Notes under the pieces: model-generated
The model's input: the letters and a program-made list of their open reading frames with translations, nothing else
Databases searched by the model: none
Told to the model about the DNA's origin: nothing
Shown: piece by piece, positions 1-64,000 of the stretch
Position numbering within the stretch: position 1 is the first letter of the stretch
Layout: the number at the start of each line of letters is the position of its first letter
DNA from: Geopseudomonas sagittaria
GTDB lineage: Bacteria > Pseudomonadota > Gammaproteobacteria > Pseudomonadales > Pseudomonadaceae
Assembly: GCF_900115715.1 (NCBI RefSeq)
Contig: NZ_FOXM01000007.1
Location: 1 to 64,000, forward strand
Direction of reading: 5' to 3'
DNA length: 64,000 bases
Translations under genes and position numbers: made by a program

Positions 1-158
1 ACCTGACCGAGAGCATGTTCAAGCGCCAGGCCGGCATCAAGGACAGCAGCAACCTGCTGCCGGGGCATGGCGGTGTGCTCGATCGCATCGACAGCCTGAC
101 GGCGGCGGTGCCGATGTTCGCCGTGCTGCTCTGGCTGCACGGCTGGGGTAGTTTGTGA
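1..158 (+). CDS. cdsA: Phosphatidate cytidylyltransferase, C-terminal end (partial)
   Basis: CdsA makes CDP-diacylglycerol from phosphatidate and CTP at the inner membrane, the precursor of all phospholipids. Only the last 51 codons are present, read from base 3. They contain the family signature near the C-terminus, [19 protein letters not shown], followed by a last hydrophobic segment. The stop overlaps the dxr start by four bases (GTGA), so the two genes are translationally linked. The order cdsA-dxr-rseP-bamA is standard in gammaproteobacteria. The rest of the gene lies outside the window. Confidence 0.93.
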
Positions 159-1339
159 AACAGCAGATAAGCGTACTGGGGGCGACCGGCTCGATCGGCC
201 TGTCCACCCTCGATGTGATTGCCCGTCATCCCCATGACTACCAGGTGTTCGCCCTGAGCGGCTTCAGCCGGCTGGCGGAGCTCGAACGCCTGTGCCTGCT
301 GCATCGTCCGCAGTTCGCGGTGGTGCCGACGTCCGAGGCGGCGCGGCCGCTGCAGGCGGCGCTGGAGGCGAGCGGTCTGGATACCCGGGTGCTGGTCGGC
401 GAGCAGGGGCTGTGCGAGGTGGCCGCGCATCCGCAGGTGGATGCGGTGATGGCCGCCATCGTCGGTGCCGCCGGCCTCAAGCCGACCCTCGCCGCGGTGC
501 AGGCCGGCAAGCGCGTGCTGCTGGCCAACAAGGAAGCGCTGGTGATGTCCGGCGCGCTGTTCATGCAGGCGGTGCAGGCCCATGGCGCCGTGCTGCTGCC
601 GATCGACAGCGAGCACAACGCGATCTTCCAGTGCATGCCGGGCGACTATGCCCGCGGTCTGGGCCAGGTCGGCGTGCGGCGCATCCTGCTCACCGCCTCC
701 GGCGGGCCGTTTCGCAGCTGGCCGCTGGAGCGCCTGGCCGAAGCGACGCCGCAACAGGCCTGCGCCCACCCCAACTGGGCGATGGGGCGCAAGATCTCGG
801 TCGACTCGGCGAGCATGATGAACAAGGGGCTGGAGCTGATCGAGGCCTGCTGGCTGTTCGATGCGCGGCCGGCCCAGGTCGAGGTGGTGATCCATCCGCA
901 GAGCGTGATCCATTCGCTGGTCGACTACGTCGACGGCTCGGTGCTGGCCCAGCTCGGCAATCCCGACATGCGCACGCCAATCGCCCATGCCCTGGCCTGG
1001 CCGCGGCGCATCGATTCGGGGGTGGCGCCGCTGGACCTGTTCGCCATCGCCCGGCTGGATTTCGAGGCGCCCGACGAGCGGCGCTTCCCCTGCCTGAAGC
1101 TGGCCCGTCAGGCGGCCGAGGCAGGCGGCACGGCGCCGGCCCTGCTCAATGCCGCCAACGAAGTGGCGGTGGCGGCCTTCCTTGACGGGCGCATCCGCTT
1201 CGACGAGATTGCCCGCATGATCGAGGCGGTGCTGAACCGCATTTCCGCTATCGCGGTCCAACAGCTGGACGATGTGCTGCACGCCGATGCGCAGGCGCGC
1301 ATCGTTGCCCAGGACTGGCTGGTCCGCTACGGGCATTGA
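155..1339 (+). CDS. dxr: 1-deoxy-D-xylulose 5-phosphate reductoisomerase
   Basis: This cytosolic enzyme converts DXP to 2-C-methyl-D-erythritol 4-phosphate with NADPH, the committed step of the MEP isoprenoid pathway; ispD and ispF of the same pathway lie further along the window. The 394 residues are normal for the family. The N-terminal GATGSIG (about residues 9-15) is the NADPH-binding turn. The metal-site segment LPIDSEHN, the flexible loop [11 protein letters not shown] and the following [15 protein letters not shown] are all intact. Translation starts at a GTG that overlaps the cdsA stop. Confidence 0.97.
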
Positions 1340-1355
1340 GCCCGGAGGTTTCCCG

Positions 1356-2708
1356 ATGAGCGCGCTGTACATGATTGTCGGCACCCTGGTTGCACTGGGC
1401 GTGCTGGTCACCTTTCACGAGTTCGGCCACTTCTGGGTGGCGCGGCGCTGCGGGGTCAAGGTCCTGCGCTTCTCGGTGGGCTTTGGTGCGCCGCTGCTGC
1501 GCTGGCACGACCGCCATGGCACCGAGTTCGTCATCGCTGCGGTGCCGCTGGGCGGCTACGTGAAGATGCTCGACGAGCGCGAAGGCGACGTGCCGCCGGC
1601 CCTGCTGGAGCAGGCGTTCAACCGCAAGAGCGTCAAGCAGCGCTTCGCCATCGTCGCCGCCGGCCCGGTCGCCAACTTTCTGCTGGCGCTGTTGTTCTTC
1701 TGGATTCTCGCCATGCTCGGCAGCCAGCAGGTGCGGCCGATCGTCGGCAGCATCGCGCCGGGCAGCCTGGCCGAGCAGGCCGGCGTGGTCGCCGGGGCGG
1801 AAGTGCTGGCGGTGGATGGCAGGGCCGTCAGCGGCTGGAGCGAGGTCAACCTGCAGCTGATCCGTCGTCTTGGCGAGACCGGCAGCCTGCGTCTGCGCCT
1901 GCTGGAGCCGGGCTCGACGGTGGAAAGCGAGCGCAGCCTGGTGCTGAGTGGCTGGCTCAAGGGCGCCGAGGATCCCGATCCGCTGGGTTCGCTGGGCATT
2001 CGCCCGTGGCGCCCGCAGATCGAGCCGGTACTCGCCCATCTGGATCCCGAGGGGCCGGCGCAGGCCGCCGGGTTGCAGTTGGGCGACCGTCTGCTGAGTC
2101 TCGAGGGGCGGCCGCTGGACGACTGGCAGCAGGTGGTCGACGCGGTGCGCGAGCGCCCAGGGCAGCGGGTCGGCTTCCGGGTCGAACGCGAGGGGCGCCC
2201 CTTCGAGTTGAGCCTCACCCTGGCGGCGCGTGGCGAGGGTGAGGCGCGCACGGGCTATCTCGGTGCGGGCGTCGCCGGTGGCGAGTGGCCGGCCGAGATG
2301 CTCCGTGAGGTCAGTTACGGCCCGCTGGGTGCGGTGGGCGAGAGTATCAAGCGCACCTGGTCGATGAGCCTGATGACCCTCGATTCGATCGGCAAGATGC
2401 TGTTCGGCGAGCTGTCGGTAAAAAACTTGAGCGGCCCGATAACGATTGCTAAAGTGGCCGGCGCTTCGGCCGAGTCTGGGGGGGGGGATTTCCTGAATTT
2501 CCTCGCCTATCTGAGCATTAGCCTGGGGGTGCTCAACCTGTTGCCGATCCCGGTCCTCGATGGCGGGCATCTGCTGTTCTACCTGGTCGAGTGGGTGCGT
2601 GGTCGGCCCCTTTCCGAGCGGGTGCAGGCAATCGGTGTGCAGATCGGCATCAGCCTGGTGGTCGGCCTGATGCTCCTCGCGCTGTTCAATGACATCAGCC
2701 GTTTGTAA
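1356..2708 (+). CDS. rseP: RseP/MucP site-2 intramembrane zinc metalloprotease
   Basis: RseP cuts the anti-sigma factor (RseA, or MucA in Pseudomonas) within the membrane after DegS/AlgW cleavage and so releases the envelope-stress sigma factor. The 450-residue protein has the zinc motif HEFGH at residues 21-25 in the first membrane helix. Two PDZ domains follow in the middle, and the second active-site motif LPIPVLDGG sits near the C-terminus between the last helices. The ATG at 1356 follows GGAGG at a good distance; an upstream in-frame extension would overlap dxr and is not family-like. A run of ten G at 2478-2487 lies inside the coding sequence (see findings). A strong terminator follows. 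Confidence 0.97.
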
Positions 2709-2723
2709 TTTGCTACGTATTGC

Positions 2724-2755
2724 GGAACTGCCGCCAGTGGCGGCAGTTCCTTTTT
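2724..2755 (+). terminator. Intrinsic terminator between rseP and bamA
   Basis: A perfect 12-bp stem (GGAACTGCCGCC / GGCGGCAGTTCC) with a three-base loop is followed by five T. It lies 15 bases after the rseP stop and suggests that bamA has its own promoter or depends on partial read-through. Confidence 0.85.
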
Positions 2756-2785
2756 AGTCAGTCTGAAAAAGATAGAAAGGACTTC

Positions 2786-5131
2786 ATGAAACGCTTGCTG
2801 CTACCGGCGGTAATTGCCGCGCTGATCACCGCCGAAGTTCACGCCGAGTCCTTCACCATCACCGATATTCGAGTCAACGGCCTGCAACGGGTATCTGCCG
2901 GCAGCGTATTCGGTGCGCTGCCGCTCAACGTCGGCGACGCGGTCGACGACCGCCGTCTGGTGGACGCCACTCGCTCCCTGTTCAAGACCGGCTTTTTCCA
3001 GGACATCCGCCTCGGCCGCGACGGCGATGTGCTGGTGGTCGATCTGGTCGAGCGCCCGTCGATTTCAGCGATCGAGATCGAGGGCAACAAGGCCATCGCC
3101 ACCGAAGACCTGCTCAAGGGGCTGAAGCAGTCCGGCCTGGCCGAAGGCGAGATCTTCCAGCAGGCCACCCTGGAAGGGGTGCGCAACGAACTGCAGCGTC
3201 AGTACGTGGCCCAGGGCCGCTACACCGCGACCATCGAGACCAAGGTCGAGACCCAGCCGCGCAACCGCGTGGCACTGAAGATCGAGATCAACGAAGGCTC
3301 GGTCGCCGCGATCCAGCACATCAACATCGTCGGCAACAAGGTGTTCTCCAGCGAGGAACTGACCGGCCTGTTCGAGCTGCGCACCACCAACTGGCTGTCG
3401 TTCTTCCGCAACGACGACAAGTACTCGCGGGAGAAGCTGTCCGGTGACCTCGAGCGCCTGCGCTCCTACTATCTGGACCGCGGCTACATCAACATGGACA
3501 TCGCCTCGACCCAGGTGTCCATCACCCCGGACAAGAAGCACGTCTACGTCACCGTCAACATCGACGAGGGCGAGAAGTACACCATCCGTGAGGTGAAGCT
3601 GGCTGGCGACCTGCGCGTGCCCGAAGAGGAAGTGCGCAAGCTGCTGCTGGTCCAGGAAGGCCAGGTGTTCTCGCGCAAGGTGATGACCAGCACCTCCGAG
3701 CTGATCACCCGTCGCCTGGGCAACGAGGGCTACACCTTCGCCAACGTCAACGGCATTCCCGAGCCGCATGACGAAGACAACACCGTTTCGCTGACCTTCG
3801 CCGTCGATCCGGGCAAGCGTGCCTACGTCAACCGCATCAACTTCCGCGGCAACACCAAGACCGAGGACGAGGTGCTGCGCCGCGAGATGCGCCAGATGGA
3901 GGGTGGCTGGGCGTCGACCTACCTGATCGACCAGTCGAAGACCCGCCTGGAGCGCCTCGGCTACTTCAAGGAGGTCAACGTCGAGACCCCGCAGGTGCCG
4001 GGTACCGACGACCAGATCGACGTCAACTACAGCGTCGAGGAGCAGCCTTCCGGCTCGATCACCGCCAGCGTCGGTTTCGCCCAGAGCGCCGGCCTGATCC
4101 TCGGCGGTTCGATCAGCCAGAACAACTTCCTCGGCACCGGCAACAAGGTCAACATCGGCCTGACCCGCAGCGAGTACCAGACCCGCTACAACTTCGCCTT
4201 CACCGATCCGTACTGGACCGAGGACGGCGTCAGCCTTGGCTACAACATGTTCTACCGCACCACCGACTACGACGATCTCGATGTCGACGTGTCGAGCTAC
4301 TCGGTGGACAGCCTGGGCGCCGGCATCAACCTCGGCTATCCGATCAGCGAGACCTCGCGCCTGACCTACGGTCTGTCGGCCCAGCAGGACGAGATCAGCC
4401 CCGGCAGCTTCACGGTCAACGAGATCAACGAATTCATCGCCGAGGAAGGCGACAGCTACACCAACTTCAAGGCTTCGATGGGCTGGTCCGAGTCGACCCT
4501 CAACCGCGGCGTGTTCGCCAACCGCGGTCACTCGCAGAGCCTGGTCGGCGAGATCACCCTGCCGGGCAGCGACCTGTCCTTCTATCGCGTCGACTACAGC
4601 GGGCAGATCTTCGCGCCGCTGTGGGTGAAGGACTATGCGCTGCGCTTGCATACCCGCCTGGGCTATGCCGACAGCTACGGTTCGACCAGCAGCCTGCCGT
4701 TCTACGAGCACTACTACGCCGGCGGCTTCGGTTCGGTACGCGGTTTCGAAGACAACAGCCTCGGCCCGCGCAGCACGCCCAACGCGGCCGATCCGGATCA
4801 GGATCCGCAACCTTTCGGCGGCAACATCCTGGTGCAGGGTGGCGTCGAGCTGCTGTTCCCCATGCCGTTCGTCAAGGATCAGCGTTCGCTGCGCACCGTG
4901 CTGTTCTGGGACGTGGGCAACGCCTTCGACACCAACTGCAGCGCGGCTCAGGAAGCGCGCGGCGAGGTGGGTTGCGACCTGAGTCTGAGTGACATGGCCA
5001 GCTCGGTGGGCGTCGGCCTGACCTGGCTGACCGCTCTCGGTCCGCTGAGCTTCAGTCTCGGCATGCCGGTCAAGGAACCCGAGAACTCCGATACCCAGGT
5101 CTTCCAGTTCTCCCTGGGACAAACTTTCTAA
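2786..5131 (+). CDS. bamA: Outer-membrane protein assembly factor BamA
   Basis: BamA is the essential core of the BAM complex that folds and inserts beta-barrel proteins into the outer membrane. The 781-residue precursor starts with a Sec signal peptide (about residues 1-20, ending near EVHAES). Five POTRA domains follow to about residue 420, then a 16-strand barrel. The barrel carries the conserved VRGF motif (in [12 protein letters not shown]) and ends in phenylalanine (LGQTF), the outer-membrane targeting signal. The ATG at 2786 was chosen because it begins the signal peptide and follows GAAAGGA. skp is next, as in most relatives. Confidence 0.98.
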
Positions 5132-5176
5132 GCCCGTCGGGCTGATTAACCAAGCGATTCGTAGCAGGAGTTCATC

Positions 5177-5680
5177 GTGCGCAAGTTGACCCAAGTTGTC
5201 CTGTTTGTTGCCGCCCTGGCGAGCATGCCCGCCTTCGCCGAAATGAAGGTGGCGGTACTCAACTATCAAATGGCCCTGCTCGAGTCCGACGCAGCCAAGA
5301 AGTACGCGGTGGATGCGGAGAAGAAGTTCGGTCCGCAGCTCACCCGCCTGAAGACCCTGGAAAGCGATGCCAAGCGCATCCAGGATCGCCTGATGAAGGA
5401 CGGCGAGAAGCTGGCCACCAGCGAGCGCGAGCGTCTCGAGCTGGAGTTCAAGCAGAAGGCCCGCGACTTCCAGTTCCAGTCCAAGGAGCTCAACGAGGCC
5501 AAGGCCATCGCCGACCGCGACATGCTCAAGCAGCTCAAGCCGAAGCTGGACAAGGCGGTCGAGGAAGTGATCAAGAAGGGCAACTACGATCTGGTGCTCG
5601 AGCGTGGTGCCGTGGTCGAGGTCAAGCCGCAGTTCGATATCACCAAGCAGGTGATCGAGCGCATGAACCAGCTGCGCTGA
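5177..5680 (+). CDS. skp: Periplasmic chaperone Skp/OmpH
   Basis: Skp is a trimeric periplasmic holdase that delivers unfolded outer-membrane proteins to BAM. The 167-residue precursor starts at GTG behind GCAGGAG. It has a signal peptide ending at FAE around residue 22, a short beta core ([12 protein letters not shown]) and a long charged coiled-coil hairpin (about residues 45-130) that forms the tentacles. It lies 45 bases after bamA and 4 bases before lpxD, so it is probably co-transcribed with the lipid A genes. Confidence 0.94.
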
Positions 5681-5684
5681 TCCC

Positions 5685-6743
5685 ATGAGTGCTCGCGTAT
5701 TTACCTTGGGCGAACTGGCCCAGCGTGCCGGCGCAGAACTGCGTGGTCCGGCCGACCTGCCGATCAGTGGGCTGGCCGCGCTGCAGGACGCCGGTCCCCA
5801 GCAGCTGACCTTTCTGGCCAACGCGCAGTACCGCAAGCACCTGCCCGATTGCCGGGCCGGCGCGGTGCTGCTGACTCCGGCGGACGCGCAGGGCTATGCC
5901 GGCAATGCCCTGGTGCTGGCCAATCCGTATCTGGCGTTTGCCCAGCTTTCGCATCTGTTCGACCGCAAGCCGCTGGCCGCGCCCGGCATCCACCCGAGTG
6001 CAGTGGTCGCCGAGGATGCCTGCATCGATCCGAGCGCTTCGCTCGGCCCTGGGGTGGTGGTCGAGTCCGGCGCGCGGATCGGCGCGCGGGTGAGTCTCGG
6101 CGCCTACTGCGTGGTCGGTGCGCGCAGCGTGATCGGCGACGACGGCTGGCTGGCGCCGCGGGTGACCCTCTATCACGATGTGCGTATCGGTCAGCGGGTG
6201 GTCATCCAGTCCGGTGCGGTACTCGGCGGCGAGGGCTTCGGCTTCGCCAACGACAAGGGGGTGTGGGTCAAGATCGCCCAGATCGGCGGGGTCAGCATCG
6301 GCGACGACGTCGAGATTGGTGCCAACACCACCATCGATCGCGGTGCCCTGGCCGACACCGTGATCGGCAACGGCGTCAAGCTCGACAACCAGATCATGAT
6401 CGCGCACAACGTGCAGATCGGCGATCACACCGCCATGGCCGGCTGCTGTGGCATTTCCGGCAGCACCAGGATCGGCAAGCACTGCATGATCGCCGGTGGC
6501 GTCGGCATGGTGGGTCACATCGAGGTGTGCGACAACGTGTTCGTCACCGGGATGACCATGGTCACCCGCTCGATCACCGAGCCGGGTGCCTATTCCTCGG
6601 GCACCGCGATGCAGCCGGCCGCCGAGTGGAAGAAGAGCGCTGCGCGCCTGCGTCATCTGGACGACATGGCCAAGCGCCTGCAGCAGCTGGAAAAACGCCT
6701 GGCTGCGGTGACCTCCAGCGGTGATGCGGCATCAGATGACTGA
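5685..6743 (+). CDS. lpxD: UDP-3-O-(3-hydroxyacyl)glucosamine N-acyltransferase
   Basis: LpxD adds the second 3-hydroxyacyl chain, from acyl-ACP, to UDP-3-O-acyl-glucosamine in lipid A synthesis. The 352-residue protein has an N-terminal uridine-binding domain (about 1-100), a left-handed parallel beta-helix of hexapeptide repeats (about 100-310) and a C-terminal helical tail. The catalytic-histidine segment [11 protein letters not shown] and the GFGFA loop are present. The cofactor is acyl-ACP, which links it to FabZ encoded next. Confidence 0.97.
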
Positions 6744-6789
6744 TGCGTGCTTCCCCGCGTTCCCTATTTTGATCAAGGCCCCCCAGAAC

Positions 6790-7230
6790 ATGATGGATAT
6801 CAACGAGATTCGCGAACTCCTGCCGCACCGCTACCCGTTCCTGCTGGTGGATCGGGTGGTGGAGATGGATCTCGAGGAAAAGCGCGTCCGCGCCTACAAG
6901 AACGTCACCATCAACGAGCCGTTCTTCAACGGCCACTTTCCCGGCCACCCGATCATGCCGGGCGTGCTGATCATCGAGGCCATGGCCCAGGCGGCCGGTC
7001 TGCTCGGTTTCAGCCTGATGGGGGCCAAGGCGGCCGCCGATACCCTGTACCTGTTCGTCGGTTCCGACAACCTGCGCTTCCGCTCGCCGGTGACCCCGGG
7101 CGATCAGCTGACTCTCGAGGCTCGCGTCCTCAGCGCCAAGCGCGGCCTGTGGAAGTTCGAGTGCCAGGCCAGTGTCGACGGCAGGGCGGTATGCTCGGGC
7201 GAAATCATCTGCGCGGAACAGAAAAAATGA
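6790..7230 (+). CDS. fabZ: 3-hydroxyacyl-ACP dehydratase FabZ
   Basis: FabZ dehydrates 3-hydroxyacyl-ACP in fatty-acid elongation and competes with LpxA and LpxD for the same substrate pool. The 146 residues are a single hot-dog fold with the active-site signature [16 protein letters not shown], carrying the catalytic His, followed by IIEAMAQ with the catalytic Glu. The start is the first of two adjacent ATGs (6790 or 6793), giving [17 protein letters not shown] as in other pseudomonads. A longer reading that overlaps lpxD adds 23 residues foreign to the family. The stop overlaps the lpxA start (ATGA). Confidence 0.96.
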
Positions 7231-8003
7231 GTTTGATCGACCCTCGCGCCATCATCGATCCGAGTGCCAGGCTGGCCGACACTGTCGAAGTCGGCCCCTG
7301 GTCGATCATCGGGCCGAACGTGGAGATTGGCGAGGGTACCGTGATCGGCCCGCACGTGATCGTGAAAGGCCCCACGGTGATCGGCCGGCACAACCGCATC
7401 TACCAGTTTTCCTCGGTAGGCGAAGACACCCCCGATCTGAAGTACAAGGGCGAGCCGACCCGGCTGGTGATCGGCGATCACAACGTGATCCGCGAGGGGG
7501 TCACCATCCATCGCGGTACCGTGCAGGATCGTAACGAGACCACCATCGGCAACCACAACCTGCTGATGGCCTACGTGCACATCGGTCACGACAGCGTGAT
7601 CGGCGACCACTGCATCCTGGTCAACAACACCGCGCTGGCCGGGCATGTGCACGTCGGCGACTGGGCGATCCTCTCCGGCTTCACCCTGGTCCACCAGTTC
7701 TGCCACATCGGCGCGCACAGCTTCTCCGGCATGGGCACGGCGATCGGCAAGGATGTGCCGGCCTTCGTCACCGTGTTCGGCAGTCCGGCCGAGGCGCGCA
7801 GCATGAACTTCGAGGGCATGCGCCGTCGCGGCTTCAGCGACGAGGTGATGCACGCCCTGCGTCGCGCCTACAAGGTGATCTATCGCAAGGGCATGACCGT
7901 GGAGGAAGCGCTGGCCGAGCTGGCTGCCGACGCCGCGCAATACCCGGAAGTGGCGCTGTTCTGCGACTCGGTGCGCGGCTCGACCCGCGGCATCACCCGC
8001 TGA
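7227..8003 (+). CDS. lpxA: UDP-N-acetylglucosamine acyltransferase
   Basis: LpxA carries out the first step of lipid A synthesis, transferring a 3-hydroxyacyl chain from ACP to UDP-GlcNAc. The 258-residue protein is a hexapeptide-repeat beta-helix followed by a C-terminal helical domain from about residue 190. The stretch [12 protein letters not shown] and the following [14 protein letters not shown] contain the active-site His region. The ATG overlaps the fabZ stop by four bases, which implies translational coupling. Confidence 0.97.
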
Positions 8004-8007
8004 TCCG

Positions 8008-9141
8008 ATGGCGCGCCCATTGAAGATCGCCCTGGTCGCCGGCGAAGCGTCCGGCGACATCCTCGGCGCCGGGCTGATGCAGGCCATCAAGACCCGTCAT
8101 CCGGATGCGCAGTTCATCGGCGTTGGCGGCCCGCGCATGCAGGCGGAGGGACTCGACTCGTACTTCCCGATGGAACGCCTGGCGGTGATGGGCCTGGTCG
8201 AGGTGCTCGGTCGCCTGCCCGAGCTGCTCGGCCGCCGGCGCCGGTTGATCCGCACCCTGGTCGACGAGCGCCCGGACGTGTTCATCGGCATCGACGCCCC
8301 CGACTTCACCCTCGGCGTCGAACTCAAGCTGCGCCAGGCCGGCATCCGTACCGTGCACTATGTCAGTCCCTCGGTGTGGGCCTGGCGGCAGAAGCGCGTG
8401 CTGAAGATCCGCCAGGCCTGCGACCTGATGCTGACCCTGTTCCCCTTCGAGGCGCAGTTCTACGAGGCGCAGCAGGTGCCGGTGTGCTTCGTCGGCCATC
8501 CGCTGGCCGATACCATCGAGCTGCATGCCGACCGCGCTGCCGCGCGCAACGCGCTCGGCCTGGCGGAGGCGGGTGGTGTGGTGGCACTGTTGCCCGGCAG
8601 TCGCGGCGGCGAGGTCGAGCGCCTGGGCAGCCTGTTCCTCGACGCGGCCGAGCGTCTGTGCGCCCTGCGTCCGGGGCTGCGCTTCGTGCTGCCCTGCGCC
8701 AGCGCCGAGCGCCGCGCGCAGGTCGAGGCCATGCTGGTCGGCCGCGACTTGCCGGTGACCCTGCTCGACGGTCGCTCCCATGAGGCGCTGGCCGCCTGCG
8801 ATGCGGTGCTGATCGCCTCCGGTACCGCGACCCTCGAGGCGCTGCTGTTCAAGCGGCCGATGGTGGTGGCCTACCGCGTGGCGCCGCTGACCTACCGCAT
8901 CCTCAAGCGTCTGGTGAAGAGCCCGTACATTTCCCTGCCCAACCTGCTCGCCGGGCGCCTGCTGGTGCCCGAACTGATCCAGGATGCGGCGACCCCCGAG
9001 GCGCTGGCCGCGACCCTGTCGCCGCTGCTCGACGACGGTCAGGTGCAGACCGCAGGCTTCGATGCCATCCACCGCGCCCTGCGCCGTGGCGCCTCCGAGC
9101 GTGCCGCCGAAGCGGTGCTGCAGCTGGTGGAGCGCGCCTGA
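8008..9141 (+). CDS. lpxB: Lipid A disaccharide synthase
   Basis: LpxB is a peripheral inner-membrane GT-B glycosyltransferase (family GT19) that joins UDP-2,3-diacylglucosamine and lipid X into the lipid A disaccharide. The 377-residue protein has the N-terminal GEASGD motif, the conserved VSPSVWAW segment, the GHPLAD motif and the C-terminal SGTATLE motif. It starts four bases after lpxA, and its stop shares one base with the rnhB start. Confidence 0.97.
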
Positions 9142-9737
9142 TGCAGCTCGGTCTGGATTTCGCCCTGGTCGAGGAGCTGGTCGTCGGGGTTGACGAGGTC
9201 GGTCGCGGCCCGCTGTGCGGACCGGTGGTCACCGCGGCGGTGATCCTCGATCCGCTGCGGCCGATCCAGGGGCTCAACGACTCGAAGAAGCTGACCGAGG
9301 CGCGTCGCGAGAGGTTGTTCGACGAGATCCGCGACAAGGCGCTGGCCTGGTGCATCGGCCGTGCCGAGGTGGAGGAAATCGACCGCCTGAACATCCTCCA
9401 GGCCACCTTCCTGGCCATGCAGCGCGCCGTCGAGGGGCTGCACATCCAGCCGCGCCTGGCGCTGATCGACGGCAATCGCTGCCCGAAGCTGGCGGTGCCC
9501 AGCGCGCCAGTGATCCAGGGCGACGCCAAGGTGCCGGCGATCGCCGCCGCCTCGATCCTCGCCAAGGTCAGCCGCGACCGCGAGATGGCCGCGCTGGAGC
9601 TGGTCTACCCCGGCTATGGCCTGGCCGGGCACAAGGGCTATCCGACCCCCGCGCACCTCGAGGCCCTGCGCCGCCTCGGCCCCACGCCGATCCATCGCCG
9701 CTCCTTCGCGCCGGTGCGCGCGCTGCTCGAAGACTGA
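9141..9737 (+). CDS. rnhB: Ribonuclease HII
   Basis: RNase HII cuts the RNA strand of RNA-DNA hybrids and removes single ribonucleotides from DNA. The 198-residue protein shows the signature [12 protein letters not shown] with the first catalytic Asp and Glu, IDGNRCPKL, and [19 protein letters not shown]. It is the last gene of the lpx cluster, with a TGATG-type junction to lpxB. Confidence 0.96.
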
Positions 9738-9868
9738 GCAGAGCCTCTTCGCGCGACTGGCTACACTGACTGGCGATGGTTGTCGTCGGCAGCGTGGTTG
9801 CCGTTGGCGATGCCGCTTCCATGGCCAGGCCCAATGCTGGCTGGCCGCCAGCCGCGGTGGGGGTGCGT

Positions 9869-11293
9869 ATGCAAGAGATTGCCAATCAGGTCGTCGACCT
9901 GCTCAACGGCTTGATCTGGGGGAGGATCCTGATCTGGCTGCTGGCGGGGGCCGGCGTGTACTTCACCCTGCGCCTGGGGCTGATCCAGATTCGCCATTTC
10001 GGCCATGTGTTCAGCGTGCTGCGTGGCAGTCGTCACAGCGACGCCGCGGGGATCTCCTCGTTCCAGGCTCTCTGCACCTCGCTGGCCGCCCGGGTCGGCA
10101 CCGGCAACATCGCCGGCGTGGCGGTGGCCATCACCCTCGGCGGCCCGGGGGCGATCTTCTGGATGTGGGTGATCGCCTTGGTCGGCATGGCCACCGGCTT
10201 CGTCGAGGCGACCCTGGCCCAGTTGTTCAAGATCCGCGACGACAACGGCCAGTTCCGCGGCGGGCCGGCCTACTACATGGAACGGGGGCTGGGCGCGCGC
10301 TGGATGGGCGTGCTGTTCTCGATCTTCCTGATCATCGCCTTCGGCTTCGTGTTCAACTCGGTGCAGGCCAACACCATCAGCGGCGCCATGCAGGGCGCCT
10401 TCGGTATCGACACCTGGATCACCGGCGTGGCGGTGGTGCTGCTCACCGGGCTGATCATCTTCGGCGGCCTGCGCTCCATCGCACGCTTCTCCGAGCTGGC
10501 GGTGCCCTTCATGGCGGTGGCCTACCTGTTGATGGCGCTGGTGATCATCGCGATGAACCTCGGCGAGCTGCCTGGCGTGCTGGCGACCATCGTCAGGAGC
10601 GCCTTCGGCCTCGAGGAGGCGGCGGCCGGCGGGCTGGGCGCGGCCATCCTCAACGGCTTCAAGCGCGGCCTGTTCTCCAACGAGGCGGGCATGGGCTCGG
10701 CGCCCAACGCCGCGGCCTCGGCCACGCCGCATCCACCGCACCCGGCGTCCCAGGGCTACGTGCAGATGGCCGGGGTGTTCATCGACACCCTGCTGATCTG
10801 CACCGCCTCGGCGGCGATCATCCTGCTTTCCGGCGTGCCGGTCGGCGAGGCCCAGGGCTCGATGCTGGTGCAGAACGCGCTGGCCGCGGAGATGGGCGAC
10901 TGGACGCGCTACTTCCTCGCCGTGGTGATCCTGTTCTTCGCCTTCACCTCCATCGTCGCCAACTACTTCTACGCGGAAAACTGCCTGGTGTTCCTCGAGC
11001 ACAACCACCCGGCCGGCCTGCTGATCTTCCGCCTGCTGGTGCTGGCCATGGTGATGTTCGGCTCGCTGGCCTCGCTGCCGTTCGTGTGGAACCTCGCCGA
11101 CGTGTCCATGGGGCTGATGGCCATCACCAACCTGGTGGCTATCCTGCTGCTCTCCGGCCTGGCGCTGAAGCTGGCGCGCGATTACAACGAGCAGCGCCAG
11201 GCCGGCCGGTTGCCGACCTTCGACGCCAGTCGCTACCCGGAGATCCGCAGCAAGATCGCGCCGGGGATCTGGGATGGCGACGGAAAACGCTGA
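9869..11293 (+). CDS. Sodium:alanine symporter family (AGCS) transporter
   Basis: This is an inner-membrane sodium-coupled amino-acid carrier, probably for alanine, glycine or a related amino acid; the substrate cannot be read from sequence. The 474-residue protein has about eleven hydrophobic segments and the family motifs [12 protein letters not shown] and [17 protein letters not shown]. The ATG at 9869 is preferred because family members begin with a short amphipathic segment like [14 protein letters not shown]. An upstream in-frame ATG at 9776 would add 31 low-complexity residues. It sits alone between rnhB and dnaE, as in other pseudomonads, with a hairpin after it. Confidence 0.9.
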
Positions 11294-11313
11294 ATCCCAC
11301 CTGTCCTCGGCGC

Positions 11314-11340
11314 CAAGGCCCGGTACAATTCCGGGCCTTG
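11314..11340 (+). promoter_or_regulatory. Hairpin in the dnaE leader
   Basis: A perfect 10-bp inverted repeat (CAAGGCCCGG / CCGGGCCTTG) flanks a 7-base loop containing TACAAT, 24 bases before the dnaE start. The loop resembles a -10 box, while the lack of a T tract argues against a simple terminator. It could serve as a promoter element with dyad symmetry or as a weak terminator of the symporter gene. Confidence 0.45.
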
Positions 11341-11364
11341 TCGTATCTGCCCCACGGAATTGCC

Positions 11365-14883
<3,519 letters not shown>

Positions 14884-14930
14884 GCGAGTGCTCCAGGGCT
14901 TTGCCTGGAACCTCGTGTGGCTCGACCCGC

Positions 14931-14962
14931 GACGCCCGATCCCGTAAAGTCGGGCGTTTGTT
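14931..14962 (+). terminator. Probable dnaE terminator
   Basis: A 7-bp inverted repeat (CGCCCGA / TCGGGCG) with a 10-base loop is followed by TTTGTT, about 50 bases after the dnaE stop. The stem is short, so the call is moderate. Confidence 0.5.
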
Positions 14963-15002
14963 CCATGAGCCGACCCGCAACCAGCTCTCCACGGATGCCT
15001 GC

Positions 15003-15953
15003 ATGAACCCGAATTATCTGGATTTCGAACAGCCGATCGCCGACCTGCAAGCCAAGATCGAAGGCCTGCGCATGGTGGGCAACGACAACGAGTTGAACAT
15101 CAGCGACGAGATTGCCCGTCTCCAGGACAAGAGCCAGTCGCTGACCCAGAGCATCTTCAGCAATCTGACCAGCTGGCAGATCGCGCGCCTGGCTCGGCAT
15201 CCGCGTCGTCCCTACACCCTGGACTACATCCAGCACATCTTCGGCGAGTTCGACGAGCTGCATGGCGATCGCCACTTCTCCGACGATGCCGCCATCGTCG
15301 GCGGCGTCGCCCGTCTGGACGACAAGCCAGTGATGATCATCGGTCATCAGAAGGGCCGCGACGTGCGCGAGAAGGTGCGCCGCAACTTCGGCATGCCGCG
15401 TCCGGAAGGCTACCGCAAGGCCTGCCGCCTGATGGAAATGGCCGAGCGCTTCAAGCTGCCGATCCTGACCTTCATCGACACCCCCGGCGCCTACCCGGGC
15501 ATCGACGCCGAAGAACGTGGCCAGAGCGAGGCCATCGCCTGGAACCTGCGCGTGATGGCGCGGCTGAAGACCCCGATCATCGCCACCGTGATCGGTGAGG
15601 GTGGTTCCGGTGGTGCGCTGGCCATCGGCGTCTGCGACCAGCTGAACATGCTGCAGTACTCCACCTACGCGGTGATCTCGCCGGAAGGCTGCGCCTCGAT
15701 CCTCTGGCGTACCGCCGAAAAGGCGCCGGAAGCCGCCGAGGCCATGGGCGTGACCGCCGAGCGCCTGAAGAACCTGGGCATCGTCGACCAGATCATCCCC
15801 GAGCCGCTGGGCGGCGCGCACAGCAATCCGGCCGCGATGGCCGAGACCCTGCGCCAGTCGCTGAACCAGCAGCTGGAGATGCTCGGCAAGTTCGACATGA
15901 AGGAACTGCTGGATCGCCGCTACCAGCGCCTGATGAGCTACGGCGTGGCCTGA
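15003..15953 (+). CDS. accA: Acetyl-CoA carboxylase carboxyltransferase subunit alpha
   Basis: AccA pairs with AccD to transfer carboxyl from biotin-BCCP to acetyl-CoA, forming malonyl-CoA. The 316-residue protein has the N-terminal helical region ([16 protein letters not shown]), the crotonase-like core and the oxyanion/CoA motif [22 protein letters not shown] is also typical. The ATG at 15003 matches the family start; the upstream in-frame sequence covers the dnaE terminator. accA and tilS are separated by an inverted-repeat element. Confidence 0.97.
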
Positions 15954-15969
15954 TCCGCTGCAATTGCCT

Positions 15970-16044
15970 GCAGGAGGCGCGCCCTCGCGGCGATGCGGGC
16001 CACAGGCCCGCCAACGGAAAGTCGCCCGAGGTCGGGCCTCCTGC
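15970..16044 (+). repeat. REP-like palindromic element, copy 1
   Basis: The element is bounded by a perfect 9-bp inverted repeat (GCAGGAGGC / GCCTCCTGC). It contains a core, GCGCGCCCTCGCGGCGATGC, that recurs almost exactly at 53984-54003, and both copies continue into GGGC...CAGGCCCGCC. It lies between accA and tilS, outside coding sequence. Extragenic palindromes that begin GGAG are typical of Pseudomonas REP families. Confidence 0.8.
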
Positions 16045-16061
16045 ACGAGCAAGCTGTCCTG

Positions 16062-17378
16062 ATGTCTCTCGAATCCCGCCTGCTGCACGCTCTCGAACCC
16101 TGGCGCCAGGCGCCGGCCTGGAAAGTCGCCTTCTCCGGCGGTCTCGACTCCACCGTCCTCCTGCACCTGCTGGCGCGCCTGCGCCAACGGCAGGCGCTGC
16201 CGCCGATCTCCGTCATCCATGTCCATCACGGCCTGCAGGCCGCCGCCGACGCCTGGGTCGAGCACTGTCGTGCCCAGTGCGCCGTACTGAATGTCCCGCT
16301 CTTGGTGCGCCATGTGCAGGTGGCCGCTGGCGCCAGTGTCGAGCGGGCGGCGCGCGAGGCGCGCTATGCGGTGTTTGCTGAGTTGCTGGGGGAGGGCGAG
16401 GTGTTGCTCGCCGCCCAGCACCAGGATGACCAGGCGGAAACCCTGCTGCTGCGCCTGCTGCGCGGCGCCGGGGCGCGCGGACTGGCGGCGATGCCGGCAA
16501 GTCGGCCGCTGGCGGCGGGCTGGCTGCTGCGCCCGCTGCTCGGCATGTCACGCGCCGAGCTGGAGCGCTGGGCGCGGGCGCAGGGCCTGCAGTGGATCGA
16601 GGATCCGAGCAACGACGATATGACGCTGGCGCGCAACTTCCTGCGCCACGAGATCCTGCCGCGGCTGACCCAGTGCTGGCCAGCGGCCAGCGCCGTGCTG
16701 GCGCGCGATGCCGAGCAGATGGCCGAGGCCGATGGGTTGCTCGGCGAGTTGGCCGCGCTCGATCTGCAGGCGGCCGCTGCGCATGCGCTGCCGAAGTGGC
16801 TGGAGTTGCCGTCGCTGCGCTTGGCGCCGCTGCTGGCGCTGTCCGAGGCGCGTCAGCGCAATGCCCTGCGCGAGTGGCTGCGGCCGCTGACCCTGCCGCC
16901 CGAGCGCGAGCACTGGGCCGGCTGGCGTGACCTGCGCGACGCCGCGGTCGATGCCGCGCCGCGCTGGCGTCTGGGCGGCGGTGAGCTGCGCCGTGCCGGC
17001 GGGCGGCTGTGGTGGCTGAGCGGCGATTGGCTGCAGGCGCCGACGGAGACGGTGGTCGATTGGCCGGAGCCGCTGCAGCCGCTGGCGCTGCCGGGCAACG
17101 GGCGGGTGCGCCTGGCGGGTGCGCTTCCCGGTGGGCGGCTGCAGATCCGCTACCGCCAGGGTGGCGAGGTGCTCGATCTGGCAGGTCGCGGCCATCGCGA
17201 CCTCAAGCGCCTGCTGCAGGAATGCGCGCTGCCGGCCTTCGTGCGGGGGCGTCTGCCGCTGCTGTATGCGGGTGAAGCGCTGGTCGCCGTGGCCAATCTG
17301 CCGCAGCTGCAGGTGGCCGGCGCTGCGCCGCTGCAGCTGCACTGGTTGCCGCCGACCGGCGGTCCGGGTTTGAGCTGA
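16062..17378 (+). CDS. tilS: tRNA(Ile)-lysidine synthetase
   Basis: TilS modifies C34 of the AUA-decoding tRNA(Ile) to lysidine, an essential step that sets its decoding and charging. The 438-residue protein carries the N-type ATP pyrophosphatase P-loop SGGLDS at residues 25-30, the AAQHQDDQAET motif, and the C-terminal TilS domains from about residue 250. The GRGHRDLKRLLQE motif occurs near the end. The ATG at 16062 places the P-loop at the usual distance from the N-terminus. Confidence 0.96.
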   Translation: MSLESRLLHALEPWRQAPAWKVAFSGGLDSTVLLHLLARLRQRQALPPISVIHVHHGLQAAADAWVEHCRAQCAVLNVPLLVRHVQVAAGASVERAAREARYAVFAELLGEGEVLLAAQHQDDQAETLLLRLLRGAGARGLAAMPASRPLAAGWLLRPLLGMSRAELERWARAQGLQWIEDPSNDDMTLARNFLRHEILPRLTQCWPAASAVLARDAEQMAEADGLLGELAALDLQAAAAHALPKWLELPSLRLAPLLALSEARQRNALREWLRPLTLPPEREHWAGWRDLRDAAVDAAPRWRLGGGELRRAGGRLWWLSGDWLQAPTETVVDWPEPLQPLALPGNGRVRLAGALPGGRLQIRYRQGGEVLDLAGRGHRDLKRLLQECALPAFVRGRLPLLYAGEALVAVANLPQLQVAGAAPLQLHWLPPTGGPGLS

Positions 17379-17395
17379 AAAGGGCTTTGCCGTAA

Positions 17396-19965
<2,570 letters not shown>

Positions 19966-19989
19966 GGGCAGCGGCTTGCGGTAAAGTAG

Positions 19990-21390
<1,401 letters not shown>

Positions 21391-21401
21391 GCTGTTGATA
21401 G

Positions 21402-21432
21402 TCGGCCGGGTCGCCCTCGGGTGCCCGGCCGG
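21402..21432 (+). terminator. Hairpin after eno
   Basis: An 8-bp perfect stem (CGGCCGGG / CCCGGCCG) encloses a 13-base loop just after the eno stop. There is no T tract, so it may be a 3-prime-end stabiliser or a partial terminator ahead of ftsB. Confidence 0.4.
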
Positions 21433-21465
21433 CAACGGCGGTTGTTCATAGGGAGCCTGACTCGA

Positions 21466-21744
21466 ATGCGAAAAGCCCACTGGCTGCTTGTCGTGCTCCT
21501 GCTGTTGCTGGGCGGTCTGCAGTATCGCCTGTGGTATGGGGATGGCAGCATCACCCAGAACCGTCTGCTGCTGGCGCAGATTGCCGAGCAGAACAGCGAG
21601 AACAAGCAGTTGCTCGAGCGCAATCGCATTCTCGAGGCCGAAGTGGTGGAGCTCAAGCGCGGTATGGAGACCGTCGAGGAGCGTGCCCGGCACGAGCTCG
21701 GCATGGTCAAGGAAGGCGAAACCCTGTATCTGCTGAGCCAATGA
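21466..21744 (+). CDS. ftsB: Cell division protein FtsB
   Basis: FtsB forms the divisome subcomplex with FtsL and FtsQ. The 92-residue protein has a very short cytoplasmic N-terminus, one membrane helix (about residues 5-22) and a periplasmic coiled coil with regularly spaced leucines (about residues 28-70). It is followed by a conserved ARHELGMVKEGET region. Its stop overlaps the ispD start (ATGA), the normal arrangement in gammaproteobacteria. Confidence 0.95.
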   Translation: MRKAHWLLVVLLLLLGGLQYRLWYGDGSITQNRLLLAQIAEQNSENKQLLERNRILEAEVVELKRGMETVEERARHELGMVKEGETLYLLSQ

Positions 21745-22457
21745 GCCTGACCCCCCTCCCCGAATTCTGGGCAGTCATCCCGGCTGCCGGCGTGGGGGCG
21801 CGCATGCGCGCCGACCGCCCTAAACAGTACCTGCGCCTCGGCGAGCGCACGGTGCTGGAACACACCCTCGACTGTTTTCTCGGCCATCCGACCCTCAAGG
21901 GGCTGGTGCTCTGCCTGGCGGAGGACGATCCCTACTGGCCGGGCCTGGCCTGTGCCAGCGATCCGCGCATCGAGCGGGCTGCCGGTGGCTGCGAGCGTGC
22001 CGACTCGGTGCTCAACGGTCTGCTGCACCTGCTGACCCTGGGTGCCCACGAGAACGACTGGGTGCTGGTGCACGACGCCGCCCGGCCCAACCTGGCGCGC
22101 GACGATCTCAATCTGCTGCTCGGCGAGCTGGCCGAGGATCCGGTCGGGGGCCTGCTGGCGGTGCCGGCGCGCGATACCCTCAAGCGGGTCGGCAAGGATG
22201 GCCGGGTGCGCGAAACCATCGACCGCAGCGTGATCTGGCAGGCCTACACCCCGCAGATGTTTCGTCTCGGCCAGCTGCACCGCAGTCTGGCCGATGCGCT
22301 GGTGTCGCATGCCAGTATCACCGACGAAGCCTCCGCCCTCGAGTGGGCCGGGCATGCGCCGCGCCTGGTCGAGGGGCGCGCCGACAACCTGAAGATCACC
22401 CGCCCGGAGGATCTGGAGTGGCTGCGCCAGCGCTGGGCGGCTCGCGCAGGCGGATAG
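21741..22457 (+). CDS. ispD: 2-C-methyl-D-erythritol 4-phosphate cytidylyltransferase
   Basis: IspD couples CTP to methylerythritol 4-phosphate in the MEP pathway. The 238-residue protein has the nucleotide-binding start IPAAGVGARMRADRPKQYL, HDAARP in the middle, and the C-terminal NLKITRPEDL motif. It is translationally coupled to ftsB. ispF, often adjacent to ispD in other bacteria, is about 32 kb downstream here. Confidence 0.97.
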   Translation: MSLTPLPEFWAVIPAAGVGARMRADRPKQYLRLGERTVLEHTLDCFLGHPTLKGLVLCLAEDDPYWPGLACASDPRIERAAGGCERADSVLNGLLHLLTLGAHENDWVLVHDAARPNLARDDLNLLLGELAEDPVGGLLAVPARDTLKRVGKDGRVRETIDRSVIWQAYTPQMFRLGQLHRSLADALVSHASITDEASALEWAGHAPRLVEGRADNLKITRPEDLEWLRQRWAARAGG

Positions 22458-22640
22458 TTTTTCCGACCTGTTGCGCCGGTATTTCTCCCCGACTTTTCTT
22501 CGGCGCCTATGCTTTATCCATCGGGCTGGCCTGGTTTGTGACATCCGGACTGGTTGGAAGCGAAGGTCGCTGGTAGTTTTGCCCGCTTTGAAGGGTGCCG
22601 CGTGTTTGCGGTATTTCGTTTCGTTTAACTGGAATTGATC

Positions 22641-23441
22641 ATGTCTCTCGTCAAACCTGCAGCTTTGTTTCTGTGTGTTGCTCTGGCCGGCTGCGCCGGC
22701 AAGTCCGGTTCGGCCGACACTTCGCAGAAGGAGCCGGGCAAGTCGCCTGTGGCGGAACAGGCGGCCCAGACCGACAAGCTGAAGGCGTCGGAATCGAAGA
22801 AGGCCGAGCCGGCCCGGCTGGCCCGGGCTGCGAAGGCACCGGCAGAGCAGGGTGCCAAGAAGGTAGAGAAGGAAGAGAAGAAAAGCAGCTGGTGGTCGTT
22901 CGGCGCCAAGGGCAAGGAGAGCGACAAGCCCGCCCAGGCCAAGCAGGCAAAGGCCGAGGCCACCAAGGTCACCGCCGCCTGGCTGGATGAGCATGAAGCG
23001 CGTCTGAAGGCCGCGGTGGCCGGCAGCAAGTTCGAGGTGGAGCGACGTGGCGACGTGCTGGTGGTGGTCGCCCCGGTCGACCCGTCGTTCAATCCGGATC
23101 GCCCGCACATGCTGCTGCCGGTCACCCTCGGCCCGCTGAGCCGGCTGGCCAAGCTGGTCGCGGCGGAGGGCCAGATGGCCGTGCTGGTGGTCGGCCATGC
23201 CGACAGCCGCGGTGACGCCGTGCTCAACCGCAAGCTGAGCCTGGAGCGGGCGCAGGCGCTGGGCTCGATTTTCCGCATGAGCGGGCTGAAAGGGGACCGC
23301 CTGATGCTGCGTGGCGTCGGTTCTGACAAGCCGCGGGCAACCAACGACAGCGTCGCCGGCCGCGCCAGCAATCGACGTGTCGAGGTGCTGGTGACCGTGC
23401 GCGACAGCCTGCCGGCGCTGGTCGCGCAGAACGATCGCTGA
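22641..23441 (+). CDS. OmpA-like domain lipoprotein
   Basis: This is a predicted peptidoglycan-associated envelope lipoprotein. The 266-residue precursor has a lipoprotein signal with the lipobox LAGC (modified Cys at residue 18). A low-complexity Lys/Ala/Glu-rich linker follows (about 25-110, including the run KKVEKEEKKSSWW). A C-terminal OmpA domain (about 150-262) carries the binding motif HADSRGD...NRKLSLERA and ASNRRVEV. The ATG at 22641 follows a TTG in frame that is not needed. The neighbour pdxH is conserved in pseudomonads. The specific function is unknown. Confidence 0.85.
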   Translation: MSLVKPAALFLCVALAGCAGKSGSADTSQKEPGKSPVAEQAAQTDKLKASESKKAEPARLARAAKAPAEQGAKKVEKEEKKSSWWSFGAKGKESDKPAQAKQAKAEATKVTAAWLDEHEARLKAAVAGSKFEVERRGDVLVVVAPVDPSFNPDRPHMLLPVTLGPLSRLAKLVAAEGQMAVLVVGHADSRGDAVLNRKLSLERAQALGSIFRMSGLKGDRLMLRGVGSDKPRATNDSVAGRASNRRVEVLVTVRDSLPALVAQNDR

Positions 23442-23454
23442 GTGGCGACGCCAG

Positions 23455-23478
23455 CCCCGCCGCTCGCGTGCGGCGGGG
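23455..23478 (+). terminator. Hairpin after the OmpA-like lipoprotein gene
   Basis: A perfect 9-bp stem (CCCCGCCGC / GCGGCGGGG) with a 6-base loop lies 14 bases after the stop. No T tract follows, so termination is likely incomplete or Rho-assisted. Confidence 0.5.
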
Positions 23479-23526
23479 CCGGGCAAGGGTTAAGCTAGAG
23501 GCAATCATCGCTCAAGGAGTTCTGCA

Positions 23527-24174
23527 ATGACCCAGTCGCTTGCCGACATGCGCCGCGATTATGCCCGGGACGGCTTGTCCGAGGAGCTGGCGCCGCTGGA
23601 GCCGTTCGCGTTGTTCCACCGCTGGTTCGACGAGGCGGTGCAGACCGAGCAGCCGCCGGTGGAGGCCAATGCGATGACCTTGGCCACGGTCGATGCCGAG
23701 GGGCAGCCGCATTGTCGCGTGTTGTTGCTCAAGGCTCTGGACGCCCGCGGCTTTACCTTCTTCACCAACTACGACAGTGCCAAGGGCGAGCAACTGCTGC
23801 GCAATCCGCGTGCCGCGATGACCTTCTTCTGGCCGAGCCTGGAGCGCCAGGTGCGCATCGAGGGGGTGGTGGAGAAGGTGACGGCGGAAGAGTCCGATGC
23901 CTACTTCAAGGTGCGTCCGCTGGGCAGTCGCCTGGGTGCCTGGGCTTCGCCGCAGAGTCGGGTGATCGATGGGCGTGGCGAGCTGGAGCGCCTGTTGACC
24001 GAAACCGAGCAGCGTTTCATGGAGACCGCGCCGCACTGTCCCGAGCACTGGGGCGGCTATCGTCTGCTGCCGCAGCGCATCGAGTTCTGGCAGGGGCGCC
24101 CGAGCCGGCTGCACGACCGCCTCAACTATCGCCTGGAGGCGGGCGCCTGGCTGCGCGAGCGTCTGGCGCCCTGA
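23527..24174 (+). CDS. pdxH: Pyridoxamine 5-phosphate oxidase
   Basis: PdxH oxidises pyridoxamine or pyridoxine 5-phosphate to PLP with FMN and oxygen. The 215-residue protein shows the FMN-binding segments [20 protein letters not shown] and [14 protein letters not shown], and the conserved end [13 protein letters not shown]...[15 protein letters not shown]. The ATG at 23527 follows AAGGAG. The length is typical. Confidence 0.97.
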
Positions 24175-24200
24175 CGACAGCGGGCGCCGATGCGCCCGTG

Positions 24201-24440
24201 TCAGGCGGCCGGGCGGTATGCCGCGGCAGCCTGCTCCAGCCATGCGGTGAGGGCCTTGCGCTTGATGCCCTGGCTCTTCGCCTCCTGCAGGCGGGCGAGC
24301 ATGTAGTCGCGCTTGGCGGGATCGTCACCAGCCAGGGACAGCGCCAGATCGCGGTCGGTCCAGCGCTGGATACGCTTGTACAGCCACCAGTGGAAGTACA
24401 AACCGGTTACAGTGGTAATGAAGATGATGAAGTAGTCCAT
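24201..24440 (-). CDS. Small single-pass membrane protein, conserved in pseudomonads
   Basis: The 79-residue protein has one N-terminal membrane helix (about residues 2-18, MDYFIIFITTVTGLYFHWW) and a basic, helical cytoplasmic tail (KRIQRW...AKRDYMLARLQEAKSQ). I do not recognise a named family. The start at 24440 is chosen because it begins the membrane helix behind AAGGAGCC; a longer in-frame reading to 24524 would overlap the slyB leader. It lies between pdxH (convergent) and slyB (divergent), a placement I recall from other Pseudomonas genomes. No function is proposed. Confidence 0.75.
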   Translation of the reverse strand: MDYFIIFITTVTGLYFHWWLYKRIQRWTDRDLALSLAGDDPAKRDYMLARLQEAKSQGIKRKALTAWLEQAAAAYRPAA

Positions 24441-24538
24441 ACAGGGCTCCTTGGAAGGCGTGCCCACCCTAGCCGATCGCGGTGCAGCGGAAAAGCGCCG
24501 CAGAGGCCGGTAGGCGACAAGCAAATTGGAGAGCAGTC

Positions 24539-25000
24539 ATGCGCAAATCAGCAGTGTTCCTGAGTCTGGCCATTGCAGCCCTCGCGGCAGGGGGCTGCGC
24601 TTCCAAGCTCACTGGCGATACCTATAGTCGCGATGAGGCGCGTGCTGTGCAAACCGTGCGCATGGGGACCATCGCCGCGCTGCGGCCAGTGCGCATCGAG
24701 GGTACCAAGACGCCGATCGGTGCCGGTGCGGGTGCCGTGGTCGGCGGCATCGGCGGCAGCTCGGTTGGCAGCGGCCGCGGCAGTGCGGTGGCGGCGGTGA
24801 TCGGTGCGGTAGCCGGCGGCCTGCTGGGCGCGGCGACCGAAGAGGGCTTCACCCGCACCCAGGGGGTGGAGATCACCGTCCGTGAAGACGACGGCGCCAT
24901 GCGCGCCTACGTGCAGGAAGTCTCCGAAGGCGAAATCTTCCGGGTCGGCGACCGGGTCCGCGTCCTGACCGTCAACGGCACCAGCCGCGTGGCTCACTGA
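24539..25000 (+). CDS. slyB: SlyB-type glycine-zipper outer-membrane lipoprotein
   Basis: SlyB-family lipoproteins are outer-membrane proteins linked to envelope stress and divalent-cation-responsive regulation. The 153-residue precursor has the lipobox AGGC (Cys at residue 20). Glycine-zipper segments follow (GAGAGAVVGGIGGSSVG...AVAGGLLGAATEEG), and then a small C-terminal beta domain with EITVREDDG. The start follows GGAGAG. It is divergent from the small membrane protein gene and precedes the mrp operon. Confidence 0.9.
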   Translation: MRKSAVFLSLAIAALAAGGCASKLTGDTYSRDEARAVQTVRMGTIAALRPVRIEGTKTPIGAGAGAVVGGIGGSSVGSGRGSAVAAVIGAVAGGLLGAATEEGFTRTQGVEITVREDDGAMRAYVQEVSEGEIFRVGDRVRVLTVNGTSRVAH

Positions 25001-25149
25001 AGCCCGCTGTTGCTGCGTCCGGCCTGCAAATGCCCGGCTCTGCGGTCTGCGCCGAGAGGCGGGTATTTGCTTTCTTAAAACCTTTGCAATCATTTTTCCG
25101 GGGCGATAGTCGCTTTGGGCATTATGCTGTGTGGCTTCTGCACTGGGAT

Positions 25150-25163
25150 CCAGGAGCTCCTGG
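25150..25163 (+). repeat. 14-bp perfect palindrome upstream of mrpA
   Basis: CCAGGAGCTCCTGG is a perfect palindrome in the 271-base region between slyB and mrpA, about 110 bases before the mrpA start. It could be a dimeric repressor site or part of the leader fold. No family of regulator is assigned. Confidence 0.45.
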
Positions 25164-25195
25164 CCTGAACCCCGCGCTTTTTCCGTGGAGCACGA

Positions 25196-25245
25196 CCGTT
25201 GCCGCCAGCCCTGTGCAGGCCGGGCGGCAACGGCAAGGCTGGCGG
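25196..25245 (+). promoter_or_regulatory. Candidate structured leader with two mutually exclusive stems before the mrp operon
   Basis: Stem A pairs 25196-25206 (CCGTTGCCGCC) with 25223-25233 (GGCGGCAACGG), 11 perfect pairs. Stem B pairs 25202-25210 (CCGCCAGCC) with 25237-25245 (GGCTGGCGG), 9 perfect pairs. Both need bases 25202-25206, so they cannot form together. Stem B ends 17 bases before the GAGAGG ribosome-binding site of mrpA (25261-25266). The layout resembles an attenuator or riboswitch expression platform; this is an inference from base pairing only. Confidence 0.45.
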
Positions 25246-25271
25246 TATGGGAATGGAATAGAGAGGAACAG

Positions 25272-28069
<2,798 letters not shown>

Positions 28070-28070
<1 letters not shown>

Positions 28071-28399
28071 TGGAGGCGCTGTTCGCCCTCACCCTGGGCA
28101 TCCTGACCGCCAGCGGCGTGTACCTGCTGTTGCGTGCGCGGACCTTTCCGGTGGTCATGGGCCTGACCCTGATCTCCTACGCGGTCAACCTGTTCCTGCT
28201 GGCCATGGGCCGCCTGAGTACCGGCATTCCGGCGATCATCGGCCAGAGCGCGAGCTATACCGATCCATTGCCGCAGGCGCTGGTGCTGACTGCCATCGTC
28301 ATCGGTTTCGCCATGACCGCCTTCGTCGTGGTCCTGGCGCTGCGCAGCGTCGGTGAGACCAGAACCGACCACGTCGATGGCCAGGAGCGCAGGTCATGA
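28070..28399 (+). CDS. mrpC: Mrp Na+/H+ antiporter subunit C
   Basis: MrpC is a NuoK-like subunit of the antiporter. The 109-residue protein has three membrane helices (about 4-22, 28-47 and 72-97), with the NuoK-like segment VMGLTLISYAVNLFLLAMG in the second helix region. It overlaps mrpA by one base and mrpD by four bases, so the operon is tightly coupled. Confidence 0.93.
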
Positions 28400-29904
28400 A
28401 TCACGCGCTAATCCTGCCGATCCTCCTGCCGATGTTCAGCGGCTGCCTGCTGCTGCTTGGTGGCCGCCTGCTCGCCATCAACGGCCAGCGGATCTTGTCG
28501 CTGCTCGCCACCCTCGCGCTGCTGCCGCTGGCCGGAGTGCTGGTGGCGCAGGCGGCGACCGGAGCGCTGCAGGTCTATGCCCTGGGCAACTGGGTGGCGC
28601 CCTTCGGCATCGTCCTCGTGCTCGACCGCCTGAGTGCGTTGCTGCTGCTGGTGACTGCGCTGCTGGCGCTGTTTGCGCTGCTCTATGCCGTGCGTGGCGA
28701 CGACCAGCGTGGCGCCAGCTTCCACGCGCTGTTCCAGTTCCAGCTGATGGGCATCAACGGCGCCTTCCTCACCGGCGACCTGTTCAACCTGTTCGTGTTC
28801 TTCGAAATCCTGCTGATTGCCTCCTACGCGCTGCTGGCACACGGCGGCGGGGCAGAGCGGGTGAGGGCGGGTCTGCACTATGTGGTGCTCAACCTGGTCG
28901 GCTCCTCGCTGTTCCTGATCGCCCTCGGCCTGCTGTATGGCATCGCCGGCACGCTGAACATGGCCGATCTGGCGCGTCGCGTGGCCGAGGCCGGTCCGGA
29001 ACAGGCTTCCCTGCTCGGTGCCGCCGGTCTGCTGCTGCTGGTGGTCTTCGGCCTCAAGGCGGCGATGCTGCCACTGTACTTCTGGTTGCCGCGCGCCTAT
29101 GCCAGCGCCTGCGCGCCGGTGGCCGCGCTGTTTGCCATCATGACCAAGGTGGGCGTCTACGCCATCCTGCGGGTGTTCATCCTGATTTACGGCGAGCGCG
29201 CCGGTTTGCTCACCCAGCTGGCCCAGGAATGGCTGTGGCCGCTGGCCCTGCTGACCCTGGCCCTCGGCGTGCTGGGGGCGCTGGCTGCCTGCAGCCTGTC
29301 GCGCCTGCTTGCCTACCTGGTGGTGGTGTCGGTCGGCACCCTGCTGGCCGGCGTGGCGCTGGATACGCCGCAGGCGCTCAGCGCCACCCTGTACTACCTG
29401 CTGCACAGTACCTGGATCGCCGGCGGCATGTTCCTGCTCAGCGATCTGATCGCCCGCCAGCGCGGCGGCAAGGGTGGGCGTCTGGAGGCGGGGCCGGCCC
29501 TGCTGCAGCCGCAGCTGCTGGGTGGGTTGTTCTTCCTTGGCGCCATCGGCATCGTCGGTCTGCCACCGTTCTCCGGTTTCCTCGGCAAGCTCATGCTGCT
29601 GCGCGCGGTACCGCCGGGGGTGGACGGCGCCTGGCTATGGTCGCTGGTGCTGCTGGGCAGCCTGGGCAGCCTGGTGGCGCTGAGTCGGGCCGGCAGCGTG
29701 CTGTTCTGGCGCGCCGGACGGATCACTCTGGGCAGTGCCGAGCGTGACGGCGGCCGCCTGTTCGCCACGCTCGGCCTGCTGGCGCTGAGTCCACTGCTGG
29801 TGCTGTTCGCCGCGCCGGTGACCGGTTATCTGGAGGCCACAGTGATCCAGCTCAAGGGCGTCGAGGTCTACCAGACACTGATCCTGCATGGAGGTGGCCA
29901 ATGA
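28396..29904 (+). CDS. mrpD: Mrp Na+/H+ antiporter subunit D
   Basis: MrpD is the second large NuoM/NuoN-like antiporter subunit. The 502-residue protein has about 14 hydrophobic segments. It carries the conserved GDLFNLFVFFEILLIASYAL region and the proton-channel segment GLKAAMLPLYFWLPRAYASA with its essential Lys. The start overlaps the mrpC stop (ATGA), and its stop overlaps the mrpE start. Confidence 0.94.
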   Translation: MNHALILPILLPMFSGCLLLLGGRLLAINGQRILSLLATLALLPLAGVLVAQAATGALQVYALGNWVAPFGIVLVLDRLSALLLLVTALLALFALLYAVRGDDQRGASFHALFQFQLMGINGAFLTGDLFNLFVFFEILLIASYALLAHGGGAERVRAGLHYVVLNLVGSSLFLIALGLLYGIAGTLNMADLARRVAEAGPEQASLLGAAGLLLLVVFGLKAAMLPLYFWLPRAYASACAPVAALFAIMTKVGVYAILRVFILIYGERAGLLTQLAQEWLWPLALLTLALGVLGALAACSLSRLLAYLVVVSVGTLLAGVALDTPQALSATLYYLLHSTWIAGGMFLLSDLIARQRGGKGGRLEAGPALLQPQLLGGLFFLGAIGIVGLPPFSGFLGKLMLLRAVPPGVDGAWLWSLVLLGSLGSLVALSRAGSVLFWRAGRITLGSAERDGGRLFATLGLLALSPLLVLFAAPVTGYLEATVIQLKGVEVYQTLILHGGGQ

Positions 29905-30401
29905 TGTCACGTTGCTGGCCCCATCCACTGCTCAGCCTGTGCCTGCTGGCGGGCTGGCTGCTGCTGGTCAACGACTTCAGCTTCGGCCACTGGCTGCTCG
30001 GCGGCTTTCTTGGCTGGGGCATTCCGCAACTGACCCAGGCGTTCTGGGTGCGTGCGCCACGGGTTCGCCGGCCGCTGAAGCTGGCCGGGTTTGTGCTGCG
30101 GGTGGTGGGCGACATCGTCGTCGCCAACCTGGAGGTGGCGCGGCTGATCCTCAGCCCGACCCGTCGGCTGCACCCGGCCTTCGTCGAGGTGCCGATGGAG
30201 CTGGACGACGAGCTGGCCCTGACCATTCTCGCCAGCGTGGTTACCCTGACGCCCGGCACGGTGTCGGCCGACCTTTCCGACGACCGCAGCACCCTGCTGG
30301 TGCATAGTCTCGACGTCGGCGACGAGGCCGAACTGGTCGCGTCGATCAAGAGCCGCTACGAAGCGCCGCTGAAGGAGATCTTCGCATGCTCGACTACGTG
30401 A
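29901..30401 (+). CDS. mrpE: Mrp Na+/H+ antiporter subunit E
   Basis: This is an accessory subunit of the Mrp complex. The 166-residue protein has two N-terminal membrane helices (about 10-28 and 30-48), a third hydrophobic stretch near VLRVVGDIVVANLEVARLI, and a soluble C-terminal domain with the typical TILASVVTLTPGTVSADLS segment. It overlaps mrpD by four bases and mrpF by sixteen. Confidence 0.92.
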   Translation: MMSRCWPHPLLSLCLLAGWLLLVNDFSFGHWLLGGFLGWGIPQLTQAFWVRAPRVRRPLKLAGFVLRVVGDIVVANLEVARLILSPTRRLHPAFVEVPMELDDELALTILASVVTLTPGTVSADLSDDRSTLLVHSLDVGDEAELVASIKSRYEAPLKEIFACSTT

Positions 30402-30655
30402 TACCGCTGTGCCTCGCGCTCATGAGCCTGTCCGTGCTGCTGACCGTGATACGGCTGATCAAGGGGCCGGACCTGCCGGACCGGGTGCTGGCGCTGGATA
30501 CCCTGTACATCAACGCCTTGGCGCTGATCGTTCTGTTCGGCATCTGGCTCGGCTCCGGGTTGTTCTTCGAGGCCGCGCTGCTGATCGCGGTCATGGGTTT
30601 CGTCAGTACCGTCGCGGTGGCCAAGTACCTGCTGCGCGGCGACATCATCGAGTGA
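30386..30655 (+). CDS. mrpF: Mrp Na+/H+ antiporter subunit F
   Basis: MrpF is a small subunit of 89 residues with three membrane helices. The conserved GPDLPDRVLALDT segment between helices one and two is diagnostic for MrpF. Its start lies inside the end of mrpE (16-base overlap), so translation is probably coupled. Confidence 0.93.
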   Translation: MLDYVIPLCLALMSLSVLLTVIRLIKGPDLPDRVLALDTLYINALALIVLFGIWLGSGLFFEAALLIAVMGFVSTVAVAKYLLRGDIIE

Positions 30656-30663
30656 GGTAGACC

Positions 30664-31002
30664 ATGCCGCTCAATCCCTGGATCGAGGCACTGGTGGCGC
30701 TGTTCCTTGTCGCCGGCAGCCTGTTCGCCCTGATCGGCGCCATCGGTCTGTACCGCCTGCCGGACTTCTTCACCCGCCTGCACGCACCGACCAAGGCGAC
30801 CACCCTCGGCGTCGGCGGCATGGTGATCGCCTCGATGATCTACTTCAGCGCGCGCAATGGCAGTCTGAGCCTGCACGAGCTGCTGATCACCCTGTTCCTG
30901 TTCATCACCGCCCCGGTCAGTGCCCATGTGCTGGCCAAGGCGGCGATGCAGCAGAAGCTGCGCCTGCACGACAGCACTCGCGGCAAGCCTTGGCAGCAGT
31001 AG
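30664..31002 (+). CDS. mrpG: Mrp Na+/H+ antiporter subunit G
   Basis: MrpG is the last operon gene. The 112-residue protein has three membrane helices and the family motif GLYRLPDFFTRLHAPTKATTLG between helices one and two (quoted in part; residues about 25-46). A GAGGTAG ribosome-binding site precedes the ATG. The set A/B-C-D-E-F-G is complete, so the antiporter is expected to be functional. The next gene is on the opposite strand. Confidence 0.94.
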   Translation: MPLNPWIEALVALFLVAGSLFALIGAIGLYRLPDFFTRLHAPTKATTLGVGGMVIASMIYFSARNGSLSLHELLITLFLFITAPVSAHVLAKAAMQQKLRLHDSTRGKPWQQ

Positions 31003-31070
31003 GCGGCGCGCTTCACCGCTGAGTCGCGCCAGCGGCCAGCGATGCCCGTGTCAGGCGTCTCGATGTGGGA

Positions 31071-31736
31071 TCAGTTGCGCGCCCCGCCCAGTGCCGCGCA
31101 ACCGCTCAGCGGTGCTTCGCGGTTGACGCGCAGGCGGGCCTGCAGATGGCTGACGGTGCCGCTCATGCTGTCCTCGCAGCGCTCCGGCGTCAGCCACAGC
31201 TCGATGCGCTGGCCGTCGGCCTCGCTGGAAAAGCTCAGCCTGCCGTCCGGCAGGCTTTCCTCGAGGTAGGGCAGGGCGAGCGGTGCAGTGTTCGGCCGCT
31301 CGAGCACCATGCCGCCGCCACTCACCCGCACCGACCAGCCCGGTTCGTTGCCGCTGGCGTGCACGATCAAGCGCTTGAAGTTGGCGTCGTCGCAGCCAGG
31401 CCCCTCGGCCTGCAGACGATACAGCCGCTCGACGGCATACAGGCCGTCGCCACTCTGCGGCGCGGCGTCGAGCTGGCCGCCGAGGTCGGCGAACAGCGGC
31501 GTCGTGCCGGCCTGCAGCTGCGCCGCGGCCTCCTCCAACCCCAGCTGGCCGGCGTCGAGCAGCAGCAGGCGATGCTGCTGGCCACACGTGAGTAGCATCA
31601 GCATCTCTCCAGCGCGACTTAGCTCGCCTTGCAGGCGTACCGGGGCAGGCGACCGTGGTTCCTCATTCCACGGCAGCCACTGGCAGCCGCCGAGCAGGGG
31701 GAGCAGGCCGAGGGCCAGCACGGGTGCAATACGCAT
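31071..31736 (-). CDS. Lipoprotein with a COG3650-like GNEPxW domain
   Basis: The 221-residue precursor has a lipoprotein signal ending in the lipobox LGGC (Cys at residue 18). The C-terminal half contains ASGNEPGWSVRVSGGG, close to the GNEPFW motif of a bacterial envelope domain (COG3650) of unknown function. Two cysteine pairs (MLLTC, GPGC / PERC, SGC) suggest disulfides in the periplasm. The start at 31736 was chosen for the signal peptide, behind AAGGAGAG; 26 extra upstream codons are ignored. It converges with mrpG. The role is unknown. Confidence 0.75.
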   Translation of the reverse strand: MRIAPVLALGLLPLLGGCQWLPWNEEPRSPAPVRLQGELSRAGEMLMLLTCGQQHRLLLLDAGQLGLEEAAAQLQAGTTPLFADLGGQLDAAPQSGDGLYAVERLYRLQAEGPGCDDANFKRLIVHASGNEPGWSVRVSGGGMVLERPNTAPLALPYLEESLPDGRLSFSSEADGQRIELWLTPERCEDSMSGTVSHLQARLRVNREAPLSGCAALGGARN

Positions 31737-31926
31737 GACAACTCTCCTTGGCAGAATGGGTGTCACGGTAATCGTCGGCATCCCCGGCCACAAGCGGCTG
31801 CGGGCGTGAATCACGCATCTTCACATCAGTCTTGCGCTGTCAAGGGTAATGGGCTGGCCAAACCCTGCGGAGCATGCTAAAACCATTTAAGAAATGATCT
31901 AGCCGCTTGAAACACAAGGGAAAACC

Positions 31927-32211
31927 ATGACCAAGTCGGAGTTGATCGAACGCATCGTTACCCATCAGGGGCAACTGTCGTCGCGCGATGTCGAGCAGGC
32001 CATCAAGACCATGCTCGAACAGATGGCGCATGCCCTCGCCGCGGGCGACCGCATCGAGATTCGCGGTTTCGGCAGCTTCTCGCTGCACTACCGCGCACCG
32101 CGTGTCGGGCGCAACCCGAAAACCGGTGAGTCGGTACGCCTGGATGGCAAATTCGTCCCCCACTTCAAGCCTGGCAAGGAACTGCGCGACCGCGTCAACG
32201 AGCTGCAGTGA
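31927..32211 (+). CDS. ihfB: Integration host factor subunit beta
   Basis: IhfB pairs with IhfA to bend DNA at specific sites in transcription (including sigma-54 promoters), recombination and replication. The 94-residue protein has the DNABII fold with the DNA-intercalating arm [21 protein letters not shown], including the conserved proline. lapA follows 44 bases later, as usual. The normal upstream neighbour rpsA is missing; the gene upstream is a minus-strand lipoprotein. Confidence 0.97.
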
Positions 32212-32255
32212 CCCGGGCTCCGCTAGCGTCGGCTATCCCTGCTTGAGGAATCGAC

Positions 32256-32561
32256 ATGCTCTGGATCAAACGTATCCTGGTTGTAGCCGCCGCTCTGCTG
32301 GTAGCGGCGGTTACCCTGGTATTCATCCTCGAGAACCAGAGCCAGGCGCGATTGCAGTTCATGACCCTGCAGAGCCCGGAACTGCCGGTGGCCTTCTTCG
32401 TGGCCATGGGCTTCATCGCCGGCGGACTGGCTGGCGTGCTGCTCAGCCTCTACCTGCGCGCCCGGCTCAAGTTCGCCCTGGCGCGCAACCGCAGCGAACT
32501 CGGCCGTTGCCGCAAGGAACTCGACCGCCTGCGCGAGCAGCTTTCCGCCAAGAGCCAGTAG
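32256..32561 (+). CDS. lapA: LPS assembly protein A domain protein
   Basis: LapA works with LapB at the inner membrane to balance LPS synthesis, mainly through FtsH control of LpxC in E. coli. The 101-residue protein has two membrane helices (about 5-23 and 44-66) with the conserved ENQSQARLQFM loop between them, and a C-terminal amphipathic coiled coil (NRSELGRCRKELDRLREQL). Placement after ihfB supports the call. lapB is not in this window. Confidence 0.9.
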   Translation: MLWIKRILVVAAALLVAAVTLVFILENQSQARLQFMTLQSPELPVAFFVAMGFIAGGLAGVLLSLYLRARLKFALARNRSELGRCRKELDRLREQLSAKSQ

Positions 32562-32660
32562 CCTGGCCAAGGGTTATCAGCCCGCGCGCAGCGGACCGCT
32601 GACGTGGCTGGTCCCGCAACTGGTCCCCTGTCCTTTTTTCGCCTCTCCCACGGCTGGTTT

Positions 32661-33200
32661 TCAGGCTGCCCCGTGTTGTGAAACCGTGGTATCGCGCAAG
32701 GTCACTCCGCCATCCACGACGATCGCCTGGCCGGTGATGTAGCTGGCCGCGTCCGAGGCCAGGAACAGCATGGCCCCGGCGATATCGGCGGGTTCGCCCT
32801 GCTGCCCCAGTGCCCCGCGGCCGGCGATCCGGCTACTGAGCTCGGCATCGCCGAGGTTGGCCATGGCGGGGGTGCGGATCACCCCCGGCTCCACGCCGTT
32901 CACCCGGATGCCCTTGGGCGCCAGTTCCAGGGCGGCATTGCGGATGAAGCCGTTGACCCCGGCCTTGGAGGCCGCGTAGTGGCTCAGGCCCGGGTAGGCC
33001 ACGCGCTGGCCGATGACCGACGAAGTGACCAGTACGCAGCCCTGCTCCTGCCGCTCGAACAGCGGCAGGGCGGCCTGGGTCAGCCAGAACAGGGCGCTGA
33101 GGTTGGCCGCCAGAGTGCGCTCGAGGATCGCCGGGGTGATGCGGGCGACGTCGGTGACCAGCACGGTCTGTCCGCTGAAATCGAACTGTACCGAGATAAG
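32661..33200 (-). pseudogene. Short-chain dehydrogenase remnant (SDR2) with internal deletion
   Basis: The frame begins FDFSGQTVLVT, the first beta strand of a Rossmann SDR. It then jumps directly to ITPAILERTLAANLSALFW, so the TGxxxGIG cofactor loop and the NNAG region (roughly 85-90 residues by family comparison) are gone. The rest is intact: the catalytic Ser region VTSSVIG, the YAASK active site, and the C-terminal GQAIVVDGG. No proper start codon precedes FDF; the frame reads straight through from the SDR1 remnant. The product could not bind NAD(P), so it is called a pseudogene. Confidence 0.8.
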
Positions 33201-33423
33201 GCCACCCCATGCGGGCATAGGCAGCGTCGGCACGTCGACGATGCTCGAACCGCCGTCGGCGACGTGCTCGCGCCGGTGATGATCGACGCCTCCGCGCTGA
33301 TCAGAAAACGGCACACGCTGGCGATCTCCTCCGCCGTGGCCGGACGGCGCAGCGGCACCTCGGCGGCAACCCGCTCCAGCGGCTCACGGCGCCGGTGATG
33401 ACGATGGTCTAGCGCCCAGTCAT
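33201..33423 (-). pseudogene. Short-chain dehydrogenase remnant (SDR1), stop, deletion and frameshift
   Basis: The ATG at 33423-33421 overlaps the moaF stop (ATGA) and reads M-T-G-R, then a TAG stop, then TIVITGA, the SDR N-terminal beta strand. After GA the sequence jumps, in another frame, to the C-terminal SDR region EPLERVAAEVPLRRPATAEE and CRFLISAEASIITGA. A further small frame change leads to VADGGSSIVDVPTLPM. At least one large internal deletion and two small ones have destroyed the gene. The original was a translationally coupled SDR downstream of moaF. Confidence 0.75.
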
Positions 33424-34238
33424 GCGGGGATCTCGGTGAGGTTGAGGATGCTGCAGTGGGAGGCCACCGGGAAGTTGGCCAGTTCGTCGAAGCTGCCGCC
33501 GGCGTAGCCGAAGATCTTGCCGTCGCTACGGTGGGCCTTGAGGTCGATCATCACCAGGCCGAGGGTGGGCACGATCTTCTCGCGCCAGACGAACAGGTAC
33601 AGCTCGTCGGCGATCTTGTAGTAGTGACAGCGATCGGTGTCGCACAGTCCTTGCTCGACGCCCTTGAGGCACTGCCAGGTGTAGAAGTTGTCGTTGAGGT
33701 AGATGTGCTCGTAGACCTCGGTGGGGCTGTAGCGATACAGGTTGCGCAGGCCGACCAGCTCGCGGGTGGGCGCGTGCGGGCAGGCGCCGTCCTGCCAGGG
33801 CTGGTCGAGGCGGCCGTGGAGGAACTCTACCTGCACGCCGGTCAGCTCCCTGCCGGTCAGGGCGCGGCCGTAGAGGCCTTCGCGGGACTCGGCTTCGTCG
33901 GGCAGACGGCCGATCACCGCGGTGAACGACTGGCTCAGGGTGTCCAGCACCAGGCTGATCGACCAAGCCTGGTCGCGTTCGTGCTTGAGGAAGTCGACCA
34001 GGTAGATGCCCGGGCGCACCGAGGTGGCGCGGTAGGCGGCGCTGCCGCTGGACTGGCCGTCGCGGGCGGCCCAGCTCAGGCGCTCGGTCTCGAAGCGGTG
34101 GTCGATCACCCAGCCGTTGGCGAAATGCAGGGTGAAGCGCTGGCCGGCGAGCTCGGCCAGTTGCGGCAGGATGAAGGCCTCGGGGGCGAAGCCTTCGGCG
34201 AGGGCGCCAACGGTGATCCAGTCGGACGATGTGCTCAT
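33420..34238 (-). CDS. moaF: MoaF family protein
   Basis: MoaF proteins were named from an association with molybdenum-cofactor or monoamine-related operons; their biochemical role is not settled. The 272-residue protein has the two-part lipocalin-like layout of the family, with N-terminal GQRFTLHFANGWVIDHRFE and C-terminal YHYYKIADELYLFVWREKI-like strands (here CHYYKIADELYLFVWREKI). The frame is intact with no signal peptide. It lies in a minus-strand cluster after caiB and a LuxR regulator and before two ruined SDR genes. Its start is the ATG at 34238. Confidence 0.85.
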   Translation of the reverse strand: MSTSSDWITVGALAEGFAPEAFILPQLAELAGQRFTLHFANGWVIDHRFETERLSWAARDGQSSGSAAYRATSVRPGIYLVDFLKHERDQAWSISLVLDTLSQSFTAVIGRLPDEAESREGLYGRALTGRELTGVQVEFLHGRLDQPWQDGACPHAPTRELVGLRNLYRYSPTEVYEHIYLNDNFYTWQCLKGVEQGLCDTDRCHYYKIADELYLFVWREKIVPTLGLVMIDLKAHRSDGKIFGYAGGSFDELANFPVASHCSILNLTEIPA

Positions 34239-34355
34239 GGGGGAATCCTAGGCTGTTGATGAGTGGCCGAGTAATGGTGGCGGGCAGGGCGCGGCGCGCC
34301 TATCAACCGGAAGGTTGAGTGCAATCGAGGGTGCGCTGCAGAGCGCCCAAGGGGT

Positions 34356-35021
34356 TCAGAGAAACAGCGTGCTGACCAGCTCGGTGCGGCTGCTCACCCC
34401 GAGCTTGCGGAACAGGTTGATCAGGTGGGTCTTCACCGTCGGCAGGCCGACGCCGAGCTCGCGGGCCAGCAGCTTGTTGCTGATGCCCTCGCGCAGTAGC
34501 AGGGCGATCTCCCTTTCCCGCGGCGTCAGCAGCGCCAGTGCCGGGTTGGCGGCGGGCTGCGGGAGGGCGCGCGCGGCTATTTCCAGCAACCCCTGCAGGG
34601 CCTGCAGATCGACGAGCTCGCGCGCAGCGAAGCGACCCTGTTCGGCGTCGCGCAGCAGCGACAGCCCGGCCAGCGGGCGCCCGTTGGCGCTGGCGATGAT
34701 TTCCACCACGTCGATCATCCCGTGCTGCTGCAGGAAGCCCTGGTACTGCCGGTTCTCCCGCCGATCCTGGCGAGCCATGCCCAGTTGCAGGGGCACCACC
34801 GGCAATCCGGTGGCCACGCAGCGGCGCGGTTGTAGCGGATCGAGATGGCGATAGTGGGCGAGGTAGCTGTCGTGCATGTCCGCGCGCATGCGGTGCAGCT
34901 GGAAGTCGCAGGCTTCCAGTTGTTCGTCGATGCGGTAGAAGGCGCCCACGGCGGCGGGGACCAGTTGGGTGAACGCCTGCAGGCAGCGCTGGCCCAGTTC
35001 GTCGGAGCTGGTGGAGTGCAT
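34356..35021 (-). CDS. LuxR-family transcriptional regulator
   Basis: This is probably the regulator of the adjacent moaF/caiB cluster. The 221-residue protein has a C-terminal LuxR helix-turn-helix (about 155-215) with the motif LTPREREIALLLREGISNK and TVKTHLINLFRKLGV. The N-terminal 140 residues look like a GAF/PAS-type sensor without a recognisable ligand site. The ATG at 35021 is preferred because TGAGGACC lies just upstream; starts at 35036 (ATG) and 35054 (GTG) are possible but lack a clear ribosome-binding site. Typical acyl-homoserine-lactone-binding residues are not evident. Confidence 0.85.
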   Translation of the reverse strand: MHSTSSDELGQRCLQAFTQLVPAAVGAFYRIDEQLEACDFQLHRMRADMHDSYLAHYRHLDPLQPRRCVATGLPVVPLQLGMARQDRRENRQYQGFLQQHGMIDVVEIIASANGRPLAGLSLLRDAEQGRFAARELVDLQALQGLLEIAARALPQPAANPALALLTPREREIALLLREGISNKLLARELGVGLPTVKTHLINLFRKLGVSSRTELVSTLFL

Positions 35022-35109
35022 GGCCGTGGTCCTCATGCCGTGGGGCGTCACCACGATACCGCCCCCGGAACTGGTAATACCAGTCTGCGGAACCGACCGG
35101 GATGGACGG

Positions 35110-36309
35110 CTAGATGGCGCCTTGCGCCTTCAGGGCGGCGATGCGCGCGGCGTCGTAGCCCAGCTGCTGCAGGATGGCTGCGGTATGCTCGCCCAGCTGC
35201 GGGCCGATCCACTCGGTGCTGCCGGGCGTCTCGGAGAGCTTGGGCACGATGCCGGGCATCCTGAACTCCTTGCCATCGGGCAGGCGCGCGCTCTGCAGCA
35301 TGTCACGGGCGAGGAACTGTGGGTCGCTGAACATGTCCTCGGCGCTGTAGATGCGGCTGGCGGGGACTTCGGCCTGCTTGAGCACCGCCAGCACCTCGCC
35401 CAGCGGCAGCGACTGCACCCAGCGGTCGATCACCCCGTACAGCTCGTCGCGCCGCGCATCGCGCCCGGCGTTGTCGGCCAGGCTCGGGTCCTCGGCCAGA
35501 TCGTCGCGGCCGATGGCCAGCATGAAACGCTTGAAGATGGCATCGCCGTTGGCGCCGACCTGCACGTGCTTGCCGTCGGCCGTGGTGTGGATCGAGGAGG
35601 GGGTGATGCCGGGCATGATGTTGCCGGTGCGCTCGCGGATGAAGCCGTAGACATCGAACTCCGGCACCAGGCTCTCCATCATGGCGAACACCGCCTCGTA
35701 CAGCGCCACGTCGACCACCTGGCCCTGGCCGCCGTTGACCTCGCGGTGGCGCAGCGCCATCAGCGCGCCTATCACCCCCCACAGCGCGGCGATCGAGTCG
35801 CCGATGGAGATGCCGGTGCGCACCGGCGGACGGTCCTCGAAGCCGGTGATATAGCGCAGCCCGCCCATCGACTCGCCCACCGCGCCGAAGCCCGGCTGGT
35901 CCTTCATCGGCCCTGTCTGGCCGAAGCCGGACAGGCGCACCATCACCAGCTTGGGGTTGAGCGCGTGCAGCACCTCCCAGCCGAGGCCGAGCTTCTCCAG
36001 CACGCCGGGGCGGAAGTTCTCGATCAGGATGTCGGCCTCCTGCACCAGTCGCTTGAGGATGGCCTGCGCCTCGGGGTGCTTGAGGTTGAGGGTCAGCGAC
36101 TGCTTGTTGCGTGCCTGCACGAACCACCACAGCGAGGTGCCCTCGTACAGCTTGCGCCACTTGCGCAGCGGATCGCCGCCGTCGGGCGACTCGACCTTGA
36201 TTACCTCGGCGCCGAACTCCGCGCAGATGCGCGAGGCGAAAGGCCCGGCGATCAGGGTGCCGAGTTCGATGACCTTGAGGCCGGCGAGGGGTTTGCTGGG
36301 CAGGGACAT
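35110..36309 (-). CDS. CaiB/BaiF (type III) CoA-transferase
   Basis: Family III CoA-transferases move CoA between carboxylic acids. The substrate pair is unknown here. The 399-residue protein begins LAGLKVIELGTLIAGPFASR (quoted in part), with the N-terminal Rossmann part and the conserved FGAEVIKVE. The VDVALYEAVFAMMES segment carries the catalytic Asp, and the interlocked C-terminal domain includes IHTTADGKHVQVGAN. The ATG at 36309 follows GGAG. An upstream extension of 61 codons overlaps the divergent promoter region and is rejected. It is the first gene of the minus-strand cluster. Confidence 0.9.
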   Translation of the reverse strand: MSLPSKPLAGLKVIELGTLIAGPFASRICAEFGAEVIKVESPDGGDPLRKWRKLYEGTSLWWFVQARNKQSLTLNLKHPEAQAILKRLVQEADILIENFRPGVLEKLGLGWEVLHALNPKLVMVRLSGFGQTGPMKDQPGFGAVGESMGGLRYITGFEDRPPVRTGISIGDSIAALWGVIGALMALRHREVNGGQGQVVDVALYEAVFAMMESLVPEFDVYGFIRERTGNIMPGITPSSIHTTADGKHVQVGANGDAIFKRFMLAIGRDDLAEDPSLADNAGRDARRDELYGVIDRWVQSLPLGEVLAVLKQAEVPASRIYSAEDMFSDPQFLARDMLQSARLPDGKEFRMPGIVPKLSETPGSTEWIGPQLGEHTAAILQQLGYDAARIAALKAQGAI

Positions 36310-36414
36310 GGCGGCTCCGTGGCAGTGGGGATGGCCAAGCCTAGGCGATTGCGCGCGGCGCGGCGAGCGTGGCGGAGTGGCATGTCGGTTCTGTGCAAGG
36401 CTTGGCAAAAATCC

Positions 36415-36444
36415 CACATGTAAGACATGGTTTTCACACATGTG
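36415..36444 (+). promoter_or_regulatory. Inverted repeat in the divergent caiB / yjfI intergenic region
   Basis: CACATGT (36415-36421) and ACATGTG (36438-36444) form a perfect 7-bp inverted repeat with a 16-base spacer. The second arm lies within a palindromic CACATGTG. It ends 18 bases before the yjfI-like start and lies within the 153-base gap between divergent operons, so it is a candidate operator for either. Confidence 0.45.
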
Positions 36445-36462
36445 ATGTTCTAGCCTCAAGGC

Positions 36463-37095
36463 ATGGACAGCAAATCGTCGGCCTACTACCAACGCCTATA
36501 CCGCCAGCGCCTGCGCGAGCAGGGCCTGCTGAAGAAGGAAGTATGGATACGGCCCGAGCATGCTCCAGTGCTCGCGGCCATGGAACGGAAACTGCGCCAG
36601 CCCGGCGAGGGTCTGGCCTCAAGGGAGGAGGGAGGTATGAGCATGCCCAGGTTGTGGACCACCGGCGAGCTGCACGCTGCGCTGGCGCAGGTCGATCTGT
36701 TCAGGGACGGACGAGCGAGCATGGAACTGCTGCAGGGCGCCGAGCCCAGCCTGCATGTGACCCTGCACGAGTACGGCGATCTGCCACTGTTCCTCGCCGT
36801 GTTCGGCGAGCAGATCGTGGTCGAGGCCCTGCTCTGGCCGCAGGCGGACGTGCGCGATGCGGCCGCCTTCAACGAGGAAGTGCTGCGCACCCACAAGCTG
36901 TTCCCGCTTTCCAGCATCGGTCTGGAAACCCTGCCCGACGGCCGCAGCTGCTACCAGATGTTCGGAGCCCTGAGCGCTGCCTCGGAGCTGGCCAGCGTGG
37001 TGTGCGAGATCGAGATGCTCGCCGACAACGTGATCAAGGCCACCGAAGCCTACGAAGGTTTCCTGATACCCAGCGCCGAGGAGAGCCGCGCATGA
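36463..37095 (+). CDS. DUF2170 (YjfI-like) protein
   Basis: This is the first gene of the PspA/flotillin module. The 210-residue protein has a short N-terminal part (YYQRLYRQRLREQGLLKKEVWI, about residues 8-29) that resembles a ribbon-helix-helix DNA- or partner-binding arm. From about residue 62 a DUF2170 domain follows (LWTTGELHAALAQVDLF..., FLAVFGEQIVVEALLWP). DUF2170 genes are commonly paired with pspA-like genes, such as yjfI-yjfJ in E. coli; the molecular role is unknown. The stop overlaps the pspA start (ATGA). Confidence 0.82.
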   Translation: MDSKSSAYYQRLYRQRLREQGLLKKEVWIRPEHAPVLAAMERKLRQPGEGLASREEGGMSMPRLWTTGELHAALAQVDLFRDGRASMELLQGAEPSLHVTLHEYGDLPLFLAVFGEQIVVEALLWPQADVRDAAAFNEEVLRTHKLFPLSSIGLETLPDGRSCYQMFGALSAASELASVVCEIEMLADNVIKATEAYEGFLIPSAEESRA

Positions 37096-37793
37096 ACGTC
37101 TGGATCAAGTTGCTGACCGCCCTGCGCGGCGGCGCCAACGAAGCGGGCGAGGCTCTGGTGGACAGCCAGGCGCTGCGCATCCTCGACCAGGAAATTCGCG
37201 ACGCCGACCTCGAGCTGCGCCAGTCGCGCGAGGCGCTGGCGGAGATCATGGCCCGGCAGAAGCTGGCCAGCGAGCGGGTCAGCCGCAGCGAGGCCCAGGT
37301 CGCCGAGTACGAGCAGTACGCGCTCAAGGCGCTGGCCGCCGACAACGAGGCGCTGGCCACCGAGGTGGCGGAGAAGATCGCCACTCTAGAAGCCGAGCTG
37401 GCCAGCGATCGCGAGCAGGCCGCAGGTTTCGCCGCCAGCGTGGCACGCCTGCGCCAGGCGGTGGGCCAGGCCGAGGGACACATCCGCCGCCTCAAGCAGC
37501 AGGTCGACACCGTCAAGGCCACCGAGAGCGTGCAGCGCGCCCAGCTGGCCGTGGCCCAGCGCCACGGCGGCTCGCAGGCGAAACTGCACACCGCGGTGGA
37601 GTCGCTGGAACGCATCAAGCAGCGCCAGGCCGAGCGTGCGGCGCGCCTGGAGGCCGAGGCCGAGCTGGCCGCCGAGCAGCCGCAGGACAGCCTGGAAGGC
37701 AAGCTGCGCGCCGCCGGCATCGTGCCGGACAACGCCAGTGCCGCCAGCGTGCTGGCGCGGCTGAAGGGCAAGGCAGCCAATCAGCAGTCCTGA
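37092..37793 (+). CDS. pspA: PspA/IM30 family protein
   Basis: PspA/Vipp1 proteins are bacterial ESCRT-III relatives that polymerise on the inner membrane and protect its integrity. The 233-residue protein is almost entirely alpha-helical coiled coil (about residues 25-205). It has the N-terminal amphipathic segment MNVWIKLLTALRGGANEAGE and a low-complexity hinge near the end (EAEAELAAEQPQDSLEGKL). The coupling to a DUF2170 gene and not to pspBC indicates the YjfJ-type branch of the family and not the classical Psp operon. Confidence 0.88.
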   Translation: MNVWIKLLTALRGGANEAGEALVDSQALRILDQEIRDADLELRQSREALAEIMARQKLASERVSRSEAQVAEYEQYALKALAADNEALATEVAEKIATLEAELASDREQAAGFAASVARLRQAVGQAEGHIRRLKQQVDTVKATESVQRAQLAVAQRHGGSQAKLHTAVESLERIKQRQAERAARLEAEAELAAEQPQDSLEGKLRAAGIVPDNASAASVLARLKGKAANQQS

Positions 37794-37809
37794 GCGGCTG
37801 ACTGGATAC

Positions 37810-37838
37810 GGCGGAGCCGTCCGGCTCCGCCCCTTGTT
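37810..37838 (+). terminator. Hairpin between pspA and the YqiJ-like gene
   Basis: GGCGGAGCC / GGCTCCGCC, a perfect 9-bp stem with a four-base loop, is followed by CCTTGTTT. It can act as a partial terminator that lowers expression of the three downstream genes relative to pspA. Confidence 0.55.
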
Positions 37839-37855
37839 TCAGGGACAGGAACACG

Positions 37856-38494
37856 ATGGAAATCTTCTTGCAAAGCGCCCTGGCGTTTCCCACCGCGCTG
37901 TTCAGCTTCCTGCTGAGCGTGGCGATCCTCTACTGGCTGGTCGCTGCCCTCGGCATCCTCGACGTGGACGTACTCGACGGCGACTTCGGCCCCGATGGCG
38001 AAGGCCTCGAACTGGAGGGGCTCGCCGGCCTGCTGCTCAAGCTCGGTCTCGGCGGCGTGCCGGTGACCTTGGTGCTGACCCTGCTGGTGTTCTTCGCCTG
38101 GTTCGCCAGCTACTTCATCGAACTGCTACTGCTGCGCCACCTGCCGCTGGGCTGGCTGCGCTATCCGCTGGGCCTGGCGGTGGCGGCGGGGGCCCTGTTG
38201 CCGGCGGTACCGCTGACCGCCGTGCTGTGCCGGCCGCTGCGCCGGTTGTTCCGCAAGGTCGAGGCGCCTACCGCCCGCTCGCTGCTCGGCCAGGTGGCGC
38301 GGGTGCGCAGCGGCACGGTCACCGCGCAGTTCGGCGAGGCGGACCTCGACGACCTGGGTGCCGGACTGATCCTGCGCGTCCGCGCCGACGCGGTGCAGGG
38401 CTTCAAGCGTGGCGACCGCGTGGTGTTGCTGCAGTACCTGGAGGGCGAGCACGCCTACCGGGTGGTCAGCGAAGACGAATTCAAGGGCCTGTGA
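37856..38494 (+). CDS. YqiJ/DUF1449-like membrane protein with an OB fold
   Basis: Members of this group are NfeD-like partners of flotillins. The 212-residue protein has three membrane regions: about 8-30, 66-88 around VPVTLVLTLLVFFAWFASYF, and 100-122. A C-terminal soluble beta domain follows (LLGQVARVRSGTVTAQFGEA..., RGDRVVLLQYLEGEHAYRVV), resembling an OB fold. It precedes the flotillin gene by 30 bases, like yqiJ-yqiK in E. coli. Confidence 0.85.
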   Translation: MEIFLQSALAFPTALFSFLLSVAILYWLVAALGILDVDVLDGDFGPDGEGLELEGLAGLLLKLGLGGVPVTLVLTLLVFFAWFASYFIELLLLRHLPLGWLRYPLGLAVAAGALLPAVPLTAVLCRPLRRLFRKVEAPTARSLLGQVARVRSGTVTAQFGEADLDDLGAGLILRVRADAVQGFKRGDRVVLLQYLEGEHAYRVVSEDEFKGL

Positions 38495-38524
38495 GCCGTA
38501 CATCCATAAGGAGATGATGAAAAA

Positions 38525-40600
38525 ATGTTCGAGATTCTGATGCCCTTCGCGATCGGGGTTGGCATGGTCTTCCTGCTGATCCTCGGCTTCTTCGTGCTGT
38601 TCAAGGCCTTCTACATCAAGGTGCCGCAGGGCACCGCGCTGATCGTCAACGACATGTCGGCGCAGCCCAAGGTGCACTTCACCGGCGCGCTGGTCTACCC
38701 GGTGATCTACAAGAAGGAGTTCATGCAGATCTCCCTGATCACCCTGGAGATCGACCGCCGCGGCAAGGACGGCCTGATCTGCCAGGACAACCTGCGCGCC
38801 GACATCACCGTGGCCTTCTACCTGCGGGTCAACGAGACCCAGCAGGACGTACTCAAGGTGGCCAAGGCCATCTGCGCCGAGCGCGCCTCCGACCGCGGCG
38901 CGGTCAACGACCTGTTCAACGCCAAGTTCTCCGAGGCGCTGAAGACCGTCGGCAAGCGCTTCGACTTCGTCCAGCTGTTCGAGGAGCGGCAGAGCTTCCG
39001 CGACCGCATCGTCGAGTTGATCGGCAACGACCTCAACGGCTACGTCCTGGAGGACGTGGCCATCGACTACCTAGAGCAGACGCCGAAGAGCTCGCTGGAC
39101 CCGACCAACATCCTCGACGCCCAGGGTATCCGCAAGATCACCGAGCTGACCGCGGCGCAGAACGTCATCACCAACGACCTGGAGCGCAACGAGGAGCTGG
39201 CGATCAAGAAGAAGAACGTCGAGACCCGCGAGGCGACCCTGGCCCTGGAACGCCAGCAGGCCGACGCCGAGGCGCGCCAGCAGCGCGAGATCGCCACTCT
39301 GCGCGCCCGCGAGCAGGCCGAGACCCTCAAGGTGCAGGAGGAGGAGCGCCTCAAGGCTGAGCAGGCGCGCATCCAGACCCAGCAGGAGCTGGACATTCGT
39401 GCCGAGAACCATCAGCGCGAGGTGGAAGTGGCGCAGCAGAACCGCCAGCGCGCGGTGGTGATCGAGGTGGAAAAGGTCACCCGCGCCAAGGATCTGGAAA
39501 TCGTCGCCCGCGAGCGCGAGGTGGAGCTGCAGCGCATCGAGAAGGAAAAGGCGCTGGAGGAACAGCGCAAGAACATCGCCAGCGTGGTCCGCGAGCGGGT
39601 GGCGGTGGAGAAGACCGTGGCCCAGGAGGAGGAACGCATCAAGGAGGTGCGCGAAGTCTCCGAGGCCGAGCGCCTCAAGCAGGTCACCGTGCTCAACGCC
39701 CAGGCCGAGGCCGAGCAGGAGCTGGTGCGCCAGGTCAAGCAGGCCGAGGCCGACGAGACCCGCTCGCGGCACAAGGCGGTGGAAATCAACACCCTGGCCC
39801 AGGCCGAGCTGGAGGCGGCGGCCAAGCAGGCCGAGGCGAAGAAGAAGCTGGCCGAGGGCATCGAGGCCGAGCGCGCCGCGCCGGGGCTGGCCGATGCGCG
39901 GGTGCGCGAGGTGACCGCGGCGGCCATGGAGAAGGAAGGTCTGGCCGACGCGCGCGTGAAGGCCGAGCAGCTGATTGCCGAAGCGCGCGGCGCGCAGGAA
40001 AAGGGCCTGGCCGAGGCCCGCATCATCGAAGCCCAGGCGCAGGCCAAGGAGAAGGACGGCCTGGCCGAGGCCAAGGTGCTGGAGGAGAAGCTCGGCGCCC
40101 AGGCGCGCGGCGAGGAGCAGCTGGGCAGCGCCAAGGCCAAGGCCACCAAGGACCTTGGTCTGGCCGAGGCCGAGGTGCTGCTGCAGCGCTTCAGCGCCGA
40201 GGCCGAAGGCCTGGGCAAGAAGTTCGGCGCCCTCGACGAGCTCAGCGACAGCGCCCGCCAGCACGAGGAGTTCCGCATGCAGCTGGAGAAGAACTTCGAG
40301 GAGTCGATGGCCAGCATCGCCGCCAACCAGGAGATCGCCAAGGAGCAGGCCGAGGTGCTGTCCGCCGCGCTGTCCAAGGCCAAGATCGAGATCGTCGGCG
40401 GCGAGGGCGACTTCTTCAACTCCTTCGCCAAGTCGCTGTCGGTGGGCAAGGCCATCGAGGGCGTGGTCGGCAAGAGCCCGGTGGTCCAGGAAGTGCTGGC
40501 GCGGCTGATGTCCGGCAAGGGCGCCGCGCCCAAGCCTGTCGAGCCGAAGACCGTCGAAGCCAAACCCGCCGAGCCGCTGGTCGACAAGACCCCGGCCTGA
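38525..40600 (+). CDS. yqiK: Flotillin-family SPFH protein (YqiK-like)
   Basis: Bacterial flotillins are membrane scaffolds that organise functional membrane microdomains. The 691-residue protein has one N-terminal membrane helix (about 5-28), an SPFH/PHB domain (about 35-215) and then a very long charged coiled coil (about 220-560) rich in A-E-A-K-type repeats such as EKEGLADARVKAEQLIAEAR. A C-terminal region (VLSAALSKAKIEIVGGEGDFF) follows, with a Pro/Lys-rich tail. The ribosome-binding site AAGGAG is 12 bases upstream. No catalytic site is expected. Confidence 0.9.
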   Translation: MFEILMPFAIGVGMVFLLILGFFVLFKAFYIKVPQGTALIVNDMSAQPKVHFTGALVYPVIYKKEFMQISLITLEIDRRGKDGLICQDNLRADITVAFYLRVNETQQDVLKVAKAICAERASDRGAVNDLFNAKFSEALKTVGKRFDFVQLFEERQSFRDRIVELIGNDLNGYVLEDVAIDYLEQTPKSSLDPTNILDAQGIRKITELTAAQNVITNDLERNEELAIKKKNVETREATLALERQQADAEARQQREIATLRAREQAETLKVQEEERLKAEQARIQTQQELDIRAENHQREVEVAQQNRQRAVVIEVEKVTRAKDLEIVAREREVELQRIEKEKALEEQRKNIASVVRERVAVEKTVAQEEERIKEVREVSEAERLKQVTVLNAQAEAEQELVRQVKQAEADETRSRHKAVEINTLAQAELEAAAKQAEAKKKLAEGIEAERAAPGLADARVREVTAAAMEKEGLADARVKAEQLIAEARGAQEKGLAEARIIEAQAQAKEKDGLAEAKVLEEKLGAQARGEEQLGSAKAKATKDLGLAEAEVLLQRFSAEAEGLGKKFGALDELSDSARQHEEFRMQLEKNFEESMASIAANQEIAKEQAEVLSAALSKAKIEIVGGEGDFFNSFAKSLSVGKAIEGVVGKSPVVQEVLARLMSGKGAAPKPVEPKTVEAKPAEPLVDKTPA

Positions 40601-40633
40601 CCGCCGCCCCGTGCAGGGGCCGCACGCCGCTCC

Positions 40634-40690
40634 GTAGGAGCGAATTCATTCGCGACCTGTAGCGCAGGTCGCCGATGAATCTGCTCCTGC
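40634..40690 (+). repeat. REP-like imperfect palindrome between the flotillin and ATPase genes
   Basis: Nested arms pair: GGAGC (40637-40641) with GCTCC (40683-40687), ATTCAT (40644-40649) with ATGAAT (40675-40680), and GCGACCTG (40652-40659) with CAGGTCGC (40665-40672), around a five-base loop. The start GTAGGAGCGAATTCATTCGCG is of the Pseudomonas REP type (quoted arms only as evidence). It fills the 157-base gap and may stabilise or terminate the upstream mRNA. Confidence 0.7.
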
Positions 40691-40757
40691 GACACGAACT
40701 CCTCATCCGGCGCGGCCTTGGCCGCGCCCCGTCACGTAACCTTCAGGAAGAACAACG

Positions 40758-43700
40758 ATGTCGGATGCCCAGGACGCAAGCCGCGAACAGGACATGGTGG
40801 ATCAGGCCGTCGCCCAGGGCGGCGCCTACGAGGTGCTGCAGCGGCGCCTCGCCGAGCAGGGCCAGCGCCTGCGCCAGGGCAGCGATGCGCTGAATGCCCA
40901 GCGCCTCGCCGAGTTCGGCGCCAGCGAGATGGCGGTGCTCGGCCGGGTGCGCATCCGCACCGAGAACAACTGCATCGCCCGCGATATCGTCCAGGTCGGC
41001 GACTGCCTGCTGTTCGGCTACAACGTGTTCCTCGGCCTCAAGCCGGAAACCCGCATCGAGGACGTGTTCTCCCTGTACCGCCTGACGGCAGAGGCCGAGG
41101 GCTACGAGGCCGAGCCGCTGCCGCTGGAGGGCAGTTTTCTCGGCCAGGCCAGCTTCGTGCAGGACTTCCGCGAGCTGTACACCTACTACAAGAACACCCG
41201 CCTGCTGCAGCTGGTGGTGCGCGACGGCAAGCTGCTGGCCAGCTTCCAGATCGGCGAGCGGCTGACCGACATCCGCGTGTTCCGCTGGTCGATCGCGGTG
41301 GACGGCGGCGAGGTGCGCTACATCGACAACCGCGGCGAACGCGACATCGCCCTGCCGGCGCCCTACGACTTCGAGTGGCAGAAGGCCACGCGCGAGATGG
41401 TGGTCAACGGCCGCCATCCGCATCTGAACATCCTCGATACGGTGTTCGTCGAGACCATCGGCGGCGACCTGACCATCAAGATCGAGAACAACACCGAGGA
41501 CGGCCTGGGCATCTACCGCGAGGCGGTGGTCGACCAGACCCAGTCGCTGGACGACGCACAGATCGAGTTCGCCCGCCTGGGCAGCCTGATCCTCCTCAAG
41601 GTGCTGCCGTACCGCGAGGAGCAGTGGCGCTACCTGGTGTTCAACGGCCTGACCCGCCAGGTCGAGCGCATCGACGCCATCGGTCAATCCTGCGTGCAGC
41701 TGCCCGAGGACCACGGCATCGTCTTCCCCGGCGGCTACTACCTGCAGAACGGCGAGTCGAGGACCTTCGAACAGCCGATGGCCGGCATGCGCTTCAAGCG
41801 CGCGGTGCGCTCGCCCAACGGCGAGGACGTGCTGTACATCTTCTACCAGCCGGAGGAGGGCCGTGCGGCGCTGTTCACCTACAACCTGATCGAGCGCCAG
41901 CTGCACAGCCCGATCTTCGGCCACGGCTACGCGCGCCTGGAGGACGGGCGCATGGTGATCTTCGCCGCCGAGGGCGCGGAGCCGACGCGCATCCACCCGA
42001 TGCAGATCTGGCAGACGCCGTTCGCCAGCGTCGAGTTCGCCGCCCGCCAACCGGCGCGCAGCGGCTTCCTCGGCCGCATCGGCAACGCCGAGCTGGTGCG
42101 CGGGGTTTCCGAGCTGCGCAACCTGTGCCGCGAGATCGACGCCCAGGCGGTGTCGGTGCAGCGCTACAGCCAGCTATGCCAGGCCGTGCGCCGGCTGTTC
42201 GACGCCCACCACTGGCTGGGCGCCGCCGAGGTCGGCGAACTGGCGCCGCTGCTGCGCGAGATCGCCGCCACCGCCGAGCGGGTGCTCGACGAGTTCGAGA
42301 AGGTCGAGAGCATCCGCCAGCAGTCGGCGCGCGCGATGGCCGAGGCCGAGACCCGCCAGCAGGCGCTGCTCGCCGGCCTGCACGTCGACAGCTGGGACGT
42401 GGTGGCGGCCTTCGTCGAGGCGCTGAACGCGCTGACCGCCCAGCGCGGCCTGCTGCTGACCATCCGCGACTACCGCTACATCGATGTGGCGCGCATCGAC
42501 GCCATGGAGAGCGCGCTGCTCGAGGCCCAGGCGCAGGTCGCCGCGGCCACCGCGCGCTTTCTCGCCGGTGAGCGGGCGCTGCAGCCCTACGTCGAGCGCC
42601 TGACGCAGCTCGACGCGGCGGCGCAGCAGGCGCCGAGCGTGGCGCTGCTGGCCGAGCCGCTGGCCGGCCTGCAGACGATGGCCGCTGATCTGGACATGCT
42701 GTCCAACCTGATGGCCAGCCTGGCGATCGACGACGCCACCGAGCGCACGCGCATCGTCGAGGCGATCTCCGAGCTGTACGCCCGTCTCAACCAGGCGCGC
42801 GCCCGTGCCGAGCAGCGCCGCAAGGGCCTCGGCTCGGCGGAGACGGTCGCCCAGTTCGGCGCCCAGTTCAAGCTGTTCGGCCAGGGCATCACCAGCGCCC
42901 TTGGCCAGGCCATCGACCCCGAGCGCTGCGACGAGCAGCTGGCGCGCCTGCTGCTGCAGCTGGAGGAGCTGGAAAGCCGCTTCGGCGAGCAGGAGCAGTT
43001 CCTCGCCGACATCCTCGCCAAGCGCGAGGAGCTGCTGGAGACCTTCGAGACGCACAAGCAGGCGCTGCTCGACGAACGCCAGCGCCGCGCTCAGGGCCTG
43101 CAGGAGGCGGCGCGGCGCATCCTCGACAGCCTCAGTCGGCGCACCGCGCGCCTGGCGAGCATGGAGGAACTCAACGCCTTCTTCGCCGCCGACCCGCTGA
43201 TCCTCAAGCTGCGCGACCTGGCCGTGCGCCTGCGCGAGCTGAAGGACAGCGTCAAGGCCGACGACCTGGAGGCGCGTCTCAAGGGCGCCCGCGACCAGGC
43301 GGTGCGCGCCCTGCGCGACAAGAGCGAGCTGTTCGAGGAAGGCGGCAACCTGATCCGCCTCGGCCGCCATCGCTTCAGCGTCAACGCCCAGGAGCTGGAC
43401 CTGACCCTGCTGCCGCGCGGCGAGCAGCTGTGCCTGCACCTGACCGGCACCGACTTCATCGAGCCGCTGGTCGATGCCGAGCTGGAGGGGCTGCGCGCGT
43501 TCTGGCAGGCCAGCCTGGAGTCGGAGTCGGCCGAGCTGTACCGCGGCGAATACCTGGCCGGCGAAGTGCTGGCCGCCGCCGAGCGTGGCGAGGGCGGACT
43601 CGATCTGGATCGCCTCAAACTGCTGCTCGCCCAGCCCGAGGCGCTGGTGCGCGCGGTGCGCGAGTTCGCCGCGCCGCGCTACAAGGAAGGCTACGAGAAG

Positions 43701-46001
43701 GGCATCCACGACCAGGACGCCGCCGCGATCCTCGCCTGCCTGCTGCCGCTGACCGGCAGCGCCGGGCTGCTGCGCCACGCGCCGCTGCCGCGCGCCTTCG
43801 CCTGCCTGTGCTGGGAGCGTCTGCGCGGCCAGGAGCAGCCGGCGCAGTGGCCGGAGCGGGCGCGCACCAGCCGGCACATCCGCCAGCTGTTCGGCCGCGA
43901 CGACGGCCTGCGCAGCCTGCAGGGCGAGATCGCCGCCGCGATGCAGGCCTTCCTCGCCGAACAGCCGCTGGGCCTGGACGCGACCGTGGTGGCCGAGGCC
44001 GCCGAGTACCTGGTGCAGGAACTGGCCGCCGAGCGCGTCGAGTTCACCTTCAGCAAGTACGCCCGCCAACTGCAGGACGCCCTGCGCGCGCGGCTGGTCG
44101 AGGCGCGCATGTGGGACGACTACCGCCAGGCGCTGGCGCGCCTGGGCGAGCGTCCGGCGGCGCAGTGGACGCTGGCGCTCGACTGGCTGCACGGCCTGTG
44201 CGGCCAGGCCGAGTTCGCCGCGCTGGCCGCCTACGCACCCGAGGCGGCGGCGCTCGAGCTGCTCGGCGAGGACCTGCCGCGCCGGGTCACCGAGGTCGAC
44301 CTGCGCTTCACGGTGGAGGGTCTGCTCGGCGAGCACCCGCGCATCCGCGAGCAGCGCCTGGAGCTGGCGCTGGACGAGCTGTTCGCCCGCCTGCGCGCCC
44401 ACCGCGAGCACTACCTGCCGGGCCTCACCCGCTACCAGGCGCTGCGCCAGGCGGTGATCGCCCGCGAGCGCACGGCGCTGCGCCTGGCCGAGTTCAAGGC
44501 CCGTCCGCTCAGCTCCTTCGTGCGCAACAAGCTGATCAACGACGTCTACCTGGGCTTCATCGGCGACAACCTGGCCAAGCAGATGGGCAGCGCCGGGGAG
44601 AACAAGCGCAGCGACCTGATGGGCCTGCTGATGCTCATCTCGCCGCCCGGCTACGGCAAGACCACCCTGATGGAGTACGTCGCCCACCGCCTAGGGCTGA
44701 TCTTCATGAAGATCAACGGCCCGGCGCTCGGCCACGAGGTGCGCTCGCTCGACCCGGCGCAGGCGCCCGACGCCACCGCCCGCCAGGAGCTGGAGAAGCT
44801 CAACCTGGCGCTGGAGATGGGCAACAACGTGATGCTCTACGTCGACGACATCCAGCACACCCACCCCGAGTTCCTGCAGAAGTTCATCTCGCTGTGCGAC
44901 GGCACCCGGCGCATCGAGGGGGTGTGGAAGGGCCGCACGCGCACCTACGACATGCGCGGCAAGAAGTTCTGCGTGGTGATGTCCGGCAACCCCTACACCG
45001 AGTCCGGCGAGGTGTTCAGGATTCCCGACATGCTGGCCAACCGCGCCGACATCTACAACCTCGGCGACACCCTCGGTGGTATGCAGGAGGCCTTCGCCCT
45101 CAGCTACATCGAGAACGCGCTGACCTCCAACCCGGTGCTGGCGCCGCTGGCCACCCGCGACATGGCCGACCTCTATCGCCTGGTGGCCAGGGCCGAGGGC
45201 CGCGAGTTCTCCGCCAACGAACTGTCGCACGCCTACAGCGGCGCCGAGCTGGACGAGATCACCGCCACCCTGCAGCGCCTGATGCAGGTGCGCGACGTGG
45301 TGCTACGGGTCAACCAGCAGTACATCGCCAGCGCCGCCCAGGCCGACCAGTACCGCACGGAGCCGCCGTTCCGGCTGCAGGGCAGCTACCGCAACATGAA
45401 CAAGATGGCCGAGAAGATCAGCGCGGTGATGAACGACACCGAGCTGCTGCAGCTGATCGCCGACCACTACCAGGGCGAGGCCCAGCTGCTCACCAGCGGC
45501 GCCGAGGAGAACCTGCTCAAGCTCGCCGAGCTGCGCGGCAACCTGACGGCCGAGCAGGCGGCGCGCTGGGGGCAGATCCGCGCCGACTTCCGCCGCGCCA
45601 AGGCCATGGGCGGCGGCGAGGCCGACGTCGGCGTGCGCGTGGTGGCCCAGCTGCGCGACCTGGCCGACGGCGTGCAGGGCCTCGGCGCGAGCCTGGCGCA
45701 GCCGCCCGCGCCGATTCCCTGGGCCGAGCTGCTCGCCCGCCTGCAGGCGCTGGCCGAACAGCGCCCGCAGGTCGAGGTGGCCGTGGCGGCGCCGCCGCAG
45801 GCGGACATCCAGGGTCTGCTCGAGGGGTTGGCGCAGTCGCTGCAGGGCAGCTTCCTGCCGCTGCTGCGCACCATCGAAAAGAAGGGTGACATCGGCCTGC
45901 GCATCCACAAGCACCTGCACGATCTGTCCCGGGACATGCGCGAACTGCGCCTGCGCCACGGCCGCGAGGTCCGCGACGAGACGGAGGACATGCCTGGCTG
46001 A
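40758..46001 (+). CDS. Giant AAA-type ATPase of the so-called DNA repair ATPase family
   Basis: This is a very large (1747-residue) cytoplasmic ATPase at the end of the PspA/flotillin module. Residues 1 to about 460 are a beta-rich N-terminal region (RIRTENNCIARDIVQVGDC). The middle (about 460-1150) is mostly coiled coil. An AAA domain from about residue 1240 to 1480 has Walker A GYGKTT (about 1298-1303), Walker B VMLYVDDIQH (about 1358-1367) and a sensor-like SGNP near 1411. A helical C-terminus follows. The family is annotated by homology as DNA repair ATPase without firm evidence; its position beside PspA and flotillin suggests a membrane-linked role. No frameshift or truncation is seen. 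Confidence 0.88.
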   Translation: MSDAQDASREQDMVDQAVAQGGAYEVLQRRLAEQGQRLRQGSDALNAQRLAEFGASEMAVLGRVRIRTENNCIARDIVQVGDCLLFGYNVFLGLKPETRIEDVFSLYRLTAEAEGYEAEPLPLEGSFLGQASFVQDFRELYTYYKNTRLLQLVVRDGKLLASFQIGERLTDIRVFRWSIAVDGGEVRYIDNRGERDIALPAPYDFEWQKATREMVVNGRHPHLNILDTVFVETIGGDLTIKIENNTEDGLGIYREAVVDQTQSLDDAQIEFARLGSLILLKVLPYREEQWRYLVFNGLTRQVERIDAIGQSCVQLPEDHGIVFPGGYYLQNGESRTFEQPMAGMRFKRAVRSPNGEDVLYIFYQPEEGRAALFTYNLIERQLHSPIFGHGYARLEDGRMVIFAAEGAEPTRIHPMQIWQTPFASVEFAARQPARSGFLGRIGNAELVRGVSELRNLCREIDAQAVSVQRYSQLCQAVRRLFDAHHWLGAAEVGELAPLLREIAATAERVLDEFEKVESIRQQSARAMAEAETRQQALLAGLHVDSWDVVAAFVEALNALTAQRGLLLTIRDYRYIDVARIDAMESALLEAQAQVAAATARFLAGERALQPYVERLTQLDAAAQQAPSVALLAEPLAGLQTMAADLDMLSNLMASLAIDDATERTRIVEAISELYARLNQARARAEQRRKGLGSAETVAQFGAQFKLFGQGITSALGQAIDPERCDEQLARLLLQLEELESRFGEQEQFLADILAKREELLETFETHKQALLDERQRRAQGLQEAARRILDSLSRRTARLASMEELNAFFAADPLILKLRDLAVRLRELKDSVKADDLEARLKGARDQAVRALRDKSELFEEGGNLIRLGRHRFSVNAQELDLTLLPRGEQLCLHLTGTDFIEPLVDAELEGLRAFWQASLESESAELYRGEYLAGEVLAAAERGEGGLDLDRLKLLLAQPEALVRAVREFAAPRYKEGYEKGIHDQDAAAILACLLPLTGSAGLLRHAPLPRAFACLCWERLRGQEQPAQWPERARTSRHIRQLFGRDDGLRSLQGEIAAAMQAFLAEQPLGLDATVVAEAAEYLVQELAAERVEFTFSKYARQLQDALRARLVEARMWDDYRQALARLGERPAAQWTLALDWLHGLCGQAEFAALAAYAPEAAALELLGEDLPRRVTEVDLRFTVEGLLGEHPRIREQRLELALDELFARLRAHREHYLPGLTRYQALRQAVIARERTALRLAEFKARPLSSFVRNKLINDVYLGFIGDNLAKQMGSAGENKRSDLMGLLMLISPPGYGKTTLMEYVAHRLGLIFMKINGPALGHEVRSLDPAQAPDATARQELEKLNLALEMGNNVMLYVDDIQHTHPEFLQKFISLCDGTRRIEGVWKGRTRTYDMRGKKFCVVMSGNPYTESGEVFRIPDMLANRADIYNLGDTLGGMQEAFALSYIENALTSNPVLAPLATRDMADLYRLVARAEGREFSANELSHAYSGAELDEITATLQRLMQVRDVVLRVNQQYIASAAQADQYRTEPPFRLQGSYRNMNKMAEKISAVMNDTELLQLIADHYQGEAQLLTSGAEENLLKLAELRGNLTAEQAARWGQIRADFRRAKAMGGGEADVGVRVVAQLRDLADGVQGLGASLAQPPAPIPWAELLARLQALAEQRPQVEVAVAAPPQADIQGLLEGLAQSLQGSFLPLLRTIEKKGDIGLRIHKHLHDLSRDMRELRLRHGREVRDETEDMPG

Positions 46002-46075
46002 AGGGCCGATTTGCAGAGGCGATCAGGACATGCGGAGGGGAGCCTCTGGCGTCGCGGGGCGTTCCGCCCGTAGAG

Positions 46076-46091
46076 TGTGAGCTGGCTCACC
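46076..46091 (+). promoter_or_regulatory. Vfr/CRP-like box upstream of the diguanylate cyclase gene
   Basis: TGTGAGCTGGCTCACC matches the CRP/Vfr pattern TGTGA-N6-TCACA except for the last base, and GTGAGC-TG-GCTCAC is perfectly symmetric. It ends 62 bases before the ATG at 46154, a reasonable position for activation or repression. Confidence 0.55.
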
Positions 46092-46153
46092 GTTTCCCGC
46101 GGGCAGACGCCATTCCAAGCCGTCCCTGGCCAACTCATCACGCGAGTCTGCGC

Positions 46154-47314
46154 ATGACCCTGCATCTGCCGACCCTGCTGCTGCTCGACATCTGCGTGCT
46201 TGCCCTGCTCGGCGCGTTGATGCTGCATGCCTGGCGACGCAGCGAGAACGAGGCGACCCTTGGCTGGATGGCCGGCATGTTGCTGCTGGCCTCGCTGGGC
46301 ACCCTGGTGGTGAGCCTGCGCGGCATCGGGATGGACAGCCTGTCCATCGTGCTCGGTCAGGCGCTGCTGCGCCTGGCGGCGGGGTTTGGCTGGACGGCGA
46401 TGCGCGTGTTCGCTGGCCGGCGACCCTGCTGGCCGGCCATCGTCGGCGGTGCTCTGCTGTGGGCTCTGCTGTGTCTGTGGCCGCATTTCATGAGTTCGCT
46501 GCCGTGGCGGGTGACGATCGTCACCCTGCTCACCGTCCTCTACAGCGTCATGGCGGCCTGGGAGCTGTGGCGCGCGCGTCGCCAGCTGCAGGCGGCCATC
46601 CTGCCGGCGGTGGCGTTGTCGCTGATGCATGCGCTGTTCTGCGCAAGCCTGCTGCTGGTGGATAGCGGCCAGGCCATCGAGCGGGTGTGGAGCGGGCTGG
46701 ACGACAGCTTCGTGACCTGGCGCTTGCTGGAGGCCTTCCTGTTCGCGATCGGCATCGCCTTTGTCACCCTGGCCATGGTGCGCGAGCGGGCTGAAGTGCG
46801 TTTGCGCGCGGTGGCCAACTGCGATCCGCTGACCGGCATCGGTAACCGGCGCGCCTTCATGGCCAGCGCCGAGGCCCTGCTGGCGGACTGCCGGCGCACG
46901 GAGCGCCCGGCGGCTCTCCTGCTGTGCGATCTCGATCACTTCAAGCTGGTCAACGATCGCCATGGCCATGCCATGGGCGATGCGGCGCTGATCGGCTTCG
47001 GCCGCGTGCTGAGCCAGAGCATCCGCCAGTCCGATGTCTGCGGCCGGATCGGCGGCGAGGAGTTTGCCTGCCTGCTGCCCGATGCCAATGCCGCGCAGGC
47101 CGAGCTGGTGGCCGAGCGCATCCGCCTGGAGTGCAGCGAGCTGATGCCCGATCCGGCGCTGTGCTTCAGCGTCAGCATCGGCGTCGCCGAGGTGGCCCAG
47201 GCCGGCTACGAGCTGCCGCGCTTGCTGGCGCTGGCCGACCAGGCGCTGTACCGGGCCAAAGCCAACGGGCGCAACCGGGTCGAGCATTACGCCGCACAGC
47301 CGCTGCCAGCCTGA
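46154..47314 (+). CDS. Membrane-bound diguanylate cyclase (GGDEF protein)
   Basis: The enzyme makes cyclic di-GMP from two GTP. The 386-residue protein has six or seven N-terminal membrane helices (about residues 5-205) without a recognisable ligand pocket, and a C-terminal GGDEF domain (about 220-378). The active-site motif is GGEEF at 300-304, with RQSD at 291-294 as an intact inhibitory I-site, so product feedback is expected. CDLDHFKLVND with the metal Asp is present. It is preceded by a CRP/Vfr-like site, suggesting cAMP control. The sensed signal is unknown. Confidence 0.92.
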   Translation: MTLHLPTLLLLDICVLALLGALMLHAWRRSENEATLGWMAGMLLLASLGTLVVSLRGIGMDSLSIVLGQALLRLAAGFGWTAMRVFAGRRPCWPAIVGGALLWALLCLWPHFMSSLPWRVTIVTLLTVLYSVMAAWELWRARRQLQAAILPAVALSLMHALFCASLLLVDSGQAIERVWSGLDDSFVTWRLLEAFLFAIGIAFVTLAMVRERAEVRLRAVANCDPLTGIGNRRAFMASAEALLADCRRTERPAALLLCDLDHFKLVNDRHGHAMGDAALIGFGRVLSQSIRQSDVCGRIGGEEFACLLPDANAAQAELVAERIRLECSELMPDPALCFSVSIGVAEVAQAGYELPRLLALADQALYRAKANGRNRVEHYAAQPLPA

Positions 47315-47367
47315 GCGCTGATTCGGGTTACACTGGCGACCTTTCCCGATCAGCCAAGAACCCGCCC

Positions 47368-47907
47368 ATGGCCCTGCAGTCAACGCCCTACAAAGTCGAC
47401 ATCAACCTCACCGATCTGGACCGCAGCGTCTACGAGAACCTGCGCTTCACCGTTGCCAAGCATCCTTCGGAAACCGAGGAGCGCATGGCGGCGCGCCTGA
47501 TTGCCTATGTGCTGTGGTACCACGAGCAACTGTCGTTCGGCCGTGGTCTGTCGGATGTCGACGAGCCGGCGCTGTGGGAGAAGAGCCTGGACGGCCGCGT
47601 GCTGCACTGGATCGAGGTCGGCCAGCCGGACGCCGAGCGCATCACCTGGTGCTCGCGGCGCTGCGAGTGTTTCAGCCTGGTCGCCTACGGCAACCTGCGC
47701 GTCTGGCAGACCAAGGTGCTCGATGGCGTGCGCAGCCTGAAGAACATCAACGTGGTGGCCGTCGACCAGGCCGCACTGGAGAACCTGGCCAAGGATATGC
47801 CGCGCGCGATCAGCTGGAGCGTGATGATCAGCGACGGTTCGCTGTTCATCACCGACGAGCGCGGCCAGCACGAGGTGCCGCTCGAATGGCTGGTCGGCGA
47901 GCGCTGA
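47368..47907 (+). CDS. yaeQ: YaeQ family protein
   Basis: YaeQ proteins have a PD-(D/E)XK-like fold without an established biochemical activity. Early claims of an RfaH-substituting role were later questioned. The 179-residue protein matches along its whole length: ALQSTPYKVDINLTDLDR at the start, SFGRGLSDVDEPALWEKSLDGR in the middle and ITDERGQHEVPLEWL at the end. The ATG at 47368 is the family start. recJ follows about 115 bases later, a neighbourhood I recall from PAO1. Confidence 0.93.
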   Translation: MALQSTPYKVDINLTDLDRSVYENLRFTVAKHPSETEERMAARLIAYVLWYHEQLSFGRGLSDVDEPALWEKSLDGRVLHWIEVGQPDAERITWCSRRCECFSLVAYGNLRVWQTKVLDGVRSLKNINVVAVDQAALENLAKDMPRAISWSVMISDGSLFITDERGQHEVPLEWLVGER

Positions 47908-48022
47908 TCGCCCCCTTGTCCTGAACGAGCCGATGCATTGGCGCTGGCGCTGTTGCTGCCGCCGATGACTCGGTGCCTGCCGGCACGCTTTTCCCGCAAC
48001 ACAACCGAGTACCGACCGCCCC

Positions 48023-50949
<2,927 letters not shown>

Positions 50950-51041
50950 TTGCTTGCTTGCGCCGACTTTTTTCGCGACCGCCGGGTGCCCCCGGCGGCC
51001 CGCATCCGTGTCATCGGACGATTCCCCCCAGGAGAGTGCTC

Positions 51042-51752
51042 ATGGATACCCGCAGTCTGCTCGACCAACTGCTCAAGGCCGTTCCCGGCCTGTTGGGCAA
51101 TGCTGGCAACAGCTCGCAACCGCGCAACGGAGAACGCTCGGCTGACAGGGACAGCGGGCTGGGCAGCCTGCTCTCCGGCGCGGCGGGCGGAGGACTGGCG
51201 GCCGGCGCCATCGGCCTGCTGCTGGGCAGCAAGAAGGCCCGCAAGCTGGGCGGCAAGGCGCTGACCTACGGCGGTCTGGCCGCGCTCGGGGTGATGGCCT
51301 ATAAGGCCTACGGCAACTGGCAGCAGCAACAGCAGGTCGCCGCTACCGGTGCGGCTCCCGGCGCCCCGCAGACCGTCGACCGTCTGCCGCCGGCGCAGGT
51401 CGAACAGCACAGCCACGCCATCCTGCAGGCGGTGATTGCGGCGGCCAAGGCCGACGGTCATATCGACGAGCGCGAGCGTCAGCTGATCGACGCCGAGGTG
51501 GCCAAGCTCAGCCACGACCCGCAACTGCTGGCGTGGATCGACCGCGAGCTGCACCAGCCACTCGATCCAGCTGCGGTGGCGCGTGCCGCGCAGACGCCGG
51601 AGATGGCCGCCGAGATGTACCTGGCCAGCCTGCTGCTGGTCGACGAGCAGAACTTCATGGAGCGCGCCTATCTGGACGAGCTGTCCCGCCAGCTGCGCCT
51701 CGATCCGGGGCTGCGCAGCGAGCTGGATCGCCAGGTGCAGCAGGTCCCGTAG
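51042..51752 (+). CDS. DUF533 / TerB-like (YebE family) inner-membrane protein
   Basis: The 236-residue protein has an N-terminal MDTRSLLDQLLKAVPG segment, a glycine-rich membrane region (about 47-90, SGAAGGGLAAGAIGLLLGSK and GLAALGVMAYKAY), and a C-terminal TerB-like helical domain (about 120-232) with the acidic metal-binding-like pattern AAKADGHIDERERQLIDAEV. Function is not established; relatives are often annotated as tellurite-resistance TerB. The ribosome-binding site CAGGAGAG precedes the ATG. It converges with the LysR gene. Confidence 0.83.
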   Translation: MDTRSLLDQLLKAVPGLLGNAGNSSQPRNGERSADRDSGLGSLLSGAAGGGLAAGAIGLLLGSKKARKLGGKALTYGGLAALGVMAYKAYGNWQQQQQVAATGAAPGAPQTVDRLPPAQVEQHSHAILQAVIAAAKADGHIDERERQLIDAEVAKLSHDPQLLAWIDRELHQPLDPAAVARAAQTPEMAAEMYLASLLLVDEQNFMERAYLDELSRQLRLDPGLRSELDRQVQQVP

Positions 51753-53948
<2,196 letters not shown>

Positions 53949-53975
53949 GTGAGCGGGGCGGGCGTGCTGCGCTCC

Positions 53976-54053
53976 TGTAGGAGGCGCGCCCTCGCGGCGA
54001 TGCGGGCAGCAGGCCCGCCCGGGGTATCCAGAGCATCGCCCCGAGGTCGTGCC
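53976..54053 (+). repeat. REP-like palindromic element, copy 2
   Basis: This element shares AGGAGGCGCGCCCTCGCGGC and CGATGCGGGC...CAGGCCCGCC (quoted in parts) with the element at 15970-16044. It lies between adhC and fghA. Its 3-prime arm has diverged (GAGGTCGTGCC against GAGGTCGGGCC). Two near-identical copies 38 kb apart support a repeated, probably transposase-dispersed family. Confidence 0.75.
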
Positions 54054-54107
54054 TTCCACATGAACGAGCCATTACCCGCGCCACACGCATCCGCCAGGAG
54101 CCCAGCC

Positions 54108-54953
54108 ATGACCCTCGAACTGCTCTCCAGCCAGAAAAGCTTCGGCGGCTGGCACCACCGCTACCGCCACCACTCCGATACCCTGCAATGCGACATGGTG
54201 TTCGCCGTCTACCTGCCGCCGCAGGCGGAGCAGGGCAAGAAGCTGCCGGTGCTGTACTGGCTGTCCGGCCTGACCTGTACCGACGAGAACTTCATGCAGA
54301 AGGCCGGTGCGCAGCGCCTCGCCGCGGAGCTGGGGCTGGTGCTGGTGGCGCCGGATACCAGCCCGCGCGGCGCCGGGGTGCCGGGCGATCCGGACGGCGC
54401 CTGGGATTTCGGTCACGGTGCCGGCTTCTACCTGAATGCCACCGAGGAGCCGTGGGCGCAGCACTACCGCATGCACGACTACGTGGTGCACGAGCTGCCG
54501 GCGCTGGTCGAGGCCAGCTTCCCGGTCAGCGACAGGCGCGGCATCAGTGGTCACTCGATGGGTGGTCACGGCGCGCTGGTCTGTGCGTTGCGCAATCCCG
54601 GGCGCTACCGCTCGCTGTCGGCCTTCGCACCGATCGCCAATCCGAGCAACTGCCCGTGGGGCGAGAAGGCGTTTTCCCGCTATCTCGGCGCGGATCGCGA
54701 CAGCTGGCGGCAATGGGATGCCTGTGCGCTGCTGGCCACCGCCAGCAAGCGCTTGCCGATCCTGGTCGACCAAGGCGATGCCGACAGCTTTCTGGCCATC
54801 CAGCTGAAGCCGGAAATGCTGCGCGCTACCGCCGCCGCTGCCGGTCACCCGTTGACGCTGCGTCTGCAGCCTGGCTACGACCACAGCTACTACTTCATCG
54901 CCAGCTTCATCGACGACCATCTGCGCCATCACGCCCTGGCGCTGAACGCCTGA
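54108..54953 (+). CDS. fghA: S-formylglutathione hydrolase
   Basis: FghA hydrolyses S-formylglutathione to formate and glutathione, the second step of formaldehyde detoxification after AdhC. The 281-residue alpha/beta hydrolase has the nucleophile elbow GHSMGG with Ser150, the conserved early cysteine/oxyanion segment [13 protein letters not shown], and the C-terminal His in GYDHSYYFI. The ATG at 54108 is the family start; upstream codons in the same frame read through the repeat element and are ignored. Confidence 0.96.
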
Positions 54954-55007
54954 CATGGCAAGCGCCGTACGGTTTTCCATCCCGGCGCCGCTGATGGGAC
55001 TCCTACC

Positions 55008-55034
55008 GGGCGCGAGTCCTGTAGAATCGCGCCC
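55008..55034 (+). promoter_or_regulatory. Dyad overlapping a TAGAAT box upstream of ispF
   Basis: GGGCGCGA (55008-55015) and TCGCGCCC (55027-55034) form a perfect 8-bp dyad enclosing TAGAAT (55022-55027), a good -10 match, 24 bases before the ispF start. No convincing -35 was found. It may be the promoter of the ispF-truD-surE-pcm set. Confidence 0.4.
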
Positions 55035-55058
55035 TGACTTTTCCAGGGCGTTTTCCTT

Positions 55059-55532
55059 ATGCGTATCGGCCACGGCTACGACGTGCACCGCTTCGGCGAG
55101 GGTGACTTCATCACCCTCGGCGGCGTGCGCATTCCCCACACGTTCGGGCTCATCGCCCATTCCGATGGCGACGTGCTGCTGCATGCGCTGAGCGACGCGC
55201 TGCTCGGTGCGGCGGCACTGGGTGATATCGGCCGGCACTTCCCGGACACCGATGCGCAGTTCAAGGGCGCCGACAGCCGTGCCCTGCTGCGTCGCGTCCT
55301 TGCCCTGGTGCAGGCCAAGGGCTGGCGGGTCGGCAACGTCGACGCCACCATCGTCGCCCAGGCGCCGAAGATGGCCCCCCATGTCGAGGCGATGCGCGCC
55401 CATATCGCCGCCGATCTCGGCATCGCGCTGGATCAGGTCAACGTCAAGGCCACCACTACCGAGAAACTCGGTTTCACCGGTCGCGAGGAGGGCATCGCCG
55501 TGCATGCGGTTGCCCTGTTGGTCGCGGCATGA
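55059..55532 (+). CDS. ispF: 2-C-methyl-D-erythritol 2,4-cyclodiphosphate synthase
   Basis: IspF cyclises CDP-methylerythritol 2-phosphate in the MEP pathway, downstream of IspD. The 157-residue protein has the zinc ligands in GYDVHRF (Asp and His, about residues 8-10) and [17 protein letters not shown], and the C-terminal [16 protein letters not shown] motif. The stop overlaps the truD start (ATGA). Confidence 0.97.
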
Positions 55533-56599
55533 GTGGCGTGCTCGGCGAACTCGACCTGCTCGGCCCCACCGCCTGGGGCGAGCCCTGCGGCCATGCCGTG
55601 CTCAAGCACACAGCCGAGGATTTCCAGGTCAACGAGGTGCTGGACATTCCGCTGTCCGGTGCCGGCGAGCACCTGTGGCTGTGGGTGGAAAAGCGTGGCC
55701 TGAACACCGAGGATGCGGCGAAGCGCATCGCCCGTGCGGCCGGGGTGCCGCTCAAGGCAATCAGCTACGCGGGCCTCAAGGATCGCCAGGCGCTGACCCG
55801 TCAGTGGTTCAGCCTGCACCTGGCGGGCAAGGCCGATCCGGATCTGGCTGCCGCCGAGGGTGACGACCTGCGCATCCTCGAGCGCGCGCGCCACTCGCGC
55901 AAGCTGCAGCGCGGCGCCCATGCGGCCAACGGCTTCATCATCCGTCTGACTGCCCTGCAGGCCGAGCGCGAGGCGCTGGAGCAGCGTCTGCAGCGGATCG
56001 CCGCGGGCGGCGTGCCCAACTACTTCGGCCTGCAGCGCTTCGGCTTCGATGGCGGCAACCTGCACGAGGCGCGTCACTGGGCCGAGCGCAAGACCCTGCC
56101 GGAACAGCGCAACCGTCGCTCTCGGGTGCTCTCGGCGGCGCGCAGCTACCTGTTCAACCGTGTGCTGGCCGCACGCGTGGCCGACGGCAGCTGGAACCGC
56201 GCGCAGCCCGGCGACCTGCTGGCCTTCACCGACAGTCGCAGCTTTTTCCCCGCCGGCGAGGCCGAATGCAGCGATCCGCGTCTGGCCGCGCTGGATCTAC
56301 ATCCCACCGGGCCGCTGTTCGGCGGCGGCGAACTGGAAACCGGCGCTGCGGTGCGCGCGCTCGAGCAGCAGCTGCAGGCCGACGAGGCCGCCCTGGTGGG
56401 CTGGCTGGAGCAGGCCGGACTGGAGCAGGCGCGGCGTATCCTGCGCCTCCCCATCGGCGGGCTGACGTGGCATTATCCCGCCACTGACATCCTGCAACTG
56501 GAATTCGTCCTGCCGGCCGGCTGCTTCGCCACTGTGGTGGTGCGCGAACTCGTGCGCCTGCTGCCGACAGGACCTGTGGACACCCCATGCGAATATTGA
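55529..56599 (+). CDS. truD: tRNA pseudouridine(13) synthase
   Basis: TruD converts U13 of several tRNAs to pseudouridine. The 356-residue protein has the catalytic Asp in [12 protein letters not shown], the [10 protein letters not shown] motif and the C-terminal [16 protein letters not shown]. It overlaps ispF by four bases and surE by thirteen. The position between ispF and surE is the standard gammaproteobacterial order. Confidence 0.97.
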
Positions 56600-57333
56600 T
56601 CGCCAACGATGACGGCGTGTACGCGCCAGGGATAGTTGCGCTGCACCAGGTGCTGGCGGATTACGCCGAGTGCGTGGTGATCGCTCCCGATGCCGACCGC
56701 AGCGGGGCCAGCAGTTCACTGACCCTCGACCGTCCGCTGCATCCGCAGCGGCTGGACAACGGCTTCATCAGCATCAACGGCACGCCCACCGACTGCGTGC
56801 ACCTGGGCCTCAACGGCCTGCTCGAGCATACCCCGGACATGGTGGTGTCGGGCATCAACCTGGGCGCCAATCTGGGTGACGACGTGCTGTATTCCGGCAC
56901 CGTGGCGGCCGCCCTAGAAGGCCGTTTCCTCGACAAGCCGGCGTTCGCCTTCTCGCTGCTGTCGCGATTGACCGACAACCTGCCGGCGGCCGCGCACATC
57001 GCCCGGCGTCTGGTGGAGATGCACGACCAGCTCGAGCTGCCGCCGCGCACCGTGCTCAACGTCAACATCCCCAACCTGCCGCTGGAGCGCATCCGTGGTG
57101 TGCAGCTGACCCGCCTCGGCCACCGGGCGCGGGCGGCGGCGCCGGTCAAGTCGGTCAACCCGCGCGGCAAGGAGGGCTACTGGATTGCGGTGGCCGGGGA
57201 TGCCGAGGACGGCGGTCCGGGTACCGACTTCCATGCGGTGATGCAGGGTTATGTGTCGATCACCCCGCTGCAGCTGGACCGGACCTTCCACGAGGCCTTC
57301 CGTGGTCTGAGCATTCTGGAGAATCTGCTGTGA
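56587..57333 (+). CDS. surE: 5-prime-nucleotidase SurE
   Basis: SurE is a metal-dependent nucleoside monophosphate (and exopolyphosphate) phosphatase linked to stationary-phase survival. The 248-residue protein begins [16 protein letters not shown] with the metal-binding DD pair, followed by [24 protein letters not shown] and [19 protein letters not shown] (all conserved). It starts inside truD and its stop overlaps pcm (GTGA). Confidence 0.97.
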
Positions 57334-58001
57334 CAAGGGACGATCTGCAGCGCCGCGGGATCGGCATGACCTCGCAGCGCACCCGCGAGCGGCTGATCCA
57401 GCGCCTGCACGACGAGGGGCTGAGCAACGTCCAGGTCCTCGAGGTGATCCGCCGCACGCCGCGCCACCTGTTCGTCGACGAGGCGCTGGCGCACCGGGCC
57501 TACGAGGATACCGCGCTGCCGATCGGTCACAACCAGACCATCTCCCAGCCGTTCATGGTCGCGCGGATGACCGAGCTGCTGCTGGCCGGCGGTCCGCTGG
57601 ACAAGGTGATGGAGATCGGTACCGGCTCCGGCTACCAGACCGCGGTGCTGGCCCAACTGGTCGAACGGGTGTTCTCGGTCGAGCGCATCCAGTCGCTGCA
57701 GGATCGCGCCAAGGAGCGTCTGCTCGAACTGAACCTGCGCAATGTGGTCTTTCGTTGGGGCGACGGCTGGGAGGGTTGGCCGGCCCTGGCACCCTACAAC
57801 GGCATCATCGTCACCGCCGCCGCGGCCCAGGTGCCGCAGGCGCTGCTCGACCAGCTGGCCCCGGGGGGGCGGATGGTGATTCCGGTCGGCAGTGGCGACG
57901 AGCAGCAGCTGATGCTCATCGTGCGCGAGGGCGGCGGGTTTTCCCGCCAGGTGCTGGACCCGGTGCGTTTCGTTCCCTTGCTGAATGGCTCGGTATTCTG
58001 A
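57330..58001 (+). CDS. pcm: Protein-L-isoaspartate O-methyltransferase
   Basis: Pcm methylates isoaspartyl residues with SAM to start repair of damaged proteins, useful in stationary phase. The 223-residue protein has the SAM-binding motif [17 protein letters not shown], the N-terminal [21 protein letters not shown] and the post-motif RMVIPVG. The GTG start overlaps the surE stop. nlpD-rpoS follows after one inserted gene. Confidence 0.96.
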
Positions 58002-58030
58002 GTCCCTCGTCTGTTTTACGGAAAAGACTG

Positions 58031-58969
58031 ATGCGAAATTATTTCCTGCTGTTTGCCAAGGGCGTAGCCATGGGCGCAGCCGACGTGGTGCCGGGCGTGT
58101 CCGGAGGCACCATCGCCTTCATCAGCGGCATCTACGATGAGCTGCTGCGCTCGATTGCCGCGGTGCCCGGCGCCTTGCGCGAGCTCGTGCGCGGCAACCT
58201 GCGCCAGGCCTGGCAGACCGCCAACGCCAATTTCCTGCTGGTGCTGTTCGCCGGCATCCTCGGCAGCGTGTTCAGCCTGGCGCGAGGCATCACCTGGCTG
58301 CTGGAGCATCAGCCGATCGCCATCTGGTCGTTCTTCTTCGGCCTGATCGTGGTGTCGACCTGGCTGGTCGGTCGTGAGATCAGCCGCTGGAACTGGCCGA
58401 GCTGGCTGAGTTTCGCCCTCGGCGCCCTGTTTGCCTGGTGGATCACCGTCGCCGCGCCGATGCAGTGGGGGCACGACCCGCTGAGCCTGTTCTTCGCCGG
58501 TGCCATCGCCATCTGCGCGATGATCCTGCCGGGCATTTCCGGCAGTTTCCTGCTGGTGCTGATGGGGCTGTACAGCTTCGTCCTCGATGCCGTGAAAAGC
58601 CTGGATCTGGCGGTGCTGCTGGTATTCGCCGCCGGTTGTGTCTGCGGGCTGCTCAGCTTCGCTCGCCTGCTGAGCTGGATGCTCAACCATCTGCGTAACC
58701 TGACCCTGACCTTCCTGGCCGGTCTGATGCTCGGCTCGCTGAACAAGGTCTGGCCATGGAAGGAAACCCTGAGCTGGCGGACCGATAGCCATGGCCAGCT
58801 GCAGCCGCTACTGCAAAGCAACCTGCTGCCGGGCAGTTATGCCGACATCAGCGGCCAGGATCCGCAGTTGCTGCTGGCGGTATTGCTGGCGCTGGGTGGC
58901 GTGGCGCTGGTGCTGGGGCTGGAGTGGGTGGCCAAGCGGCAGCAGCGCCTGCCCGGGCAAGAGGCCTGA
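58031..58969 (+). CDS. DUF368 membrane protein
   Basis: DUF368 proteins belong to a group proposed to transport polyprenyl phosphate (undecaprenyl-phosphate flippase candidates, DUF368/PopT type). The 312-residue protein has about nine membrane helices and the signature KGVAMGAADVVPGVSGGTIAFISGIYD (quoted in part; residues about 10-36), plus PGISGSFLLVLMGLY in the second half. It lies between pcm and nlpD, where P. aeruginosa has no gene as I recall, so it is an insertion or a lineage-specific retention. The ATG at 58031 matches the family start. Confidence 0.88.
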   Translation: MRNYFLLFAKGVAMGAADVVPGVSGGTIAFISGIYDELLRSIAAVPGALRELVRGNLRQAWQTANANFLLVLFAGILGSVFSLARGITWLLEHQPIAIWSFFFGLIVVSTWLVGREISRWNWPSWLSFALGALFAWWITVAAPMQWGHDPLSLFFAGAIAICAMILPGISGSFLLVLMGLYSFVLDAVKSLDLAVLLVFAAGCVCGLLSFARLLSWMLNHLRNLTLTFLAGLMLGSLNKVWPWKETLSWRTDSHGQLQPLLQSNLLPGSYADISGQDPQLLLAVLLALGGVALVLGLEWVAKRQQRLPGQEA

Positions 58970-59028
58970 GTCGAGGCGATGAACAAGGTAATCTGCGCGA
59001 GCAGGAAGGACGGCGATGTGGGGCGGTT

Positions 59029-59850
59029 ATGTTGAGAGGCAGTTTGCGGCTTGCGGTGTGCCTGGGAGCGAGTTTGCTGTTGGGGCTGCTGGGCGGCTGC
59101 GCGACATCGAGCGGCACCAGTGAGTCGATCGGCAGCCGGCCGGCGAGTGTGCCGACGCGCCAGCCGGTGACCCAGGGGCAATATCGGGTGCAGCGTGGCG
59201 ATACCCTCTACTCGATCGCCAGCCGGTATGGCTGGGAGTGGAAGGCCCTGGCGGTGCGCAACGGCATCGCCCCGCCCTACACCATTCGCGTCGGGCAGCT
59301 GATCCGCTTCGGCGACGGCAGGGCGCAGGTCGCCAGTGGGGCCCCGTCGCCCGCGCCGGTCAGTCCTGGCCGCGCGCCATTGTCCTCTGCGAAAGGTGTG
59401 ACGGCTCCTGCGCCACAGGCAACCCAGGCAGCGGCAGCCCCGGCAGCGGCGGGGCAGGCGGGCGCGCCGGCCATCTCCGCCAAGGGATGGGCCTGGCCGG
59501 CCAGCGGCCAGTTGATCGGTCTATTCTCTTCAAACAGCAGTTTGAACAAAGGCATTGATATAGCCGGCGAATTAGGCCAGCCTGTTCTGGCGGCATCTAC
59601 AGGGAGTGTGGTATATGCCGGCAGTGGGCTCAGGGGATATGGTGAGCTAGTCATCATCAAGCATAGTGACACTTACGTCAGTGCCTACGGCCACAACCGC
59701 AGGTTGCTGGTTCGGGAGGGGCAGCAGGTCAAGGCGGGACAGAAAATTGCCGAGATGGGGTCGAGCGGGGCGGATCGGGTGAAGTTGCATTTCGAGATTC
59801 GTCGCCAGGGACAGCCAGTCGATCCATTGCAATATCTGCCGCGTCGCTGA
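59029..59850 (+). CDS. nlpD: NlpD, LysM and degenerate LytM (M23) lipoprotein
   Basis: NlpD activates the amidase AmiC (or its equivalent) at the division septum. The 273-residue outer-membrane lipoprotein has the lipobox LGGC (Cys24), a LysM domain (about 46-92, YRVQRGDTLYSIASRYGWEW) and a low-complexity linker. The M23-like domain (about 165-270) has NKGIDIAG where an active enzyme has His, so the zinc site is broken and it is an activator only. The second half has unusually low GC and rare codons from about 59516 on, and a PsrA-type box lies there, because the rpoS promoter sits within this gene. Confidence 0.95.
   Translation: MLRGSLRLAVCLGASLLLGLLGGCATSSGTSESIGSRPASVPTRQPVTQGQYRVQRGDTLYSIASRYGWEWKALAVRNGIAPPYTIRVGQLIRFGDGRAQVASGAPSPAPVSPGRAPLSSAKGVTAPAPQATQAAAAPAAAGQAGAPAISAKGWAWPASGQLIGLFSSNSSLNKGIDIAGELGQPVLAASTGSVVYAGSGLRGYGELVIIKHSDTYVSAYGHNRRLLVREGQQVKAGQKIAEMGSSGADRVKLHFEIRRQGQPVDPLQYLPRR
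59529..59546 (+). promoter_or_regulatory. PsrA-type operator inside nlpD, upstream of rpoS
   Basis: TTCAAAC-AGCA-GTTTGAA is an 18-base inverted repeat with a four-base spacer. It fits the published PsrA box G/CAAAC-N4-GTTTG/C, known to activate rpoS in Pseudomonas. It lies about 390 bases upstream of the rpoS ATG. A possible -10-like CATCTAC is near 59594. Confidence 0.7.
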
Positions 59851-59936
59851 ACTGTCATCCTTTGCCGATAGCGTGAGGTAAACAGGCCTCGAGGCGCAGC
59901 GGGCCTGTTGTTGAACTCAGCAAAGGGAGCAGCACG

Positions 59937-60953
59937 ATGGCAATTACAAGAAAAACGCCAAAAACGCCGGAGTTTGACAGTGACGATGAAGTACTCCTGC
60001 TGGAAGCAGGTATCGTCCCGGAAATGCTTTCGCCCGACGGCGAAGAGGACTGCGGCGAGGCGGTAGTCAGTTCGGCCAAGGTGGTGGGGACCAGGCAGCA
60101 CAAGTTCGTCGACTACACCCGGGCGCTGGATGCGACCCAGCTCTATCTCAATGAAATCGGCTTCTCTCCCTTGCTGAGCCCGGAAGAAGAAGTCCATTTC
60201 GCGCGCATGGCCCGCCGCGGCGAAGCGGCCGGACGCAAGCGCATGATCGAAAGCAACCTGCGTCTGGTGGTGAAGATCGCCCGGCGCTACGTCAATCGCG
60301 GGCTGACCCTGCTCGATCTGATCGAGGAAGGCAATCTCGGCCTGATTCGCGCCGTCGAGAAGTTCGACCCCGAGCGCGGCTTCCGCTTCTCCACCTACGC
60401 CACCTGGTGGATCCGCCAGACCATCGAGCGGGCGATCATGAACCAGACGCGCACCATCCGTCTGCCGATTCATGTGGTCAAGGAGTTGAATGTCTACCTG
60501 CGCGCCGCGCGCGAGCTGACCCAGAAGCTCGATCACGAACCCACCGCCGAGGAAATCGCCACGCTGCTGGACAAGCCGGTGGCGGAGGTCAAGCGCATGC
60601 TCGGCCTGAACGAGCGGGTGAGTTCGGTGGATGTCGCTCTCGGTCCCGACTCCGACAAGACCCTGCTGGATACCCTGACCGACGATCATCCGACCGATCC
60701 GTGCGAGCTGCTGCAGGACGAGGACCTGGGGCAGAGCATTGATCAGTGGCTGTCCGAGTTGACCGAGAAGCAGCGCGAAGTGGTGATTCGCCGCTTTGGC
60801 TTGCGCGGGCACGAGAGCAGTACGCTGGAAGAGGTCGGCCGGGAGATCGGTCTGACCCGTGAGCGGGTGCGGCAGATCCAGGTCGAGGCGCTCAAGCGCC
60901 TGCGCGAGATCCTGGAAAGCAACGGCCTGTCCAGCGAGTCGCTGTTCCAGTAG
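59937..60953 (+). CDS. rpoS: RNA polymerase sigma factor RpoS
   Basis: RpoS is the stationary-phase and general-stress sigma factor. The 338-residue protein has region 1.2 around [17 protein letters not shown], the 2.1-2.4 core ([18 protein letters not shown] and [15 protein letters not shown]), region 3 ([18 protein letters not shown]), and region 4.2 ([20 protein letters not shown]). The ATG follows AAAGGGAGC. Its promoter is expected inside nlpD. It is followed by a hairpin and then the rsmZ control region. Confidence 0.98.
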
Positions 60954-60991
60954 GACATCCCGGCTCCAGCCAATAACAAGCTTCTTGTCTT

Positions 60992-61024
60992 GCACGTGAA
61001 CCCGGCGCCCGCCGGGTTTCGTGC
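60992..61024 (+). terminator. Hairpin after rpoS
   Basis: Stem AACCCGGC (60999-61006) / GCCGGGTT (61011-61018), extended by GCAC (60992-60995) / GTGC (61021-61024), forms a strong hairpin 40 bases after the rpoS stop. There is no T tract, so it may act with Rho or protect the transcript end. Confidence 0.6.
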
Positions 61025-61093
61025 TTCTGGGCGGTCGCCGCGGTTCTTCCGCCTGGCTGTTGCCGTAAGTTCCGGGCGATTGGCGCAAGGATG
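61025..61093. other. Non-coding stretch between the rpoS terminator and the GacA site
   Basis: No coding frame with coding-like composition or a ribosome-binding site is seen. This is part of the 327-base gene-free region between rpoS and rsmZ. Its contents are the rpoS hairpin, this spacer, the GacA UAS and the rsmZ promoter, separated by an AT-rich stretch at 61148-61205. Confidence 0.6.
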
Positions 61094-61111
61094 TGTAAGT
61101 CATTGCTTACA
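61094..61111 (+). promoter_or_regulatory. GacA upstream activating sequence (UAS) of rsmZ
   Basis: TGTAAG-TCATTG-CTTACA matches the GacA-binding consensus TGTAAG-N6-CTTACA exactly. Its centre is about 180 bases upstream of the predicted rsmZ start, the distance reported for GacA-controlled sRNAs. Confidence 0.9.
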
Positions 61112-61247
61112 AGGCGTGTAGGAGAGTGGCTGCAGGGGTTGCCGGTTTATATCCTTTCAGCTTGAAGGGCTTTTTAAGTGATTGTTTTTAATGTGTTTAT
61201 TTTTAACGGGTGGATGTTTCCCGGCGCGGGCGGAGCTGGAGCCGCGG

Positions 61248-61276
61248 TTTGCGCAAGCTGCTGTGGAGGCTATTAT
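61248..61276 (+). promoter_or_regulatory. Predicted rsmZ promoter
   Basis: A -10 box TATTAT (61271-61276) lies 17 bases after TTTGCG (61248-61253), and the sRNA is predicted to start about six bases later. The weak -35 fits a promoter that needs the GacA activator. Confidence 0.65.
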
Positions 61277-61282
61277 CTCAAT

Positions 61283-61396
61283 GCGTTCAGGGAATAACGC
61301 AGCCGGCAGGAAGCCGGTCAGGACGTCGCCGGAGGCGGCACACCAGGATGGTGGATAGGGAAAAAAAGAGCGGCGGGGCAACCCGCCCTTTTTTTT
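61283..61396 (+). ncRNA. rsmZ: RsmZ-type small regulatory RNA
   Basis: RsmZ sequesters the translational repressor RsmA/CsrA. The roughly 114-base RNA has seven GGA motifs (near 61291, 61309, 61321, 61331, 61346, 61353 and 61359). At least four are in hairpin loops: GCGTT/AACGC around CAGGGAAT, CCGGC/GCCGG around AGGAA, CGCC/GGCG around GGA, and CACC/GGTG around AGGAT. The Rho-independent terminator GGCGGG/CCCGCC (61372-61377, 61382-61387) is followed by eight T. Location behind rpoS, as in P. aeruginosa, and the exact GacA site support the call. The 5-prime end is estimated within a few bases. Confidence 0.92.
61371..61396 (+). terminator. rsmZ intrinsic terminator
   Basis: GGCGGG and CCCGCC form a 6-bp stem with a four-base loop, followed by one C and eight T. 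Confidence 0.9.
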
Positions 61397-61466
61397 GTCT
61401 GCGTTTTTTGTACCGCCCGGCGTGACGGGGCGGTATCTCGCCGGGGCGCTCCGATTGACTTGCGCC

Positions 61467-62324
61467 TCAGCTTTTCTCGCACACCACCGGGCGCTGCGGA
61501 TCGGTAATCCATTCGCTCCACGAGCCGGCGTACAGGCGGCCCAGCGGGTAGCCCGCCAGGCACAGGGCGAACAGGTTGTGGCAGGCCGTCACCCCTGAAC
61601 CGCAGTAGGCGACCAGCTGCTCCTGCGGGCGTGCGCCGAGCAGTTCGGCAAAGCGCTGGCGCAAGACCGCGGCGGGCAGGAAACGGCCGTCGTTGCCCAG
61701 GTTGTCGATGAAGGCCGCGCACTGCGCGCCGGGAATGTGTCCGGCCACCGGGTCGATCGGCTCGACTTCGCCACGAAAGCGCGGCAACCCGCGGGCATCC
61801 AGCAGGGTCAGGTCCGGTTCGGCCAGACGCTGCAGCAGGGCGCCGGCCTCGAGCACCAGGCTGCTGTCCGGCGTCCCCGCGAAACTGCCCGGGGCCGGTT
61901 GCGGCGTCTGCACATCCAGCGGCAGTCCGGCCGCCTGCCAGGCCGTCAGGCCGCCATCCAGCAGGTAGATGCCTTCGCGCTTGCCCAGCCACAGCAGCAG
62001 CCACCAGGCACGGGCGGCAAAGGCGCCCGCACCGTCGTCATACAGCACGATTTCGCTGTCGTTGCTCACGCCCCAGTCGCGCAGGCGCTGGCACAGCTGC
62101 TGCGGGTCCGGCAACGGGTGGCGGCCGGTTCTGCCCGGCTGCACCGGGGCGGACAGATCGCGCTCCAGGTCGGCAAAGCAGGCGCCGGGCAGATGGCCGG
62201 CGGCATGGGCACGCTGGCCATAGCGCGGGTCTTCCAGGGCAAAGCGACAATCGAGAATCGTCAGGCCGGGCTGACCCAGGCGCTGTGCCAGGTCTTGCGG
62301 GCTGATCAGGCGGGCGAGCGACAT
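61467..62324 (-). CDS. sseA: 3-mercaptopyruvate sulfurtransferase (double rhodanese)
   Basis: The enzyme transfers sulfur from 3-mercaptopyruvate (or thiosulfate) to cyanide or thiols. The 285-residue protein has two rhodanese domains (about 8-135 inactive, 155-280 active). The active-site loop is YCGSGVTACHN with the catalytic Cys in CGSGVTA, the loop type of mercaptopyruvate sulfurtransferases. The ATG at 62324 follows a GGAG-type site; 18 upstream codons are ignored. It converges on rsmZ in the position where P. aeruginosa has fdxA, as I recall. Confidence 0.9.
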   Translation of the reverse strand: MSLARLISPQDLAQRLGQPGLTILDCRFALEDPRYGQRAHAAGHLPGACFADLERDLSAPVQPGRTGRHPLPDPQQLCQRLRDWGVSNDSEIVLYDDGAGAFAARAWWLLLWLGKREGIYLLDGGLTAWQAAGLPLDVQTPQPAPGSFAGTPDSSLVLEAGALLQRLAEPDLTLLDARGLPRFRGEVEPIDPVAGHIPGAQCAAFIDNLGNDGRFLPAAVLRQRFAELLGARPQEQLVAYCGSGVTACHNLFALCLAGYPLGRLYAGSWSEWITDPQRPVVCEKS

Positions 62325-62461
62325 CCGGAGTACCTCCGTGCGGGAACTGGCGGGCGCGGCAAGGCCCGCGGATGACACAGCTTAACGCGCGCCGAGAGCG
62401 CTGCGCAGACCCGGTTGGCAGGGTGTTCAGGCTATACTGCGACTTTTTGCAGGAGAGCCCC

Positions 62462-63580
62462 GTGCCCGCTATCGATATCCGCTGGATCCTGGACGACGCG
62501 ACCCTTGCCGCCTGCTGCAGCGCCTGGCGCGAGCGGCCTTTCGTTGCCCTGGATACCGAGTTCATGCGGGTCGACACCTTCTATCCGATCGCGGCGCTGC
62601 TGCAGGTCGGCGACGGCGAGGCGGTGTGGCTGATCGATCCGTTGCAGATTGGCGACTGGTCTCCCTTCGCCGCACTGCTGGACGATCCGGCCGTGGTCAA
62701 GGTGCTGCACTCCTGCAGCGAGGATCTGGAAGTGTTCCGGCGCCTGACCGGCAGCCTGCCGCAACCGCTGTTCGACACCCAGATCGCCGCCGGTTACCTG
62801 AACATCGGCTTCTCCATGGGCTACTCGCGATTGGTCAAGGAGTTGCTGGGCATCGAGTTGCCGAAGGACGAAACCCGTTCCGACTGGCTGCAGCGCCCGC
62901 TGAGCGAGATGCAGGTGCGCTACGCCGCCGAGGATGTGCAGCACCTGTGCGAGGTCTATCACGAGCTGGATCGGCGTCTGTCCGCCGACAAGCGCGCCTG
63001 GCTGCTGGAGGATGGTGCCGAGCTGGTTGCCGCCCAGTACGAGGTGCACGACCCGCAGGACGCCTGGCGCGAGGTCAAGCAGGCCTGGCGCCTCAATGGT
63101 CAGCAGCTGGCCGTGCTGCGCGCACTCTGTACCTGGCGCGAGGAGCAGGCCCGCCAGCGCGATCAGCCACGCAACCGCATCCTGCGCGAGCGCTCTCTGT
63201 GGCCGCTGGCGCGCACCCAGCCGCGTGATAGCGTCAGCCTGGCGCGCATCGAGGACATGCATCCGCGCACCGTGCGCCAGGATGGCGAGACGCTGCTGCG
63301 GCTGATCGCCGAGGCCGCGGCCCTGCCGGCCGAGCAGTGGCCGCAGCCGTTGCCCGAGCCGCTGCCGCTGGAGGCCTCGGCGCTGTTGAAGAAGCTGCGT
63401 GTCGTCGGTCAGCGCGAGGGCGAGCGACTGCAGATCGTGCCCGAGCTGATGCTGCGCAAGAAGGTGCTCGAAGCCCTGCTGAAAACCGGCTATCCCTCCG
63501 GTCCCTACACCCTGCCGGACTCCCTGCGCGGCTGGCGCCGCGCGCTGATGGGCCAGGCACTGCTCGACACCCTGGCTTGA
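62462..63580 (+). CDS. rnd: Ribonuclease D
   Basis: RNase D trims the 3-prime ends of tRNA and other stable RNA. The 372-residue protein has the DEDD exonuclease motifs VALDTEFMR (Asp and Glu), [12 protein letters not shown], and [15 protein letters not shown] with the final Asp and Tyr, followed by an HRDC domain (about 205-290, [18 protein letters not shown]). It starts at GTG behind GCAGGAGAG. An in-frame ATG at 62372 lies in the divergent sseA leader and is not used. Confidence 0.95.
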
Positions 63581-63585
63581 GGTTG

Positions 63586-63882
63586 ATGATGAAACTGATC
63601 TGCTCCGTCTACAGAAGCCCGCGCAAGCGCGAGATGTACCTGTATGTCGACAAGCGCGAGGCCCTCAAGCGTGTGCCGGAAGGCCTGCTCGGTGCCTTCG
63701 GTGCGCCGCAGCACGTGTTCGACATGCTGCTCACCCCCGAGCGCAAGCTGGCCCGCGAAGACGCGGTCAAGGTGCTCGAGAACATCGACAGGCAGGGCTA
63801 CCACCTGCAGATGCCGCCGCCGGAGGACGACTACATCGAGCACCTGCCGGACGAGCTGCTGCGCCGCAACGATCCGGTGTGA
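63586..63882 (+). CDS. ycgL: YcgL family protein
   Basis: The 98-residue protein matches the YcgL (DUF709) family along its length, with [20 protein letters not shown] at the start, [19 protein letters not shown] in the middle and [11 protein letters not shown] near the end. The function is unknown. The fold is small alpha/beta. It starts at the first of two neighbouring ATGs (63586, 63589), five bases after the rnd stop, and is probably co-transcribed with rnd as in other pseudomonads. Confidence 0.9.
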
Positions 63883-63993
63883 ACTGTTGAGCTGCCTCCC
63901 GGACAGCTGGGCAGAGCGGTCACCGGTCGCTCCTGCACTTGGCCGTGCGGGGGCGGATCGCTAGACTGCCGCACCCCTGTACCGAGACCCGCC

Positions 63994-64000
63994 ATGGCCG
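63994..64000 (+). CDS. Possible start of a further gene (partial)
   Basis: ATGGCCG is the last sequence in the window, 111 bases after ycgL, preceded by GAGACCCGCC, which is not a convincing ribosome-binding site. No identity can be assigned from two codons. Confidence 0.25.

Follow-up and report, generated by a model that had tools for sequence, protein, structure and literature searches.

PspA belongs to the bacterial relatives of ESCRT-III, and outside the classical PspF circuit little is settled about how its synthesis is governed. The locus described here raises this question for a pspA gene that is the second of five consecutive plus-strand genes in the window, by which we mean the whole stretch of 64,000 nucleotides from Geopseudomonas sagittaria that was analysed: what turns such an operon on and off, and what does the giant ATPase at its end act on? 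We propose, with a probability of about 70%, that BacA, the product of the first gene, is made from two starts and acts, linked to PspA, both as an autorepressor and as a chaperone, in control of a machine with flotillin, NfeD-like and MoxR-like parts.

Sequence comparison gives the gene set, the fold neighbours of the ATPase, a conserved block in BacA, the co-occurrence of this block with operators, and the signals of an internal start (Table 1). The five genes, spanning 36463 to 46001, were all found as the sequence-only reading had described them. The first encodes a DUF2170 protein (E 3e-51) that also matches the NCBIfam BacA equivalog NF050185 (E 2e-98, 327.9 bits at a cut-off of 300 bits), and the second encodes PspA and is the single PF04012 match in its own genome. 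The labels YqiJ and flotillin for the next two are those of the sequence-only reading, backed by the gene order and published papers, but Pfam and NCBIfam gave no convincing match at E values up to 0.1; for the third gene the sole match was a phage-protein hit below cut-off. The bacA/pspA overlap (ATGA, GCATGAACG at 37090), the 30 bases ahead of the flotillin gene, the hairpin and the REP-like palindrome are likewise present; the gaps after the pspA, yqiJ-like and flotillin genes measure 62, 30, and 157 bases. In the window, an Rfam scan found solely an RsmZ/PrrB RNA far from the operon and a tRNA scan found none, and the PADLOC matches look like coiled-coil noise. The recJ gene lies two genes downstream of the ATPase gene.

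Table 1. Features of the bac operon and its promoter region, in window coordinates.
Feature	Coordinates	Strand	Basis or remark
Operator site 1, ACATGT	36416..36421	.	upstream of the -35 position
Operator site 2, ACATGT	36438..36443	.	22 bp from site 1, between the -35 position and the -10
Putative -10 box TAGCCT	36451..36456	+	ends six bases before the long ATG; TANNNT conservation; putative leaderless start
bacA, long form, 210 aa (N-terminal block and DUF2170/CesT-like domain)	36463..37095	+	ORF list, Pfam, NCBIfam
Conserved BacA N-terminal block, proposed DNA-binding domain, residues 4-46	36472..36600	+	conservation, codon pattern
Internal Shine-Dalgarno-like run AAGGGAGGAGGGAGG	36621..36635	+	-12.6 kcal/mol
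bacA, putative short form, 152 aa, from internal ATG (Met59)	36637..37095	+	equivalent to crystallised construct; Met conservation, 8Q8O start
pspA/bacB, PspA/IM30 family	37092..37793	+	Pfam PspA_IM30 E 6e-49
Perfect hairpin between pspA and the yqiJ-like gene	37810..37831	+	10-bp stem
bacC, YqiJ/NfeD-like membrane protein	37856..38494	+	ORF; P. aeruginosa counterpart
bacD, YqiK-type flotillin, counterpart of P. aeruginosa PaFlo3	38525..40600	+	ORF; PMC13086221
REP-like imperfect palindrome in the flotillin/ATPase gap	40633..40691	.	27-nt arms, 81% paired
bacE, DUF3686 ATPase, 1747 aa	40758..46001	+	ORF, Pfam, motif reading
Modelled AAA+ core with Walker A, Walker B and sensor-1 motifs	44277..45755	+	invariant in 58 sequences

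This five-gene set is the bac operon as in Pseudomonas aeruginosa, minus bacF. There, bacABCDEF corresponds to PA3732-PA3729 and two further genes (PA14_16140-16200); we infer the identities of bacE as the ATPase and bacF as a PLD gene from locus L032, whose BacA matches 8Q8O at 140 of 141 positions. A search of the window's own genome with the relative's BacF, run without a positive control, found no match elsewhere. The gene neighbourhood and the ESCRT-like role are already published. New are the BacA N-terminal block, the promoter palindromes, and the second, internal start.

The ATPase neighbourhood was compared in 112 loci, of which nine on cut contigs were excluded from presence counts, leaving 103; 80 came from genome contigs as the best 80 of 549 relatives, so that these favour close kin. 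Of the 103 uncut loci, 102 have the genes in the order YqiJ-flotillin-ATPase, which is therefore no chance arrangement; two pairs of identical sequences (L024/L041 and L034/L057) are each counted twice. Homologues of the NfeD-like and flotillin genes, found by searching with the window's genes, both lie upstream of the ATPase gene in as many loci. PspA, found nearby in 81 of the 103, is optional; in the phylum draw its count among pairs of the window's type is 3/8. YqiJ, flotillin and the ATPase make up the constant unit, to which BacA-PspA is a detachable front part. In one genus, 97 of 199 genomes encode a DUF2170 homologue.

The ATPase matches DUF3686 (E 6e-206, residues 38-485), DUF7902 (E 7e-27), and AAA (E 2e-5). 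Its Walker A, placed near residue 1300 from sequence alone, is SPPGYGKTT at residues 1295-1303, and the Walker B and sensor-1 motifs are invariant as well. The core (residues 1174-1666) models as a MoxR-type AAA+ domain: the nearest folds are CbbQ/NorQ (16.5 to 14.9), which fill the top ten matches with the tenth 1.0 above the next, whereas p97/Cdc48 reaches 13.1 at best among the matches listed, and a beta-hairpin (212-217/220-225 of the model) precedes the sensor-1 strand. Sequence matches of the core in the PDB, mainly to the P-loop of p97/Cdc48 and RuvB, were judged misleading on clade.

The fold bears on the two functions that have been suggested for this enzyme. The sequence-only reading proposed that the module remodels membranes and that the ATPase could act on polymers of PspA or flotillin, taking them apart in the manner of Vps4 on ESCRT-III. 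A PspA family member is indeed present and usually nearby, the AAA motifs are intact, and PMC11237479 suggests ESCRT-like roles for PspA together with AAA+ ATPases. However, the MoxR-type core weakens the Vps4 analogy, and PspA is optional against the constancy of flotillin and YqiJ, for which reason a coupling mainly to PspA was rejected; we regard Vps4-like action as unlikely. VIA-align has no Vps4 among its best 50 entries listed, an absence from that list only. The other suggestion is DNA repair. It goes back to the Pfam text for DUF3686, 'ATPase involved in DNA repair', and the weak RuvB matches to the P-loop and the nearby recJ could be added to it. Against these stand the MoxR neighbours of the fold and the flotillin and YqiJ-like genes next to the ATPase gene in nearly every locus, so that a repair enzyme, a candidate that we rejected as built on the label, is hardly credible. 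The MoxR-like core and the constant partners instead direct bench work on this enzyme towards protein-complex remodelling on an SPFH scaffold.

What controls this machine may be found in the first gene. The N-terminal block of BacA (residues 3-46) has a mean top-residue share of 0.78 compared to 0.40 in the linker, and its substitutions fall at 24, 12, and 64% on the three codon positions. About 46 residues corresponding to it are missing from the crystal structure 8Q8O; the monomer model has two helices with a low-confidence middle. A Pfam search with the window's single block gave no match. Among 13 block members, nine matched MazE-like (PF11455; best E 0.011, below the curated cut-off, and none for the window's block) and eleven matched UrfF (best E 9.9e-5; window 18.1 of 100 bits). 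The block profile aligned to four MazE-like proteins with a probability of 25% (E 7.6e-4 over 32 columns), and PDB sequences searched with this profile gave nothing convincing. We propose that the block binds DNA.

The candidate operators are two ACATGT palindromes over the bacA promoter, at the spacing of 22 that is commonest among the loci. In the 4.6 Mb of its own genome, ACATGTN{15,18}ACATGT occurs once, at the bacA promoter. The pair is found in 64 of 69 loci with long BacA (five lack it) but in none of 34 with short or no BacA, including none of 11 with short BacA; a single ACATGT stands upstream of a gene in two of the 34 (L014, L114). On supported tree branches this association is covered by five independent pairs, concordant in 4.7 on average and never opposed, although five are too few to reach 0.05. 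Of 148 family genomes, 20 carry the strict pattern; every one belongs to the 26 with the ATPase, and in 19 the pattern sits at the bac locus. In the remaining genome, G407, it precedes an unrelated ORF away from the bac locus.

The DUF2170-PspA operons of one genus extend this picture. Of 45 dereplicated loci whose block was recognised (seven of them of bac type), 44 carry TYAC(AT|GC)GTRA and one has no palindrome, compared to 0 of 2151 background stretches; L200, with an intact block, fell outside this set, and L202 and L203 have no intact block. Every block with His at position 25 (VKHETW) goes with a GC core (13/13), and of the 30 with Arg or Lys, 29 go with an AT core and one with none. 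The His/GC link comes mostly from one clade and thus represents few independent events. Double GC-type operators stand at exactly two places in genome G706, at its His-type paralogue and at a bac locus that lacks an intact N-terminal block. We read this as a natural rewiring of the bac locus to the operator type of the paralogue.

The promoter itself was compared in the long-BacA loci after dropping L073, whose start motif was unmatched, and reducing the other 68 to 49 at <90% identity. In 42 of these 49 loci the ATG has TANNNT at -14..-11, compared to 13% in shuffles, and the long start looks leaderless by this pattern. A -35 with at least four of six matches accompanies it in 29 of the 42, a count without shuffled control. 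The window's own -35 (TGGTTT) is weak, and a consensus scan of the window found no promoter at bacA. In the literature on mapped leaderless starts there was nothing on bacA among the matches listed.

These data also bear on who owns the promoter. In P. aeruginosa an RpoN site upstream of bacA has been proposed (PMC2587700, PMC10948618), and BacA resembles ExsC-type chaperone/regulators, so that the operon might be driven by sigma-54 with BacA acting only as a chaperone or post-transcriptional regulator. However, a strict -24/-12 scan, which a weaker site would escape, found candidates in only two of the 69 long loci (L033, L081) and none in the window, whereas the -10 keeps its fixed place; strict sigma-54 control was rejected on this basis, and the broader proposal is very improbable. 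Alternatively, a global regulator encoded elsewhere might bind the ACATGT sites and the block might serve another purpose, given that BacA is a putative DNA binder and the relatives of the block are weak. Such a regulator is hard to reconcile with a pair that occurs once in the genome, is limited as a strict pattern to ATPase-bearing genomes among the 148 of the family, and is absent from short-BacA loci. It would in addition have to explain why the operator core tracks the block sequence and why the other core stands at a bac locus whose block is broken; we hold it to be improbable.

The second start has its own signals. Met occupies the internal-start column of the linker in 44 of 49 dereplicated loci, and the first residue of 8Q8O is the one after the equivalent Met. 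The Shine-Dalgarno energy averages -8.8 kcal/mol there; the long start has -1.5 and the remaining in-frame ATGs -1.65. Against synonymous shuffles the internal signal is only mildly stronger than the amino-acid content forces (mean z -1.04; a median of 27% of shuffles are as strong; 41 of 44 loci lie on the strong side). In the genus draw the internal ATG is present in all 46 dereplicated loci, eight of them of bac type; the Shine-Dalgarno values of that draw are the best of the linker ATGs and hence flattering.

In the proposed autorepressor circuit, YqiJ/NfeD and flotillin would form an inner-membrane scaffold for the giant MoxR-like ATPase, with PspA as a detachable ESCRT-III-like membrane effector, and the operon would be controlled by its own first gene. 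Long BacA, made from the leaderless-looking ATG, would read the ACATGT palindromes and repress the operon, while short BacA, made from the internal ATG with its strong ribosome site, would be the CesT-like domain alone and bind PspA. As the two forms would have the PspA-binding domain in common, the level of free repressor could be set by the state of membrane PspA. Our inferences concern DNA binding by BacA, leaderless translation, the presence of both BacA forms in cells, the sensing of PspA, and the substrate of the ATPase. The block, the operators, and the second start suggest how the bac stress system turns itself on and off, and the operator together with residue 25 makes the circuit directly testable.

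The wider proposal, whose odds we see as evenly balanced, is that long DUF2170 proteins are an unrecognised class of PspA-coupled transcription switch with two proteins from one gene. A small helix-strand-helix block would read the 10-bp palindromes TYAC(AT|GC)GTRA, and the residue at position 25, Lys/Arg or His, would decide the two central bases. The long form, leaderless in bac operons, would be the repressor and the internally started short form a PspA chaperone that tunes it, and loss of the block with a change of operator core would rewire operons, as in G706. The switch may replace PspF/sigma-54 control in many Pseudomonas. Should the autorepressor reading be right, PspA is under a repressor joined to a PspA-binding chaperone domain in many Pseudomonas and in some other proteobacteria, the crystal structure of BacA in print covers only part of the protein, and the conserved promoter is probably another than the sigma-54 one proposed earlier.

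Compared with known systems, the window shares with the bac operon of P. aeruginosa the order DUF2170-PspA-NfeD-like-flotillin-large ATPase, but a GGDEF gene stands at the place of the PLD-like bacF of L032. In P. aeruginosa the crystallised BacA begins at the internal Met, and the sigma-54 promoter was proposed for that organism. A BacA-BacB contact is predicted by AlphaFold2 with a probability of 0.981 (PMC13092808), the bacC counterpart is described as a short NfeD homologue, and deletion of the PA14 flotillin gene lowers biofilm by only about 20% (PMC13086221). The six genes are co-transcribed and BacB-F rise 6- to 13.5-fold in bacA::Tn (PMC10948618); the transposon could by itself lift downstream expression, which complicates this result. 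The available text of PMC11237479 on the CesT/Tir-PspA-band7/flotillin-AAA+ class does not mention a DNA-binding block, operators, an internal start, or a MoxR-type core. UrfF and MazE-like proteins are small plasmid or antitoxin repressors with weak similarity to the block, under curated cut-offs, whereas in BacA the block is fused to a CesT-like PspA-linked domain. Solved CbbQ/NorQ chains have about 250 residues, whereas the AAA domain here is the C-terminal part of a 1747-residue protein. NorQ and CbbQ work with VWA partners (NorD in structure titles), that of CbbQ being CbbO. FtsH is a membrane protease, whereas for the bac ATPase with its MoxR-like core Pfam reports no protease domain. 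SPFH-AAA assemblies such as HflKC-FtsH, and SPFH-NfeD pairs, work alike in that an NfeD-like protein and an AAA+ enzyme act together with a membrane SPFH scaffold (PMC2636767). The E. coli PspF-PspA-PspBC system works similarly in that a regulator physically tied to PspA governs pspA transcription, but the proposed bac regulator would be a CesT-like repressor encoded within the operon, with sites that overlap a sigma-70-like promoter.

The five plus-strand genes proposed by the sequence-only reading are annotated at the positions that it had assigned to them, and the ATGA overlap, the 30-base gap, the hairpin and the REP-like palindrome that it had described are all present. Its family names stand for three of the five products. 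Based on Pfam and NCBIfam searches the first gene encodes a DUF2170 protein (NCBIfam equivalog 'biofilm formation regulator BacA'), the second a PspA/IM30 protein, which is the only PspA/IM30 match in this genome, and the 1747-residue protein comprises DUF3686, DUF7902, and an AAA domain. The YqiJ-like and flotillin-like proteins have no convincing match in either library, and their names are taken from gene order and the published papers. The five genes make up a bac-type operon as in Pseudomonas aeruginosa. There, bacE would encode the ATPase and bacF a PLD-like protein, as we infer from L032, a locus whose BacA agrees with the crystallised P. aeruginosa protein in 140 of 141 positions. At the place of the window's GGDEF gene, 39 loci have an ORF of one single cluster, which includes the PLD-like gene of L032. 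The arrangement of ATPase followed by GGDEF gene is common to four loci, two of which have the same sequence. A search of the window's genome with a relative's PLD-like protein, run without a positive control, gave no match.

Features of the bac operon and its surroundings in the window
Feature	Position	Strand	Remark
candidate operator pair ACATGT	36416 and 36438		22 bp apart, upstream of bacA long start (window sequence)
bacA (DUF2170)	36463-37095	+
pspA/bacB	37092-37793	+
hairpin	37810-37831
bacC (YqiJ-like)	37856-38494	+
bacD (flotillin-like)	38525-40600	+
REP-like palindrome	40633-40691
bacE (ATPase)	40758-46001	+
GGDEF diguanylate cyclase gene	46154-47314		after ATPase
PrrB/RsmZ small RNA	61282-61396		81.4 bits

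The ATPase is found in eight of the 398 genomes of the phylum draw, including the window's own, and in 26 of 148 genomes of the family sample. YqiJ-like and flotillin genes precede it in all eight phylum-draw genomes. Three of these eight loci carry a BacA and PspA pair like the window's, and one more (L014) has a short BacA-like ORF beside an ORF read as coiled-coil. In total 112 loci (the phylum draw, 24 further family genomes, and the best 80 of 549 relatives in genome_contigs) were annotated by searches built from the window genes, and presence was counted in the 103 loci that are not cut short. Flotillin lies upstream of the ATPase in 102 of 103 loci, and so does YqiJ, a Moraxella locus, in which neither was found, being the exception. 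The association with PspA (81/103) and BacA (80/103) is frequent but not constant, and therefore YqiJ, flotillin, and ATPase form the constant unit. Five loci (L035, L037, L038, L040, L067) contain an extra ORF of about 218-254 residues with partial flotillin similarity between YqiJ and flotillin. The ATPase gene of another relative (L012, 4917-10010) is split in two pieces by one TGA, by a sequencing error or because the gene is broken.

The long BacA begins with a block resembling SSAHYQRLYRQRLREQGLVKKEVWILPEH...ERKLRQP. Averaged over positions, the commonest residue accounts for a share of 0.78 at residues 3-46 in the 49 dereplicated sequences, of 0.40 at the linker residues 47-58, and of 0.71 at residues 65-201. 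Substitutions in residues 4-46 are distributed as 24/12/64% over codon positions 1/2/3, and the block is therefore translated and under protein selection. The crystallised protein (8Q8O) is without the block: its residues 3-143 correspond to residues 63-203 of the L032 BacA, with agreement in 140 of 141 positions. The block is weakly related to the plasmid repressor UrfF, which 11 of 13 members match with a best E of 9.9e-5, and to MazE-like antitoxins, which 9 of 13 match with a best E of 0.011. Comparing its profile with four MazE-like proteins gives a result that is no more than suggestive (probability 25%, E 7.6e-4). The structure model predicts helices at 6-19 and 31-45 separated by a low-confidence stretch. 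A 331-residue open frame at locus L132 (genome G082) begins with a similar sequence (SSAEYQRRYRERKKVQG). Because its remainder does not resemble DUF2170, the block could be a domain that moves between proteins.

At least one ACATGT site precedes bacA in 48 of 49 dereplicated loci compared to 2.5% of shuffles, with spacings clustering at 13 and 21-24 bp. Pairs 12-25 bp apart were found in 64 of 69 loci with long BacA, but in none of 23 loci without BacA and none of 11 with short BacA; two of these 34 (L014, L114) have a single site upstream of a gene. On the supported branches of the ATPase tree five independent contrasts, a number unable to reach 0.05, show a mean agreement of 4.7 of 5 and are never opposed. 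The pair occurs once in the window's 4.6 Mb genome. A strict pair pattern is present in 20 of the 148 family genomes, every one of which belongs to the 26 holding the ATPase. In genome G407 the strict match (L127 around 1995-2022) is a second ACATGT pair with 22 bp spacing, away from the bac locus and upstream of an unrelated 188-residue ORF; it may have arisen by chance or mark a further target.

Searching the 398 genomes with the block gave six matches, one of which is a long DUF2170-PspA pair in a genome (G130) where no ATPase match was found. In the genus of G130, 97 of 199 genomes encode DUF2170 homologues, and a PspA match adjoins in all 70 loci read. Dereplication left 48 loci, 45 of which have a block recognised by a regular expression, seven of them of bac type. 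Within 330 bases upstream, the wider palindrome TYAC(AT|GC)GTRA is present at least once in 44 of the 45 and two or more times in 29, and in none of 2151 330-base stretches drawn at random from these loci. The core follows the block: VKHETW blocks have only GC cores (13/13), VKHEAW blocks one GC and one AT core each (2/2), and Arg/Lys-type blocks only AT cores (29/30, the remaining one being without palindrome). Of 15 genomes examined for a double GC-type site, seven have one, G706 has two, and the other seven have none; every match is directly in front of a DUF2170 gene. Two genomes offer a natural test of whether block and operator belong together. In G706 one double GC site is at a His-type paralogue and the other at the bac operon, which has no intact in-frame N-terminal block; its short BacA, its PspA, and the trio of YqiJ, flotillin, and ATPase read through. 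G649 has lost the block and shows no palindrome across 13 kb, with its trio intact. The pspA of G649 (L206, 10860-11757) is in two overlapping pieces, by sequencing error or decay.

Of 49 loci, 42 have TANNNT at -14 to -11 relative to the long ATG (13% in shuffles). In 29 of the 42, a -35 hexamer shows four or more of six matches, taken as the best of a few spacings without shuffled control. At the common 22-bp spacing, one palindrome is then upstream of the -35 and its partner falls between the -35 and the -10. The window's own -35 is poor (TGGTTT), and a consensus promoter scan gave none at its bacA start. A strict sigma-54 scan gave candidates at two of 69 long loci. The long ATG has no ribosome site (mean -1.5 kcal/mol, 0/49 at -7 or lower). 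The linker column Met59 is Met in 44 of 49 sequences, always ATG, and pairs with the anti-Shine-Dalgarno at a mean of -8.8 kcal/mol (75% at -7 or lower), compared to -1.65 kcal/mol at 131 other in-frame ATGs. The reading frame of the GGAG core differs among lineages (e.g. AAG GAG and A GGA G), and a synonymous test of the internal Shine-Dalgarno is only mildly positive (mean z -1.04). All 46 dereplicated loci of the genus draw have an internal linker ATG, with mean best values of -7.3 to -12.4 by type. By eye, the long starts of the non-bac types in this genus do not look leaderless, and the feature thus seems special to the bac type.

Judged from these sequence patterns, the long BacA most likely sits on the promoter and represses its own operon. 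PspA would be bound by the short BacA, or by the same domain within the long form. Membrane damage drawing PspA into assemblies, or a build-up of unassembled PspA, would then change the share of free repressor and adjust the operon, either sign of the PspA signal being compatible with the sequence. A BacA-BacB contact has been predicted (PMC13092808), and an unpublished strong interaction is mentioned in PMC10948618. Bacillus subtilis provides a precedent for a membrane link between PspA and an SPFH protein (PMC8581546), and in Escherichia coli the loss of one base 80 bp ahead of yjfI accompanies strong yjfIJKL expression (PMC12492005).

Earlier papers on the bac operon name PA3729-PA3732 (PMC2587700), extend the operon by RT-PCR to six genes, bacA-F, report BacB-F protein raised 6.1- to 13.5-fold in a bacA transposon mutant, and present the BacA structure 8Q8O (all PMC10948618). 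The neighbourhood has been described as a class, including an AAA+ protein with coiled coil and beta-propeller and a PspA-free form, and ESCRT-like roles have been proposed for it (PMC11237479). Deletion of the flotillin gene (PaFlo3) reduces biofilm by about 20% and leaves pyocyanin, alkaline protease, and elastase unchanged (PMC13086221). As these papers cover the operon, the neighbourhood class, and the flotillin deletion, the module itself is not new. The passages on DUF2170 in the literature searched mention neither a DNA-binding block nor operators, nor an internal translation start. The operon is known, and the regulatory reading and the MoxR-like ATPase core are new to us.
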